From Iodidimonas sp. SYSU 1G8 (GTDB taxonomy: Bacteria; Pseudomonadota; Alphaproteobacteria; SMXS01), in NCBI RefSeq assembly GCF_039655775.1, contig NZ_JBBYXJ010000001.1, positions 682,001-746,000 on the forward strand: DNA of 64,000 nucleotides, read 5' to 3'. This document shows, piece after piece, positions 1 through 64,000 of this stretch; positions within the stretch are counted from its first letter, which is position 1, and the number at the start of each line of letters is the position of its first letter. The notes beneath the pieces are model-generated. The model saw nothing but the letters and a program-made list of their open reading frames with translations, was not told the origin of the DNA and did no database searches. The translations under genes and the position numbers were made by a program.

Positions 1-558
1 GCCGTGCCGGTCCCGCATCCGCAGCAACGTGACGGCGGCGAGATGGGCACCGGCGGACTCGCCGCCGATCGCCAGCCAGTCGGTACCGAATTCAGACCGC
101 GCATTGGCGACGAGCCAGCGCGCCGCCGCCTCGCAATCGTCGGGCGCGGCTGGATAGGGGTTCTCCGGCGCGAGGCGATAATTGACGCTGACCACCGCTA
201 GGCCGAGCCGGTCGGCGAAGTGCAGCAGCAACGGATCGTTCTGATCGTTGGCGCCATTCACCCAGCCGCCGCCATGGAAGTGCAGGTACACGCCCCGGGG
301 AGCGGCCGGCGCGACGATGCGCAGGCCCACCGGACCGCCCGGGCCCTCGATGTCCCGAACGACCGCGCGTTCGGTTTTCGGCCGGGCCGCGAACACTCCT
401 TCGCCGCGGGCCCGCGCGTCGCGCATCACCTGAGGCGGGACCGTGTCGATGGGCGGTGCGTTCTCGAAGACCTTGTCGATCCGCGCATTGATCGCTCTTG
501 TTTCCTCGTCGATGGCGCTGTCCTCGAACACCGCCGGATCAAACCCCGAGCCCGTCAT
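1..558 (-). CDS. Alpha/beta hydrolase, HSL-type (partial, C-terminus outside window)
   Basis: The reading frame is open from an ATG at 558 to the window edge, giving 186 codons with no stop, so the C-terminal part lies beyond position 1. The translation holds the hormone-sensitive-lipase family signature: the oxyanion-hole motif HFHGGGW near residue 108, the stretch [15 protein letters not shown] near residues 141-155, and the nucleophile elbow GGESAG near residue 165. Members hydrolyse carboxyl esters in the cytoplasm; the substrate cannot be read from sequence. A strong ribosome site (GGGAGGATTCC) precedes the ATG. The gene is divergent from the hydrolase at 636, with 77 bases between them. 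The catalytic Asp and His lie off the window. Confidence 0.85.
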
Positions 559-635
559 GGAATCCTCCCTAGCCGCTTGATCCATCATCATGCCTGGCGC
601 ACGCTCCGGCGCAAGAAGACCGATGGGAGACATCC

Positions 636-1442
636 ATGCCCTATGCCAAGGCGGGCGACCTGAACCTTTATTACGAGATGGCGGGCGAGGGGCCGCGCCT
701 GCTGTTCATCAGCGGCACGGGCGGCGACCTGCGCAATCCCCTGGGGCCGTTCCAGTCGCCGCTCGCCAGGCGGTTCAGCTTGTTGTCCTACGACCAGCGC
801 GGCCTCGGGCAGTCGGACAAGCCGGACGTCGCCTACAGCATGGCCGACTATGCCGACGACGCCGCGCGGCTGCTCGATGCTGTCGGCTGGGATCGCTGCC
901 ACGTGCTGGGCTATTCCTTCGGCGGCATGGTGGCGCAGGAATTGGCGATCCGGCACCCGGACCGACTGCAACGCCTCGTTCTGTGCGTCAGCGCGCCGGG
1001 CGGCGCGGGCGGCGCCTCCTATCCGCTGCACGAACTCGCCGGACTCGGCCCCGACGACAAGGCGCGCGCCTCGATAAGGCTTGGCGATCTGCGGCGGACG
1101 TCTGAATGGGAAGCCGCCCACGCGACCGAAATGGCGTCCTTCATCGACCAGGCCAAGGCCGCCGAGAATGCCTTCAGCCATGAGCCGGACTGGGCGATGG
1201 GACGGCGGCGCCAGCTTGAGGCGCGGGCGGGACACGACACGTTCGCGCGCTTGGACCAGATCACCGCGCCGACGCTGATCTGCGCCGGCCGGTACGATGG
1301 TATCGCCCCGGTCGCGGCGCAGGAAGCCATGACGCGGCGCATTCCCGGCGCCGAATTGCGCGTGTTCGACGGCGGGCACCTGTTCGTCATGCAGGACCGG
1401 TCGGCCTATCCCGCGATCACCGAATGGCTGACTCGGCCCTGA
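636..1442 (+). CDS. Alpha/beta fold hydrolase (268 aa)
   Basis: Small cytoplasmic alpha/beta hydrolase without a signal peptide. It has the DQRG turn at residues 53-56, the nucleophile elbow GYSFGG with Ser94, a probable catalytic Asp221 (AGRYDG) and His248 (DGGHLF), so the triad is complete. This single-domain architecture is shared by esterases, lactonases and dehalogenases, and the substrate is not predictable. The ATG at 636 follows a GGGAGA ribosome site. It is divergent from the HSL-type hydrolase and convergent with the SDR gene, whose stop lies only a few bases away. The neighbourhood suggests catabolism of small organic compounds, but this is inference. Confidence 0.85.
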
Positions 1443-1446
1443 CGGC

Positions 1447-2274
1447 CTATTTCGGAAAAGCCTCTGTCTTGTCGAGCGCCGCGCTCATTTCCTGGTAGCG
1501 ACCATCGACCAGACCGCGAATGTAGTCGTGGGTGAAGACGTAGAAATCCCCGGCCTTGATCCCTTCGACGGTCATGCGCCCGACGATGGCCGGGTCCATG
1601 CCCAGTTCCTGGATGAGTTTGCGCGACTCCTCGTTGGACTCGCCGCGCGCGCCAAATTCCGGCGGCCGGTCGCGCTCGATATCCCAGATGTCCGTCGCGA
1701 CCGGGCCGGGGCAGAGCAGGGTGACCGCGACGTCGTTCGCGGCGTAGTCGGCGCGGATGGCATCGGCGAAGCCCAGCACGGCATGCTTGGACGCGGCATA
1801 GACCGGCATGCTGCCATAGGGTGTCATGCCCACGCTCTGTTCGGAGCCGGTGATGACGATATGCGACGGCGTACCCTGGGCGAGGAAACGCTTCACGAAA
1901 ACCGAGCAGGCGAGATAGACGCCCCTGACATTGAGACCCATGAGCCAGTCCCAGTCATTGTCGTCGATCTTGTGCATCTCGCCGCGAAAACCGACACCGG
2001 CATTGGCCACGAGAATGTCGACGCGGCCGAATTCCCGGAATGCCAGATCGGCAAGCGCCTCGACGGCGTCCCGCTTGGCGGCATCGCTGCCGACGCCGAG
2101 GACGCGGACACCGAATTCCTCCGCCAGCGCCCTGGCGGCGCGCTCCGATTTATCGGCGTGCAGCCCGCTGAGGACGAGATGCGTGCCCTCGGCCGCCAGC
2201 GCGCGGGCGATGCCCAGCCCGATGCCGCTATTGCCGCCGGTAATGACGGCGACCTTGTCCTTCAAATCCTTCAT
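1447..2274 (-). CDS. Short-chain dehydrogenase/reductase (SDR family)
   Basis: A 275-residue classical SDR. The nucleotide-binding motif TGGNSGIG is at residues 12-19, NAG at 91-93, and the catalytic YxxxK is Tyr159-Lys163, with Ser143 as the likely third residue. It would oxidise or reduce an alcohol/carbonyl substrate with NAD(P)(H) in the cytoplasm; the substrate is unknown. The frame extends upstream to 2391, but the ATG at 2274 starts right at the conserved MKDLKDKVAVITGG N-terminus and follows a good GGGGAGG site, so it is preferred. It is divergent from the pcp-like gene, with about 100 bases between them for both promoters. Confidence 0.9.
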   Translation of the reverse strand: MKDLKDKVAVITGGNSGIGLGIARALAAEGTHLVLSGLHADKSERAARALAEEFGVRVLGVGSDAAKRDAVEALADLAFREFGRVDILVANAGVGFRGEMHKIDDNDWDWLMGLNVRGVYLACSVFVKRFLAQGTPSHIVITGSEQSVGMTPYGSMPVYAASKHAVLGFADAIRADYAANDVAVTLLCPGPVATDIWDIERDRPPEFGARGESNEESRKLIQELGMDPAIVGRMTVEGIKAGDFYVFTHDYIRGLVDGRYQEMSAALDKTEAFPK

Positions 2275-2377
2275 CGAAACCTCCCCTTTGTTCCGGATAG
2301 GATAGCCAGCAGGTTCGGTGCTGCCTATGGGGATGTGCCGTTTGACGCGGGCGCATGCCCGTTCGTAAGCTGTTCGG

Positions 2378-2947
2378 ATGCCGGAACACACGCGATGCGT
2401 CCTGTTGATGACCGGGTTCGAGCCGTTCGGACGCTACCGCATCAATTCAAGCTGGGAAGCCGTAAGACTGGCCGCCGCACGCCTTGGGCCTGGCGTCGTG
2501 GTGGCGCGTCTTCCGGTCGACCGCCGGCGCGCCGCCGCGGAACTCCACCGTCTTCTGGAACTGCACAACCCGCACGCCTGTCTGCTGACGGGGCTGGCGG
2601 GCACCAGGCTGGTGCGGGTGGAGAGTGTGGCCCGGCGCCCGCGTGCTCTGGCCGGACCGGATGATGCGGTATGGCTGCGCGGGCAGTGGCCGGTCGCGGA
2701 ACTGGCCCTGCCGCTGCGGCGGAGGAAGCTTCCCGTGAAGATTTCACTGAATGCAGGAAAATATGTCTGCGACAGCACTTACTGGGCGCTGTTGAAGTTC
2801 CGCCAGAGGCGGGGGTGGCCGGCCAAGGCCTCCTTCCTGCACGTTCCACCGCTATCGCGGCGGTTTACCGCTCGGGTTCTGGGAGAGGCGGTCGCTGACG
2901 TGGCGAGGCGGTATCTCAATTCCAGAGATTGGGAAACAGGCCGATGA
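2378..2947 (+). CDS. pcp: Pyrrolidone-carboxylate peptidase (peptidase C15)
   Basis: A 189-residue protein matching the pyroglutamyl peptidase I family, which removes N-terminal pyroglutamate from peptides in the cytoplasm. The family N-terminal motif TGFEPFG is at residues 12-18. The catalytic set appears intact: Glu82 (RVESV), Cys131 (AGKYVCDSTYW) and His155 (FLHVPP). The sequence is more divergent and more arginine-rich than typical Pcp proteins, so substrate range may differ. Its 3' end overlaps the small membrane protein gene on the other strand by 32 bases. An internal ATG at 2408 would still keep the first motif, but 2378 is the longer reasonable start. Confidence 0.8.
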   Translation: MPEHTRCVLLMTGFEPFGRYRINSSWEAVRLAAARLGPGVVVARLPVDRRRAAAELHRLLELHNPHACLLTGLAGTRLVRVESVARRPRALAGPDDAVWLRGQWPVAELALPLRRRKLPVKISLNAGKYVCDSTYWALLKFRQRRGWPAKASFLHVPPLSRRFTARVLGEAVADVARRYLNSRDWETGR

Positions 2948-3062
2948 GGCCCGCCAGAATCAGATAGATCGCGATAACGTAATTGAGAATCTTTGGCGCG
3001 ATCAGGATGACGATGCCGGCGATGAGCGCGATGAGCGGCTGGATGTAGACGGTGTCCACCAT
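2916..3062 (-). CDS. Small membrane protein, DUF3096-like (48 aa)
   Basis: A very short gene encoding two hydrophobic segments, roughly residues 8-22 and 27-44, separated by a short turn PKILNY. This arrangement fits the DUF3096 family of about 50-residue inner-membrane proteins of unknown function. The ATG at 3062 is preceded by a good GGGAGA site; the longer frame reaching to 3419 is non-coding in style and overlaps the antiporter start, so it was not used. Its end overlaps pcp convergently by 32 bases. It is divergent from the antiporter gene. Confidence 0.75.
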   Translation of the reverse strand: MVDTVYIQPLIALIAGIVILIAPKILNYVIAIYLILAGLIGLFPNLWN

Positions 3063-3236
3063 GTGTCTCCCTCTGGAAGCGGCGCCGATCCCGGTAAACG
3101 CCGCCCCGATGGCGTGGTTCCGGCAACACCGGAAAGGCGGGCGACGGAATGTCTGGCGTGCGGTTGCCGGACTTGATCGGGCGGCGGAAGCTGCGCACTC
3201 TTTCCATCCCGCTACCTTCTCGAGTCCCCGCGTTCC

Positions 3237-5057
3237 ATGGCCACAGAATCCCACGGTATCGACCTTTTGCACGTCGTCGCGCTGCTGGGTGCCGGGGTCG
3301 TCGCCGTGCCCATCTTCCGCAAGCTCGGGCTGGGCTCGGTCCTGGGCTATTTCGCGGCTGGCCTCGCCATCGGACCGTTCGGTCTCGGACTGTTCTCGGA
3401 CACGGGCACGATCCTGCATGTAGCCGAGTTCGGCATCATCATGCTGCTGTTCATCATCGGACTGGAAATGCAGCCGTCCCGGCTGTGGACGCTGCGGCGG
3501 GAAATCTTTGGGCTCGGCGTCGCCCAGGTCGTCGTGTGCGGCGGACTGCTGACCATCGCGGGGATTGCGGCGGGGCTGACGCCGGCCATCGCCTTCGTCG
3601 CGGGCATGGGTTTCGTGCTGTCGTCCACGGCGGTGGTCATGCAGATGCTCGACGAGCGGGGCGAGACCTCGACCGCGCAGGGACAGCGCGCCGTGTCCAT
3701 CCTGCTGCTCGAGGATCTGGCGATCGTGCCGCTGCTCGCCATCGTCGCCTTCATCGCGCCCGCGGCGGCCGGCGAAACCCAGTCACGCTGGATCTCCGTC
3801 GGGATTGGGCTCGGCGCCATCATCGGCCTGATCGCGGCCGGGCGATGGCTGCTGAACCCGCTGTTCCGTATCCTGGCCTCGGCACGGGCGCGCGAGGTGA
3901 TGACGGCGGCGGCGTTGCTGGTGGTCCTCGGCGCGGCGCTGCTGATGCAGCTCGGCGGCCTGTCCATGGCCATGGGCGCCTTCCTCGCCGGGGTGCTGCT
4001 GTCGGAATCCACGTTCCGGCATCAACTGGAGGCGGATATCGAGCCGTTCCGCGGCATCCTGCTCGGTCTGTTCTTTCTTGCCGTCGGCATGTCGCTCAAC
4101 CTGACCGTCATCGCGCAGGACTGGCCGACCATCCTGATCGCGGTCGCCGCCTTCATTGGCATCAAGGGCGTCGGTATCTACGCGGTCGCCCGTCTCTTCG
4201 GGGGCGGCAATCGGGAAGCGCTGGAACGGGTGACCCTGTTCGCCCAAGGCGGCGAGTTCGCGTTCGTCCTCTATTCCGCCGCCGCGGCGAACGGAATCAT
4301 GGATGGCCGCGTCAATGCGATCTTCACCGCGACCGTTATCATCTCCATGGCGCTTACGCCCCTGACCGCCTCGCTGACCCGCCGCCTGATGCCCAAACCG
4401 CAACCGTCGCTGGAGGGGATCGAGGAGGCGGACGGGCTGGAAGGGGCCGTGCTCATCATCGGCTTCGGGCGCTTTGGCCAAACAGCGAGCCAGCCCTTGC
4501 TGGCGCGCGGCTTCGACGTCTCGATCATCGAGAACAGCGTGTCCATGATCCGGGCCGCGGAACGGTTCGGCTTCAAGGTCTATTATGGCGACGGCACCCG
4601 GCTCGATATCCTGCACGCCTCGGGCGCGGCGACGGCGGAGGCGATTCTCGTGTGCATCGACGACAAGGCCGCCGCGACCCGTATCGCCGAATTGATCCGG
4701 TGGGAGTTTCCCATGGCGCGGCTGTACGTGCGTGCCTATGACCGTGGCCACGCGCTGGATCTCATCCAGGTCGGTGTCGACTATCAGTTGCGCGAAACCT
4801 TCGAATCCGCCCTGCGGTTCGGCGAGGCAGTACTGGAAGGGCTGGGCGTGCCCCAGGAGGATGTGGCCGACATCAGCGAGGATGTCCGGCGGCGCGACCA
4901 GGAGCGTCTGGAACTGCAGATCGCGGGCGGTCCGCAAGCCGGGACAGGTCTGGTGCGCAACAACGCACCGGTGCCGGCACCACTGACGGTACCGAAGCGG
5001 ACAGGCAAGGTGTTCGGCGACGTGCCGGCGGAGGAGGGTGGCCTGGCGGATACCTGA
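3237..5057 (+). CDS. CPA2-family monovalent cation:proton antiporter with RCK (TrkA-N) domain
   Basis: A 606-residue inner-membrane protein. Residues 1 to about 385 form the hydrophobic Na+/H+ exchanger domain, including LLFIIGLEMQPSRLW near residue 70 and the ALERVTLFAQGGEFAFVL region near 320-340. A cytoplasmic regulatory RCK domain starts near residue 403 with the nucleotide-binding loop GFGRFGQ. This is the layout of KefB/KefC/YbaL-type K+ efflux antiporters, which exchange K+ or Na+ for protons under control of a bound nucleotide. The Kef glutathione site cannot be confirmed by eye, so no Kef symbol is given. There is no clear ribosome site at 3237. The gene is monocistronic, followed by an inverted repeat and tRNA-Ser. 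Confidence 0.88.
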   Translation: MATESHGIDLLHVVALLGAGVVAVPIFRKLGLGSVLGYFAAGLAIGPFGLGLFSDTGTILHVAEFGIIMLLFIIGLEMQPSRLWTLRREIFGLGVAQVVVCGGLLTIAGIAAGLTPAIAFVAGMGFVLSSTAVVMQMLDERGETSTAQGQRAVSILLLEDLAIVPLLAIVAFIAPAAAGETQSRWISVGIGLGAIIGLIAAGRWLLNPLFRILASARAREVMTAAALLVVLGAALLMQLGGLSMAMGAFLAGVLLSESTFRHQLEADIEPFRGILLGLFFLAVGMSLNLTVIAQDWPTILIAVAAFIGIKGVGIYAVARLFGGGNREALERVTLFAQGGEFAFVLYSAAAANGIMDGRVNAIFTATVIISMALTPLTASLTRRLMPKPQPSLEGIEEADGLEGAVLIIGFGRFGQTASQPLLARGFDVSIIENSVSMIRAAERFGFKVYYGDGTRLDILHASGAATAEAILVCIDDKAAATRIAELIRWEFPMARLYVRAYDRGHALDLIQVGVDYQLRETFESALRFGEAVLEGLGVPQEDVADISEDVRRRDQERLELQIAGGPQAGTGLVRNNAPVPAPLTVPKRTGKVFGDVPAEEGGLADT

Positions 5058-5069
5058 CCCGTTGGGAAA

Positions 5070-5116
5070 ATAGGCGGCCCGGTCGCTTGGGGGGCGTTAA
5101 GTCCGGAACCGCCTAT
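5070..5116. repeat. Inverted repeat downstream of the antiporter gene
   Basis: ATAGGCGG at 5070-5077 pairs perfectly with CCGCCTAT at 5109-5116, and the CCGG at 5079-5082 can pair with CCGG at 5103-5106. The element begins 12 bases after the antiporter stop. There is no U-tract after it, so it is not a classical intrinsic terminator; it may stabilise the mRNA 3' end. Confidence 0.4.
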
Positions 5117-5184
5117 CTCTCCCCCCGGAGTTTCTGTTACGCCCGACGGCGCCATTTGGATCCCCGCCGATCGCGTCCCGGAAA

Positions 5185-5213
5185 TTGCGCGCCCGTGCGG
5201 AACACGCTAGAAC
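5185..5213 (+). promoter_or_regulatory. Probable sigma-70 promoter of tRNA-Ser
   Basis: TTGCGC (5185-5190), a 17-base spacer, then TAGAAC (5208-5213). The -10 box ends 9 bases before the mature tRNA 5' end at 5223, as expected for a tRNA promoter. Confidence 0.55.
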
Positions 5214-5222
5214 GTCGCCAAC

Positions 5223-5312
5223 GGATGAGTGGCCGAGCGGTTGAAGGCACCGGTCTTGAAAACCGGCGTGGGTGCAAGCTCACCGTGGGTTCGAATCCCA
5301 CCTCATCCGCCA
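5223..5312 (+). tRNA. tRNA-Ser (anticodon UGA)
   Basis: A 90-base class II tRNA with the CCA end encoded (5310-5312). The acceptor GGATGAG (5223-5229) pairs with CTCATCC (5302-5308). The anticodon stem CCGGT/ACCGG closes the loop CTTGAAA with TGA at 5257-5259. The T-arm GGTTCGAATCC is present, and a long variable arm lies between 5267 and about 5285, as required for serine tRNAs. It reads UCA and wobble-related serine codons. Confidence 0.97.
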
Positions 5313-5455
5313 GCTCCCAAAACATGCGGCCCAACGAGACGTCGATCGCGGCGACGGAGTAGGGTCACGCCGTGCCCAGCATTATCATGGGTTAATACGT
5401 CTCTGGTTGACCCCCTATATTATTCACGCGGGCATAATATTTTGGGGGCTTGGGC

Positions 5456-5692
5456 ATGGCGCGTCTGCGGGCGAAGAAGGCTGAACTGACGCGGCGACAG
5501 ATCGAGTGTCTGGAATGGGTGGCACTGGGCAAGAGTTCGTCCGATATCGGATCGATACTCGGCATCTCGCCGATGACTGTGGATGAGCACGTCAAGCTGG
5601 CCTGCGACCGCCTGGGCGTAAGGACGCGTATCCAGGCGGCAATCCTCTATCAGGACACGGCCATTCGAGAACCGGCGTCGCGACGGTCATGA
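5456..5692 (+). CDS. Solitary LuxR/GerE-type helix-turn-helix protein (78 aa)
   Basis: The whole protein is one LuxR-type DNA-binding domain: LTRRQIECLEWVALGKSS followed by the recognition helix region ISPMTVDEHV and the family ending LGVRTRIQAAI. No receiver or autoinducer-binding domain precedes it, which makes it a stand-alone regulator, or the remnant of a larger one. In-frame TTG (5450) and ATG (5456) starts exist; the ATG is preferred, with the G-rich run at 5443-5448 as the ribosome site. The region just upstream is locally AT-rich. Its proximity to the giant repeat-protein locus suggests, but does not show, a regulatory link. Confidence 0.82.
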   Translation: MARLRAKKAELTRRQIECLEWVALGKSSSDIGSILGISPMTVDEHVKLACDRLGVRTRIQAAILYQDTAIREPASRRS

Positions 5693-5729
5693 ACCCGGCT
5701 TGCTGAAATTGGCCTGCGATGCCGGGCCA

Positions 5730-6044
5730 TCACCGGCTATACAGCACACTATCCTGCGCGGGGCACTCCAGCGGAACCAGCTCGCCTTCGTCCGCCAGTC
5801 TGACGGTATAAAGCAGCTCATCCCTGAATCCCGCGATCGCGGCGGCGCTTTCATTGCCCGGGCCGGGCAGGTGTGCCGGCAACGCCCATCGCTCGGCCGC
5901 GAGGCGTGCCGCTGCCGCACTGCGGGCGTTCACGATCACTTTTCGCCAGATCCGCCGGTCCTGCCACCGCGGGTCGTCATCGCCCGTGCGGGGTTCGAGA
6001 ACCCATAAGCCCAGCTCGGGCTCGGCCGCGTTATTCGGCGTCAC
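5730..6044 (-). CDS. Hypothetical protein (104 aa), translationally coupled
   Basis: I do not recognise this family. The likely start is a GTG at 6044, placed 16 bases after an AGGAGGAAC ribosome site lying inside the preceding small gene, so the two genes overlap by 14 bases in different frames. The longer frame from 6071 lacks such a site. The product is soluble in appearance, Trp- and Arg-rich (RIWRKVIVNARSAAAARLAAERW), with an acidic C-terminal third. There is no signal peptide or membrane segment. It forms a two-gene unit with the 55-residue protein upstream and lies beyond the terminator of the giant repeat gene. Confidence 0.55.
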   Translation of the reverse strand: MTPNNAAEPELGLWVLEPRTGDDDPRWQDRRIWRKVIVNARSAAAARLAAERWALPAHLPGPGNESAAAIAGFRDELLYTVRLADEGELVPLECPAQDSVLYSR

Positions 6045-6198
6045 CGGTCCGTTCCTCCTGATTGGCCGCACGGGAATAGGTTATGGAAGCATTCGGATGG
6101 TCCGCCTTGACCGCCTTGGCCGCTTCGAGAGCATCCTCGGCATCCAGTGTCGTATGGGCGGATACCTCGTCGACGCGATAGCCTACGGTGTAAAGCAT
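6031..6198 (-). CDS. Hypothetical small protein (55 aa)
   Basis: An unrecognised small acidic protein. The ATG at 6198 has a textbook ribosome site (AGGAGAAACAG), which favours it over the longer frame from 6267. The N-terminal half contains MLYTVGYRVDEVSAHTTLD, and the middle is an alanine-rich helix (AEDALEAAKAVKAD). The phrase LLYTVRLAD in the next gene resembles MLYTVGYRVD here, so the pair may share a small fold; this is inference from a short match. It overlaps the downstream gene by 14 bases. Confidence 0.6.
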   Translation of the reverse strand: MLYTVGYRVDEVSAHTTLDAEDALEAAKAVKADHPNASITYSRAANQEERTGDAE

Positions 6199-6349
6199 CT
6201 GTTTCTCCTGATTACCTGAATTCGCGATCGCCCTTGTCGCCCTCGCTCCGTCGTCGTGGATAGGCAACGGGGATGTCGAAGTCTTGTTCCCTGACGGGTC
6301 TCACGGATGATCGCTGGCGCCGCGCCCTGGACGAGCAGTGCGGCGCAAG

Positions 6350-6378
6350 AAAAAGGGCCGGAGTGTGCCTCCGGCCCT
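6350..6378 (-). terminator. Intrinsic terminator of the giant repeat-protein gene
   Basis: A 10-bp perfect stem (6354-6363 with 6369-6378) and a 5-base loop, followed on the minus strand by a run of T (6350-6354). It lies 25 bases past the stop codon at 6403 and isolates the gene from the small genes downstream. Confidence 0.85.
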
Positions 6379-6402
6379 GTGGTAAAATACACGCGGCGAA
6401 GG

Positions 6403-9400
6403 TCAGTCGCCGGAGATGGCGCTGACCGCCGCGTTGCCGATGGCCGACGCGCCTACAGTGTTTCCGCGAACCGTGAACGAGCTCCCCGAGCTGGGGCCGT
6501 TGATGAGGCCGCCGCCGAGCCCGATACCCACCGAGACGTCGTCCGTGCTGGCGCTCACCGCGGAATCCGAGGTGACCTGAAGGTTGGACACCGAAGCACT
6601 GGGGTGCTGGAAGGTGCCGGTGGACAGAACAAGGCTGTTGAGGGCGTTGTTGGCCGTGGTCTCGGCGACGACCTGGTTGCCATTCACCGTAACGGCGCTG
6701 GTGTCCACACCCTGGGTTCCGGCGAGGCCATCGACACCGATGGAGGCGGCGATGACCTGGGAAGAGAGCGCCGCGGTCGTCGACTGGCTGTTCAGGACGG
6801 CATAATCCGCCCCGGTGACCGTGATGCCGGAGGCGGGATCGATGGTCGCACCCGCCGCGCTGCTTTCCTGCAGGCTGGCGTCGGCCGTGGTGCGCAGGGC
6901 GTTCAGGGCGGTATTGCCCGTCGTCTGGGCAGCGACCGAGTTGTCATCGACCGTGACGCTGCTGTCGAGGGCGCCGCCCACGATCTGCGAGCGGACAAAA
7001 TTGCTCGCGGCCGTGCTGGTCAGCACCGCGCCGACGACGATCGCCTGACGGTTGGCGACCTGTCCGGTGGCATCGCTCGAGGAACCCGCATCGAGCACCA
7101 GGCTGTTGGTCGAGGCAAAACCGGTCGAGCCGGCCTGAACGATATTGTCGCGCACGTCGACCGTATCGTTGACAAGGGGCGTGGTCGCATCGGTGCCCAC
7201 GTCCGCGGATACGCCAGTCGGGCCGACAAGCGTACTGATGTCGGTTTCGCCCAACTGCACGTTCAGCACCGAGAAATCGGCGTTCACGGTGTACGCCGAT
7301 CCGGCAAAGACCGGAGCCGCCGCCGGCGAGGCGCCGGTGATGGCCGCATCGGCGAGACCGTTGAGCCGGTTCGACGCCGTGCCGCCGGTGGCCAGAGACG
7401 AGAGCTGGTTGCCTGAAGCGGAGATGGATGCCGACCCCGCATCCGACATGGTGTCGGATGTCGCCTGAATGAAGGCGGCCGTCAGTGCGACCGTCGCGCT
7501 ACTGCCGGATGTCACGATCTGCTGCGAGATCACCGATGCGCTTGCCCCGGCGATATTGGCGTCAGCGTCCAGCGTGGCGGTGTTCGTGGCACTGTGAATG
7601 GTCGCCTGACCCAGCACCAGATTGTTGTCCACCGTCGCGCTGCCGCTCACGAACTGATTCAGATCGACGAGGACACTGTTCGAATCGACGATGATCAGCA
7701 ACGTGTCGTTCTGGGTCGAGGCAACGGCTTCGGCGCCCTGCACGTTCACCACCGCAAGATCGGCCACCACGGTCACGTCGGACGCGACCGCCGGATTGAT
7801 TGTGGCGGTCGGGCTCACGGTGCCGGTGCCGCTGGACAGGTTCGTGCCGGTCGCGGTCGCGCTATTGGTGGCACGGTTTGCCGTCGCGATCGCCGCCATG
7901 GCATTGCCGTCCGCGGCGAAGCTGCTGTCGGTCAGGACTTGCGGGTCCAGTTCGGCTTCCACGGCGATGGTGCTGCTGAGAACCTGGCTGATGATACTCG
8001 CGCCGCCATCATCGGTCTGCTGCAGGTTTGCGACGAAGCCAGACACATTGTTCGTGGTGAAGTCAATGGTCGCCGCATTGGCAACGTCATTGCCGCGCGC
8101 CTCGGAAACGAGAAGGTTTCCGCTGGCCGACAGGGCGGAACTCGAGATGAACGCTACATCGGAAGCATCGGCGTAGACCGAGGCGGCGTTGATGAACGAA
8201 TCCACGTCAAGCGCATTGAGTTGATAGGATCCGATCCCGAATGCCAGATCTTCGACGGTCAGTTCGACATTGGCCGCCACATCGAGGACTTCGATGGATG
8301 GCGCCGCCGTCACGAGTTCTTCGTAGGTGGTGCCCGTGACGCTCAGCACATTGGTGGCATTGTTGACGCGGGCGAGAGTGCGCACGCTGTTGCCGTCGGC
8401 GCTTACCTGAGATCCCGAGACGCTGGTATCGATGCCCGATACCGAGGACACAACAGCAATGGCATCGGCCGTGGCGCTGATCGGGCCAGTGCCGCCATCG
8501 TCCTCGCTGCCCCGCTGATGGTTGGCGATGATGGCGAGCGGACCATTGGTGGCCGTCGCCGAACCGGCATCGGTCAGATCGAAGGTGCCGACATCAAGCG
8601 TCAGGCTGTTGGCGGCGTCATTGCCCAGCGACAGCGCAGAGAGGCTGTTGCCGTTCGTCTGCACCACGCTGTCCGCCAGGGCGCCGCCCACGGCGTCCAT
8701 GGTGGTCGACACCACCACGCCAGTCAGGTCAACGCTCAGACCCGTGGCGCGAAGGCCGCCGAATTCCTGGCTGTTGAGCAACCCGGTCTCGGCGCGCATT
8801 AGCGTATTGCCGGCCGTTACCGTGCCGACCGTCGCATAGCCCATCTCGATGGCGTTCACGTCGCTGCCGGTCACCACGTCCACGACCGTCTGGGTCTGGG
8901 CCGTGACGGACACGGTGCTTGCGGCGTTGTTGATACGGCCCGAGGCAAGTACCGTGTTGCCGTTGGTCTCGGCGTTGACTTCGGTAATCGTGGCCGCGCC
9001 GGCCGCCACGCTGGTCAAAATCCCGCCGCTGACATCCACCTCGATGCTGCCGGAGAAACCGCTGGTGCCGCCATCCTCGTTCCAGAAGGTCTGGGTGTTG
9101 ACGAGGGTGGAGGTAGCATCGAGCGTCACGGCGCCGACCGACAGCAGATTGCTGCCCTGGTTCCCGGTGACAGCGCCGGTCACCGCGTTGCCACTGGCGC
9201 TGACATCGGTCTGCGTCACCGTCGCGGTCGCCGCGGTGCTGCCGACACGGACCTCGACGAGGTTGCCCGAAACGGTGGCCGAGAGCGGCACGTCGCCCAG
9301 CGCGTCGGCGCTGATGTCCTCAATGCTCTGGTCGTTCACCAGCACGAAGCCGCCCTGGACAACCGTGTCCGGAAGTCCGTCCGGCGCGGCGTTGGGGATC

Positions 9401-11673
9401 ACCGCATCGGTCAACGACCGGTAAACCGTCGCGACCGGCGTGGCCAGCTGATCGGTCGGCGTCGGCACGCCGTCGCCGACGGTCACCGCGCTGATATCGA
9501 TCCGGTTGGCCTGCGCGTCGGCCAGATTGCCCACGACGCGGGCGGAAATGGCGTTCGCGTCCGCGCCAATATTGGCCTGGTCCACGGCGAGGGCCGTCGC
9601 ATCGACGTCGATGATCGCGACGGTGGCCGCGTCATCGGTCGGTCCGACCGCCGCCGTCATGGTGAGATGGTCCGTGGCCGTGGCGTCGGATCCTTCCGCA
9701 AGCTGGAAGTTGATCACGCCGACGGTACCCGAGAAGCTGGAGGTCGGTCCGTCGCCGCCGATGGTGAAGCTGTTCTGGGTCACCCGGTTGGCGACCGACA
9801 GCGCCGCAGCACTGTTGCCGGACGCGCCGATCGTGGAATTGGTGATGCTCGAGCCGTCCGCGCCGCTCACATCCGCCGCATCGACGATCACGCTGCCGAT
9901 GACTTGGGCGTTATATTCAGTTTCCCGGTTGAACTGGCCGCTGACCACGCCGAAATCGGCCGCGACGCGCGGCTCGATGGTCGCGTGAGCACTCTGGACG
10001 AAGTTGAACTGGGGATTGACCTCGGCCCCGATGATGGTGGTGCCGTCAATGCTGACGCTGTTGCGGCCGACATTGCCGAAGGCCTCGCCGTACAGCCGGT
10101 TATCGTCGGCGCCGACCGCGCTGTCGGCGATGTCGCCCGTCACCGTGCCCAGGGTCGCCACGCTCACCGTGACATCGCCATTGGTGGTCGCGGACCCGCT
10201 GCTGCCGTTGGTCAGCACCTGGCCGCTGCCGAGGGATACGAGGCTGTCGAACGTCGCCGCGCCTTCGACCAGGATGGTGTTCGTGGCATTGTTGCCGGTG
10301 ACGCTGGCGCCAATGGCGTTGCCTGTGGCCTCGACCGTGGACGAGGCCACGCTTTCCACCAGGACATTCATGTCGGCGTCTTCGGAATCGCCCGCGATAC
10401 CGCCCGCGATGGCGTTGATCTCAAGTTCACTGAACTGGTGATTGGCGATGAACAGATCGCCGATCACGTTGACGTTGCCGTCCGACCCGCTGCCGGCCAC
10501 CAGCACGGTGGACGAACGGGTCAGCCCGATCGCGCCGAAGGGGAAGGTGCCGGACTGGCTGATGCCGTCGCCCAGCCGCACCAGATTATCGGCGGTGTTA
10601 CCCGTGCCCGTGGCGCTGATATTGTTGTCGGAGAAATCGATGCTGCTGCCGGTCAGGTTGCTGATCGGTGTCGCCGCGCTCAGGCCGGCCTCGATATCCG
10701 ACTCGCTCACCTGGACGAGGTAGGTCCGTCCGGCAACGGTATTCCGCTGCGCGCTGGCGACCCCGGCCGAGCCTTGCAGCGTCACGGCGCTGGTATTGGC
10801 CGCGTCCAGCGAATCGTCGAGGTTGACCTGGTTGGTCGCGTCATTGCCGGTGATCGTCGCCTCGATGGCGTTACCGGTCACGACCAGCGGAATACCCTGA
10901 ATGGTGCTGGTGGTGTCCAGTTCCACCGCAAGCGAACCGATCCGGGTATTGTCGATCGTGCTGGACGAGGCCGCCAGAGTGTTCTCCTGCACCGATGCGA
11001 CGAGCGCGGTCGCGCTGGCGCCGAGCGCGGTGCCGGTCGCCGGATTGCCGAGCGTGGGACCGCCGGAGATGCCGGCAAAGCCGCCCTCGGTGCTCGTCAG
11101 CAGCGGGTTGATGTCGCCTGAGATCACATTGGTCGCCAGATTGCCCATGGCATCCGAGGTGATGGCGTTGTCCGTCACCTGCTGCGCACTGCCGGCGAAC
11201 AGGTCGGATGACGAGGCGCGAATTTCTGAATTGGCGACGGACGCGATCATGGACGAGCCATTTTCGCTGCTCTGGAGCGAGGCGATGGTCGCCGCCGAGG
11301 ACGCGCCCGACCCGGTCGCGGTCCAGAACTCGATACTGTTCGCCATGGGCACCGTGGTCAGGGTGGCCGACGAGAAGATCGTGTTGTCATCAACGATAAT
11401 GGCATCCAGGCCATTATAGTCCTGCATGCCGGTTGTCGGCACACCCACCTGAACAGTGGTGACCGGCGGTGTCACATCGACATTGCTGTTGTTCTGAGAA
11501 TTGTTGACCACCACAGAACTGGACGACCCCGCCACGGTGGCCACCTCGGTGCTCCAGTTGATGGTCGCGTTGTACTGGTCGGATGCCCAAACCGAACCAG
11601 AGTATCCAGCCGTGGCGAGCGCAATGACGCTCACCGTCGCCAGCGTGTGCCGGCCACGAAAAGAAGATCGCAT
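6403..11673 (-). CDS. Giant exported beta-repeat protein with alternating Asn and Gln motifs (1756 aa)
   Basis: Unrecognised family. The N-terminus is a Sec signal peptide: a basic start (RSSFRGRH), a hydrophobic core to about residue 28, and a likely cut after SVWA. The rest is made of Asn/Ala/Thr/Ser/Val-rich repeats. Motif A has the form N-x-V-x-A-x-x-x-G-N-x-A-x-N-x-L (for example VTGNAIEATITGNDATN) and I count about 20 copies. A shorter motif B (V-x-N-x-Q, for example VLNVQ, IANHQ, LVNTQ) follows each A copy, 19 in all. I see no lysine and no cysteine in the whole protein, and it is acidic. It ends directly after the last A motif, with no autotransporter barrel, RTX repeats or LPXTG-like anchor. 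The ATG at 11673 has a GGGGG site; an upstream in-frame TTG at 11688 is less likely. A secreted or surface beta-solenoid or amyloid-like adhesin is plausible, not shown. Confidence 0.85.
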   Translation of the reverse strand: MRSSFRGRHTLATVSVIALATAGYSGSVWASDQYNATINWSTEVATVAGSSSSVVVNNSQNNSNVDVTPPVTTVQVGVPTTGMQDYNGLDAIIVDDNTIFSSATLTTVPMANSIEFWTATGSGASSAATIASLQSSENGSSMIASVANSEIRASSSDLFAGSAQQVTDNAITSDAMGNLATNVISGDINPLLTSTEGGFAGISGGPTLGNPATGTALGASATALVASVQENTLAASSSTIDNTRIGSLAVELDTTSTIQGIPLVVTGNAIEATITGNDATNQVNLDDSLDAANTSAVTLQGSAGVASAQRNTVAGRTYLVQVSESDIEAGLSAATPISNLTGSSIDFSDNNISATGTGNTADNLVRLGDGISQSGTFPFGAIGLTRSSTVLVAGSGSDGNVNVIGDLFIANHQFSELEINAIAGGIAGDSEDADMNVLVESVASSTVEATGNAIGASVTGNNATNTILVEGAATFDSLVSLGSGQVLTNGSSGSATTNGDVTVSVATLGTVTGDIADSAVGADDNRLYGEAFGNVGRNSVSIDGTTIIGAEVNPQFNFVQSAHATIEPRVAADFGVVSGQFNRETEYNAQVIGSVIVDAADVSGADGSSITNSTIGASGNSAAALSVANRVTQNSFTIGGDGPTSSFSGTVGVINFQLAEGSDATATDHLTMTAAVGPTDDAATVAIIDVDATALAVDQANIGADANAISARVVGNLADAQANRIDISAVTVGDGVPTPTDQLATPVATVYRSLTDAVIPNAAPDGLPDTVVQGGFVLVNDQSIEDISADALGDVPLSATVSGNLVEVRVGSTAATATVTQTDVSASGNAVTGAVTGNQGSNLLSVGAVTLDATSTLVNTQTFWNEDGGTSGFSGSIEVDVSGGILTSVAAGAATITEVNAETNGNTVLASGRINNAASTVSVTAQTQTVVDVVTGSDVNAIEMGYATVGTVTAGNTLMRAETGLLNSQEFGGLRATGLSVDLTGVVVSTTMDAVGGALADSVVQTNGNSLSALSLGNDAANSLTLDVGTFDLTDAGSATATNGPLAIIANHQRGSEDDGGTGPISATADAIAVVSSVSGIDTSVSGSQVSADGNSVRTLARVNNATNVLSVTGTTYEELVTAAPSIEVLDVAANVELTVEDLAFGIGSYQLNALDVDSFINAASVYADASDVAFISSSALSASGNLLVSEARGNDVANAATIDFTTNNVSGFVANLQQTDDGGASIISQVLSSTIAVEAELDPQVLTDSSFAADGNAMAAIATANRATNSATATGTNLSSGTGTVSPTATINPAVASDVTVVADLAVVNVQGAEAVASTQNDTLLIIVDSNSVLVDLNQFVSGSATVDNNLVLGQATIHSATNTATLDADANIAGASASVISQQIVTSGSSATVALTAAFIQATSDTMSDAGSASISASGNQLSSLATGGTASNRLNGLADAAITGASPAAAPVFAGSAYTVNADFSVLNVQLGETDISTLVGPTGVSADVGTDATTPLVNDTVDVRDNIVQAGSTGFASTNSLVLDAGSSSDATGQVANRQAIVVGAVLTSTAASNFVRSQIVGGALDSSVTVDDNSVAAQTTGNTALNALRTTADASLQESSAAGATIDPASGITVTGADYAVLNSQSTTAALSSQVIAASIGVDGLAGTQGVDTSAVTVNGNQVVAETTANNALNSLVLSTGTFQHPSASVSNLQVTSDSAVSASTDDVSVGIGLGGGLINGPSSGSSFTVRGNTVGASAIGNAAVSAISGD
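6406..11400 (-). repeat. Array of about 20 A motifs alternating with about 19 B motifs inside the giant gene
   Basis: Approximate A-motif positions (bases): 11335, 11120, 10820, 10565, 10275, 10055, 9785, 9500, 9140, 8920, 8600, 8340, 8070, 7855, 7575, 7350, 7099, 6889, 6619 and 6406. A B motif lies between each neighbouring pair, usually 10-25 residues after the A motif. The mean period is about 87 residues. The copies are diverged in DNA and protein, so the array is old rather than a recent tandem expansion. Confidence 0.75.
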
Positions 11674-11972
11674 AAAGATAGCCCCCAACTGACGGCATCC
11701 ATAATCGAATACCGCGCCTCATCCTGAATGCTAACGCGCGCCCTGACGCATCCGCAAGTCGTTACAGCATCGTAATCGTGAAAATTCTTAAAAGCTTGAC
11801 GAAGCCCCGCCGCTGAATCGGCGGATCGAGGAGCGCAAGGCTGGCTTATTGCCGCCCGGCCCGCTAAAAATCTCGATAGAGGGACGCCACCGGCGAATTC
11901 GTTTGCGAGCGCCCGTCCGAAAGGCCAGTTATTACCGGACCTTGAGGGATACAAAGAGGATCGTCGTCCGCC
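11674..11972. other. Intergenic region between two divergent exported-protein genes
   Basis: These 299 bases must hold the promoters for the giant repeat gene (minus) and the transglycosylase (plus). A locally AT-rich tract lies at about 11778-11800. There is a short 6-bp inverted repeat CCGCCG/CGGCGG at 11807-11824 without a U-tract. I found no promoter convincing enough to call and no open frame with coding character. Confidence 0.5.
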
Positions 11973-12980
11973 ATGCGCCTGTTGTTAACGCTGTTGCTGC
12001 CACTCGCCTTCATCTCTGCCGCCTCGGCCCAGGAAGCCCAGCCGAAATGGGAAGACTGGCTTGCGGGTGTCCGGCAGGAAGCGTTGTCGAAAGGGATCAA
12101 GCCGGGCATTCTCGATGAAACCCTGACCGGCCTGCAGCCACTGGAGCGCATCGTCAAGGCGGACCAAAATCAGGCCGAATTCGTCGAGACACTGGAGACC
12201 TACCTGGCCAAGCGGGTCAGCCAGCTCCGCATTGACAATGGCCGCAAGGCGATGGCGGAACATGGCGAATTGCTGCGTCAGGTCGCCGACCGGTATGGCG
12301 TGCAGCCTGAATATATTGTCGCGATCTGGGGCATGGAGACCAATTACGGCAAGTTTTTCCCCAAGGAGGACGCCATCCAGGCACTGGCGACGCTCGCCTA
12401 TGACCCGCGGCGCAGCGGCTATTTCCGCAAGCAGCTATTCGCCGCGTTCGAGATCCTGAACATGGGCTTCATCTCTCCGGCGGAGATGAAATCCTCGTGG
12501 GCCGGCGCCATGGGCCAGCCGCAGTTCATGCCTGATTCCTACCTGGAATCGGCGCAGGATTTCGACGGCGACGGGCACCGCGACATCTGGAACAATTATG
12601 GAGACATCTTTGCCTCCATCGCCAATTATCTGAAGAAGTTCAACTGGAAGGGTGAAGAGCCCTGGGGCCAGGAGGTCAGCCTTCCTGAAGGATTCACCGC
12701 CAAGCTCGCGACCGTCGGCACCTTCGACGAAAGCGATTGGCGGCCCATGCGGATCCACTCGCGGGCCTTGCCGCTGGCCGAATGGGACCGTCTCGGTGTT
12801 CGTGACGTGAGCGGCGCCGAGCTGATGAAGAGCGACCGCAAGGCAACGCTTGTTCAACCTGATGGCGAAACCGGTCGCGCCTTTCTGACCCACACCAATT
12901 ACCGCGCCATCCTGCGCTATAATCCCGCCAACTACTATGCCATCGCCGTCAGCCGGCTGGCCGATCTGGTAAAGCAATAA
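11973..12980 (+). CDS. Lytic murein transglycosylase, MltB-like
   Basis: A 335-residue periplasmic enzyme that cleaves the MurNAc-GlcNAc bond of peptidoglycan, forming 1,6-anhydro ends. Residues 1-19 are a signal peptide ending ASAQ, without a lipobox Cys, so this is a soluble member. The catalytic Glu122 lies in the family motif WGMETNYGKF. Further MltB motifs follow: SSWAGAMGQPQFMPDSY and the Asp-rich DFDGDGHRDIWNN. No C-terminal peptidoglycan-binding domain is seen. It is followed after 3 bases by rlpA, a second peptidoglycan enzyme gene, and then by a DD-carboxypeptidase gene, which supports a wall-remodelling unit. Confidence 0.92.
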   Translation: MRLLLTLLLPLAFISAASAQEAQPKWEDWLAGVRQEALSKGIKPGILDETLTGLQPLERIVKADQNQAEFVETLETYLAKRVSQLRIDNGRKAMAEHGELLRQVADRYGVQPEYIVAIWGMETNYGKFFPKEDAIQALATLAYDPRRSGYFRKQLFAAFEILNMGFISPAEMKSSWAGAMGQPQFMPDSYLESAQDFDGDGHRDIWNNYGDIFASIANYLKKFNWKGEEPWGQEVSLPEGFTAKLATVGTFDESDWRPMRIHSRALPLAEWDRLGVRDVSGAELMKSDRKATLVQPDGETGRAFLTHTNYRAILRYNPANYYAIAVSRLADLVKQ

Positions 12981-12983
12981 ACC

Positions 12984-13820
12984 ATGCGCCTTCGCGGGCT
13001 CCTTCTGATCGCCGCCTGCGCCGCGCTGGCGGCCTGCGCCACCAAGCCACCGCCGCGCCCAAGCGCTCCACCACCCGTGGCGGCGCCCCAGCCCGCGCCG
13101 CCCAAGGTCGCGCCGCCGCCGTGGGGCGAGGCGCCGGTACCGGACGGGAAGGGAGGCATCTACAAGGTCGGCAATCCGTACAAGATCAACGGTGTCCTGT
13201 ATGTGCCCCGCGAGGATCCCACGTACTCCGAAACCGGGATCGCGTCCTGGTATGGGCCGCAGTTCCACGGCGAACGGACCGCCAATGGCGAAATTTTCGA
13301 CATGGAACTGGTCAGCGCCGCGCACCGGACCCTGCCCATGCCGTCCATGGTACGGGTGACCAATCTGGAAAACGGCAAGTCCATGGTCGTGCGGATGAAC
13401 GATCGCGGGCCTTTCGCGCGCGGCCGCATCATCGACATGTCGTCGAAGGCGGCCGAGCTGCTCGGCTTTCGCCAGGCGGGGACGGCGCGCGTGCGCGTCG
13501 AGTATGTCGGCCGAGCCCCACTCGAAGACGGTGCTCCTCAGATGGTCCAGGTACGACAGGAAGCGCCCAAGGCTCTCAAGGCCGAGCCGAAAGGCATCTA
13601 TGTGCAGGCTGGCGCTTTCGGCGATCCGCGCAACGCCGAGCGCCTCAAGGCGCGGCTCGCCGCCATTGGGCCCACGCGCGTGCACACGGCGATCGTCAAT
13701 GGCGCGAACTTCTACCGGGTGCGCATAGGACCTCTGCCCGATGTGGACTCGGCTGATATCGCCCTGTCGCAGGTGATCGGGCTCGGCGAAGTGAATGCGC
13801 TGATAGTTGTGGACAAGTAG
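12984..13820 (+). CDS. rlpA: Septal ring lytic transglycosylase RlpA family lipoprotein
   Basis: A 278-residue lipoprotein. The lipobox LAAC places the lipidated cysteine at residue 18, followed by a proline-rich linker to about residue 47. The double-psi beta-barrel domain (about 82-175) has GIASWYGPQFHGERTANGE and MNDRGPFARGRIIDMS. A C-terminal SPOR domain (about 200-278), starting near GIYVQAGAFGDP, binds denuded septal glycan. RlpA acts at the outer membrane during daughter-cell separation in species where it is active. The gene starts 3 bases after the transglycosylase stop, so co-transcription is near certain. Confidence 0.93.
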   Translation: MRLRGLLLIAACAALAACATKPPPRPSAPPPVAAPQPAPPKVAPPPWGEAPVPDGKGGIYKVGNPYKINGVLYVPREDPTYSETGIASWYGPQFHGERTANGEIFDMELVSAAHRTLPMPSMVRVTNLENGKSMVVRMNDRGPFARGRIIDMSSKAAELLGFRQAGTARVRVEYVGRAPLEDGAPQMVQVRQEAPKALKAEPKGIYVQAGAFGDPRNAERLKARLAAIGPTRVHTAIVNGANFYRVRIGPLPDVDSADIALSQVIGLGEVNALIVVDK

Positions 13821-13910
13821 CGCCACGCTACAACCGATAGTGCCGCGCGCCTTGCGATGCGTGGTCTGGACGCCTAGAATCAACCTGCATCAACGAAACG
13901 GAAAGATTTC

Positions 13911-15125
13911 ATGCCGCAGCTTCGCAGTTTGCCGCTTCTCCTCGTTCTACTCGCGGCCGTGCCGCAGGCCGCCCAGGCCGCGCCCCCGCCGTTCGAGATC
14001 CAGGCCAAGCAGGCGATCATGATCGATGCGACCACCGGCACCGTTCTGCTGGAGAAGAATCCGGACGAACAGATGACGCCGTCGTCGATGACCAAGATGA
14101 TGACAGACTACGTGATCTTCGAGGCCCTGAAGAAGGGCGCCATGAAGATGGACGAGGAACTGCCCATCAGCGAACGCGCGTGGAAGATGGGTGGATCCCA
14201 GATGTTCCTCGAGGTTGGCAACAGGGCGAGGGTCGAGGATCTGATCAAGGGCACCATCATCGTCTCCGCCAACGATGCCTGCGTCGTCCTCGCCGAAGGT
14301 CTTGCCGGCACCGAGGAGAACTTTGCCCGCCTGATGACCGAGAAGTCGCAGGCTCTGGGCATGAAGAACTCCAGCTTCATGAACTCGCATGGGCTGTCGG
14401 CCGAGGGGCATTATTCGTCGGCGCGCGATCTCGCCATTCTGGCGAGCCACATCATCAACGATTTCCCTGAGTACTATCACTACTACTCCGAGAAGGAATT
14501 CTCCTACGGCAAGAACCTGAAGACCGGGGAGCCCATCCCGCAACAGAACCGCAATCCGGTGCTGGGCGTGGTGCAGGGCGTCGATGGCCTGAAGACCGGC
14601 TATACCGAAGCCGGCGGCTACGGCGTGACCGTGTCCGGTAAACGGGGCGACACGCGCCTGATCATGGTCATCAACGGCCTGCCCAGCGTGCGCGCCCGGG
14701 CCGACGAATCGCGCGCCCTGATCGAATGGGGTTTTCGTAATTTCGACACCTACACGCTGGTCAAGGCCGGCAAGGTGATCGACGAGGCACCGGTATGGCT
14801 GGGCGTGAAGGCCAAGGTGCCGCTGACCGTCTCCAAGGACGTTACCATGACCCTGAGCCGGGAAGCCAAGATGGGCGCCAAGGCCCGCATCAAATACACC
14901 GCGCCCGTCGTCGGCGGTACCGCCAAAGGCACGGAAGTCGGCACGCTGACCCTGACCCTGCCGGGCATGAACGACATCACCGTCCCGGTGGTGGTGGCCG
15001 AGGATGTCGAAAAGGTCGGGACGTTCGGCAAGGTGGGTTCGGCGATCGATTACCTGCTGACCGGCTCCTCGGGCGCCGCGACCGATGGCGCGGAGAAGGC
15101 CGCCGAGGACAAGAAAGAGAAGTGA
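13911..15125 (+). CDS. dacA: D-alanyl-D-alanine carboxypeptidase (PBP5/6 type)
   Basis: A 404-residue penicillin-binding protein of the S11 peptidase family that trims the terminal D-Ala from peptidoglycan stem peptides. It has a signal peptide (residues 1-23), the active-site SxxK at Ser59-Lys62 (SSMTK), SxN at 119-121 (VSAND) and KTG at 228-230 (DGLKTGYT). The C-terminal PBP5 beta domain begins near residue 285. The last residues are highly charged (EKAAEDKKEK) rather than the usual amphipathic anchor helix, so membrane attachment may be weak. The stop overlaps the tmk start by one base (TGATG). Confidence 0.93.
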   Translation: MPQLRSLPLLLVLLAAVPQAAQAAPPPFEIQAKQAIMIDATTGTVLLEKNPDEQMTPSSMTKMMTDYVIFEALKKGAMKMDEELPISERAWKMGGSQMFLEVGNRARVEDLIKGTIIVSANDACVVLAEGLAGTEENFARLMTEKSQALGMKNSSFMNSHGLSAEGHYSSARDLAILASHIINDFPEYYHYYSEKEFSYGKNLKTGEPIPQQNRNPVLGVVQGVDGLKTGYTEAGGYGVTVSGKRGDTRLIMVINGLPSVRARADESRALIEWGFRNFDTYTLVKAGKVIDEAPVWLGVKAKVPLTVSKDVTMTLSREAKMGAKARIKYTAPVVGGTAKGTEVGTLTLTLPGMNDITVPVVVAEDVEKVGTFGKVGSAIDYLLTGSSGAATDGAEKAAEDKKEK

Positions 15126-15754
15126 TGCCGATCTCCGGCCCCGGCAGGTTCATCACCATCGAGGGCGGCGAGGGGGCGGGCAAGTCGACCCAGCTCGGTC
15201 TGCTGGCTGCCCGTCTGAAGCTCGAGGTGAAGAACGCTGGCGTTGTCGAGACGCGCGAGCCGAACGGGCCGATCCGGAACCTGCTGGTCCAGGGCGACAG
15301 GAGCTGGACGCCCATGGCGGAAGCGCTGCTGCATTTCGCCGCCCGGGCGGAGCATCTCGAGGAAACGGTCAGGCCATCCCTTGCCGAAGGGCTATGGGTG
15401 CTCTGCGACCGCTTCGCGGATTCGACCATGGCCTATCAGGGCTATGCGCAGGAACTGGGGCGCGACAGAGTGGAAGCGCTTTACGAGATGGTCGTGGGCG
15501 AGTTGAAGCCTGATCTGACCCTGATCCTCGATATTCCGGTCGCCATCGGCCTTGACCGCGCGATGCGCCGGGACATCACTGAAACCCGCTATGAGCGCAT
15601 GGGCCGGGCGTTTCACGAAACGCTTCGCACCGCTTTTCACGATATCGCCGCGCGCGAGCCCGAGCGGTGCGTGGTGATCGATGCCAACGGCCCGGTCGAG
15701 ACCGTGCATGAGGCGATCTGGGCAGCGGTAAAAGACCGTCTGAACGTGGAGTGA
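15125..15754 (+). CDS. tmk: Thymidylate kinase
   Basis: A 209-residue kinase that phosphorylates dTMP to dTDP with ATP, essential for dTTP supply. The P-loop GGEGAGKS is at residues 14-21; the substrate-site motifs REPNG and CDRFADSTMAYQGYA follow, then the lid region near ERMGRAFHE. Length is normal. The ATG at 15125 shares its A with the dacA stop, and the stop shares one base with the holB start, so translation is coupled through the three genes. The longer frame from 14795 lies inside dacA and is not used. Confidence 0.95.
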   Translation: MPISGPGRFITIEGGEGAGKSTQLGLLAARLKLEVKNAGVVETREPNGPIRNLLVQGDRSWTPMAEALLHFAARAEHLEETVRPSLAEGLWVLCDRFADSTMAYQGYAQELGRDRVEALYEMVVGELKPDLTLILDIPVAIGLDRAMRRDITETRYERMGRAFHETLRTAFHDIAAREPERCVVIDANGPVETVHEAIWAAVKDRLNVE

Positions 15755-16860
15755 TGGCGGAAGCCGCGCGCAAGCCCGGCGATGACGAACGCCATCCCCG
15801 ATTGTCGTCGTCACTGATCGGCCACGACGCGGCGGAGGCGGTCCTCTTGGCGGCCTATGCCAGCCGCAGGCTGCCACATGGCTGGCTGATGACCGGCCCG
15901 CGCGGGATCGGCAAGGCGACACTGGCCTATCGGTTCGCGCGTTTCCTGCTCGAGCATGGTGACATGCCTCAGGACGACGGGCTGTTTGGCGCGCCGCCGC
16001 CGCCCGCCAGTCTTCACACAGACCCCGCTTCACGCACGTTCCGCCTGGTGGGGCAGGGCGGCCATCCCGGACTGGCCGCGGTCGAGCGCGCATGGGACGA
16101 CAAGAACAAGCGGCTGCGCGGCGAAATCGTCGTCGATGACGTCCGGGCGCTGCACGGATTTTTTGGCATGACGGCGGATGCGCCGTGGCGGATCGCGATC
16201 ATCGACAGCGCCGACGACATGAACCGGCAGGCGGCGAATGCACTGCTGAAGATGCTGGAGGAACCGCCCAAACGGTCGATCCTGATCCTGCTGGCGCATG
16301 CGCCCGGACGTCTGCTGCCGACCATCCGGTCGCGCTGCCAGACCCTGAGCCTCCGGCCGCTCGCCGAAAACCAGATCGCCCGCGTGATCGAGGAAAATGG
16401 CGTCGAGATGGCGCCTGAGGACCGCGACCTGATCGTCGCCCTGGGCGAGGGCAGCCCGGGCCGTACCATGGCCCTCGCCGAAAGCGGCGGCGCCGAGCTC
16501 TACCGCAAGGCGGCGGCCCTGTTCGAGCAGCTCCCGAGACTCGATGCCTCCGGGCTGCACCGGCTGGGCGATGCCGTCGCCGGACGCCAGAGCATCGACG
16601 ATTTCCGGCTTCTCGGCGACCTGCTCGATGGCATCCTCAAACGGTTGATCGCGTTTCAGGCGACAGGCGGGGACGAGGAGGGGGCGGTTCCCGGGGAAGC
16701 CGCCCTGTTTGCCCGGATCGGTCCCCGGGCCGGCCTTGATCAATGGATCGAGGTATGGGAGAACACCCGCCACCTGTTCGCCCGCGCCGAGGCCGTCAAT
16801 CTCGACCCGAAACAGGTTACACTCGTCGTTTTCAGCAAGTACCAGGCCATCACGGCATGA
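15754..16860 (+). CDS. holB: DNA polymerase III delta-prime subunit
   Basis: A 368-residue AAA+ clamp-loader subunit. The P-loop-like GPRGIGKAT is at residues 48-56, the sensor region [19 protein letters not shown] near 150, and the SRC motif (TIRSRCQ) near residue 193, with its conserved arginine finger context. The usual zinc-binding cysteine cluster of E. coli delta-prime is absent; the corresponding segment is proline-rich (GAPPPPAS). With tau/gamma and delta it loads the beta clamp. The start is the ATG at 15754, overlapping the tmk stop. The stop overlaps the metG start by four bases. Confidence 0.9.
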
Positions 16861-18404
16861 CCAAATCCGCGTTCTACATCACCACCGCGATTTCCTATGT
16901 GAATGGCGCGCCGCATCTGGGGCATGCCTATGAGGCGATCGCCACCGACGTGATCGCGCGGTTCAAGCGCCTGGACGGCTACGACGTGCTGTTCCTGACC
17001 GGCACCGACGAGCATGGCGAGAAGGTCGAGCAGTCGGCCGGCCGCGCCGGCAAGCGGCCCATCGAGTTCGCCGACGAGAACGCCGGCAAGTTCGAGGCCA
17101 TGTGCAAGCTGCTCGAGATCAGCAACGACGATTTCATCCGCACCACCCAGCCGCGCCACTATGCCGCGGTCGAGGAGATGTGGAACCGGATGATCGCCAA
17201 GGGCGACATCTACCTGGACAAATATGCCGGCTGGTACTCGGTCAGCGACGAAGCGTTTTTTCCCGAATCCGAACTGGTGAAGGGTGAGGATGGCACGTTC
17301 CGCACGGCGGAAGGCAAGGCCGTGCAATGGGTCGAGGAACCCAGTTATTTTTTCCGTCTATCGGCCTACGAGGACCGGCTGCTCGACCTGTACGAACAGA
17401 ACCCCGGTTTCATCCTGCCGGACACGCGCCGCAACGAGATCGTCAGCTTCGTCAGGGGTGGCCTGAAGGATCTGTCGGTGTCGCGGACCAGCTTCACCTG
17501 GGGCATTCCGGTTCCAGGCGACGACAAGCATATCGTCTATGTCTGGCTCGACGCGCTGACCAACTACATCACCGGCGCGGGATTTCCCTCCGACGGCGAG
17601 AAACTCGCCCGCTACTGGCCGGCTGATATCCATGTGATCGGCAAGGACATTATCCGTTTCCATACAGTCTATTGGCCGGCGTTCCTGATGTCGGCCGAAC
17701 TGCCGCTGCCCAAGCGTGTCTTCGCCCACGGCTTCCTCAACCTGGAAGGCGTGAAGATGTCCAAGTCACTGGGCAACGTCATCACGCCCGAGACCTTGGT
17801 CAGCGAGTTCGGCCTGGATCAGATCCGCTATTTCCTCGCCCGCGAGGTTCCGTTCGGCAAGGACGGCAGCTTCTCGCGCGAGGGGATCATCCACCGCATC
17901 AACGGCGATCTGGCCAACGGCATCGGCAATCTGGCGCAGCGCACCTTGAGCATGATCTTCAAGAACTGCGACGCCGCGCTGCCGCGCCCGGGCGCTTTCG
18001 ATGCCCATGACGAGGCGCTGTTCACCTATATCGACACCACCGCGGCGCACATGCGCGCGGCGATGGAAGACCAGGAAATCCATAATGCGCTCAGCGCGTT
18101 GTGGGCGCTTGTTGCGGAAGGGGACGGGTATATCGCGCGCACCGAGCCGTGGGCGTTGAAGAAGAATGATCCAGCCCGCATGGCGACGGTGCTTTATGTG
18201 GTCGCCGAGACGCTGCGCAATATCGCCATCCTGAGCCAGCCGGTCATTCCGAATGCGGCGGCCAGGCTACTCGACATGCTCGGGGTCCCCGGCGACCGGC
18301 GCGACTTCAGCTGGCTGGGCGCGGCGGGACGGCTGGCGCCGGCTGTGCCGATCGCGCAGCCGCAGGGTCTGTTCCCCCGCATCGTCGAAGAACCGGCCTC
18401 CTGA
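16857..18404 (+). CDS. metG: Methionine-tRNA ligase
   Basis: A 515-residue class I aminoacyl-tRNA synthetase charging tRNA-Met. The HIGH-type motif HLGH is at residues 20-23 and KMSKS at 300-304. The knuckle segment reads [18 protein letters not shown], without the CxxC pairs of zinc-containing forms, so this is the short zinc-free type without the C-terminal tRNA-binding dimer domain. The anticodon-binding helical domain fills the C-terminal third. The ATG at 16857 overlaps the holB stop (ATGA), giving coupled translation. Confidence 0.96.
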
Positions 18405-18416
18405 AAGCAGTTGCCG

Positions 18417-19196
18417 ATGCTTGTTGACTCCCACTGTCATCTGGACTTTCCGCAACTGATCGCCGATATCGACGGCGTGGTCGCGCGGGCCGAGGCGGCG
18501 GGTGTCGGCATGATGCTGACCATCTCGACGGCGCTCAGCCGTTTCGACGGCGTGCTCGCCATCGCCGAGAGATACGACAACATCTACTGCACGGTCGGCG
18601 TGCATCCCCATGAAGCGGAAGCGGAACCCGATACGGTAGCGCGCCAGCTGATCGAGCGCGCCAGGCATCCGAAGGTCGTCGGGATTGGTGAAACCGGACT
18701 CGACTATTTCTACGAGCACAGTCCGCGCGAGGTGCAGCAGCACGTCTTCCGCGAGCATATCAAGGCCTCGCGCGAAACCGGCTTGCCGCTGATCGTCCAC
18801 ACCCGCGACGCCGACGATGACATGGTACGCATTCTGGGCGAGGAAATGGGGCAGGGCGCCTATCCCGGGTTGATCCACTGCTTCAGTTCCAGCCGTGAAC
18901 TGGCGGAGAAATCTGTGGAACTCGGTCTCTACATCTCCATTTCCGGCATCGCGACCTTCAAGAAGGCGCAGGATCTGCGGGATACCATTCGCGACCTGCC
19001 GCTGGACCGGCTGCTGGTCGAGACGGACTCGCCCTATCTCGCGCCGATCCCGTTCCGGGGCAAGGACAACGAGCCGTCCTACGTCGTGCACACCGCCAAG
19101 ACCGTCGCCGGGCTGAAAGACCTGACGCCGGAAGCACTTGCGGCGCAAACCACCGACAATTTCTTCCGTCTGTTCACCAAGGTGCCGCGGCCGTGA
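18417..19196 (+). CDS. TatD-family metal-dependent hydrolase (YcfH type)
   Basis: A 259-residue TIM-barrel hydrolase with the metal-binding N-terminal motif DSHCHLDF (His6, His8), the GETGLDYFY motif, IHCFSS and the terminal ETDSPYLAP. Family members are DNases or D-aminoacyl-tRNA-related enzymes in different species; the substrate here is uncertain. The ATG at 18417 is preferred over a TTG at 18411. It sits in the conserved metG-tatD-MBL order, and its stop overlaps the GTG of the next gene. Confidence 0.93.
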   Translation: MLVDSHCHLDFPQLIADIDGVVARAEAAGVGMMLTISTALSRFDGVLAIAERYDNIYCTVGVHPHEAEAEPDTVARQLIERARHPKVVGIGETGLDYFYEHSPREVQQHVFREHIKASRETGLPLIVHTRDADDDMVRILGEEMGQGAYPGLIHCFSSSRELAEKSVELGLYISISGIATFKKAQDLRDTIRDLPLDRLLVETDSPYLAPIPFRGKDNEPSYVVHTAKTVAGLKDLTPEALAAQTTDNFFRLFTKVPRP

Positions 19197-19948
19197 AGAT
19201 CACGGTGCTGGGCTCTGGCACCTCGGGCGGCGTGCCGCGCATCGGCAACCATTGGGGCGCGTGCGATCCCGCCAACCCGAAGAACCGGCGCCGGCGCGTG
19301 TCCATCGCCGTGGAGCAGGGGATGACCCGGCTGATCGTCGACACCTCGCCCGATCTGCGCGAACAGTGCCTCGACGCCAATATCAACCGGTTGGACGGCG
19401 TGCTTTACACGCACGACCATGCCGACCACACCCACGGGATCGACGATCTGCGCGCGCTGGCCTGGAGCAAGGGTGGCCGCGTGCCGGTCTACGCGGACGC
19501 GAACACGCTGGCGACGCTGATGCAGCGCTTCGACTATGTGTTCGCCTCCAAGCAAGGCTATCCCGCCATCTGCGAGCCGCACGAGATCGACGGTCCGTTC
19601 CGCATTGGCGAGATTCCCGTCGTACCCTTCGCGCAGGCCCATGGCGACATTCAGTCTATCGGCTACCGCTTTGACAAGGCAGCCTATTCCACCGATCTCA
19701 ACGGTCTGGACGAGGCCGCGTTCGAGGCGCTCGAAGGCATCGATCTATGGATCGTCGATGCGCTGCGCTACGAGCCGCACCCAACCCACGCGCATCTCGA
19801 CCTGACCCTGAGCTGGATCGACCGGATCAAGCCTCGGCATGCCGTGCTGACCCATATGACCTGGGACATGGACTACGAGACCCTGAAGCGCCAGCTGCCC
19901 GAGGGCGTCGAGCCGGCATATGACGGCATGGTGCTGGAGATCGACTGA
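19193..19948 (+). CDS. MBL-fold metallo-hydrolase (PhnP-like)
   Basis: A 251-residue metallo-beta-lactamase-fold enzyme. The metal site HxHxDH is at His74-His79 (THDHADHTHG). The N-terminal motif LGSGTSGGVPRIG and the C-terminal LTHMTWDMDYETL are typical of the PhnP-like phosphodiesterase subgroup that often follows tatD. The GTG start at 19193 overlaps the tatD stop, so expression is coupled. It probably hydrolyses a cyclic or diester phosphate, but the substrate is not known. Confidence 0.9.
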   Translation: MKITVLGSGTSGGVPRIGNHWGACDPANPKNRRRRVSIAVEQGMTRLIVDTSPDLREQCLDANINRLDGVLYTHDHADHTHGIDDLRALAWSKGGRVPVYADANTLATLMQRFDYVFASKQGYPAICEPHEIDGPFRIGEIPVVPFAQAHGDIQSIGYRFDKAAYSTDLNGLDEAAFEALEGIDLWIVDALRYEPHPTHAHLDLTLSWIDRIKPRHAVLTHMTWDMDYETLKRQLPEGVEPAYDGMVLEID

Positions 19949-19962
19949 CGAGAGGTCCGCTG

Positions 19963-20499
19963 ATGGACTCCGACGCGCCGCCAAACCTGCGCCGTTCCCA
20001 ACTCGAAGTCATCGCCGGCATGGCGATCGGCATCGGACTGGGAGCAGGGATCGGCTTTCTGCTCTGGCGCCACCTGGGCGTGTCCGCGCGCCCGGCGGAA
20101 ATCCATGAGCGCCTCGCATTCGCCGCCAAATGGTCGCTGATGCCGGCCATCTGCCTGCTGGTCGGCATCGCCATGGTCGCCAATCACCGGTTTTTCTCCC
20201 GCTGCATCGATCCGCTGGACACCGCGCCGGATCGGACATTGGCCATCTGGCGCCACTATCTGGCGAACACCCAGGAGCAGACCGTGCTCTTCGTGATCGG
20301 CACCGCCGCGTTCGCGGCCGTGACGCCGCTGTACTGGCTGAAGGCGATCCCGATCATCGCCGCGCTATTCGTGCTGGGACGGATCCTGTTCGTCACCGGC
20401 TATCTGATCCGGCCCACGTTGCGGGCGACAGGTTTTGCGCTGACGTTCTATCCCATCGTGGGGCTCTATGCGGTCACCACGTGGCTTTACTGGTTCTGA
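19963..20499 (+). CDS. MAPEG-like integral membrane protein
   Basis: A 178-residue protein with four hydrophobic segments (about 15-37, 50-72, 102-135, 150-178). The motif LANTQEQTVLFVI near residues 95-110 matches the N-x-x-E-Q signature region of the MAPEG superfamily (membrane-associated proteins in eicosanoid and glutathione metabolism). Bacterial members are poorly characterised; some have glutathione transferase or peroxidase activity. A GAGAGG ribosome site precedes the ATG. It is the last gene of the run starting at tmk. Confidence 0.75.
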   Translation: MDSDAPPNLRRSQLEVIAGMAIGIGLGAGIGFLLWRHLGVSARPAEIHERLAFAAKWSLMPAICLLVGIAMVANHRFFSRCIDPLDTAPDRTLAIWRHYLANTQEQTVLFVIGTAAFAAVTPLYWLKAIPIIAALFVLGRILFVTGYLIRPTLRATGFALTFYPIVGLYAVTTWLYWF

Positions 20500-20645
20500 G
20501 AGACCACTATCTGATCGCCGACCAAGCTTCTGCTTCATTTACCACATCTATAATTTAACATAATATACATTATGCGATTTTAATATGGCGGCAGCGACGG
20601 GCGTTTTTTTGCTATCCTTGCCCGCCGTTCCATGAGGACCACGCC
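20500..20645. other. AT-rich intergenic patch
   Basis: Between a MAPEG-like gene and a sulfotransferase gene, 20534-20585 is markedly AT-rich in an otherwise GC-rich window and contains several TATA-like steps (CTATAATTTAAC, ATAATATACATTAT). It probably holds the sulfotransferase promoter, but several -10 choices are possible. A T7 run at 20605-20611 has no convincing stem before it. Confidence 0.45.
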
Positions 20646-21329
20646 ATGTCGCCTCCCGTCGCCCTGCGCCGTCTGTTCCGCCACCTCGTTCCCGAGAGCG
20701 CGCGGATTCGCCTACGCGAGTGGCGCGGCGTCGGCCTGTTCGGAAAATTCGCCGATGAGCATCATGCTGTCTTCATCCACATCCCCAAGACCGCCGGCGT
20801 CAGCGTGCGCCGCGCGTTGAGCATCGACCACACGCCGTCCAGCGTTCATGCGACCTATCTGGACTATCAGCGTGCCGACCCGCGCAAATGTCGCGACTAT
20901 TTCAAGTTCGCCTTCGTGCGCGACCCGTTCGACCGCGTCCTGTCCGCCTACTCGTTCCTTGCCGCCGGCGGCATCGAGAGATTCGACGCGCGGCGCCGCG
21001 AGCGCGTGCTGCACGGCATCGACGGGTTCGAGCAGTTCGTCCACGAGCGCTTGCCTCGGGTAACGCATGAATTGCATTTCCGGCCGCAGCACGAATTCCT
21101 GTGCGACGGGTCAGGCACCGTAAAGGTGGATTTCGTCGGCCGCGTCGAGACCATGGACCATGACTTTGCCGCCATCCGCGACCGGCTCGGCATCGACGGC
21201 GAGCTCGCCGTGCACAACAGCTCGGTCCACGAAGCCAGCGCCCAATCCTACACGACCGCCATGCGCGCCATCGTCGGCCAGCTTTATGCCCGCGATTTCA
21301 GCTTGTTCGGCTACGATCCCGATCGCTAG
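20646..21329 (+). CDS. Sulfotransferase family 2-like protein
   Basis: A 227-residue protein with the PAPS-binding signatures: the 5'-phosphosulfate loop HIPKTAG at residues 45-51 and the 3'-phosphate motif FVRDPFDRVLSAYSFL at about 90-105. Such enzymes move sulfate from PAPS to sugars or other hydroxyl groups; bacterial members often modify surface polysaccharide or lipids. There is no signal peptide or membrane anchor, so it would act in the cytoplasm. The gene stands alone, preceded by the AT-rich patch, and it is convergent with the next gene (4 bases between stops), which suggests an accessory insertion. Confidence 0.85.
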   Translation: MSPPVALRRLFRHLVPESARIRLREWRGVGLFGKFADEHHAVFIHIPKTAGVSVRRALSIDHTPSSVHATYLDYQRADPRKCRDYFKFAFVRDPFDRVLSAYSFLAAGGIERFDARRRERVLHGIDGFEQFVHERLPRVTHELHFRPQHEFLCDGSGTVKVDFVGRVETMDHDFAAIRDRLGIDGELAVHNSSVHEASAQSYTTAMRAIVGQLYARDFSLFGYDPDR

Positions 21330-21333
21330 GCGG

Positions 21334-22119
21334 TCAGCGGGCCAAAAAGCGGGTCGTGGCGTCCAGAATTGCCTTCGCCCGGTCCGTCGCGTCCGGATAG
21401 GCATCCCGCAGCGGCTTGGAACGCTGCTCCGGCGCCAGAGGCAGATCCTTGGGCAGATTGGCGACCAACTCCTTCACCGGCAACGCGCCCTCGCCCGGCA
21501 TCAGGCGGCCGTCGACGGCCTCGTAAAGGATTGTGTTGAATTCCATGTCGGGCAGGCTCGCCGGCGCGTCGCAGATCTGGGCATAAGTGAACAGGCTCTC
21601 CGGCAATCCCTTCAGCATGTCCGGGTGGCCGCCCGATCGCGCCAGATGCAGCGCGTCCACCAGCAGCTTGCCGCGCGGATGTCCGACCGATTGCACGATG
21701 TCGAGCGCCATGGGCAGGCTCTTGACCTCGGTGATCGGCAGAAACTCGAAACAGGCGTTCACGCCATAGCGGTCGGCGATCTCGCACAGTGCCTCGAAGC
21801 GTCGTTTGGTGGCGTCCATGTCCGGGTCGGAACTGACCATCAGCGCGTTACGGGCGCCGATCTCGCCGCCCGCGGCCAGCAGCCGCTCATGGTTCGGATC
21901 GGCGTCGCCCGGCCGGATCCAGACCACCTCGATATCGAGCGGCACGAGCCCGGTGCGCTCGAACGCGGCCCTCGTGTCGCGCGTCGTCTGCGCCGTCCAG
22001 CTTTCCGGATCGAACCAGATGCCGCAGGCCTTCCAGCCGGCATTAGCGGCGGCCTCGACCACCTGAACGGGCGTGAATTCCGGCAGATTGCCGGTGGCAA
22101 GCGACAGCAGACGGCTCAT
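21334..22119 (-). CDS. Sugar phosphate isomerase/epimerase-like TIM-barrel protein
   Basis: A 261-residue protein resembling the xylose-isomerase-like TIM barrel (AP endonuclease family 2). Features include MSRLLSLATGNLPEFTPVQVVEAA, GIWFDPESW, a central CFEFLPITEV with a likely metal-binding Glu, and LLVDALHLARSGG. It would isomerise or epimerise a small sugar or act on a related polyol; the substrate is unknown. The ATG at 22119 follows a GGGGAGA site and is preferred over the extended frame to 22170. It is divergent from mazG. Confidence 0.82.
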   Translation of the reverse strand: MSRLLSLATGNLPEFTPVQVVEAAANAGWKACGIWFDPESWTAQTTRDTRAAFERTGLVPLDIEVVWIRPGDADPNHERLLAAGGEIGARNALMVSSDPDMDATKRRFEALCEIADRYGVNACFEFLPITEVKSLPMALDIVQSVGHPRGKLLVDALHLARSGGHPDMLKGLPESLFTYAQICDAPASLPDMEFNTILYEAVDGRLMPGEGALPVKELVANLPKDLPLAPEQRSKPLRDAYPDATDRAKAILDATTRFLAR

Positions 22120-22210
22120 GGTTTCTCCCCTGTTGCCGGGATGGTATAGGAGGGAGACAGGCGGTTCCACCCCTTCCCTGTCCTTTTGACCTCAGACCGA
22201 GCGGCGGGCC

Positions 22211-23053
22211 ATGGCACAGCACAGCATCGACGATCTCCTGGGAATCATGCGCCGGCTGCGCGATCCGGAACAGGGCTGCCCGTGGGACCGGGCGCAGGAT
22301 TTCGCGTCCATCGCGCCCTATACGATCGAGGAATCCTACGAGGTCGCAGAAGCCATCGCCGACAATGACATGCCCTCGCTCAAGGACGAGCTGGGCGACC
22401 TGCTTTTCCAGGTGGTCTTTCACGCCCAGATGGCGGCCGAGTCCGGCGCGTTCGACTTCGGCGACGTGGTCGACGCCATCTGCGGCAAGATGCTGCGCCG
22501 TCACCCGCACGTATTCGCCGATGCCACCATCGAGGACGCAGATGCCCAGACCGTCGCCTGGGAAGAGCACAAGAGGCGCGAGCGCGACGAGAAGGCCAAG
22601 GCCGAAGGGCGCGTGCCCAGCGTGCTGGACGGTGTCGCCTATGGCTACCCTGCCCTGATGCGCGCGGTGAAGCTGGGCAAGCGCGCGGCGCAGGTGGGCT
22701 TCGACTGGCCGAACGCCGATCAGGTGCTGGACAAGATCCAGGAAGAAACCGTCGAACTGGCGGTCGAGCTGGCCGATGCCAAGGCGGGCGCCAACAATCT
22801 GGACAAGGTGGAATCGGAGCTCGGCGACATCCTGTTCGCCTATACCAACCTGGCCCGCTTCCTGAAGATCGATCCGGAACAGGCGCTGCGCGGCACCAAC
22901 CGGCGCTTCGAGCAGCGCTTCCGCCGGATCGAGGAAATCCTCGCGGCGCGGGGCGAAAGACCGCGGGACAAGTCCCTGGAAGAGCTGGAAGATCTGTGGC
23001 AGCGCGCCAAGAGGGAGTTGAGGGATGAGCTTGCAGCTTCTGATCGCCAATAA
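22211..23053 (+). CDS. mazG: Nucleoside triphosphate pyrophosphohydrolase MazG
   Basis: A 280-residue all-alpha NTP pyrophosphohydrolase with the two tandem MazG domains. The first carries GCPWDRAQDF, the metal-binding EESYEVAEAI (residues about 41-50) and DELGDLLFQVVFH; the second has EETVELAVELADA and ESELGDILFAYTNLARF. It converts NTPs to NMPs and pyrophosphate, a housecleaning role and a ppGpp-linked role in E. coli. The 3' end overlaps the GST gene by 29 bases in another frame. Confidence 0.95.
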   Translation: MAQHSIDDLLGIMRRLRDPEQGCPWDRAQDFASIAPYTIEESYEVAEAIADNDMPSLKDELGDLLFQVVFHAQMAAESGAFDFGDVVDAICGKMLRRHPHVFADATIEDADAQTVAWEEHKRRERDEKAKAEGRVPSVLDGVAYGYPALMRAVKLGKRAAQVGFDWPNADQVLDKIQEETVELAVELADAKAGANNLDKVESELGDILFAYTNLARFLKIDPEQALRGTNRRFEQRFRRIEEILAARGERPRDKSLEELEDLWQRAKRELRDELAASDRQ

Positions 23054-23675
23054 GAACTATTCATCCTGGTCGGTACGGCCCTGGCTGGTCCTGACCCATT
23101 TCGGCATCCCGTTCGAGACCACGCTCGCCGCGCTGTTTCAGGACGATCACGCCCCGGCCCTGATCCGCTCGTGGTCGGGCGCGGGCAAGGTGCCGGTGCT
23201 GCGCGACGGCGACCTGACCGTTTGGGAAAGCCTCGCCATCATCGAATATCTGGCCGACCGGCACCCCGAGCATGCAATCTGGCCCGAGGATATGGCCGGG
23301 CGAGCGCGGGCCCGCGCCGTTAGCGCCGAGATGCATGCCGGATTCCAGAACCTTCGCGGCGAGATGCCGATGAACGCGAGGCGCCGCTATGACTCCTTTT
23401 CCTGGAGCGATGCCTGCGCCGCCGACATCGCCCGGGTGCAGCAGCTCTGGACCGAGTGTCTGAGCAGGTCTGGCGGCCCGTTCCTGTTCGGGCCGTTCTG
23501 CGCGGCCGATGCCATGTTCGCGCCGGTTATCAGCCGTCTGCACACCTACGGCGTGGCGCTGGACCCCTTGCCCGCGTCCTACGCGGCCGCGGTCTGGGAA
23601 GTCCCTGCCGTCAAGCAATGGCTGGCGGATGCCGCGGCCGAACCGGGTATGCTCGCCCGGTATGAGTTCGATTGA
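23025..23675 (+). CDS. Glutathione S-transferase family protein
   Basis: A 216-residue cytosolic GST. The thioredoxin-like N-terminal domain has NYSSWSVRPWLVL (likely catalytic Ser in the YSSWS segment), KVPVLRDGDLTVWESLAIIEYLAD (cis-Pro and the Glu-Ser that hold glutathione) and a helical C-terminal domain with AADAMFAPVISRL. It resembles the zeta/YfcF-like group. The ATG at 23025 has a GAGGGAG site inside the mazG end, so translation is probably coupled. Confidence 0.9.
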   Translation: MSLQLLIANKNYSSWSVRPWLVLTHFGIPFETTLAALFQDDHAPALIRSWSGAGKVPVLRDGDLTVWESLAIIEYLADRHPEHAIWPEDMAGRARARAVSAEMHAGFQNLRGEMPMNARRRYDSFSWSDACAADIARVQQLWTECLSRSGGPFLFGPFCAADAMFAPVISRLHTYGVALDPLPASYAAAVWEVPAVKQWLADAAAEPGMLARYEFD

Positions 23676-23696
23676 CCTGACCAAAGGAGAGCCGCC

Positions 23697-24206
23697 GTGA
23701 CCCTTGCGATCCGCGCCGCCGCGCCAGGCGACGCCGCGCTGCTGCTCTATTTCATCGAGGCGCTGGCGGAGTACGAGAAGCTGCGCCACGAAGCCGTCGC
23801 GACCGAGGCCGATCTTGACGCCGCGCTGTTCGGGCCGCGTCCCTACGCCGAGGCCGTCATCGCCGAGTGGGGCGGCATTCCCGTCGGCTTCGCTCTCTAT
23901 TTCTTTACCTTTTCCACCTTCAACGGCCGCCCGAGCCTCTACCTGGAAGACCTGTTCGTATTGCCGGAGCATCGCGGCAGGGGCATCGGCCGTCGGCTTC
24001 TGAGCCATCTCGCCGGCATCGCCGTCGATCGCAATTGCGGACGCTTTGAATGGAGCGTGCTGGACTGGAACGCGCCCTCGATCCGCTTCTACGAAAGCCT
24101 GGGCGCGCGGCGCATGGCGGAATGGCTGATTTATCGCCTCACCGGCGATGCCCTGAGTACACTGGCAAGCGAACGACGCAATGGGGAGACCGGCGATGGA
24201 CAATGA
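23697..24206 (+). CDS. GNAT-family N-acetyltransferase
   Basis: A 169-residue protein of the GCN5-related acetyltransferase fold. The acetyl-CoA pyrophosphate loop is RGRGIG at residues 93-98, preceded by LYLEDLFVLPEH and followed by FEWSVLDWNAPSIRFYESLGA, which is typical of the diamine or thialysine acetyltransferase group. The GTG start at 23697 is supported by AAAGGAG. Its end overlaps the next gene by 11 bases. The acceptor substrate, perhaps a polyamine or lysine analogue, is inferred from the motif only. Confidence 0.88.
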   Translation: MTLAIRAAAPGDAALLLYFIEALAEYEKLRHEAVATEADLDAALFGPRPYAEAVIAEWGGIPVGFALYFFTFSTFNGRPSLYLEDLFVLPEHRGRGIGRRLLSHLAGIAVDRNCGRFEWSVLDWNAPSIRFYESLGARRMAEWLIYRLTGDALSTLASERRNGETGDGQ

Positions 24207-24555
24207 TGACCGCAGGCAGCGCGGGCTCGAGGTGCGCAGGAAGCTGTTCGGCGACGCCGACGCACCCAATCTGGACGATCCGCTGATCGAGGTCACCATC
24301 GACCATTTGTTCGGTGACATCTGGAGCAGGCCGGGACTTGAACTGCGCGACCGCTCGCTGATCACCTGCGCCGTTCTCGTCGCCCTCGGCAAGGAGGCGC
24401 AGCTCAAGGTGCATCTGCGCGGTCTGCTCAATCAGGGGCTCTCGCACGCGGCGGTCGAGGAAATGATGATCCACCTCGCCCACTACGCCGGCTGGCCGTG
24501 CGCGGTGAACGGTATCCGCGTCGCGCGCGAGGTATTCGCCGAAACCGCGTCCTGA
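24196..24555 (+). CDS. Carboxymuconolactone decarboxylase family protein
   Basis: A 119-residue small helical protein with the CMD family core LRDRSLITCAVLVALGKEAQLKVHLRG split over residues 51-77, including the Glu and His of the PcaC-like type, and the ending HYAGWPCAVNGIRVA. It has no CxxC pair, so it is not an AhpD-type peroxidase. The ATG at 24196 follows GGGGAG; an in-frame ATG at 24181 also exists. The stop TGA joins the stop of the convergent gene in the palindrome TGATCA. Confidence 0.88.
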   Translation: MDNDDRRQRGLEVRRKLFGDADAPNLDDPLIEVTIDHLFGDIWSRPGLELRDRSLITCAVLVALGKEAQLKVHLRGLLNQGLSHAAVEEMMIHLAHYAGWPCAVNGIRVAREVFAETAS

Positions 24556-25638
24556 TCAGTAGCGCGGCAGGACGTGTTCCGCGAAATCCCGGAACACGTC
24601 CCGCGCATGCTCCAGCGACGGCAGCAGCACGATCTCGCGCAGGCCGGCGGCTTCCTGCTCCTTCAGCCGGGCGATGATCTCGTCGGGTTCGCCGACCAGG
24701 GCGCCGCTCGCCTGGATCAGCGCCGGCGTGACCAGTTTGCGCTCCTCGGGCACCAGAAAGGTGGCGTGGCCCAGATGCAATCGCTGGTGCATCTTTTCCT
24801 TGGGCATGTTCCAGCCGTCGATCATGCGCAGATATTGCGCCCATTCATCACGGCAGGAATCGGGCACCATGCTGTCGTTGCCCCACGCCCTGTAAAGCTC
24901 GTACCACATGTGCATGACGGAAACGGCGGTCGCGCCCACCTGATCGATGACACGGTCCGAGGTCAGCGCCTCGCCCGGCTTCAGGACCGCGGCCGACACC
25001 AGCGCCGCCGCCGGGAAGTCCTCGCCGAGCACCCTGCCCGCCTCGGCGGCACCCTGCCGCGCGATCTCGAGACTCTGCACCATGCGCTCGGGCGTCGGGT
25101 CGAGACCCGACACGCGGCCATCGCCATAGGCGCCCGCCGCTTTCAGCGCGATCGGCCCATCGGCGCCCACGTAGATCGGCACCGGATGATCCGTGTCGAT
25201 GTAGCCTTGGTCGGGGTGGAGAAAGCGGATCGCCTTGGTTTCGCCGCCGAGCGTGTACTCCACCTCCTCGCCATGCAGCAGCGCCCGCACGACGCGGAGA
25301 TAATCGCGGAACGCCGGCCCCTTCATGGTGTCGAAGCCCATGGCGCGCATGGAGGTGTGGCCACTGCCGATACCCAGGAACGTCCGTCCAGGCGCGAGCT
25401 GATTGATGGAGGCGATGGCATGCGCCGTGACCGGCGCCAGCCGCGTCGGCGCAATGGCGACGCCGGTGCCGACACGGATGCGCGTCGTATGGGCGGCAAC
25501 CAGCGACAGGACGGCGAAGGTGTCCGACCAGATCATCTGCGAATCCGGGACCCAGGCGCTGTCGAACCCCATGGCCTCGGCCTCGACGAAGATCTTCCAG
25601 TCCGACATGTTCGGCGCGGCGGCCGCGGCAAATCTCAT
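24556..25638 (-). CDS. LLM-class flavin-dependent oxidoreductase (luciferase-like)
   Basis: A 360-residue bacterial luciferase-like monooxygenase or F420-dependent reductase. Family motifs include AEAMGFDSAWVPDSQMIWSD near residue 24, VGTGVAIAPTR, LAPGRTFLGIGSG and PVPIYVGADGP. It would use FMNH2 or reduced F420 on an unknown substrate in the cytoplasm. The ATG at 25638 follows GGGGAGAGC and is preferred over the extended frame to 25704, which runs through the groES terminator. The stop is shared in a palindrome with the convergent CMD gene. Confidence 0.88.
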   Translation of the reverse strand: MRFAAAAAPNMSDWKIFVEAEAMGFDSAWVPDSQMIWSDTFAVLSLVAAHTTRIRVGTGVAIAPTRLAPVTAHAIASINQLAPGRTFLGIGSGHTSMRAMGFDTMKGPAFRDYLRVVRALLHGEEVEYTLGGETKAIRFLHPDQGYIDTDHPVPIYVGADGPIALKAAGAYGDGRVSGLDPTPERMVQSLEIARQGAAEAGRVLGEDFPAAALVSAAVLKPGEALTSDRVIDQVGATAVSVMHMWYELYRAWGNDSMVPDSCRDEWAQYLRMIDGWNMPKEKMHQRLHLGHATFLVPEERKLVTPALIQASGALVGEPDEIIARLKEQEAAGLREIVLLPSLEHARDVFRDFAEHVLPRY

Positions 25639-25676
25639 CCCAGCTCTCCCCAGACGGTAAAACGGCCCACACAGCA

Positions 25677-25700
25677 AAAGGGCCGCACGCAGCGGCCCTT
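25677..25700 (-). terminator. Intrinsic terminator of groES
   Basis: A 9-bp stem (25678-25686 with 25692-25700) and a 5-base loop, followed on the minus strand by TTTT. It lies 24 bases after the groES stop, so groES is a single-gene transcript. Confidence 0.8.
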
Positions 25701-25723
25701 CCACATCGACGGCTTAGGGGTGC

Positions 25724-26014
25724 CTACTCCAGCACGCCCAGGATATCCGATTCCTTCATGATGAGGTAATCGGTGCCCTGCAGCTTGATCTCGGTGCCCG
25801 AATACTTGCCGAACAGGATCTTGTCGCCGACCTTCACGCCGATCGGGTCGATGCTGCCATCCTGGCGGCGCGCGCCGGTGCCGGCGGCGATGACTTCGCC
25901 CTGCTGGGGCTTTTCCTGCACCGAATCCGGAATGATGATGCCACCGGCGGTCTTTTCTTCGGACGGCAGACGCTTGACCAGAACGCGGTCGTGCAAGGGT
26001 TTGAATGTGCTCAT
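25724..26014 (-). CDS. groES: Co-chaperonin GroES
   Basis: A 96-residue 10-kDa chaperonin that caps the GroEL ring. It has the N-terminal [12 protein letters not shown], the mobile loop [23 protein letters not shown] split here as [12 protein letters not shown] plus [10 protein letters not shown], and the C-terminal [14 protein letters not shown]. Length is normal. No groEL follows: a terminator lies 24 bases downstream and then a flavin oxidoreductase gene. GroEL must be encoded elsewhere, or this is an extra groES copy. The promoter at 26074-26102 looks like a housekeeping type. Confidence 0.96.
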
Positions 26015-26073
26015 GGTCGACTCCGTACGTGTTGACGGCCAAGGCGTTGAGCCCCGGCGTTGTTTCGGACGCG

Positions 26074-26102
26074 ACGATAGAAAGCCGCCGAAGGCAAGTC
26101 AA
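26074..26102 (-). promoter_or_regulatory. groES: Probable groES promoter
   Basis: On the minus strand, TTGACT (26097-26102), a 17-base spacer, TATCGT (26074-26079). It lies 60 bases upstream of the groES start. I see no CIRCE inverted repeat between it and the gene. Confidence 0.5.
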
Positions 26103-26115
26103 CCGGCGCTTGGGC

Positions 26116-27486
26116 TCAGGCGGCGTCGGCGAACACCGCCGCAGGCTGCTTGCGCAGTTTGCCCACGTCCTGATCCGAAAGACGCACCTCGAATTCGGCG
26201 CCTTCTTCCACGTCGGTACGGCGGATGACATTGCCGTGATCGTACAGCCACGCCATCAGCGCCCCCTCGGCATAGGGCACACGGACAGTGATCAACTGGT
26301 CGTCGCGAGCGAGAAGCTCGTCCAGCCGGCCCAGCAGGCGATCGATGCCCTCGCCAGTCTGCGCCGAGACGGGGATCAGCATGTCGTGCCGTTCGACTCG
26401 GGCTTCGAGCGCCTGTCGCTGTTCGTCGGAGAGCAGGTCGATCTTGTTCTCCACGTCGATCAGCGTCTGTGTGTCCTCGTCAGGCACGTTCAGGCTGGTG
26501 AGCACGTCGATCACGTCCTGGCGCTGGGCATCCGTGTCCGGATGCGAGATATCACGGACATGGACGACGATGTCCGCCTCCATCACCTCTTCCAGGGTCG
26601 CGCGGAAGGCGGCGACCAGATGGGTCGGCAGATTCGAGACGAACCCGACCGTGTCCGACAAGATGATCCGGCGCCCGGACGGAAGCGTCAGGCCGCGCAT
26701 GGTCGGATCGAGCGTCGCGAACAACAGGTCCTCGGCAAAGACGTCGTCCCGGGTCAGCCGGTTGAACAGGGTCGACTTGCCGGCATTCGTGTACCCCACC
26801 AGCGCCACGATCGGGTAAGGCGCGCGTTGGCGGCTTTTCCGATGCAGCAGCCGGGTGCGCGTCACCGTCTCCAGTTCGCGGCGCAGCTTGATGATCTTCT
26901 CGTTCAGCATCCGCCTGTCGGCTTCGATCTGCCGCTCACCCGGACCGCCCAGGAAGCCGGCGCCGCCGCGTTGGCGCTCCAGATGGGTCCAGGACCGGAC
27001 AAGACGGCCCTTCTGGTAGCTCAGATGGGCAAGCTCCACCTGCAGCACACCCTCGCGGGTCTGCGCGCGCTCGCCGAAAATTTCGAGGATGAGGCCGGTC
27101 CGGTCGATGACCTTGGCGGACAGGGCCTTTTCGAGATTGCGCTGCTGCCCGGGGCTGAGCGCGGTGTCGACCACCACCAGTTCGGCGTCCACGGCCCGAA
27201 TTTCCGCGGCGAGATCCTCGATCTTGCCCTCGCCGATATAGGTGCGCGGCCGTATCGAGGACAGCGGCGTGATGCTGGCGCCGACGATATCCAGCCCGAT
27301 GGCATGCGCGAGCCCCTTGAGCTCGTCAAGCGCCGCCTCGGGCGACCGGCGGTTCCCCTCACCCTTCTGATAGGGGTGAAGGAGCACCGCGCGGGTTCCC
27401 TGGGTAACTGCCTGCCGGTCGCCGAACGCCGCCGTGTCGGTGGTTTGAGCGCGCGAGCGGGTCTGGGTCTCGGTAGGGTCGGTCAA
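26116..27486 (-). CDS. hflX: Ribosome-associated GTPase HflX
   Basis: A 456-residue TRAFAC-class GTPase that splits stalled or stress-inactivated 70S ribosomes. The N-terminal HflX domain (about 50-215) has RTYIGEGKIED, and GGAGFLGGPGERQIE is the glycine-rich segment before the G domain. The G1 P-loop GYTNAGKS is at 231-238 and G3 DTVG at 278-281. It starts 3 bases after the hfq stop, the classic hfq-hflX pair, so it is transcribed with hfq. Confidence 0.96.
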   Translation of the reverse strand: MTDPTETQTRSRAQTTDTAAFGDRQAVTQGTRAVLLHPYQKGEGNRRSPEAALDELKGLAHAIGLDIVGASITPLSSIRPRTYIGEGKIEDLAAEIRAVDAELVVVDTALSPGQQRNLEKALSAKVIDRTGLILEIFGERAQTREGVLQVELAHLSYQKGRLVRSWTHLERQRGGAGFLGGPGERQIEADRRMLNEKIIKLRRELETVTRTRLLHRKSRQRAPYPIVALVGYTNAGKSTLFNRLTRDDVFAEDLLFATLDPTMRGLTLPSGRRIILSDTVGFVSNLPTHLVAAFRATLEEVMEADIVVHVRDISHPDTDAQRQDVIDVLTSLNVPDEDTQTLIDVENKIDLLSDEQRQALEARVERHDMLIPVSAQTGEGIDRLLGRLDELLARDDQLITVRVPYAEGALMAWLYDHGNVIRRTDVEEGAEFEVRLSDQDVGKLRKQPAAVFADAA

Positions 27487-27489
27487 AAT

Positions 27490-27744
27490 CTAGTCTCCGT
27501 CGGAGTCACCATCGGCCGGTTCGAACAACTGGATCGGCGCCGACGGCATGACCGTCGAAATGGCATGCTTGTAAACAAGTTGCGAGTGGCGGTCGCGGCG
27601 CAGGAGGATACAGAAATTGTCGAACCAGGTGATGACGCCCTGCAGTTTTACGCCATTCATCAGGAAGACGGTAACCGGAGTCTTCTCTTTTCGGACGTGA
27701 TTGAGGAAGACATCCTGAACGTTTTGGGACCGGTCAGAAGCCAT
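27490..27744 (-). CDS. hfq: RNA chaperone Hfq
   Basis: An 84-residue Sm-like hexameric RNA chaperone that pairs small RNAs with mRNAs. The Sm1 core [21 protein letters not shown] is at about 24-44 and the Sm2 signature YKHAIST at 58-64. The C-terminal tail is short and acidic (DGDSDGD), as in other alphaproteobacteria. The ATG at 27744 starts at MASDRSQN; the ribosome site is weak (GAAGG about 13 bases upstream). It follows trkA after 134 bases, enough for its own promoter. Confidence 0.96.
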
Positions 27745-27878
27745 GGAGGGGTTTTTCCTTCTCTTTTTATTCACAGGCACCGTTGGGCGGCACCCTTCAC
27801 AAAATGGGATGTTTTACCCACGAGGACAAGGGCGGATCGTACCCGTCACGCAACACTTTTGTGCAACGCAAAACGTGC

Positions 27879-29255
27879 TCAAAAATATCCCAATTGCACC
27901 GAGAACATCTGTTCCACCTTCTTGATTTGTTCGGCCAACGCAAAGATGATCACCCGGTCTCCGGCCTTGATGACCGTGTCGCCGCGGGGGATGATCACAT
28001 CCGCGCCACGCACGATGGCGCCGAAGCGCACGCCCGCGGTAACCTTCAGGTCGCGCAGCGGCGTATCCAGAATATCCAGTGTCTCCAGCGCTTCGGCCTC
28101 GATCAGTTCGGCCTTCGCCCCACTGAGCGAATGCAGCCCGCGAATACGTCCGCGGCGTACATGACGCAGGATCGTGGACACCGTGGTGGCGCGGGGATCG
28201 ATGTACACATCCACGCCCAACGAAGGCATCAGCGGCCCGTAAACGTTGTTGTTCACCAGAACGATGATCCGCTGCGCCCCTTCCCGCTTGGCGAGCAGGG
28301 CCGACAGGATGTTCACCTCGTCATCATTGGCCACGGCGATCACCGTATCCGCCATGGCCACGTTCGCCTCGCGCAGGATCTCCTGCTCCAGCGCGTCGCC
28401 GTGCAGCACGACGCATTTATTCAGCGCCTCGGCGATATACTGGGCCCTGCCCTCCGAGATTTCGATGATCTTCACGTTGAACGAAGCATCGCTGGCCTCC
28501 AGCTCTCGCGCCAGATTGAGGCCGACACTGCCGCCGCCGATGATGACGATCCGCCGGGCCTCGGTCTCTTCGTGGCCATAGGCCGCCAGCACGCGGTTGC
28601 GCATGGCCTTCTCGGTGACCACGTAGACCTGATCCCCGGGAAGCAGCTGGTCCTCCGACGTCGGCACGAATGTGGTGTCGCCGCGCCGCATGCCCACGAC
28701 CCGCACATTGAGGTCCGGAAACAGCTCGGTGAGCTGCTGAAGCGGCGTATCGATGATCGGACAGTCGGGACCGATCGCGATGCCCATCATGTAGATTCGG
28801 TCTTCCGCGAACGGCACCACTTCAAAGGCACCGGGCGTATCGACCCGGCGCCGGATCGCATGGGCGACTTCGTGTTCGGGCGAGATGATGAGGTCCACCG
28901 GCAGATCGTCGGGACCGAACAGGGTCCGCCGGTCGCGCATGAGATAACACTGGGTCCTGACGCGCGCGATCTTGGTGGGGACGCTGAACAGCGAGTGGGC
29001 CACCTGACAGGCGACCATGTTCACCTCGTCCGAATAGGTCGCGGCGATCAGCATGTCGGCGCTGGCGGCCCCGGCTCTCTCCAGGACATCCGGATGCGAA
29101 GCGTGTCCGACGATGCCTTGCACATCGAGCGAGTTGCTGAGGCGTTTGATCAGCTCGGGCTCGATGTCGATCACCGTCACGTCGTGATGCTCATCGGCGA
29201 GCTGTCTCGCGATGGAGGCGCCGACCTGCCCGGCGCCGCAAACGATGATATTCAT
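27879..29255 (-). CDS. trkA: Trk system potassium uptake regulatory protein TrkA
   Basis: A 458-residue cytoplasmic peripheral protein with two RCK halves. The first NAD-binding loop is GAGQVG at about residues 7-12, the second IIGGGSVGLNLA near 233. It gates the TrkH/TrkG potassium channel in response to bound nucleotides. The length equals that of E. coli TrkA. The ATG at 29255 overlaps the ntrX stop by four bases, so trkA is translated together with the NtrYX two-component system, an arrangement common in this class. Confidence 0.95.
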   Translation of the reverse strand: MNIIVCGAGQVGASIARQLADEHHDVTVIDIEPELIKRLSNSLDVQGIVGHASHPDVLERAGAASADMLIAATYSDEVNMVACQVAHSLFSVPTKIARVRTQCYLMRDRRTLFGPDDLPVDLIISPEHEVAHAIRRRVDTPGAFEVVPFAEDRIYMMGIAIGPDCPIIDTPLQQLTELFPDLNVRVVGMRRGDTTFVPTSEDQLLPGDQVYVVTEKAMRNRVLAAYGHEETEARRIVIIGGGSVGLNLARELEASDASFNVKIIEISEGRAQYIAEALNKCVVLHGDALEQEILREANVAMADTVIAVANDDEVNILSALLAKREGAQRIIVLVNNNVYGPLMPSLGVDVYIDPRATTVSTILRHVRRGRIRGLHSLSGAKAELIEAEALETLDILDTPLRDLKVTAGVRFGAIVRGADVIIPRGDTVIKAGDRVIIFALAEQIKKVEQMFSVQLGYF

Positions 29256-30661
29256 TCCTCGTCGTCCCCCGCCCGGCGATCGCCGGTTTGCAGCCCCAGT
29301 GACTTCAGCTTGCGATGCAGGGCCGACCGCTCCATCCCGACGAAGCTGGCCGTTCGCGAGATATTGCCACCGAAGCGGGTGATCTGGGCCTGCAGATATT
29401 CCTTCTCGAACGCCTCGCGCGCCTCGCGCAGCGGCACCGACATGATCGCCTCGCCCTGCCCGCCGCGCAGCACGGCGCCCGCGGTCCCGTTGATTTCCGC
29501 TGGCAGCATGTCGGCGCCGATCTGGTCCAGCACATCGTCGGCGGCCAGGATCAACATCCGTTCCACCACGTTGCGCAGCTGGCGCACGTTCCCCGGCCAT
29601 TCATAGGCCTGCAGCGCCGCGATGACGTCCGCGTTGACCTCGCGCCGCGCCATGCCGCCCGAGATGGTCAGGCGATCCATGAAATGCTCGATGAGCAGCG
29701 GGATGTCGTCGCGCCGCGCGCTCAGGGGCGGCACCTGGATGGGCACGACGTTGAGCCGGTGATACAGATCCTCGCGGAACCGCGACGCCTCGATCAGCTG
29801 ACGAAGGTCCTTGGTGGTGGAACTCATCACCCGGACATCCACCTGCACCTTGCGGCTGCCGTCGACCCGCTCGAACATCTGTTCGACCAGAACGCGCAGA
29901 ATCTTGTTCTGAGTCTCGATCGGCATGTCGCCGACCTCATCGAGGAACAGGGTGCCGCCATGGGCCTGTTCGAACAGACCAATCTTGCGGCTCTGGACCT
30001 GCCCGACCGTCTTGCGTTCGATACCGAACAGCTCGATCTCCATGCGCTCCGGCGCGATGTTGGCGGCGCTGACGACGACGAAGGGGCCGTTGGCGCGCGA
30101 CGAGAGCTTGTGGATCTGGCGGGCCACGACTTCCTTGCCCGAGCCGGTCGGCCCGGAAATCAGGACACGGCTGTTCGCCGGCGCGACCCGCTCGATGATC
30201 TGACGGACGCTGTTGATCGCCGGCGACAGGCCGACCATCTCATCGGTGGGAATGAAGCGGGCGCGCAGTTCCTCATTCTCCCGGCGGAGCCTGATGGTTT
30301 CAGTGGCAGCCTGAACAAGATGCAGCAAGTGATCGGTCTTGAATGGCTTTTCGATGAAGTTGAAGGCGCCGCGCTTGATCGCGGAAACGGCGGTCTCCAC
30401 ATTGCCGTGACCACTGATGATGATCACCGGCACGTCCGGATGATCGCGCCGGATGAAGTCCAGCAACTCCAGACCGTCGAGACGGCTTCCCTGCAGCCAG
30501 ATGTCGAGGATCACCAGATTGGGACGACGCTGTTCGATCTGGGCCAACGCGCTGTCACTGTCGCCGGCCGAGCGGGTTTCATAGCCCTCGTCCTCCAGAA
30601 TCCCCGCGACCAGGTCCCGAATGTCGGCCTCATCATCGACGACGAGAATGTCCCTTGACAT
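29252..30661 (-). CDS. ntrX: Response regulator NtrX (sigma-54 regulator family, no GAFTGA)
   Basis: A 469-residue regulator: receiver domain with phospho-acceptor Asp53, AAA+ domain with Walker A (GPTGSGKE, about 170-177) and Walker B (LFLDEVGD near 238-245), and a C-terminal Fis-type helix-turn-helix (SRTASFVGMERSALHRKLKSL in part). The sigma-54 contact loop GAFTGA is replaced by a segment starting GIERKTVG at about 213, so it is unlikely to activate sigma-54 polymerase and probably acts as a repressor or sigma-70 regulator. This is known for several NtrX proteins. Its kinase NtrY is 12 bases upstream. Confidence 0.94.
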   Translation of the reverse strand: MSRDILVVDDEADIRDLVAGILEDEGYETRSAGDSDSALAQIEQRRPNLVILDIWLQGSRLDGLELLDFIRRDHPDVPVIIISGHGNVETAVSAIKRGAFNFIEKPFKTDHLLHLVQAATETIRLRRENEELRARFIPTDEMVGLSPAINSVRQIIERVAPANSRVLISGPTGSGKEVVARQIHKLSSRANGPFVVVSAANIAPERMEIELFGIERKTVGQVQSRKIGLFEQAHGGTLFLDEVGDMPIETQNKILRVLVEQMFERVDGSRKVQVDVRVMSSTTKDLRQLIEASRFREDLYHRLNVVPIQVPPLSARRDDIPLLIEHFMDRLTISGGMARREVNADVIAALQAYEWPGNVRQLRNVVERMLILAADDVLDQIGADMLPAEINGTAGAVLRGGQGEAIMSVPLREAREAFEKEYLQAQITRFGGNISRTASFVGMERSALHRKLKSLGLQTGDRRAGDDEE

Positions 30662-30673
30662 GAAGTTTTCTTC

Positions 30674-32947
30674 CTAACCTACGGCTGCTGCGCGTTTTTC
30701 GACCTGAGTTTCCGATTTGTGCGCCAAGTCGCGCGCGGCCTCTCGCGAAAACACGAGACGGACCCTGACGCCGCTCGACGGCCTGTCGTCCAGCAGCAAT
30801 TCGCCGCCATGGTCGCTCATGATCTTCTTCACGATGGCGAGCCCGAGGCCGGTCCCCTTCTCACGGGTGGTGACATAGGGTTCCGTCAGGCGCGCCCTGT
30901 GCTCCCTCGGCAATCCCAGTCCATTGTCCTCGACGCAGATGACGGTCGAGGCCGCGTCCTCGGTCAGCTTCAGGTCGATGTGCCCCCTTGGCAGGGACTC
31001 TCCCTCGGCGCATTTGCGCCCCTGGATGGATTCCGCCGCGTTCTTGATGATATTGGTCAACGCCTGGGCCACCTGCCGGCCATCGCAATTCAACATGATG
31101 GCCTGATCGCCCCCGTGCCAGACGAAGTCGATGTCGGGCCAGGAGACTTCGAGGAACAACAGGGTCTGGCGGGCGATCTCGGCGATGTTCTCCTCGCGGA
31201 ACGTCGGTGCCGGCATGCGGGCGAACCCGGAGAATTCGTCGACCATGCGGCGGATGTCTCCGACCTGACGGATGATCGTATCCGTACAATGGGTGAACAC
31301 GTCGGGATCGGTCTGGATTTCCTTGCGGTACTTGCGCTTGAGCCGCTCGGCCGACAGCTGGATCGGCGTCAGCGGGTTCTTGATTTCATGCGCGATCCGC
31401 CGCGCGACGTCGGCCCAGGCGGCGGTCCGCTGCGCCGCGACCAGTTCGGTGATGTCATCGAAGGTCACGACGAAGCCGGCGATCTCTCCGCCCACCCGCT
31501 CCGACGAGATCCGCACCAGCAGGTTCTTCGGCCGGCCCTCGCGCAGAATATTGATCTGCTGCTGGACGAACTGGTCGGGATTGTCCTCCGCTTCCGACAG
31601 CAGCTCGGTCAGTTCCGGAACGGTATCGACCAGGCGGGTGCCCTTGAAGGCTGACTCGGTCTCCTCCAGCATGGACAACCCAGCGCGGTTGGACAGATCC
31701 ACTTCACCGCGCGCGTTCAGGCCGATGACGCCGACCAGCACGCCCTCCAGCACCGCCTCGGTGAAACGCCGCCGCTGATCCAGCTGGATATTGGCGTCGA
31801 TCAATTCGTTCCGCTGGCTCTGGAGCTGATTGGTCATCCGGTTGAAGGTGCGCGAGAGCACCGTGATCTCGTCGTCGCCCTCGCCTTCATGCACCCGCAC
31901 GCCCAGGTCGCCGCCCCTGATCCGTTCCGAGGCGCGCACGAGGTCGCTGATCGGCGCGATGAGCCGGCTGGCGAACCAGATGCCGACGAAGACCGCGATC
32001 ATCAGCATCAGCAGCGCCAGCACCACGAACATGATGTTGATCTTGGTCTGGAGCGAGGCGCGCTGCTGCTCGAGCTGCTCGTATTCGGCGGCGTGGTGCT
32101 TGGTCTTCTCGAGCTGCTCGACGACGCGCTGGTCCACATTCCGCCCGACATACAGATACCGGTCCAGATAGCCGCTCAGCTTGATCAGCGCACCCATGTA
32201 GTCGTCATTGGCATTGGTCATGGTCGCGACCGCGCCGGCCTCAGCCTCGGCCATCGCACGGCGTGGAATGCCCGACGTCCGCGCCATGGTGTCGCCGAAC
32301 AGGCCATTGTACTTCGCCACGATGGTGCCGTTGCGCGAGAGGATGATGGCCTCGCTGAAACCGCGGCCACGGGCCTGGTTCTCCATCTCCTCGATCAGCC
32401 TGTCGGGCTCGAAGCGATATTCATCGGCGCGGGTGTTGAGCATGGCGGACATCTCCAGCAGATCGCGGGAAATGCTCTTCTTGTGCTCTTCCATGTAGTC
32501 TTCGGCGATGCGGACCGAATTGTGGACGGCGCCGCGCACCTGGTCGCTGAACCAGTTCTGGAACCCCAGATTGAAGTAGAGCGCCGAGAACATGGCGACG
32601 ATGATCGTCGGAATGATGGCGACCAGGCTGAGCAGCGTGACCAGACGGACGTGAAGCCGGGACCCGGCCGCGCCGCTGCGCCGCGCCACCCAGAGGCGGA
32701 CCATCCGGCGCATGATGAGCATCGCCAGCACGACGACCACGGCGAGATTGCCGAAGATCAGCGCGATGGCGCCGTTGGAGTCCATGGCCAGGGTGCCGCT
32801 GCTCAGAACAGCGTAGGTTCCGATGCCCCAGAGGATGGCGATCGCCGCGAGCGTGATGGGAGTCCATCGGCTCCGGCCGAGCTGCTTTATCCAGCTGGGG
32901 AACAGCACCCGCTTGGGCCTGTCAGGCGTGCCGCTAAGGCTCGACAT
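30674..32947 (-). CDS. ntrY: Sensor histidine kinase NtrY
   Basis: A 757-residue membrane kinase. Hydrophobic segments lie near residues 30-55, 60-80, 95-115 and about 310-330; a periplasmic loop lies between the last two, followed by a HAMP linker, a PAS domain, the HisKA box [14 protein letters not shown] with phospho-accepting His520, and a HATPase domain with DNGLGLP and TREKGTGLGLAIVKKI. NtrY senses redox or nitrogen-related signals and phosphorylates NtrX. It lies 143 bases downstream of ntrC, so it may have its own promoter. Confidence 0.95.
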   Translation of the reverse strand: MSSLSGTPDRPKRVLFPSWIKQLGRSRWTPITLAAIAILWGIGTYAVLSSGTLAMDSNGAIALIFGNLAVVVVLAMLIMRRMVRLWVARRSGAAGSRLHVRLVTLLSLVAIIPTIIVAMFSALYFNLGFQNWFSDQVRGAVHNSVRIAEDYMEEHKKSISRDLLEMSAMLNTRADEYRFEPDRLIEEMENQARGRGFSEAIILSRNGTIVAKYNGLFGDTMARTSGIPRRAMAEAEAGAVATMTNANDDYMGALIKLSGYLDRYLYVGRNVDQRVVEQLEKTKHHAAEYEQLEQQRASLQTKINIMFVVLALLMLMIAVFVGIWFASRLIAPISDLVRASERIRGGDLGVRVHEGEGDDEITVLSRTFNRMTNQLQSQRNELIDANIQLDQRRRFTEAVLEGVLVGVIGLNARGEVDLSNRAGLSMLEETESAFKGTRLVDTVPELTELLSEAEDNPDQFVQQQINILREGRPKNLLVRISSERVGGEIAGFVVTFDDITELVAAQRTAAWADVARRIAHEIKNPLTPIQLSAERLKRKYRKEIQTDPDVFTHCTDTIIRQVGDIRRMVDEFSGFARMPAPTFREENIAEIARQTLLFLEVSWPDIDFVWHGGDQAIMLNCDGRQVAQALTNIIKNAAESIQGRKCAEGESLPRGHIDLKLTEDAASTVICVEDNGLGLPREHRARLTEPYVTTREKGTGLGLAIVKKIMSDHGGELLLDDRPSSGVRVRLVFSREAARDLAHKSETQVEKRAAAVG

Positions 32948-33090
32948 TCAGTGCGGTTCGAATCCGTCAGTGCTTCCGCGCCGGGGCTCGGCGTTGGGGC
33001 GCAGGTTATCACAATGTTGCAGATTTGCATCACTGGATTTGGGGATCCCAGCCGCCTCGCGCAACGGGGCGACTGTCGCCGGATATGGAT

Positions 33091-34529
<1,439 letters not shown>

Positions 34530-34533
<4 letters not shown>

Positions 34534-35657
34534 GGGCGTTGCCTATTCTTCGTTGGCCGGGGTCCCGTCGGCAGAAGAACGCGAAACACGGTCCTGCGCG
34601 GGCTTGAGTCGCATTCGATGATCCCCCCATGGTCGCCGATGATCTTGGCGACGAGGGCCAGCCCCAGCCCGGTCCCTCCCGGCTTGGTGGTCACGAACGG
34701 ATCGAAAAGGTGCGATTGGAGATCGCTGGGAATGCCGGATCCATTGTCGATGACGCAGATCTCCAGCGGCAGATTCATGCGTTCGCGGGTGCCCGGCACC
34801 GCCACACGCACGCCGTGACGATAGGCGGTGGTGAGCGTGATCTCGCCGCCATCGGCGGGCACGGCCTCGGCCGCGTTCTTGATCAGGTTGAGGAACACCT
34901 GGATCAGCATGCCCCGGTCGCCCTGAACCGGCGGCAGCGACGGGTCGTAGAGCTCGATGAACTTCACCTCGCGGGCAAAACCGTTCTCGGCGACGCGCCG
35001 GACATGCTCCAGCACTTCGTGGATGTTGATCGGCACGCGGTCGATGGGACGCGGATCGGAAAACACCTCCATCCGATCGACCAGCGCGACGATCCGGTCG
35101 GTTTCCTCGCAGATCAGGCGCAGCAGGGCCTTGTCCTCGGAGCCGACTGACATTTCCACCAGCTGGGCCGCGCCGCGAATGCCCGACAGCGGATTCTTGA
35201 TTTCGTGGGCCAGCACCGCCGCCATGCTGACGATGGACCGGTTGGTACCCCGGTGCAGCAGCTGGTGATCGATCTTGCTGGCGATGCCCCTCTCGCGCAG
35301 GGTCACCAGCAGCAGGGTCGGATCTTCCGCCACCGGCGAAATCTGCACGTCCACATTGTGGATGCCGATCCGCGGCGTCGCCAGCACGAGCCCATATTCG
35401 GACACCGACGACGCGCGCGTCCGCACCTGCCCGACGAGCGCGAGAAGCGGGCTGTCGAAGGGAATGATCTCGCTCAGGCCCTGGGTCTGGAGCACCTTGG
35501 CGCTGGACTGGAAGAACTGTTCGGCGGCGAGGTTGACGAACCGTATCCGCTCCGACTGGTCGAGCACGAAAAGCGGATCGGGCAGCGTATTGATCAGGAC
35601 GTCGGCGCTGATGGGCGTGGCGCTTTTCCCTTTGAACAGGTTGGCCACGGACGGCAT
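34530..35657 (-). CDS. ntrB: Nitrogen regulation sensor kinase NtrB (NR-II)
   Basis: A 375-residue cytoplasmic histidine kinase/phosphatase. An N-terminal PAS domain (about 18-120) precedes the HisKA box [14 protein letters not shown] with His151, then the HATPase domain with [16 protein letters not shown] and [12 protein letters not shown]. It controls NtrC phosphorylation according to PII signals. No membrane segment is present. The ATG at 35657 shares one base with the dusB stop; the in-frame TTG at 35660 is less likely. The dusB-ntrB-ntrC order is the conserved nifR3-ntrBC arrangement. Confidence 0.96.
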
Positions 35658-36643
35658 CAAGCAGCCAGCCTTTCAAGCTTGGGTTCGTAGAACGCCCGGA
35701 TCATGGCGATCACCCGGGCGGGATCGTCCAGCCGGTTCACCTGGTCACGAAACTCGCTCGACCCTTCCATGCCCTTGGAATACCAGCCGATATGCTTGCG
35801 CGCGACGCGCACGCCGGTATCGCTGCCATACAGGCGAAGCATCTCGTCATAATGCTCGAGCAGAATCTCGAGCTGTTCCGAGAGCGGCGGATCGGGCAGT
35901 TTCTCGCCCGTGCGCAGGTAGTGGACGATCTGGCCGGGAAACCAGGGCCTGCCATAGGCGCCGCGGCCGATCATGACGCCATCGGCGCCCGACTGGGCCA
36001 GCGCCTCGACGGCATCCTCGAACGTGTTGATGTCGCCGTTCACGATGACCGGAATGCCGACGGCCTCCTTGACGTTGCGCACGAAGGACCAGTCGGCATG
36101 CCCCTTGTACAGCTGGTTCCGGGTCCGTCCGTGCACCGTCACCATCTTGATGCCGCGCTCCTCGGCGATCCGGGCCAGTTCCGGCGCGTTGCGGTTGGTG
36201 TGATCCCAGCCTGTGCGCATCTTGAGCGTGACCGGCACCGACGAGCCCGCGATGGTGCCCTCGATGATGGCGGCGGCATGGTTCAGGTCGCGCATCAGCG
36301 CCGACCCGGCTTCGCCATTGACCACCTTCTTCACCGGACAGCCCATGTTGATGTCGATGATGGCGGCGCCGCGATCCACGTTGAGCCTGGCCGCCTCGGC
36401 CATCACGCGCGGCTCGCAGCCGGCGAGCTGGACCGACATCGGCTGCTCTTCCGCCGCCTTGGTCAGCATCTGCAGCGAGCGCCGGGTCTCGCGGATCATG
36501 GCCTCGCTGGCGATCATCTCGGAGACGACCAGACCGGCGCCGTAGCGTTTGACGAGGCGACGAAACGGCATGTCGGTCACGCCTGACATGGGCGCGAGAA
36601 CGACGGGATCGGATATGGTGACGGGGCCGATTTGAATGGTCAT
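35657..36643 (-). CDS. dusB: tRNA-dihydrouridine synthase B
   Basis: A 328-residue FMN-dependent enzyme that reduces uridine to dihydrouridine in tRNA. It carries [14 protein letters not shown] near residue 17, the catalytic Cys102 in [15 protein letters not shown], the KMRTGWD motif and the FMN phosphate region [10 protein letters not shown]. Historically named nifR3 because it heads the ntrBC operon. The start lies opposite ispDF with 141 bases between the two starts, which must contain promoters for both transcripts. Confidence 0.95.
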
Positions 36644-36784
36644 TTTTTAAGCAACCTGCGGGGCTGCCGGTTTCTTAAGCAAAGAAGGGATTTTGTGCAA
36701 GTGTTTATCACAAGGTTGACCAATGATAGAAACTCTCGCACACGGATAAGTGAACTTTACCTTACAGCAACGACAGGACCAATC

Positions 36785-37936
36785 GTGAAAGTTGCAGCCC
36801 TGATCGTCGCCGCCGGACGTGGGTACCGCGCGGGCGGCCCGGTGCCCAAGCAATATTTGCCGATGAAGGGAAAGCCGATCCTCCATCATACCGCATGCTC
36901 GTTTGTCGAGAGTGGTTTGGTGGACGTCGTTCAGATCGTGATTCACCCCGACGACCACAAATTCTACGCCGCGGCGACCGAAAACCTGCCGCTTCTGCCT
37001 CCCTGCGCCGGCGGACAAAGCCGACAGGAATCGGTTCGGCTCGGGCTGGAAGCCCTGGCGCCGCACGAACCGGACATGGTGTTGATCCATGACGCCGCGC
37101 GTCCGTTCGTGTCCGCTCGCCTGATCCGCGCCATCATCGAGGACTTGGCCAATAATGAGGCAGTCATTCCGGCGCTCGCGGTCACCGATACCATCAAGCA
37201 GGTCAGCGGCGACCGGATTTTGGGCAGCGTGGAGCGAGACACCCTCAGGCGCGCGCAGACGCCGCAAGGGTTCAGGTTCCCCCTCATCCTGTCGGCGCAC
37301 CGCGCCCTGGCGGCGGAACACGGCCTCACCGACGACGCTGCTGTGGCGGAGCGGGCGGGCTTTGCCGTACACATCGTCGAGGGAGAAGAAAGGAATATCA
37401 AAGTGACCACGCCTGACGATGTCGCCGCCCTCGCCCGCGGTGCCTGGCTGCCCTGCAGCGGCACCGGCTTCGACGTGCACCGGCTCGGACCCGGCGATCA
37501 CGTGATGATCTGCGGCCACCGCATTCCTCATTCACAGGGGCTCATCGGCCATTCCGACGCCGACGTGGCGCTGCATGCGCTCACGGATGCATTGCTGGGC
37601 GCCGTCGGTGCCGGTGATATCGGGCGGCACTTCCCCCCCAGCGACCCGCAATGGAAGGGCGCGCCATCGCGTCTGTTCATCGAGAAGGCCGTGGCGCTGA
37701 TCCGCGATCAGGGCGGCCGCATCGCCAATGTGGATGTGACGATCATCTGCGAAGCCCCCAAGATCACGCCGCACGTGACCCCGATCACCGCCGTGCTGGC
37801 CGACATCCTCGGCATTCCGCCGGCGCGCATCAACGTCAAGGCGACCACCACCGAAAAACTCGGCTTCACAGGCCGCGGTGAAGGCATCGCGGCCCAGGCC
37901 GCCGCCAGCATCCTGCTGCCCGATCACGCCGCATGA
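36785..37936 (+). CDS. ispDF: Bifunctional IspD/IspF (MEP cytidylyltransferase and MEcPP synthase)
   Basis: A 383-residue fusion of two non-consecutive enzymes of the MEP isoprenoid pathway. The IspD part (about 1-215) has ALIVAAGRGYRAGGPVPKQY and IHDAARPFVS. The IspF part starts near residue 222 with GTGFDVHRL (metal-binding Asp and His) and includes HSDADVALHALTDALLGA and the trimer motif TTEKLGFTGRGEGI. The start is taken as GTG 36785 with an AGGA site upstream; the in-frame frame extends to 36632 without coding character. The fusion is typical of many alphaproteobacteria. Confidence 0.96.
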   Translation: MKVAALIVAAGRGYRAGGPVPKQYLPMKGKPILHHTACSFVESGLVDVVQIVIHPDDHKFYAAATENLPLLPPCAGGQSRQESVRLGLEALAPHEPDMVLIHDAARPFVSARLIRAIIEDLANNEAVIPALAVTDTIKQVSGDRILGSVERDTLRRAQTPQGFRFPLILSAHRALAAEHGLTDDAAVAERAGFAVHIVEGEERNIKVTTPDDVAALARGAWLPCSGTGFDVHRLGPGDHVMICGHRIPHSQGLIGHSDADVALHALTDALLGAVGAGDIGRHFPPSDPQWKGAPSRLFIEKAVALIRDQGGRIANVDVTIICEAPKITPHVTPITAVLADILGIPPARINVKATTTEKLGFTGRGEGIAAQAAASILLPDHAA

Positions 37937-38409
37937 GGCCCGCGAACTTTCACCCCGCGACCATCCTGGCAACCTGGTTCTGGATCGGCCTGATCCGTAA
38001 GGCGCCCGGCACCTGGGGCTCGGTGGCCGCGCTGCCCCTCGCCTGGCTGATGCAGCATTTCTGGGGCGATCTGGCGCTGCTGGGGGGATGTGTCCTCATC
38101 TCCGTGGTGGGCGTCTGGGCGGCAGGACATCACGCGACCCGGAAGGAATTGCACGACCCGGGCGAGATCGTCATCGACGAGGTCGCCGGCCAATGGATCG
38201 CCTGCCTGGCCCTGCCTACCGATGAACTCTGGCCCTATCTTCTCGCCCTCGTGCTCTTTCGCGTGTTCGACATCGCCAAGCCCTGGCCGATCAGCGTGCT
38301 CGATCGCCACGGACGCGGCGGCCTGGGCATCATGCAGGACGATATCCTGGCTGGCCTGTTCGTCTTCTCCCTGATGCAACTGCTCCTTGTGGCCCTGGAG
38401 GTCCTATGA
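37933..38409 (+). CDS. pgpA: Phosphatidylglycerophosphatase A
   Basis: A 158-residue inner-membrane phosphatase that turns phosphatidylglycerophosphate into phosphatidylglycerol. It has the family start ATWFWIGLIRKAPGTWGS, the metal-binding core HDPGEIVIDEVAGQWIA, and RVFDIAKPWPI. Three to four hydrophobic segments are visible. It overlaps ispDF by four bases at its start and cinA by four bases at its end, so the three genes form one operon. Confidence 0.94.
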   Translation: MRPANFHPATILATWFWIGLIRKAPGTWGSVAALPLAWLMQHFWGDLALLGGCVLISVVGVWAAGHHATRKELHDPGEIVIDEVAGQWIACLALPTDELWPYLLALVLFRVFDIAKPWPISVLDRHGRGGLGIMQDDILAGLFVFSLMQLLLVALEVL

Positions 38410-38894
38410 ATACCGATGAAATGATGCCCCTCGCCGCCGCCGTCCTTGCCGCCGCCCGAGCCAAGGGCTTCAAGCTGGCGGCGGCCGAATCCTGCACGGG
38501 CGGCCTGGTGATGGCCTGCCTCACCGAGGTTCCCGGCAGCTCGAACGTGGTCGACAGGGGATTCGTGACCTACAGCAATTCGGCCAAGAACGAGATTCTC
38601 GGCGTGCCCAAGAAAACGCTGGTCGCGCATGGCGCGGTCAGCGAACCCGTGGCCCGTGCCATGGCGCAAGGGGCGCTCGAGAAATCCCGCGCCGACGTGG
38701 TCGTTGCCATCACCGGCATCGCCGGCCCACCCAAGGATGACACGGACAAGTCGGTTGGGCTGGTGCACTTCGCGGCGGCCCGCCGGGGCGGCGAAACCAT
38801 CCACCGCAAAATGGAGTTCGGCGATCTGGGCCGCTCCGTCGTTCGGCGCAAATCGGTTGAACTCGCCCTAGAGCTGATGCAGTCGCTTTTCTGA
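38406..38894 (+). CDS. pncC: CinA-type nicotinamide-nucleotide amidohydrolase
   Basis: A 162-residue protein equal to the C-terminal CinA domain alone. It has AAAESCTGGLVMACLTEVPGSS in two parts around residues 20-40 and the GIAGP motif. It deamidates NMN to nicotinic acid mononucleotide in the pyridine nucleotide cycle. The N-terminal COG1058 domain of full-length CinA is not present. Its last 27 bases overlap the convergent ratA-like gene. Confidence 0.92.
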   Translation: MNTDEMMPLAAAVLAAARAKGFKLAAAESCTGGLVMACLTEVPGSSNVVDRGFVTYSNSAKNEILGVPKKTLVAHGAVSEPVARAMAQGALEKSRADVVVAITGIAGPPKDDTDKSVGLVHFAAARRGGETIHRKMEFGDLGRSVVRRKSVELALELMQSLF

Positions 38895-39323
38895 ACCGTA
38901 GAGCGCGTCGGCCCGGGCGACGAACGCCCCGACCATGCGCTTGACGATCTCGTCGAAGACACCGCCGACAAGCTTCTCGAACAGCTTGCTGCGGAATTCG
39001 AATTCGATGAAGAAATCCACGGTGCAGGTGCCGTCGCCATTGTCGACGAAACGCCAGTCGTTGCGCAGGTGTTTCATCGGCCCGGTCATGTAGGTGACCT
39101 GGATGCGCTCGGTGGGAAACAGCTCGACCTTCGAGGTGAACTTTTCGCGGATCACCTTGTAGCCGATCATCAGATCGGCCAGGAACGTGTCGCCGTCGCG
39201 CTTGAAAATGCGCACGCCCGTGCACCACGGCAGGAACTCGTCATAGTGTTCCACGTCGGCGACGACAGCGAACATCTGTTCGGCGGTGTGTGGCAACACC
39301 CGCTTTTCAGCGTGTTTATGCAT
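38868..39323 (-). CDS. RatA/COQ10-like START-domain protein
   Basis: A 151-residue polyketide-cyclase/START-fold protein with RVLPHTAEQMFAVVADVEHYDEFLPWC at the N-terminus and GDGTCTVDFFIEFEFRSKLFE later. Relatives include yeast Coq10, which binds ubiquinone, and E. coli RatA, which was reported to bind the 50S ribosome. The ubiquinone role is more likely in this class. It follows lipA after 17 bases, a conserved neighbour pair. Its end overlaps pncC on the other strand by 27 bases. Confidence 0.9.
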   Translation of the reverse strand: MHKHAEKRVLPHTAEQMFAVVADVEHYDEFLPWCTGVRIFKRDGDTFLADLMIGYKVIREKFTSKVELFPTERIQVTYMTGPMKHLRNDWRFVDNGDGTCTVDFFIEFEFRSKLFEKLVGGVFDEIVKRMVGAFVARADALYGSEKRLHQL

Positions 39324-39340
39324 ATCCCCCGCTGTGTCTT

Positions 39341-40270
39341 CTAGCGGCGCGCCTGGGCGAGCTGCGCTTCCCGGTTGGCCCGGAGTTGAACGAAATCCTG
39401 TCCGGCATGATAGCTGGACCGGGTGAGCGGCGAGCTCGACACCATCAGGAAGCCCTTGGCGCGCGCCATCTTTCCGTAGGAGGTGAACTCGTCGGGCGTG
39501 ACGTAACGCGCCACCTCGGCGTGACGCGGAGTCGGGCGCAGATACTGCCCGATGGTCAGAAAATCCACCTCGGCGGCACGCATGTCGTCCATCACCTGAT
39601 AGACCTCGCGCTTGTCTTCGCCCAGGCCGGCCATGATTCCCGATTTGGTGAAGATGGAAGGATCGAGCCGCTTGACCGTGTCGAGCAGGCGCAGCGAGTT
39701 GTAGTAGCGCGCCCCCGGCCGGATCGTCGGGTAGAGCCGCGGCACCGTTTCCAGATTGTGATTGTAGACATCGGGCCGCGCCTCGACCACCGCTTCGATC
39801 GAACCCTTCTTGCGCAGGAAATCCGGCGTCAGCACCTCGATGGTGGTATTCGGCGCGTATTCGCGAATCTTGCGGATCACCTGGACGAACTGGCTAGCGC
39901 CGCCATCCGGCAGATCGTCCCGGTCGACCGAGGTGATGACCACGTGCTCGAGCCCGAGCTCGCCCACCGCCGTCGCGACATGCTCCGGCTCGTCCTTGTC
40001 GACCATGCGCGGCATGCCGGTCTTGATGTTGCAGAAGGCGCAGGCCCGGGTGCAGATATCGCCCAGGATCATAACGGTCGCGTGCTTCTGGGTCCAGCAC
40101 TCGCCAATATTCGGGCAGGCCGCCTCTTCGCATACCGTGTTCAGCTTGAGATCGCGCATCAGCTTGCGCGTCTTCATGTATTCCGGCGACCCCGGCGCCT
40201 TCACGCGCAGCCAGTCAGGCTTGCGGACGTGCTCGGGCGTCTCGCCCTTGATGATCTCGACGTTGCTCAT
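39341..40270 (-). CDS. lipA: Lipoyl synthase
   Basis: A 309-residue radical-SAM enzyme that inserts two sulfurs into octanoyl-lysine. The auxiliary cluster motif uses Cys47, Cys52 and Cys58 ([12 protein letters not shown]) and the SAM cluster uses Cys73, Cys77 and Cys80 (CTRACAFC). The substrate is the lipoyl domains of the pyruvate dehydrogenase encoded just upstream on the same strand. Length is normal. The C-terminal [10 protein letters not shown] includes the conserved RSSY motif. Confidence 0.97.
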
Positions 40271-40387
40271 GTCTCACCACATATGCCAAACCGGTGGCCA
40301 AGTCCAATGCGCGCACGGCAGCACCGCGCCTGCGGCATCGGACCGTCACGTTACCCTATCGTTTCCGGAAGAGCACGCCGCGCCGGA

Positions 40388-40624
40388 TCAGTGATCGTGG
40401 TCGTGCTCGCTGCCGGGATCGAGCAGCCGGTGCAGGTGGACGACGAAATAGCGCGTCCGGGCGTCATCGACCGTCGCCTGGGCCTTGCCGCGCCATGCTT
40501 TCACGGCCTCCGCGTTGCTGCCATAGACACCGACGATATCGATCTCGTCGAGGTCCTCGAATTCCGCGCCTTTCGGGTCCTTGACCCGGCCACCAAGCAC
40601 AAGGTGGAGAAGTTGTTTCGTCAT
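40388..40624 (-). CDS. DUF4170 family protein (78 aa)
   Basis: A small soluble protein starting LLHLVLGGRVKDP and containing FEDLDEIDIVGVYGSNAEAVKAWRGKAQATVDDA in parts, with TRYFVVHLHRLL and a His/Asp-rich tail (EHDHDH). It matches what I know of DUF4170, an alphaproteobacterial family of unknown function. The tail could bind metal, which is inference. The ATG at 40624 has a GAGACAG site. It sits where many relatives carry lpdA, between pdhC and lipA. Confidence 0.78.
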   Translation of the reverse strand: MTKQLLHLVLGGRVKDPKGAEFEDLDEIDIVGVYGSNAEAVKAWRGKAQATVDDARTRYFVVHLHRLLDPGSEHDHDH

Positions 40625-40740
40625 CTGCTGTCTCGTTCATGAGTGAGCCATTACAGACGTGAAGGTTCCCTGAGATGGAGCGTATCAGCTTCCGCGCGGA
40701 ACGCCACAGTCAGCACGCGGCAATCGCAGGCTCCCCAGCC

Positions 40741-42129
40741 CTAGATCAGCAACCGGACCGGATGCTCCAGCAAGGTCTTGAAGACCTGAAGAAACTGGGC
40801 GCCGACCGCGCCATCCATCGCCCGGTGATCACACGCCATGGTCACACTCATCAGCGTGGCGATGGCGAGCTGATCGTTCCGCACCACCGGTCGCTTCTCG
40901 CCCGCGCCGATGGCGAGGATGGAGGCCTGCGGCGGATTGATCACGGCGAGAAACTCCTTCACGCCGAACATGCCCAGATTGGAGATGGCGATGGTGCCGC
41001 CCTGATATTCCTCGGGCGCCAGCTTGCCGTCCTTGGCCCTGCCGGCCAGTTCCTTCATCTCCGACGAGATCGCCGCGACGCCCTTCAGGTCGGCTCCCTT
41101 GACGATCGGCGTGATCAGGCCGCCTTCGATGGCGACCGCCACCGCCACGTCAGAACGCGAGAACCGGCGCAGCTTGTCGCCGGCGAACTGGACGTTGGCG
41201 TCGGGAAACTGCTTGAGCGCCAGACCGGCCGCGCGAATGATGAAATCGTTGACCGAGACCTTCGGTCCCTCGCCCGCGTCATTCAGGTCCTTGCGGATAT
41301 CCAGCAGCTTGTCGATCTCCACCTCGATGGTGAGATAGAAATGCGGCACGGTCTGCTTGGCCTCGGTCATCCGCCGCGCGATGGTCTTGCGCATGGTGGA
41401 CAGCCGCACTTCCTCGTAGGGCGTATCACCCTGCACATCGGCCGGGCGCGGCTGCTGGACAATGGATGACGCCGCAGCAGGCGTGAATGCTTCCACATCC
41501 GCTTTCACGATACGGCCGTCGGGACCGGACCCCGGGATATCGGACAGCGTAAACCCCTTGTCTGCGGCGATCCGGCGCGCGACCGGGCTGGCGAACACAC
41601 GGCCGCCCTTCGCCTTGGACGGTTCCGGGGACGGCGTTTTCGCCTTGGGCTTCCCGCCCTCACCCGAGAGCGCGACCACGTCGCCCTTGGTGATACGCCC
41701 ATGCGGGCCGGTGCCCTTCACGCCGGACAGATCGATCCCCTGTTCCTCGGCCAGGCGCCGGGCGGCGGGATTGACCAACAGGTCGCCATGTTCGGCGGAC
41801 TCGGCCGTTGCTTCAGCGTCCACTTTTGGTCCGGCGTCCTTCTTCGCCGGGCTCCTGGCCGGCGCCTTCAGGTCGGCCGCGTCCTCGCCTTCCTCCAACA
41901 GCATGGCGATGACGGAATTGACCTTCACGCCCTCGGTGCCCTCGGCCACCATCAGCTTGCCGACGACACCGTCATCGACCGCTTCCACTTCCATGGTCGC
42001 CTTGTCGGTTTCGATCTCGGCGATGATGTCGCCGGATTTCACGCGGTCGCCTTCCTTCACCCGCCATTTGGACAGGTTGCCTTCTTCCATGGTGGGAGAA
42101 AGCGCCGGCATCGTGATGGATATGGCCAT
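40741..42129 (-). CDS. pdhC: Pyruvate dehydrogenase E2 (dihydrolipoamide acetyltransferase), two apparent PSBDs
   Basis: A 462-residue E2 core subunit that transfers acetyl groups to CoA. The lipoyl domain (1-80) carries Lys43 in IETDKATME. Two peripheral subunit-binding domain signatures follow: one near 118-151 (NPAARRLAEEQGIDL, GTGPHGRITKGDV) and one near 179-213 (SPVARRIAADKGFTL, GSGPDGRIVKADV), separated by a Lys/Pro-rich linker. The catalytic domain ends with ACDHRAMDG, containing the active-site His and Asp. A single PSBD is usual for E2, so the second copy is notable. It follows pdhB after 3 bases. Confidence 0.95.
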   Translation of the reverse strand: MAISITMPALSPTMEEGNLSKWRVKEGDRVKSGDIIAEIETDKATMEVEAVDDGVVGKLMVAEGTEGVKVNSVIAMLLEEGEDAADLKAPARSPAKKDAGPKVDAEATAESAEHGDLLVNPAARRLAEEQGIDLSGVKGTGPHGRITKGDVVALSGEGGKPKAKTPSPEPSKAKGGRVFASPVARRIAADKGFTLSDIPGSGPDGRIVKADVEAFTPAAASSIVQQPRPADVQGDTPYEEVRLSTMRKTIARRMTEAKQTVPHFYLTIEVEIDKLLDIRKDLNDAGEGPKVSVNDFIIRAAGLALKQFPDANVQFAGDKLRRFSRSDVAVAVAIEGGLITPIVKGADLKGVAAISSEMKELAGRAKDGKLAPEEYQGGTIAISNLGMFGVKEFLAVINPPQASILAIGAGEKRPVVRNDQLAIATLMSVTMACDHRAMDGAVGAQFLQVFKTLLEHPVRLLI

Positions 42130-42132
42130 GGA

Positions 42133-43539
42133 TCAGGCCTTGTAGCAGACGGTCTTGGCCGCCTTGACCACGTCGTCCGGCTGGACGATGGCCAGCTTTT
42201 CCAGATTCGCCGCATAGGGCATCGGTACGTCCGCGCCGCCAAGGCGCAGCACCGGCGCATCCAGCCAGTCGAATGCCTGCTCCATCAGCAGCGCCGAGAT
42301 TTCGGCGGTGACGCCATAGGCGGTCCAGCCCTGCTCGATCACCACCGCCCGATTGGTCTTCTTGACCGACTCGATGATGGTTTCGGTGTCCAGCGGTCGG
42401 ATCGTGCGCAGATCGATCACTTCGGCGTCGATGCCCTGCTCGGCCAGCTTGTCCGCCGCGTCCAGCGTCGCCAGCATGGTGTAGGAGAAGCTGATCAGCG
42501 TGACGTCCTTGCCCTCGCGGACCACTTTGGCCTTGCCGATCGGCACGGTGTAGTCGTCCAGCTTGGGGACCTCGAACTTGCGGCCGTACAGCAGCTCCTG
42601 TTCGAGGAACACGACCGGATTGGGGTCGCGGATCGCCGATTTCAGCAAGCCCTTGGCATCCGCCGCCGAATAGGGCGCGATCACGCGCAGGCCCGGAATA
42701 TGGCCGTACCAGCTTGCGTAGCACTGGGAATGCTGCGCCGCGACGCGCGAGGCGAAACCGTTGGGGCCGCGAAACACGATCGGCACGCTGAGTTCGCCGC
42801 CCGACATGTAGCGGGTCTTGGCGGCCGAGTTGACGATATGATCGATCGCCTGCATGGCGAAGTTGAACGTCATGAACTCGACGATCGGGCGCAGCCCCGC
42901 GAAAGCCGCGCCGGTGCCAAGCCCGGCGAAGCCGTTCTCGGTAATCGGCGTATCGATGACGCGCTTGTCGCCGAATTCCTCCAGCAGCCCCTGCGACACC
43001 TTGTAGGCGCCCTGATACTGGGCGACTTCCTCGCCCATCAGGAAGACGTCCGGATTGGCGCGCATCTCTTCCGCCATGGCATCGCGCAGCGCCTCGCGGA
43101 CGGTCATTTCAACCATTTCCGTTCCGGCGGGAATTTCGACGTCCCTGGGAGCGGCCGCGGCGGGCGCACGCGGCGCCGGCTCTGCTTTGACCTCGGGCGC
43201 CTCGTCCCCGTCCTCGCCCTTGTCCGGCGTGTCTTTCGCCGCCTGCTTGTCCGCCTTGGCGGCCTTCGGCGCGGGGTCGGCCTCGTCGGCGCTTTCCCCT
43301 TCCTCGACCAGGCGCGCGATCACCTCGTTGACCTTCACGCCTTCGGTGCCCTCGGGTACCAGAATCTTGGCGACCTTGCCGTCATTGATCGATTCCAGCT
43401 CCATGGTCGCCTTGTCTGTCTCGATCTCGGCGAGAATGTCGCCCGAGGAAACCGTATCCCCTTCCTTGACCAGCCATTTGGCCAGGGTGCCCTCCTCCAT
43501 GGTGGGCGACAGTGCCGGCATCAGGATATCGATGGACAT
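42133..43539 (-). CDS. pdhB: Pyruvate dehydrogenase E1 beta subunit with N-terminal lipoyl domain
   Basis: A 468-residue protein. Residues 1-80 are a lipoyl domain ([20 protein letters not shown] and IETDKATME) joined by an Ala/Pro/acidic linker (to about 138) to the transketolase-like E1 beta domain, which has [20 protein letters not shown] and [12 protein letters not shown]. With E1 alpha it decarboxylates pyruvate using thiamine diphosphate. The lipoyl fusion is known in alphaproteobacteria. The ATG at 43539 shares one base with the pdhA stop. Confidence 0.95.
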
Positions 43540-44567
43540 CAGGCGTATACCTCGGTGAAGAGCTCGGCCGCATCGGGTTCGGGACTGTCCTGCGCGAAGT
43601 TGGCGGCGTCCGAGACGATGGACTTGATCTCCTTGTCGATGGCCTTCAGGTCGTCCTCGGTGGCGGCCTTGGCCTTGATGAGCATATCGCGCAGGTGATC
43701 GATGGGATCGTGATCGGTGCGCATCTTCTGCACCTCGTCCCGGGTGCGGTATTTGGCGGGATCCGACATGGAATGGCCGCGATAGCGGTATGTCTTCATT
43801 TCCAGGATGATCGGTCCGTTTCCGTCTCGGACCCAATCAATCGCGTCCTGCGCGGCGGCTCTGACCTCCAGCACGTCCATGCCGTCGACTTCATAGCCCG
43901 GGATGCGGAAGCTGGTGCCGCGCTTGTAGAAATGGGTTTCCGAGGACGACCGCTCGACCGAGGTCCCCATGGCGTACTGGTTGTTCTCGATGACGAAGAC
44001 CACCGGGAGCTGCCACAGCTCGGCCATGTTGAAGGTTTCGTAGACCTGGCCCTGGTTGGCCGCGCCATCACCGAAGAAGGTCAGCGCAACGCCGTTGTCG
44101 CCCCGATACTTGTGGGCAAAACCCAGCCCGGCGCCGAGCGGCACCTGTGCCCCGACGATCCCGTGTCCACCGAAGAAGTTCCTTTTCCGGTCGAACATGT
44201 GCATGGAGCCGCCCTTGCCCTTCGACACCCCGCCCGCGCGTCCGGTCAGCTCGGCCATGACCTTATTGGGATCGGTGCCCACAGCCAGGATATGACCGTG
44301 ATCGCGATAGGCCGTGATCAGGGAGTCTGTTTCCTGCATGGCATCCTGAACGCCAACTATGACCGCTTCCTGTCCAATGTAGAGGTGGCAGAATCCGCCG
44401 ATCAGGCCCATGCCATACATCTGACCGGCGCGTTCCTCGAATCGCCTGATCAGAAGCATGTTCTTGTAATATTTGACCAATTCTTCGGGCGAGGCCTTGT
44501 AGGGCGGCGGCGCCGACGTCCGAGCAGGCCTCTGTTTGTCCTGCGGTGCCGATTTCTTGCTCGCCAT
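43539..44567 (-). CDS. pdhA: Pyruvate dehydrogenase E1 alpha subunit
   Basis: A 342-residue thiamine diphosphate-dependent subunit. It has [21 protein letters not shown], and the ThDP motif from [12 protein letters not shown] to the NNQYAMGTS segment, followed by the [11 protein letters not shown] loop that is regulated by phosphorylation in mitochondria. The ATG at 44567 (MASKKSAPQ) has a GGGGAG site and is preferred over the upstream frame. The 204 bases upstream, before the ftsB-like gene, probably hold the operon promoter. Confidence 0.95.
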
Positions 44568-44771
44568 GCACTCCCCTTCCGCGACGGTCGCTCCGGGCAA
44601 CGCTTCGCCGCTGCCCCAGCCTTCACATGGGGGTTATTACCGCCAGTTTCACGCTGAAAATCAATCGTGCATCCGCCACAATTCCCAGATCGTCAGTTTG
44701 TTAGGACAGAGCGAGTTTCCGGGACCGGAAGTTACGCCCGGCGCGGCTTGCGCGAAACAAAATGAGCGGGA

Positions 44772-45092
44772 CTATTCGGGCGGGTTGAGAATCACGATAT
44801 CGTCGGCATGGGCAAAACCGAGCTCGTAGCGCGACAATTCATCCAGCAAATCGGGATCGACTCCGTCGGGCGACATCAGCTTCACCCGGTGCTCGAGCGC
44901 CGCGCGTTCACCGGCGACGGCGGCGGCTTCTGCCTCGAGCGTGCCAATCTGGCGTTCGAGGCGGAGATAGGACAGGAGGCCGAGTTCGCCCTGCACCGCG
45001 TGGTAGCAGAAATAGGCGATAAGGCACATCACGACCCCGGGCAGGATCGCGTCCAAAGTCATTCTTCTGATTGCACCTTTACGCATGACCAT
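44772..45092 (-). CDS. Septum formation initiator family protein (FtsB/DivIC-like)
   Basis: A 106-residue bitopic membrane protein: a short cytoplasmic N-terminus, one membrane segment (about 13-32, ILPGVVMCLIAYFCYHAV), then a periplasmic coiled coil (LERQIGTLEAEAAAVAGERAALEHRV). This is the FtsB layout; FtsB joins FtsL and FtsQ in the divisome. It lies downstream of eno, as ftsB does in many proteobacteria. Starts at 45092, 45086 and 45062 are possible; none has a clear ribosome site. Confidence 0.85.
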   Translation of the reverse strand: MVMRKGAIRRMTLDAILPGVVMCLIAYFCYHAVQGELGLLSYLRLERQIGTLEAEAAAVAGERAALEHRVKLMSPDGVDPDLLDELSRYELGFAHADDIVILNPPE

Positions 45093-45186
45093 AGGGAATC
45101 ACGCCCGATTCCGCCGGTCAAGCGGAAACAGGCGTCGATTCAGCGGCTTGTGAGAAATTACCGAGTCCGCGCGGCAGAACCGCGGC

Positions 45187-48124
<2,938 letters not shown>

Positions 48125-48167
48125 GAACCGGGGGCACGCATGAGCTGTTGACGGGAAAGGGTGAAGC

Positions 48168-48515
48168 CTACTCCGAGAAAGGCACCGTAGGCGCCTCGGG
48201 CTTGGCCGGGGTCGCGGGAGCGGCCGGGGTCGCGGGCGTGGCGGACGCGGGAACGCGCTCCATCACCGAACTGCCACCGCCATCGACGCGCGCCGCCATG
48301 AACGCCAGCACGAGGCTGGTCGCGATGAAGGACGCCGCCAGGATCGCGGTGAGACGGGTCAGGAAGTTGGCCGCGCCACGGGCCGACATGAAGCCGCCCG
48401 TTGCGCCGGCACCACCGGTCAGACTGGCCGCACCGCCCTCGGAGCGCTGCATTAGGATGACGATGACCAACGCGACGGCGAGCACCAGATGGATGATGAG
48501 AACGACTTCTTGCAT
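48168..48515 (-). CDS. secG: Preprotein translocase subunit SecG
   Basis: A 115-residue inner-membrane protein with two hydrophobic segments (about 3-22 and 55-73). The conserved segment [15 protein letters not shown] lies between them. SecG assists SecYE in export. The C-terminus is an Ala/Pro/Thr-rich tail ([15 protein letters not shown]), typical of alphaproteobacterial SecG. It lies upstream of pyrG, with 43 bases between, and downstream of a peptidase gene where tpiA would normally be adjacent. Confidence 0.93.
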
Positions 48516-48577
48516 GGCGCTTTCTTGGATCAGGGTTGGGGGGCTTTTACACCAAGTGGGTTGCTGGTGCCATACCG

Positions 48578-50596
48578 TTATTTGGCCGGTTTTTCAGCGA
48601 CCGCCGACGAGGGAACTGCACCCAGCCCCAGATGCTCCTGCAGGAAGGAATCCATGGCCTGAAAGAAGGCGAGACGGTGTCTTTCGTGTGTCAGATAGTG
48701 GTCGCCATCCTTCAGCTCAAGTTCCACCACCTGTTTGCCGGCCCGTTTCAGAGCCGCGACCATCGCGGTTCCCTGGTCGTAACGGACACTGAGATCCTTG
48801 GTGCTGTAGGCGATCAGGATGGGCGCCGTCACCTTGTCGGCATGATGGACCGGCGAGACCGACTTCGGATCCTCCTGAGACAGGTAGTCGCGAGTCATCA
48901 TGAAACCCGCGTAGTTGCGTTCATCGTTGATCATGCCCTGGATATCGGAAACGCCATTGAGCGACACGGCGCAGCGATAGAGCTCGGGCGTGCTGACGGC
49001 GCCCTGCAGGGCGACGTAGCCGCCATAGCTGGCGCCGACGACGCAGACGCGTGCCGGATCGGCGACGCCCTGCCCGACCGCCCACAGGACGCCATCGCTG
49101 ACATCGTCCTGCATGGCCTTGCCCCATTCGTGCTCCCCGGACTTCTCGAACGCCTCGCCATAGCCCGTCGATCCGCGAAAGTTCATCTGCAGCACCGCCC
49201 AGCCGCGGCTGACGAAGTACTGGACCCAGTAGTCATAGCTCATGCTGTCACGGCTGGCGGGGCCGCCATGGGGGTGGACAATCATGGGCAGGTTCTTCGC
49301 CTCGGCCCCCTTGGGCAAGGTCAGATAGCCGTCGATATCCAGCCCGTCGCGGGCCTTGTAGCTGATCGGACGCGTCTCCGAGAGCGTCATGCCCGCCAGT
49401 TGCGGAAAGGCGCTGCCCAGGTTGGCATACACATTCTTTCCCATATCGAAGTAATGGTATTCGGTCGGGCTCGAGACATTGCCGGTCTGCGCGATCAGCT
49501 TGGTGCCATCCAGGCTGCGGCTGACCACCAGGCCACTGCGTCCCGGGAAAACCCGCCCGAGCGCCTCATGATCCTCGCGCTCGGTTTCGTCGAAAAAGAT
49601 GTGCCCCGGTTCGTCCGCAAGGTAGCTCACGCCAACCATTCGATCCGTGCCCGGCGCGAAACGGACGGCGCCCACATCGTATTTGTCATGGGAGAACACC
49701 GTGCCCACGATCTTGGCCGTCGTGATGTCGAAGCGGTAGACCGCCACCCGGCCCTGCTCGTTCGTGTCGGTGATCAGGACGATGTTGGGCTCTTCGGTAA
49801 AGCCGACGACTCCGAACGCGTCGCCTTCGAGATCTCGCGGATCGAACGTGGCGTGGGTCTTGAAATCTTCCTCGTCACTCTGCCGGAAGACCAGCCTGGC
49901 TTCCGGCTTGAGATACCCACTCGAGGCACGGCGCAGGCCATATCCCAGGCGGACGACGCCCTTCGCATCCATTGCCCAATACTGTATCCCGGCCAGGTCA
50001 CGCATGACGCGGGAGCCCGTCGAGCCACCGGAAAGCGGGAACTTGTAGATGCCCGGGACGCCCGGATTGTCCCGGTCCAGCGCAACCAGGACCTCATCCC
50101 CCTTGACGGGAAGACGGCTGACGACCTGATCCTGAAACTGCGGGAAGTGGATCGGGGGATCCTTCGGATTGAAGTCTTTGTGACGGACCAGAATATCAAG
50201 CTTGCCGGTCTCGACATCGAAGACCGCCAGCCGGGTCTCCAGCGTCTGGATGCCATAGCGACGGGTGGTAAAGGCGAAGCTGATCAGTAGATAGCGATCG
50301 TTGGCCCATCTGAACCAACGCGGCTGATAGTCGCCATAGCGGGTGAACTTGACGTTCGCCGATCCATCCGTCGGGATCGCGGCCAATGCCGGTTCGCCGT
50401 CCAGAGAAATGATGGCCGCATACCGGCCGCCATCGGGAGACAACGCGATCGAGGTGTTGGCGCTGGGGCCGCCGATCATCGGCAGCTTGGCGAAATACTC
50501 CACCGGCAGCGGGTCCGGACCTTGGGCCTGCACCTGCGCACTAAGGGGCGCCGTCACCAGCGCGCATAGAATCAGTGTACGGACCGATAGCCGCAT
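48578..50596 (-). CDS. Exported S9 family peptidase (prolyl oligopeptidase-like)
   Basis: A 672-residue periplasmic or secreted protein. The signal peptide is residues 1-25 (cut after QVQAQ region). The N-terminal half is a beta-propeller-like segment, and the C-terminal alpha/beta hydrolase domain has the HGGPASRDSMSYDYW motif, the nucleophile Ser523 (GASYGGYVAL), a likely Asp in STKDLSVRYDQ and His in DGDHYLTHERH. It resembles acylaminoacyl or dipeptidyl peptidases of the S9C group. The ATG follows GGGGGAAAG. It separates tpiA from secG, genes that are usually adjacent. Confidence 0.92.
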   Translation of the reverse strand: MRLSVRTLILCALVTAPLSAQVQAQGPDPLPVEYFAKLPMIGGPSANTSIALSPDGGRYAAIISLDGEPALAAIPTDGSANVKFTRYGDYQPRWFRWANDRYLLISFAFTTRRYGIQTLETRLAVFDVETGKLDILVRHKDFNPKDPPIHFPQFQDQVVSRLPVKGDEVLVALDRDNPGVPGIYKFPLSGGSTGSRVMRDLAGIQYWAMDAKGVVRLGYGLRRASSGYLKPEARLVFRQSDEEDFKTHATFDPRDLEGDAFGVVGFTEEPNIVLITDTNEQGRVAVYRFDITTAKIVGTVFSHDKYDVGAVRFAPGTDRMVGVSYLADEPGHIFFDETEREDHEALGRVFPGRSGLVVSRSLDGTKLIAQTGNVSSPTEYHYFDMGKNVYANLGSAFPQLAGMTLSETRPISYKARDGLDIDGYLTLPKGAEAKNLPMIVHPHGGPASRDSMSYDYWVQYFVSRGWAVLQMNFRGSTGYGEAFEKSGEHEWGKAMQDDVSDGVLWAVGQGVADPARVCVVGASYGGYVALQGAVSTPELYRCAVSLNGVSDIQGMINDERNYAGFMMTRDYLSQEDPKSVSPVHHADKVTAPILIAYSTKDLSVRYDQGTAMVAALKRAGKQVVELELKDGDHYLTHERHRLAFFQAMDSFLQEHLGLGAVPSSAVAEKPAK

Positions 50597-50647
50597 TATC
50601 GCTTTCCCCCAACGCCCTTGCGCCGGGAGAAAACGGAACCCAGGCGC

Positions 50648-51409
50648 CTATTTCTTGTACGCGGCTATGATCCCCAGAAAATCGTCGGCTTTCAAGCTTG
50701 CTCCGCCTACCAGAGCACCGTCTACATTCGCCACCGCCATGAGTTCAACGGCGTTCGATGGCTTGACGGAGCCGCCATACAGCAACCGGACGCCTTTTCC
50801 CTCGTCGCCCAGCTTCGACACCAGCGTCTCGCGGAGGAACGCGTGAACCTGCGCCACATCGTTCGCGGTCGGCGTGCGGCCGGTGCCGATGGCCCAGACG
50901 GGTTCATAGGCGACGACCGTATTCGCCGCCGTCGCGTCACCTGGAACTGATCCGGCGATCTGAGCGCCAACCACATCGAGGGTCTGGCCGGCCTCACGCT
51001 CGGCTTCGGTCTCGCCCACGCAGATGATCGCGGTCAGGCCCGCTCGCCAGGCAGCCTGGGCTTTCTCGGCCACCAAGGCGTCGGATTCGCCGTGATCCTG
51101 GCGACGTTCGGAATGACCGACGATCACGGCCTTTGCCCCCACGTCGGCCAGCATCTCGGCACTGACATCGCCCGTATGCGCGCCGCTCGCCTTCGGGTGG
51201 CAATCCTGCGCGCCGACCATGATCGGCCCTTGCGCGAGCACCCGCGCCAGAAAACCGACGAGCGGAAACGGAGGGCAGATCGCGACCTCGCAGTGGACGG
51301 CGCCAAGGGCGGCCAAACCCTCCACCATGCGCTTCGCCTCGTCGGCGCTGGCGACGCTGCCATTCATCTTCCAGTTGCCCGCGACGAGCGGCTTCGGTGC
51401 CTTGGTCAT
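50648..51409 (-). CDS. tpiA: Triosephosphate isomerase
   Basis: A 253-residue TIM-barrel enzyme interconverting dihydroxyacetone phosphate and glyceraldehyde 3-phosphate. It has the N-terminal GNWKMNG (catalytic Lys13), VGHSERR with the catalytic His, [11 protein letters not shown] with the catalytic Glu, and [11 protein letters not shown]. Length is normal. It is divergent from the ppiD-like gene, with 165 bases between the starts. Confidence 0.97.
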
Positions 51410-51574
51410 TGCTTAATCCCATTGCTGCGGAGTGCGCTTCCCGATAGCAGAGGCCCGCCACGGTTTCCAGCCCCGGCTTGCAGGTTGCGGGGGGTGCGCC
51501 GCGTGACTATGATGCGCGCCCAAATCCAGCCCGGCCCACGCCGGGCATCCGCACGTCCCGGGAGAGTTGCACCG

Positions 51575-53479
51575 ATGCTGAACGCCATGCGCCGCGGCGC
51601 GAATTCCTGGATCATTCGCGGCCTGCTGATCCTGATCGTCGTCAGCTTCGTCATCGTCGGCGTTGAATCCGGACGCTTCGGCGGCCCAACGACCGTCGCC
51701 AGCGTGGGTGATGTGAGGGTCACGCCGGAGGAGTACGGGCGTGCCTTCCAGCTGGAGTTGAACTCGCGGTCCCAGGCCTCGGGCGAGCGCTATACCACCG
51801 AGCAGGCCGTGGCGGCTGGTCTCGACAAGCAGGTCATGGAACGCCTCGTGTTCGGCGCCGCGCTCGACAAGGCCGCCCAGGAACTGGGACTGCACATTTC
51901 CGACGCGCGCCTCGCCGAGCAGATCCATGAATTCCAGAGCTTCAAGGGCGTCGACGGCAAGTTCGACATGCAGGTCTATCGTCAGGCCCTGGCTCAGCAG
52001 CGGATGAGCGAACACGACTTCGAGCGCGAAACCAGGCACCTGATCCTGCGCGCCGACCTGATGGGCGCCCTGCGCAGCGGTATCCGGGTGCCCGAAGCCA
52101 TCGTCCAGGCCATGTATGGCCACGCCAGTGAAGTGCGCTGGGCGCGTTACATCCGGGTGCCCTCGGCGGGAATGACCGTCCCGCAACCGACCGATGCTGA
52201 CCTGAAGGCTTATTACGACGGCCACCAGCAGGTTTATTCGCTGCCGGAGTTCCGTGGTTTCAGCTTCATCGTGCTGAATAACGCCGAAATGGCGTCGAAG
52301 GTCGATGTCACCGAGGACATGATCGCGCAGGAGTACGCCGCCCGGAAGGACACCCTGTCCGAGCCGGAAAAGCGTGACCTGAAGCAGATCATCATCGCCG
52401 ATGAGGCCGCGGCCAAGGCCGCGAAGGAGAAGATCGACGGCGGCGCCGACTTCCTGGCCGTCGCACGCGAGGCCGGCATTTCGCAGGCCGAAGCCGTGCA
52501 GCCCGGCGCCGACAAGGCCAAGCTCGCCTATCTGGGCGAGGAAGCCGCCAATCAGGCGTTCTCGCTCGAGGAAGGCGCTGTTGGCGCGCCGGTGAAGAGC
52601 AAGCTCGGCTGGGTCATTTTCAAGGTGGACGCGATCACGCCGGGCAAGACGGTCTCGCTGGAGGAAGCCAAGCCGCAGCTGACCAAGGATCTGGGCGAGC
52701 GTCTTGCCGCCCAGAAACTGGAAGAACTCGCGACCGAGGCGCGTAACAGGATCGCCGAGGGCGCCACCATCCAGGCGGTTGCCGAAGCACTCGGCCTGCC
52801 ACTGCGGAAGGTCGAGGCCATGAACAACAAGGGCGAGGATGCGAATGGCGTGGCCGTTCCCAATGTCCCCGCGCCGCAGGGCTTCAAGGATTCGTTGTTT
52901 GCCAAGGTCGAGGGCGAATTCATCGATCTGGAAGACGACGGTGAGAACGGCTTCTTCATCCTGCAACTCGACAAGATCCGCCCGGCATCGGTCCAGCCTT
53001 TCGCCGAGATCAAGGAACTGGTTCGGGTCGACTGGACTCAGGACGCCCGCAACCAGGCCGCCCGCTCGATGGCCGAAAAGATCGCCGAGAAGGTTCGGGG
53101 CGGCGCCAGCATGGAAGCGGCCGCTCAGGAGGCGGGCACCAGCGTCGGCGTCACGCCGCCGGTGGCGCGTGGCAACGCGGCACGGCTCGCCAGCGAGTTC
53201 TCGCGCGAGTTGATCGAGGCCATCTACGCCGCCCCGAAAGACGGCGTGGTGCAAGGCGCTTCATCAAAAAACGACGGTTACTTCGTGGCTCAGGTCGCCG
53301 AAATCAGCCCGATGCCCGTCGACGAGACCACCGCCGACTACCGGCAGTTGCGCGACAGCCTCTACGTGGCCCAGCAGAACGACATGTATGCCCAGTTCCA
53401 GACCTATCTTTACAACACCTATTCGGTGACCCGGAATCCGGGTGTCGTCGACACCCTGATCGGCCAGCAGCAGCCGTGA
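51575..53479 (+). CDS. Membrane-anchored peptidyl-prolyl isomerase, PpiD/SurA-like
   Basis: A 634-residue periplasmic chaperone. One N-terminal membrane segment (about 12-30, WIIRGLLILIVVSFVIVGVE) anchors it. The SurA_N-like domain follows (about 35-180), then a parvulin (PPIC) domain around 270-370 and a second helical region. This is the PpiD architecture, which assists folding of outer-membrane and periplasmic proteins leaving SecYEG. The ATG at 51575 follows GGGAGAG; the long upstream frame overlaps tpiA and is not used. It lies 37 bases before trpE. Confidence 0.9.
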   Translation: MLNAMRRGANSWIIRGLLILIVVSFVIVGVESGRFGGPTTVASVGDVRVTPEEYGRAFQLELNSRSQASGERYTTEQAVAAGLDKQVMERLVFGAALDKAAQELGLHISDARLAEQIHEFQSFKGVDGKFDMQVYRQALAQQRMSEHDFERETRHLILRADLMGALRSGIRVPEAIVQAMYGHASEVRWARYIRVPSAGMTVPQPTDADLKAYYDGHQQVYSLPEFRGFSFIVLNNAEMASKVDVTEDMIAQEYAARKDTLSEPEKRDLKQIIIADEAAAKAAKEKIDGGADFLAVAREAGISQAEAVQPGADKAKLAYLGEEAANQAFSLEEGAVGAPVKSKLGWVIFKVDAITPGKTVSLEEAKPQLTKDLGERLAAQKLEELATEARNRIAEGATIQAVAEALGLPLRKVEAMNNKGEDANGVAVPNVPAPQGFKDSLFAKVEGEFIDLEDDGENGFFILQLDKIRPASVQPFAEIKELVRVDWTQDARNQAARSMAEKIAEKVRGGASMEAAAQEAGTSVGVTPPVARGNAARLASEFSRELIEAIYAAPKDGVVQGASSKNDGYFVAQVAEISPMPVDETTADYRQLRDSLYVAQQNDMYAQFQTYLYNTYSVTRNPGVVDTLIGQQQP

Positions 53480-53516
53480 TGCGAGCGCGCCCGTTCATGC
53501 AGAACCCGGTGCAGGC

Positions 53517-55037
53517 ATGACCGAGTTCCTCCCCGAGGCAGACGCCTTTCACGCCGCCTACCGCGCGGGAAAGCCGCAGGTCGTCTGGACGACGCTGGTG
53601 GCCGATCTGGAAACGCCGGTCTCGGCGTTTCTCAAGCTCACGCAAGGACGCGATCACGCCTTCCTGCTGGAATCGGTGGAAGGCGGCGCCATTCGCGGCC
53701 GCTATTCGATCATCGGTCTGATGCCCGATATCATCTGGCGCTGTCAGGGCGACAAGGCGCTGATCAACCGCCACGCCCTGACCGATCCGGAGGCGTTCGT
53801 TCCCGAGGCGCTCGATCCCCTAGGTTCCATGCGCGCCCTGATCGCCGAATCCCTCATCGACCTGCCCGACAGCCTGCCTCCGATGGCCGCGGGCCTGGTC
53901 GGCTACATGGGGTACGATATGGTGCGGCTGATGGAAAAGCTGCCGTCACCCAATCCCGACCCGCTGGGTCTGCCGGATGGCCTGTTCGTCCGGCCAACCC
54001 TGATGGCGGTGTTCGATTCCGTCAAGGACGTGGTCATGCTGGTCACGCCGGTACGTCCACAGCCCGACCTGAGCGCCGATGCCGCCTACAGCCGCGCGCA
54101 GGACAGGCTCTGGCTCGGCATTGACGCGCTGGACCGGGCGGTTCCTTCCGCACACAGCGCCAGCCTCGACGTGGTGGCATTGCCCGAGCCCGTCTCCAAC
54201 ACGCCGCAAGCCGACTATATGGGCATGGTGCGCAAGGCGCAGGAGTACATCGCCGCCGGCGACATCTTCCAGGTCGTGCTGTCGCAGCGCTTTTCACTGC
54301 CCTTCGATCTGCCGCCCTTCGCGCTGTATCGTGCGTTGCGGCGGACCAATCCGTCGCCCTACATGTACTACATGGATTTCGGCTGCTTTTCCGTCATTGG
54401 CTCCAGCCCCGAGATCCTGGTGCGCCTTCGCGACGGCGAGGTCACGATCCGGCCCATCGCCGGCACCAGGCCGCGCGGCGCCAACGCCGAGGAAGACAAG
54501 GCGCTCATGGAGAGCCTGCTCAGCGACCCCAAGGAGCTGTCCGAGCACCTGATGCTGCTGGATCTGGGCCGCAACGATGTTGGCCGTGTCGCGAAACCGG
54601 GGACCGTCGAGGTCACCGAGCAGAACACCATCGAGTACTATTCCCACGTCATGCACATCGTCTCCAACGTCCGGGGGCAGATCGATCCCGCCCATGACGG
54701 AATCGATGCGCTGTGCGGCGGCTTCCCCGCCGGCACCGTCTCGGGCGCGCCCAAGGTGCGGGCGATGGAGATCATCGACGAACTCGAAGTGGAAAAGCGC
54801 GGCGTCTATGGCGGCGGCGTCGGTTACTTCTCGGCCGGCGGCGCCATGGACACGGCCATCGTCCTGCGGACCGCCGTGGTCAAGGACGGAATCATGTACG
54901 TCCAGGCTGGCGCCGGCATCGTCGCCGACAGTGTCCCCGAGAGCGAGGATGCCGAGTGCCGGGCCAAGGCCCGCGCCCTGATCCGCGCCGCGCAGGAAGC
55001 CGTCCATTTCGCGGCCATGCCGGGCCGAGGGCAGTAA
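53517..55037 (+). CDS. trpE: Anthranilate synthase component I
   Basis: A 506-residue chorismate-using enzyme, the first step of tryptophan synthesis. Family motifs include the N-terminal LLESVEGG (Trp feedback site region), SPEILVRLRDGEVTIRPIAGTRPRG in parts, LLDLGRNDVGRV and GGFPAGTVSGAPKVRAMEII. It needs TrpG for glutamine use. Here trpG is 1.2 kb away with an opposite-strand gene between, so the two subunits are not in one simple transcript. I see no leader peptide with Trp codons in the 37-base gap after the ppiD-like gene. Confidence 0.97.
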   Translation: MTEFLPEADAFHAAYRAGKPQVVWTTLVADLETPVSAFLKLTQGRDHAFLLESVEGGAIRGRYSIIGLMPDIIWRCQGDKALINRHALTDPEAFVPEALDPLGSMRALIAESLIDLPDSLPPMAAGLVGYMGYDMVRLMEKLPSPNPDPLGLPDGLFVRPTLMAVFDSVKDVVMLVTPVRPQPDLSADAAYSRAQDRLWLGIDALDRAVPSAHSASLDVVALPEPVSNTPQADYMGMVRKAQEYIAAGDIFQVVLSQRFSLPFDLPPFALYRALRRTNPSPYMYYMDFGCFSVIGSSPEILVRLRDGEVTIRPIAGTRPRGANAEEDKALMESLLSDPKELSEHLMLLDLGRNDVGRVAKPGTVEVTEQNTIEYYSHVMHIVSNVRGQIDPAHDGIDALCGGFPAGTVSGAPKVRAMEIIDELEVEKRGVYGGGVGYFSAGGAMDTAIVLRTAVVKDGIMYVQAGAGIVADSVPESEDAECRAKARALIRAAQEAVHFAAMPGRGQ

Positions 55038-55039
55038 GC

Positions 55040-56116
55040 TCAGTCGGCCTCAGGTGTCGTGGCCAGCGCCGGCACGCCACCTGTTGCATCCAGTAGAGCT
55101 GTGATCGGCACCAGGGAAACGTCCTTCAGCGTCGGGATCCACGCCCGCAGCGCCGCGATGGTGGCCTCGTGCGGGTGGCCGATGATGATGGCGTGCCCCT
55201 TCTCGCGCGCCATGGCGGCGGCCTTGTCCAGTTGCTTGCGGACAGCCGCCTCGGTGGCGACGTTGTCGATGAAGATGTCGCGGCTGAGCGCCGGAACGCC
55301 GAAACGGGCCGCCGCGGCGCCGCCCTTGCTGTGCGGCGTGGTGCGGGAATCGAGAAACATCAGGCCCCGGCTCCTGGCCGCCTCCATCACCGCGCCCATG
55401 CCGGCCTGGTCAGCGGTGAACTTGCTGCCCATGTGGTTGTTGAAGCCGACATAACCGGTAAAGCTGTCCATGTTCGCCGCGATACGCTCGCCCAGCGCGC
55501 CGGGCGGCAGGCTGGTGAGCAGTGCCTGAGGGCCCGGATCATCCTTGTCGCTGTCCGGCTGCATGGGCAGATGAAGCATCACCTCATGCCCCATGGTGCG
55601 CGCCTTGTCCGCGAGTTTTTGAAGGTCGTCACCATAAGGCAGGAACGCCAGGGTCACCGTCGCCGGCAGCGAGATCGCATCGTTCGTCCGGGCGCGGTTC
55701 AGGCCCACATCATCGATCACCACAGCGATTCTTGGCTGGCCCTCGGGCACGGTCACCGCGGTCGCGTAGCGCTTCCACGCGGGCTCACCATCCACACTTG
55801 AAGGATCTGCCGGCGCCGTCCCCGTCGAAGTCTCGGGTCTGGCGCCAGACTGATCCGGCAGGCTCGCGATCAGGTCACCGATCGGGTCGGCGCCCGCCTG
55901 CTTTTCCGGCGGTAAGGTTTCCGCAGGCACCGGCTCGGCTGGTCCCGCGATATCCGAAGACTGCTTGGGCGCAGGCTCGGGCTCGTCGCTGCCAAGCATG
56001 ACGACAATAACCACCACCACCGAGGCAGCCGTCATGGCGGCGGCGACGATCAGCGGCAGGTTGGAGCGATTGAGGGAAAAGCGGGACGAACGGCTCTTAC
56101 GATTTCTCGACGACAA
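55040..56116 (-). CDS. Divergent polysaccharide deacetylase family protein (YibQ-like)
   Basis: A 358-residue protein with one N-terminal membrane segment (about 22-42, [24 protein letters not shown]), an acidic Pro-rich linker, and a C-terminal divergent NodB-like domain beginning [16 protein letters not shown] near residue 130. Features include [36 protein letters not shown] and [13 protein letters not shown]. These periplasmic proteins have no settled function. It lies on the opposite strand between trpE and trpG; it ends 2 bases after trpE convergently and its start faces the trpG promoter. Confidence 0.88.
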
Positions 56117-56179
56117 TTTTCACCTTATGGACAGTGCACGTCGCAGCGACACCGCATGGCAACGGCAGGCATGTTTTGC

Positions 56180-56209
56180 CTGACATGAACGCCCCCTATC
56201 GCCTATATA
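56180..56209 (+). promoter_or_regulatory. Possible promoter for trpG-trpD-trpC-moaC-moeA
   Basis: CTGACA (56180-56185), an 18-base spacer, TATATA (56204-56209), 30 bases before the trpG ATG. Needed because the opposite-strand gene separates trpG from trpE. Spacer and -10 are acceptable but not strong. Confidence 0.4.
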
Positions 56210-56238
56210 TGCGCGAACGCCCACGGAATCGACGGCAG

Positions 56239-56823
56239 ATGTTCGTCCTCATCGATAACTACGACAGCTTTACCTACAACCTGTTCCACTATCTGGCGGA
56301 ACTGGGCGCGGACATCGCCGTGCACCGCAACGACCTGATCACCGTGGCGGATGTCATCGCGCTTCGGCCCGAAGGCATTGTGCTCTCGCCCGGCCCGTGC
56401 ACGCCCAACGAGGCCGGCATCTGCCTGGACCTTATCGCCGCCGCAGCCGGAAAGATTCCGCTGCTGGGCGTCTGCCTGGGTCACCAGGCCATCGCGCAGG
56501 CCTTTGGCGGCAAGGTAATCCGCGCGCCAAAGCTGATGCACGGCAAGGTCAGCGAGATATCCAATCATGGTCAGGGCATCTTCCGCGGGCTGCCCGCCCG
56601 GTTCCGTGCGACGCGCTATCATTCCCTGATCGCCGAACGGGAAAGCTTGCCCGATTGCCTGGAGATCACGGCGGAGACCGATGACGGGCTGATCATGGGC
56701 CTGCAGCACCGCCAGCACGAGATCCATGGCGTGCAATTCCATCCTGAAAGCATCGAGTCCGAGCACGGACACGACCTGCTGCGCAACTTCCTCGAGCGGG
56801 CCCGCACCCGCGACGCCGCCTGA
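56239..56823 (+). CDS. trpG: Anthranilate synthase component II (glutamine amidotransferase)
   Basis: A 194-residue class I glutamine amidotransferase that feeds ammonia to TrpE. It begins [18 protein letters not shown], has the oxyanion motif [11 protein letters not shown], the nucleophile Cys79 in [15 protein letters not shown] and the His-Glu of [13 protein letters not shown]. In other species the protein may also serve folate synthesis (PabA). The ATG at 56239 starts exactly at the conserved N-terminus. The stop shares one base with the trpD start. Confidence 0.97.
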
Positions 56824-57839
56824 TGGCCGATATCAAGCCGTTTATCGCCCGGGTCGCGGCGGGCGAGACCCTGTCCCAGGACGACGCCTACGCGGTGTTC
56901 AGCGCGATGATGGACGGCGACGTCACGCCTGCCCAGATCGGCGCCTTCCTGATGGCGCTGCGCATTCACGGCGAGACCGTCGACGAGATCACCGGCGGCG
57001 CGCGCGTCATGCGCGAGAAGGCGCTGCGGATTCATGCACCGCCGGGCGCCATCGACACCTGCGGCACCGGCGGCGACGGCAGCGGCAGCTACAACATCTC
57101 CACCGCCGTCGCGCTGGTCGTGGCGGCGCTGGGCGTGCCGGTGGCCAAGCATGGCAATCGAGCCCTGTCGTCCAAATCCGGCTCGGCCGAGGTGCTCGCG
57201 CAGTTGGGGGTGAACATCGACGCGCCCCTGCCCGTGCTGGAGCAGTGCCTGAACACGGCCCATATCGCCTTCCTGATGGCACCCAAGCATCACACGGCCA
57301 TGCGGCATGTGGGCCCGGTGCGCGTCGAACTGGGAATAAGAACCATCTTCAACCTGCTGGGACCATTGTCCAATCCCGCCGGCGCCAAATTCCAGCTGCT
57401 GGGCGTGTTCGACGGCAAGTGGGTCGTCCCCATGGCCGAGGTGCTGCGCAATCTGGGGTCGGAACGGGTCTGGGTCGTGCATGGCGAGGATGGCCTCGAC
57501 GAGATCACCACCACCGCGCCGACCCGCGTCGCGGAACTGCGCGGCGGCCAGGTGCGTGAGTTCACCGTGACGCCAGAGGATGCCGGACTGCCGCGCGCCA
57601 CCGCCGCCGATCTGAAGGGCGGCGATCCGGCTCACAACGCGGCGGCGCTGCGCGCTGTTTTGCGCGGCGAAACCGGCGCATACCGCGATATCGTGCTGCT
57701 AAACAGCGCCGCAGCGCTGGTGGTGGCGGGAAAGGCGCAGGATTTGCGCGGCGGCGTGGCTCTGGCCGCCGGCGCGCTGGACTCCGGCGCCGCGAACGCT
57801 ACGCTGGAGCAACTCGCAACCCTTTCGAACGCCTCATGA
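56823..57839 (+). CDS. trpD: Anthranilate phosphoribosyltransferase
   Basis: A 338-residue enzyme joining anthranilate to PRPP. Motifs: the glycine-rich [17 protein letters not shown] near residue 78, [17 protein letters not shown], and [13 protein letters not shown]. Length is normal for the single-domain form. One base overlaps trpG (TGATG) and four bases overlap trpC, giving coupled translation. Confidence 0.97.
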
Positions 57840-58630
57840 CCGACGTCCTCTCCAGAATCTGCGCCGACAAACGCGACCATGTGGCCGCCTGCAAGACACG
57901 CCGCCCGCTGTCGGCCATCGAGGCCGCCGCGCGGGATGCCTCGCCGACGCGGGGCTTCGCCGCCAGTCTGCGTAGCATGGTCGATGCGGATCGTTTTGGT
58001 CTCATCGCCGAGATCAAGAAGGCCAGCCCGTCCAAGGGATTGATCCGCCCCGACTTCGATCCGCCGGCCCTCGCCCGAGCCTATGAAGCGGGCGGCGCCA
58101 CCTGCCTGTCCGTACTGACCGACGTGCCCTATTTCCAGGGCGACGACGCCTATCTGGTCGCGGCACGAGAGGCCGTCTCCCTGCCCGTCCTGCGCAAGGA
58201 TTTCATGCTCGATCCCTACCAGGTGACCGAGGCCCGGGCGCTGGGCGCCGACTGCATCCTGCTGATCATGGCGGCCATCGACAACAAGCTGGCGCTCGAG
58301 TTGGCCGCAGCGGCCGCCGACTGGGACATGGACGTGCTCGTCGAGGTTCATGACGCCGATGAACTGGACCGTGCGTTGACCCTCGACCTGCCGCTGATCG
58401 GCATCAACAACCGCAACCTGAAGACCCTGACCGTGGATCTCCAGACCTCCCGCGACCTGGCGCCGCGCGTGCCCATCGATCGGATCGTCGTCGGCGAGAG
58501 CGGTATTTATAGCCACGATGAACTTGTCGATCTAAAGCACTACAATATCAGCTGTTTTCTTGTGGGAGAATCGCTGATGAAGCAGGCGGACGTGGCACAC
58601 GCCACCGCGGCACTGCTCGGCACGGCCTGA
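57836..58630 (+). CDS. trpC: Indole-3-glycerol phosphate synthase
   Basis: A 264-residue TIM-barrel enzyme that closes the indole ring from CdRP. Signatures: [21 protein letters not shown] with the catalytic Glu and Lys, [43 protein letters not shown] and VGESGIYS. It overlaps trpD by four bases and moaC by one base. No trpF domain is fused. Confidence 0.97.
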
Positions 58631-59106
58631 TGGCCGACTTCACCCATTTCGATCGTGACGGCAATGCCGTGATGGTCGACGTGTCCGGCAAGGCCGTCAC
58701 GCAGCGGGTCGCTATCGCCCGCGGCCGTATCGTCATGCAGCCCGAAACCCTCGCCATGATCCGCGCCGGCGGGCACAGGAAGGGCGATGTCCTGGCGGTC
58801 GCTCAACTGGCCGGCATCATGGCGGCAAAGCGCACCGCCGATCTGGTGCCGCTCTGCCACCCGCTGGCGCTCGACAAGGTGACGGTCGATCTGACCCCCT
58901 CCGACACGGATTCCGCCGTCGAGATCGAGGCGACCGTAAAGGTGACCGGCAAGACCGGCGTGGAAATGGAAGCGTTGACAGCCGTTTCCGTCGCGGCGCT
59001 CACCGTCTACGACATGTGCAAGGCGGTCGATCGCGGCATGCGGATCGACGCGATCCGTCTGGTGCACAAATCGGGCGGCAAGTCGGGAATTTTCGAAGGA
59101 GACTAG
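58630..59106 (+). CDS. moaC: Cyclic pyranopterin monophosphate synthase MoaC
   Basis: A 158-residue enzyme of molybdenum cofactor synthesis that, after MoaA, forms cyclic pyranopterin monophosphate. It has [18 protein letters not shown], the KTAE-like [16 protein letters not shown] and the [21 protein letters not shown] region in parts. The ATG overlaps the trpC stop by one base. Its location after trpC and before moeA is common in alphaproteobacteria. Confidence 0.96.
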
Positions 59107-59110
59107 GCCG

Positions 59111-60310
59111 GTGATTTCCGTCGAGGAGGCCCTTTCCCGCATCACCGACCAGTGCCGGCTGCTGCCGGCCGAGAGCGTCGGGCTCGGCGAAGCGGCGGGC
59201 CGGGTTCTAGCCCTGGACGCCGCGGCACGCCGCACCCAGCCGCCCTTCGATGTCTCGGCCATGGACGGATATGCCGTCCGCGCGGCCGACACCGCCAGCA
59301 TCCCGGCCAGTTTGACCGTCGTCGGCCATGCGCCGGCCGGCGGATCGTTCGACGGCGTGATCGGCCCGGGACAGGCGGCCCGGATCTTCACCGGCGGTCC
59401 CGTGCCGAAAGGCGCCGATGCCGTGGTGCTGCAGGAAGATACCGAAGCGAGCGGCGACCGCGTCACGGTCCTTGAGGCATCCGAACCCGGAAAGCACATC
59501 CGGCGCGCCGGCATCGATTTCGCCGAAGGCGACGTGCTGCTGCGCGCCGGACGCATTCTGTCGCCGGCGGCCATTGGTCTCCTCGCCGCCATGAACACGC
59601 CCTGGGTGGATGTCCGACGCAAGCCGCGCATCGCGCTGCTGGCGACGGGCGACGAACTGGTCAGGCCCGGCGAGGCCATCGGCGTCAACCAGATCGTCAG
59701 CTCCAATTCGGTCGCCCTCAAAGCCCTTGTGGAGCAGCACGGCGCCATCGCCGTCGACCTCGGCATCGCCCGCGACGACGAGGCCTCGCTGAAGGCCTTG
59801 GCGGACGGCGCGCGCGGCGCGGACATTCTGGTGACCATCGGCGGCGCCTCCGTCGGCGAGCACGATCTGGTCAAGCGGGTGCTCGGCGATGTTGGTCTCG
59901 AAATCGATTTCTGGAAGATCGCCCTGCGCCCGGGCAAACCCCTGATCTTCGGACGGATGAACGACGCGCTGATGCTGGGCCTGCCGGGCAATCCCGTCTC
60001 CGCCATGGTCTGCGCGCTGCTGTTCCTCGTCCCCATGATCCGCACCATGCAGGGCATCGCGCCGGCAGAGCTGCCACGCGCCACCGCCGTGCTGGGCTGC
60101 GACCTGCCCGGCAACGGTGATCGCCGCGATTTCATGCGCGCCACGCTCGATCGGACCGGCGAAGGTCTCGTCGCCACGCCGTTCCGGAAGCAGGACAGCT
60201 CCATGATCTCGCTGTTCGCGAATGCGGGTGCCCTGGTCATCCGCCCGCCCCACGCCCCTCCGGCCAGTGCCGGCGACCCGGTGGAAATCCTTCAGTTGAG
60301 CGTGGGTTGA
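59111..60310 (+). CDS. moeA: Molybdopterin molybdotransferase MoeA
   Basis: A 399-residue enzyme that inserts molybdate into adenylylated molybdopterin. It carries PFDVSAMDGYAVRAADT, FTGGPVPKGADAVVLQED, the MoCF-domain motifs ATGDELV and TIGGASVGEHDL, and LPGNPVSAMV. A GTG start at 59111 lies 4 bases after moaC. Length is normal for MoeA. It is the last gene before the lexA promoter. Confidence 0.96.
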   Translation: MISVEEALSRITDQCRLLPAESVGLGEAAGRVLALDAAARRTQPPFDVSAMDGYAVRAADTASIPASLTVVGHAPAGGSFDGVIGPGQAARIFTGGPVPKGADAVVLQEDTEASGDRVTVLEASEPGKHIRRAGIDFAEGDVLLRAGRILSPAAIGLLAAMNTPWVDVRRKPRIALLATGDELVRPGEAIGVNQIVSSNSVALKALVEQHGAIAVDLGIARDDEASLKALADGARGADILVTIGGASVGEHDLVKRVLGDVGLEIDFWKIALRPGKPLIFGRMNDALMLGLPGNPVSAMVCALLFLVPMIRTMQGIAPAELPRATAVLGCDLPGNGDRRDFMRATLDRTGEGLVATPFRKQDSSMISLFANAGALVIRPPHAPPASAGDPVEILQLSVG

Positions 60311-60322
60311 GCCGCTTTCCTG

Positions 60323-60351
60323 TTGACCGGAATCAGGAACCAAAGTAGAAC
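60323..60351 (+). promoter_or_regulatory. lexA: Probable lexA promoter
   Basis: TTGACC (60323-60328), a 17-base spacer, TAGAAC (60346-60351). The -10 box overlaps the second half of the LexA operator, so bound LexA would block polymerase. Confidence 0.55.
60337..60351 (+). promoter_or_regulatory. lexA: LexA operator (SOS box), alphaproteobacterial direct-repeat type
   Basis: GAAC (60337-60340), seven bases, GAAC (60348-60351). This GAAC-N7-GAAC direct repeat is the reverse reading of the GTTC-N7-GTTC box known for alphaproteobacterial LexA. It lies 35 bases before the lexA ATG, which fits autoregulation. Confidence 0.75.
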
Positions 60352-60385
60352 ATTTGAGCATACTTTGTTCCGGTCGGGAGGCCCC

Positions 60386-61078
60386 ATGCTCACGCGCAAG
60401 CAGCACGAACTTCTTACGTTCATTCATGAGCGCCTCGAGGCGACCGGGATCTCTCCCTCCTTCGAGGAAATGAAGGAAGCGCTCGACCTGAAATCCAAGT
60501 CCGGTATCCACCGGCTGATCACCGCGCTGGAAGAAAGGGGCTTCATCCGGCGGCTCGCCCACCGCGCCCGCGCGCTCGAGGTCCTGCGGCTGCCCGAAGC
60601 CAAGGTCGCGCCGAAGAAGCCGCGCAGCAACGTGATCGAACCCAATTTCAAGCGGCGCCCCGAGGCGCTTGTCGGCGCGGTGGCGGACGCCAACGGCGTC
60701 GTGGAGATGCCGCTGTGGGGCAAGATCGCGGCCGGCACCCCCATCGAGGCGCTGCAGAGTCACGACAGGACGGTCGGATTCCCGGCCGGCATGCTGAGCA
60801 GCCGGGAACATTACGCGCTGGAAGTGGCGGGCGATTCCATGATCGAGGCCGGCATCCTCGACGGTGACACCGTCATCATCGAGCGCTGCGACAGCGCCGA
60901 TAACGGCACCATCATCGTGGCGCTGGTCGACGACCAGGAAGCGACGCTCAAGAAGCTGCGCCGCAAGGGCGCGTCCATCGCCCTCGAAGCGGCCAATCCC
61001 GCCTATGAAACGCGGATTTTCGGGCCGGATCGGGTCAAGATTCAGGGCCGTCTCGTCGGCCTGCTCCGGCGCTACTGA
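60386..61078 (+). CDS. lexA: SOS repressor LexA
   Basis: A 230-residue repressor and self-cleaving protease. The N-terminal winged helix (1-65) starts [16 protein letters not shown], with the recognition-helix region [18 protein letters not shown]. The cleavage site is Ala116-Gly117 (KIAAGTP), the catalytic Ser151 (AGDSMIEAG) and Lys189 (ATLKKLRRK). RecA filaments trigger cleavage after DNA damage. The ATG at 60386 follows GGGAGG; the longer frame from 60323 runs through the operator and is rejected. It overlaps the convergent comEC end by 7 bases. Confidence 0.97.
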
Positions 61079-63210
61079 TCTCCCGGCTTCCCGACCCGCC
61101 GCGCGTAGAGCGACCACGGCCGCGTTCCCTGCTCCGCCGCGACGCTCTGAACCCGATAGACGCCATCGTCGAACCAGATGGCGTGCGCGCCGCCGCGCCA
61201 GAGATCGAACCGGTCGATCACGACGGCCGGGCCGCGGCAGCGCCAGAAGGTCGGGACCGCGCTGATCAGGATGTCGGCCCGGGCGCAGTCTTCGGCCAGC
61301 GCATCGCCCTGCTGGACAAGGGCGATGACATCATGGCCCGGCGTCCGGTAAACGCACCCGAGACTGTCGCAGGATAATCCTTCAGGCTTTTGCGTCTCCT
61401 CGTCTTTTTGCGCGTCGCGGCGCAGCCAGGTTTCCCGGGCGAACGAGTTCCTGCCGCCGCCAATTACGGCCATCCTGCCGTCCGCGCCTCTGATGGCGAC
61501 CATCTTGCCCTTCTCGTCGACCAGCATCTCGGGCCCGCGCGAGACCAGAATCGCGAGCACGCCGCAGGCGATGGGCAGCAGCCCCAGCCACCGCCAGCTC
61601 CGTGTCCAGAGCAGCAGCCAAAGCCCGCCCGATACGACCAGAGGCATGGCGATCACCGGCATGGCCTGCACTCTGATATCCGCTCCCGGCAACGCCGCGA
61701 CCCAGCGAGCGACGTGCAAGGTAAGCTCGACGCCCCATTCGACCCCGCGCAGCGGGATTCCCTCGAGGCCGAATGGCAGGGCGATGAAGATGGCCAACAC
61801 GCAGGGCATGATCCAGACCCCCATAAGCGGCACGGCGATCATGTTTGTCAGCAGTCCATAGGTGGCGAAATTATTGAAATGATACGCCGCGAAGAAGCCC
61901 GTCGCCGCGCCTGCCGCCAGGCTGGTGACCGCGACGCCGACCAGATAGATCCATGCCTTGCGGACCAGGCCGCCGCTCGAGATCAGCCAGCCGCCGACAC
62001 GGGCCTTTTCGTAGATGGCCACCAGCGCGACGACAGCGGCGAACGACATCTGGAAGCTGACGTTCAGCAGGCTTTGCGGCGCGATCAGTAGAAGCAGACC
62101 GCCCGTGATCGCGACGAGCCGCATGGTGATGGCGATCCGGTTGAGAAGAATGCCGATGAAGACGATGGATGAGGCGAGAAACGCGCGCTGCGTCGGAATG
62201 GCGGCGCCGCTGACCATCAGATAGAGCGCACCGGCCATCAGCCCCGCGATGGCGGCCCACTGCTTGATGGGATAGCGCAGCGCCCAGCCGGGCACGCACG
62301 CCAGCAGAAAGCGGACGACCACGAAGACGAACCCGGTCATCAACGCGATGTTCATTCCGGAAATGGCCAGAAGATGGGCAATCCCGGCGATGCGCAGCTG
62401 CTCCAGCGTCTCCTCGGTGATGGCGGCGCGCTCGCCGGTCACCAGTGCGACCGACATGGCGCCGGTATCGCCGCCGGTCTGGGCGAGCAGGCGGCGTCCC
62501 AGATCATCGCGAAACCGCGCGACCCGCCACCATCCCCACTCCGAGCCGGCGGGGCGGGCAATCCGGACAGGGGCGATCGCATAGCCGACCGCGCCGATCC
62601 GCTCGAACCATGCCTGGCGCCCGAAATCATAGCCCCCGGGCACGCTGGGGCCAGCTGGCGGCAAGAGCCGGGCCCGCACCGTGATGGTGTCGCCGGGCCG
62701 GGCATCGTCGCCCCTCGTCCGCACGCCGATGCGCACGCGGACGGGCATCGCCGCCGCTGTCCATCCGGCGATCTCGACCTGCGATAGGGTGAGACGGATA
62801 TCCCGTTCACCGAAGCGCTCGATCCTGTCGATCCTGCCGCTCAGATGAAGGGTGCGTGTCTCACGGTCAAGGACGGGCCCTTCGGACCACCGGGCGTGCA
62901 GCACCGCCGCGGCGAATCCGAGCATGACGCACAGGAGCGCGACAGCCGCCATTCGGTACCGTCGCCCCGTGATGCAAAGCAGCGCCAGGGAGGCCGCCAG
63001 ACCCGCTACCGTCAGTAAAACAGAGGGCTCCACCGGAGCGGCGAAATAGCCCGCGATGCCGACGCCGCCGAGCACCGGCATCCAGAGAACCCAACGGTCC
63101 CTTTCTTGCTCGGAGTCCCGCTTTATCCAGTCAAGAAGCGAGTTCAATAACAGGTTCCATCTATATGAATTTGCTTTCGAAATCTTCTTAACGATCTCCC
63201 GCATGTCCAT
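61072..63210 (-). CDS. comEC: ComEC/Rec2 family DNA-uptake channel protein
   Basis: A 712-residue polytopic membrane protein. The N-terminal part (about 40-240) has two membrane segments and a DUF4131/OB-like region; the Competence domain (about 260-540) includes [14 protein letters not shown] and [14 protein letters not shown] with many membrane segments. The C-terminal region ends without the HxHxDH metallo-beta-lactamase motif seen in Gram-positive ComEC, so its nuclease function is doubtful. It would carry single-stranded DNA into the cell in competent species. The start may be 63210 or 63204. Confidence 0.9.
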
Positions 63211-63328
63211 GGCCGGACAAACTTAGCCAAAAGTCACGCGTGATAGTTTCACCGTCGCCACCTTCGTGGTAGAACCATGTTGCGCTGCGGCAGCGCGCTC
63301 GTCTATTACCCTGTCCGTCAGGAGTTCC

Positions 63329-64000
63329 GTGACCCCTTCGTCCAGCCCCCCGACTTCCGTCGTAACCCGCTTCGCGCCCTCTCCGACGGGATACTTGCAC
63401 ATTGGCGGCGCACGCACCGCCCTGTTCAACTGGTTGTTCGCCCGCCACCATGGCGGCCAGTTTCTCCTGCGAATCGAAGATACGGACAGGGAACGCTCCA
63501 CGCAGGCCGCCATCGACGCCATTATCGCCGGCCTTGACTGGCTTGGCCTAGATCATCACGGCGAGATCGTGCTGCAGTCCACCCGCGCCGCGCGTCATGC
63601 GGCGGTCGCGCACAGTCTGCTTGAATCCGGAAAGGCCTATCGCTGCTACGCCTCGGTCGAGGAGCTGGCCGAAATGCGCGAGAAGGCAAGAGCCGAAGGG
63701 CGCCCGATCCGCTACGACGGACGCTGGCGCGACCGCGACGCGGCCGATGCGCCCGCCGGCGTTTCTCCGGTCATCCGCCTCAGAACCCCGCAAGACGGCG
63801 ATACGGTTATCGATGATGCTGTCCAGGGTACCGTGCGGATCGCCAATGGCCAGTTGGACGACATGGTGCTGTTGCGCGCCGACGGCACGCCCACATACAT
63901 GCTGTCGGTCGTCGTCGACGATCACGATATGGGAATCACCCATGTGGTGCGCGGCGACGATCACCTCACCAATGCGTTCCGTCAGTTCCACATCTACGAC
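63329..64000 (+). CDS. gltX: Glutamate-tRNA ligase (partial, C-terminus outside window)
   Basis: The frame is open from a GTG at 63329 to the window end (224 codons). It shows the class I synthetase start [20 protein letters not shown] with the HIGH-type motif HIGG, then [20 protein letters not shown] and [18 protein letters not shown], all typical of GluRS. It charges tRNA-Glu, and possibly tRNA-Gln where GatCAB is used. The GTG has an AGGAG site 4 bases upstream; there is no suitable ATG. It is divergent from comEC. The KMSKS motif lies beyond the window. Confidence 0.95.

Follow-up and report, generated by a model that had tools for sequence, protein, structure and literature searches.

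Tandem peripheral subunit-binding domains in the pyruvate dehydrogenase E2 of an alphaproteobacterial family: a candidate dock for E3 on the E2 chain

We describe a dihydrolipoamide acetyltransferase (E2, PdhC) of the pyruvate dehydrogenase (PDH) complex, through which sugar carbon passes into respiration, that carries two peripheral subunit-binding domains (PSBDs) in tandem. The gene lies in a stretch of 64,000 nucleotides from Iodidimonas sp. SYSU 1G8, referred to below as the window. Within the host family the tandem is conserved; it is unusual but not unique to that family. We read PdhC, tentatively and with slightly less than even confidence, as an in-cis counterpart of the eukaryotic E3-binding protein (E3BP), in which the second domain (PSBD2) would mainly dock E1 and the first (PSBD1) would mainly dock a shared E3 (Lpd) of the OGDH type.

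PdhC reaches 557.8 bits with the pyruvate dehydrogenase E2 model TIGR01349 (cut-off 445) and adjoins genes for PDH E1-alpha and E1-beta, which score above the cut-offs of TIGR03182 and NF008854, respectively. Its domain order according to Pfam is one lipoyl domain, two E3_binding domains (PSBDs) and one catalytic domain (Table 1). The general remark in the first-pass annotation that an E2 usually has several lipoyl domains is a poor description of this complex, where there is one on PdhC and another on E1-beta.

Table 1. Features of pdhC and its neighbourhood, in window coordinates
Feature	Position	Strand	Evidence
pdhC, dihydrolipoamide acetyltransferase (E2) of pyruvate dehydrogenase complex, 462 aa	40741..42129	-	ORF translation, TIGR01349
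Lipoyl domain, residues 5-77	41899..42117	-	Pfam PF00364 (Biotin_lipoyl)
PSBD1, most likely the extra copy, residues 120-151, apparently shifted towards SucB type	41677..41772	-	PF02817 66.1 bits
Linker between PSBDs, ~25 residues, predicted disordered	41599..41676	-	Structure model
PSBD2, canonical alphaproteobacterial PDH type, residues 178-213	41491..41598	-	PF02817 62.7 bits; single-PSBD matches listed align mainly here
Acetyltransferase (core-forming) domain, residues 237-461	40747..41421	-	PF00198 (2-oxoacid_dh)
pdhB, E1-beta with own N-terminal lipoyl domain	42133..43539	-	NF008854 811 bits
pdhA, E1-alpha	43539..44567	-	TIGR03182 520 bits
Small DUF4170 gene in the pdhC-lipA gap, the place of lpd in relatives	40388..40624	-	PF13773 72.7 bits
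lipA (lipoyl synthase), next conserved neighbour	39341..40270	-	TIGR00510 373.2 bits, cut-off 310.25

The two PSBDs in PdhC are real. The first-pass annotation had recognised segments with the PSBD pattern at residues 118-151 and 179-213, and the Pfam matches agree with both ranges. Scored singly, not just one but both of them exceed the PF02817 gathering cut-off of 23.7 (66.1 bits for PSBD1, 62.7 bits for PSBD2), and the whole protein scores 117 bits with E3_binding over two stretches that each pass alone. An AlphaFold model of residues 120-216 likewise consists of two helix-loop-helix units with the PSBD fold and a disordered linker; the pLDDT of both units is 75-92 (10-residue means). The 36 best-ranked Foldseek matches are all PSBD or E2-component structures, some of them PSBDs solved with E1 or E3, with E-values that are weak because the domains are small (best 1.4e-3, none below 0.001). 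The two domains are identical at 18 of 37 residues, and the motif residues that are invariant in the alignment are retained in both. Scores far above the cut-off, together with the predicted fold, exclude a chance match to the motif.

How widespread the arrangement is was examined at the level of the family and of the class. The family comprises 10 genomes of 3 genera, and a search at the level of the order added no further genome. Nine of the 10 have two PSBDs in PdhC; in the tenth (G008), a fragmented assembly, only its other E2, with two PSBDs, was seen. Outside the family, a sequence search gave 80 PdhC-like loci from Alphaproteobacteria, of which 6 carry two PSBDs and the other 74 a single one. 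The question of the first-pass annotation whether such tandems are routine in relatives thus has two answers, yes within the family (9/10) and no within the class (6/80 loci). A profile of the whole tandem compared with 385 genomes of the class, counting matches of at least 73 bits that span both profile halves, detects a tandem-PSBD E2 in at least 29 genomes, a lower bound with the best candidates per genome scored; 5 of these belong to the family and 24 to 14 other families, and two or more PSBDs were confirmed in all 24. Of the matches listed below this score (72 to about 62 bits), most extend over only the second half of the profile. There is no gap between the two score groups: a single PSBD is present in G244 (71.7 bits), and G234 lies just below the criterion with 69.5 bits over columns 2-95. 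Fifteen of the 24 outside genomes (L160-L174, 7 families) score 249-305 bits on the catalytic domain of the window's PdhC and were taken as PdhC from this score; L179 and L183 (244-249 bits) branch elsewhere in the E2 tree.

On a tree of E2 catalytic domains the label of single or multiple PSBDs changes at least 12 times, where the tree comes from a short search with 51 of 126 inner branches below 80 support, includes some E2s other than PdhC and several rows on long branches, and leaves out 20 of the 28 SucB rows. Duplicate rows for one gene were dropped before the counts, as were L026 and L119, fragments whose catalytic domains are short. A single ancient duplication common to all tandem PdhCs is contradicted by the 12 changes. 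The tandem PSBD is a recurrent minority trait in Alphaproteobacteria, in which the number of PSBDs has varied repeatedly. No description of an E2 with two PSBDs was found in titles and abstract openings of the open-licence PMC papers listed by literature searches. E2s with a double E3_binding domain are included in the architecture lists of Pfam and InterPro.

Several other E2 genes came to light in the course of this survey. The genome of the window has a second E2 with three PSBDs (L024 4875-6467; 136.8 bits over three stretches), the first of which has a shortened loop. It adjoins E1-alpha and E1-beta genes of a PDH/acetoin-like complex, which score below the curated PDH equivalog cut-offs, with the E1-beta subfamily model just reached. 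Elsewhere in the family the same type of E2 has three PSBDs in six genomes (G002-G007) and two in G008 and G009. The genome of the window also encodes a divergent E2 in a frame of 595 aa with one lipoyl domain and one PSBD (L026 7181-8965), for which no NCBIfam model (E up to 1e-20) reaches its own cut-off. A distant type of E2 in family f51 (L176, L177) has three PSBDs per chain. In G009 the PdhC frame starts just before PSBD1 and is without a lipoyl domain (L115 3078-4037), which may be due to a frameshift, an assembly fault or real shortening. One PdhC near the alphaproteobacterial ones sits on a long branch and on a contig labelled Chitinophagaceae (L101), possibly a case of misbinning or transfer.

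PSBD1 is most likely the added copy, because single-PSBD proteins among the listed matches align mainly with the PSBD2 part of the tandem profile (most begin at column 22-51) and because PSBD2 keeps the F-A-S-P-x-A-R context of the usual single domain. Purifying selection acts on both copies in the genus: over 7 genomes, pooled dN/dS is 0.16 for PSBD1 and 0.23 for PSBD2, and mean identity is 0.845 and 0.798, respectively.

The type of each domain was assessed with two HMM profiles, one built from 74 single PdhC PSBDs and the other from 28 SucB PSBDs of the class, by subtracting the SucB-profile score from the PdhC-profile score. The two training sets give differences of +24.7 to +44.1 (the 74 PSBDs of single-PSBD PdhCs) and of -58.1 to -5.7 (the 28 SucB PSBDs). 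In the nine family rows PSBD2 gives +18.6 to +30.2, and PSBD1 of the same rows gives -11.0 to +0.4, with -3.8 for the window's copy. PSBD1 of 20 other tandem PdhC rows, which lie outside the training sets, gives +7.8 to +30.2; this set leaves out nine tandem E2 rows that were not taken as PdhC (L175-L183), among which the pair from family f48 (L175, L180) adjoins a PDH-like E1-beta.

The shift can be followed at individual residues. Four diagnostic positions in the family's PSBD1 are SucB-type and a fifth, the GxGP proline, is PDH-type and kept in 9/9. The residue after P is S or A in 9/9 family PSBD1s and L in 73/74 single PdhCs; x of I-x-K is T in 8/9 (V or I in 73/74), x of K-x-D is G in 8/9 (A or R in 63/74), and the residue after D-V is L in 7/9 (E in 59/74), the exceptions being V in the window's copy and A in L108. 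At this last position 23 of the 28 SucB PSBDs have a hydrophobic residue. The T in I-x-K is present also in 10 of the 20 PSBD1s of the other tandem PdhCs.

Judged by these profiles and positions, PSBD1 is shifted away from the PDH type and appears partly SucB-like. It may be better called "not PDH-type" than SucB-type, because PSBDs of other types of E2 score alike. Near-zero or negative differences are found also in the family's three-PSBD E2 (third PSBD -22.2 to -12.7 over 7 genomes; second PSBD -10.4 to +7.5), in the first PSBD of L178 (-3.7) and in the third PSBD of L176 and L177 (-7.2). A BLOSUM comparison gave no proof that PSBD1 comes from SucB, the domain being about equally close to both consensuses: the genus consensus of PSBD1 scores 118 against the SucB consensus and 117 against the PdhC consensus, and the window's PSBD1 scores 107 and 115, respectively.

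The family also differs from its relatives in the E3 gene. None of the nine family loci has lpd downstream of pdhC (0/9), and 8 of the 9 have lipA and no lpd. Among the outside loci with a single PSBD, lpd is found beside pdhC in 50 and is absent in 19, and 6 loci are too short. Of the 80 loci outside the family, 19 extend as far as lipA, and each of these reads pdhC-lpd-lipA on one strand, including two with tandem PSBDs (L034, L099). No lpd remnant was detected in the window's pdhC-lipA gap by tblastn, whose best match has E 0.21. In all 10 family genomes a single Lpd passes the TIGR01350 cut-off; it is OGDH-type by HMM in 10/10 and adjoins sucB in the nine genomes examined, the G008 copy being cut at a contig end. 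A tree of Lpd sequences, from which L132, L137 and L138 were left out, separates 56 rows that lie within a few kb of pdhC-like genes from the sucB-adjacent rows (17 outside and 9 family; SH-aLRT 100), and the 9 family rows fall within the sucB-adjacent clade (SH-aLRT 100). With a profile of the PDH-type Lpd, the five family genomes that were sampled give E-values no better than 3e-135; many other genomes give 1e-200 to 1e-256. Weaker Lpd-like proteins of the family genomes score about 270-365 bits, below the cut-off and far below both Lpd types, and one of them may serve as E3.

The position of lpd is not in itself the key trait, as a PDH-type Lpd is encoded elsewhere in all 19 single-PSBD genomes whose pdhC has no lpd beside it (19/19). 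Nor do tandem PSBDs always go with loss of the PDH-type Lpd: all 15 genomes of other families with a PdhC-type tandem match it (15/15, best E 5e-233 or lower), and tandem PSBDs therefore have other causes too. Some genomes outside the family, including complete ones such as G106, G166 and G168, give no clear match to the PDH-type Lpd profile, and four of this group were inspected as independent cases (G053, G078, G231, G062). G053 has a normal pdhC with an adjoining PDH-type lpd that is truncated where the contig ends, and at the places fetched from G078 and G231 the E2s are of other types, so these three were discarded. In G062 (93% complete, one contig) the Lpd is OGDH-type only, according to HMM and profile tests, and PdhC has a single PDH-type PSBD. 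This PdhC-like E2 (L255 4413-5276) consists of PSBD and catalytic domain without a lipoyl domain and adjoins a lipoyl-bearing E1-beta, the sole lipoyl domain seen for the G062 complex thus being on E1. As G062 manages with one PSBD, a complex of this kind can do without the extra domain. The altered type of PSBD1 and the loss of the PDH-type E3 coincide as one evolutionary event only.

The number of PSBDs per E2 is usually given as one (PMC6270654, PMC10156792), and that one domain is described for bacteria as common to E1 and E3 and not selective between them, with the ratio of the two set by affinities and supply (PMC10156792). In the reading that we prefer, PSBD2 would be the inherited PDH-type domain, a dock for E1 that probably still accepts E3 as well, and PSBD1 would be the added, SucB-shifted domain, which mainly docks the sole remaining clear Lpd. 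That OGDH-type Lpd would be common to the PDH and OGDH complexes, and E3 recruitment would be split from E1 recruitment inside one chain. It presupposes that both domains bind, each with a partner of its own, and that the E3 loss would either have prompted the acquisition of PSBD1 or have come after it; the added dock and the disappearance of the PDH-specific E3 from the lineage may be connected. The complete sequence of events, in which the family lost its PDH-specific E3 and then gained an OGDH-like dock dedicated to E3 while E1 kept its own site, is in our judgement possible but doubtful. The first-pass annotation had offered two guesses, more E3 bound per core or separate binding of E1 and E3. 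The latter appears to fit somewhat better than the former, in view of an ordinary PDH-type PSBD2, a PSBD1 displaced towards the OGDH E2 and a sole clear Lpd that is OGDH-type. A straightforward increase in capacity, with two dual-specific PSBDs that load more E1 and E3 on each core, is nevertheless a serious rival because the 15 outside tandem genomes keep a PDH-type Lpd, and we regard it as a real, if still doubtful, possibility. Tandems have been gained or lost repeatedly (at least 12 changes on the E2 tree), PSBD1 of the other tandem lineages is still PDH-like, and the invariant motif residues are present in both copies, all of which is consistent with equal roles. Under equal roles, however, one would not expect the family's two copies to differ consistently at the diagnostic positions.

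We considered two further explanations for PSBD1. PSBD1 could be a neutral duplicate that folds and adds no function, as might be suspected from the recurrent changes scattered over the E2 tree and from the loop shortening in the first of the three PSBDs of the paralogous E2, which suggests that extra copies can decay. However, PSBD1 is retained in 9 of the 10 family genomes and in the genus is constrained at least as strongly as PSBD2 by both dN/dS and identity, so we consider neutrality improbable. It is also conceivable that PSBD1 recruits another partner, for example in tying the PDH core to the OGDH complex in a hybrid that shares one Lpd. One clear Lpd must serve both complexes in this family, and Corynebacterium is known to form a hybrid of the PDH and OGDH complexes (PMC7568260). 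Yet one E1 tetramer is reported to be bound per PSBD (PMC2663715) and each E3 dimer by only one PSBD (PMC10156792); a shared Lpd would therefore not bridge two cores, and this possibility seems to us very remote. Separate docks for E1 and E3 on one chain are our preferred, tentative reading. The choice of a PSBD between E1 and E3 is unsettled, and the PdhC of this family provides a within-protein comparison with a clear prediction: if the reading is true, the two domains of one PdhC are a natural pair for locating the determinants of that choice.

Several known systems can be compared with the family's PdhC. It resembles the ordinary alphaproteobacterial PdhC (TIGR01349/NF008854) in the pdhA-pdhB-pdhC core, the lipoyl domain on E1-beta, the one lipoyl domain of E2, the same catalytic domain and PSBD2 as the usual PSBD. 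It differs in having an extra PSBD ahead of the usual one and in being without lpd between pdhC and lipA. Like the other alphaproteobacterial tandem PdhCs (L028, L032-L034, L054, L099, L124 and L160-L174, a list that includes some genes twice), it has two PSBDs in the same place, but those keep a PDH-like PSBD1 (20 rows) and a PDH-type Lpd (15 genomes of the class). The family's PSBD1 resembles the PSBD of SucB at the four diagnostic positions and obtains similar scores with the SucB and PdhC models, as PSBDs of other E2 types also do; unlike the SucB domain, PSBD1 keeps the PDH-type GxGP proline and is located in PdhC.

A parallel in function would be eukaryotic E3BP (PDHX), which separates E1 docking from E3 docking in eukaryotes (PMC10156792), as we suppose by hypothesis for this PdhC. 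The E3-specific PSBD of E3BP is reported to have a universal leucine two residues after the conserved Asp, in a motif that sits off the canonical binding face (PMC10156792), and a leucine occupies the same position in 7/9 family PSBD1s. A 2023 study describes motifs that tell E2 from E3BP and was unable to connect these motifs with the binding face (PMC10156792). E3BP itself is a separate, catalytically inactive paralogous chain, whereas PSBD1 shares its chain with a catalytic-type domain (269 bits) and is in this sense no member of E3BP; here both putative docks are on one E2.
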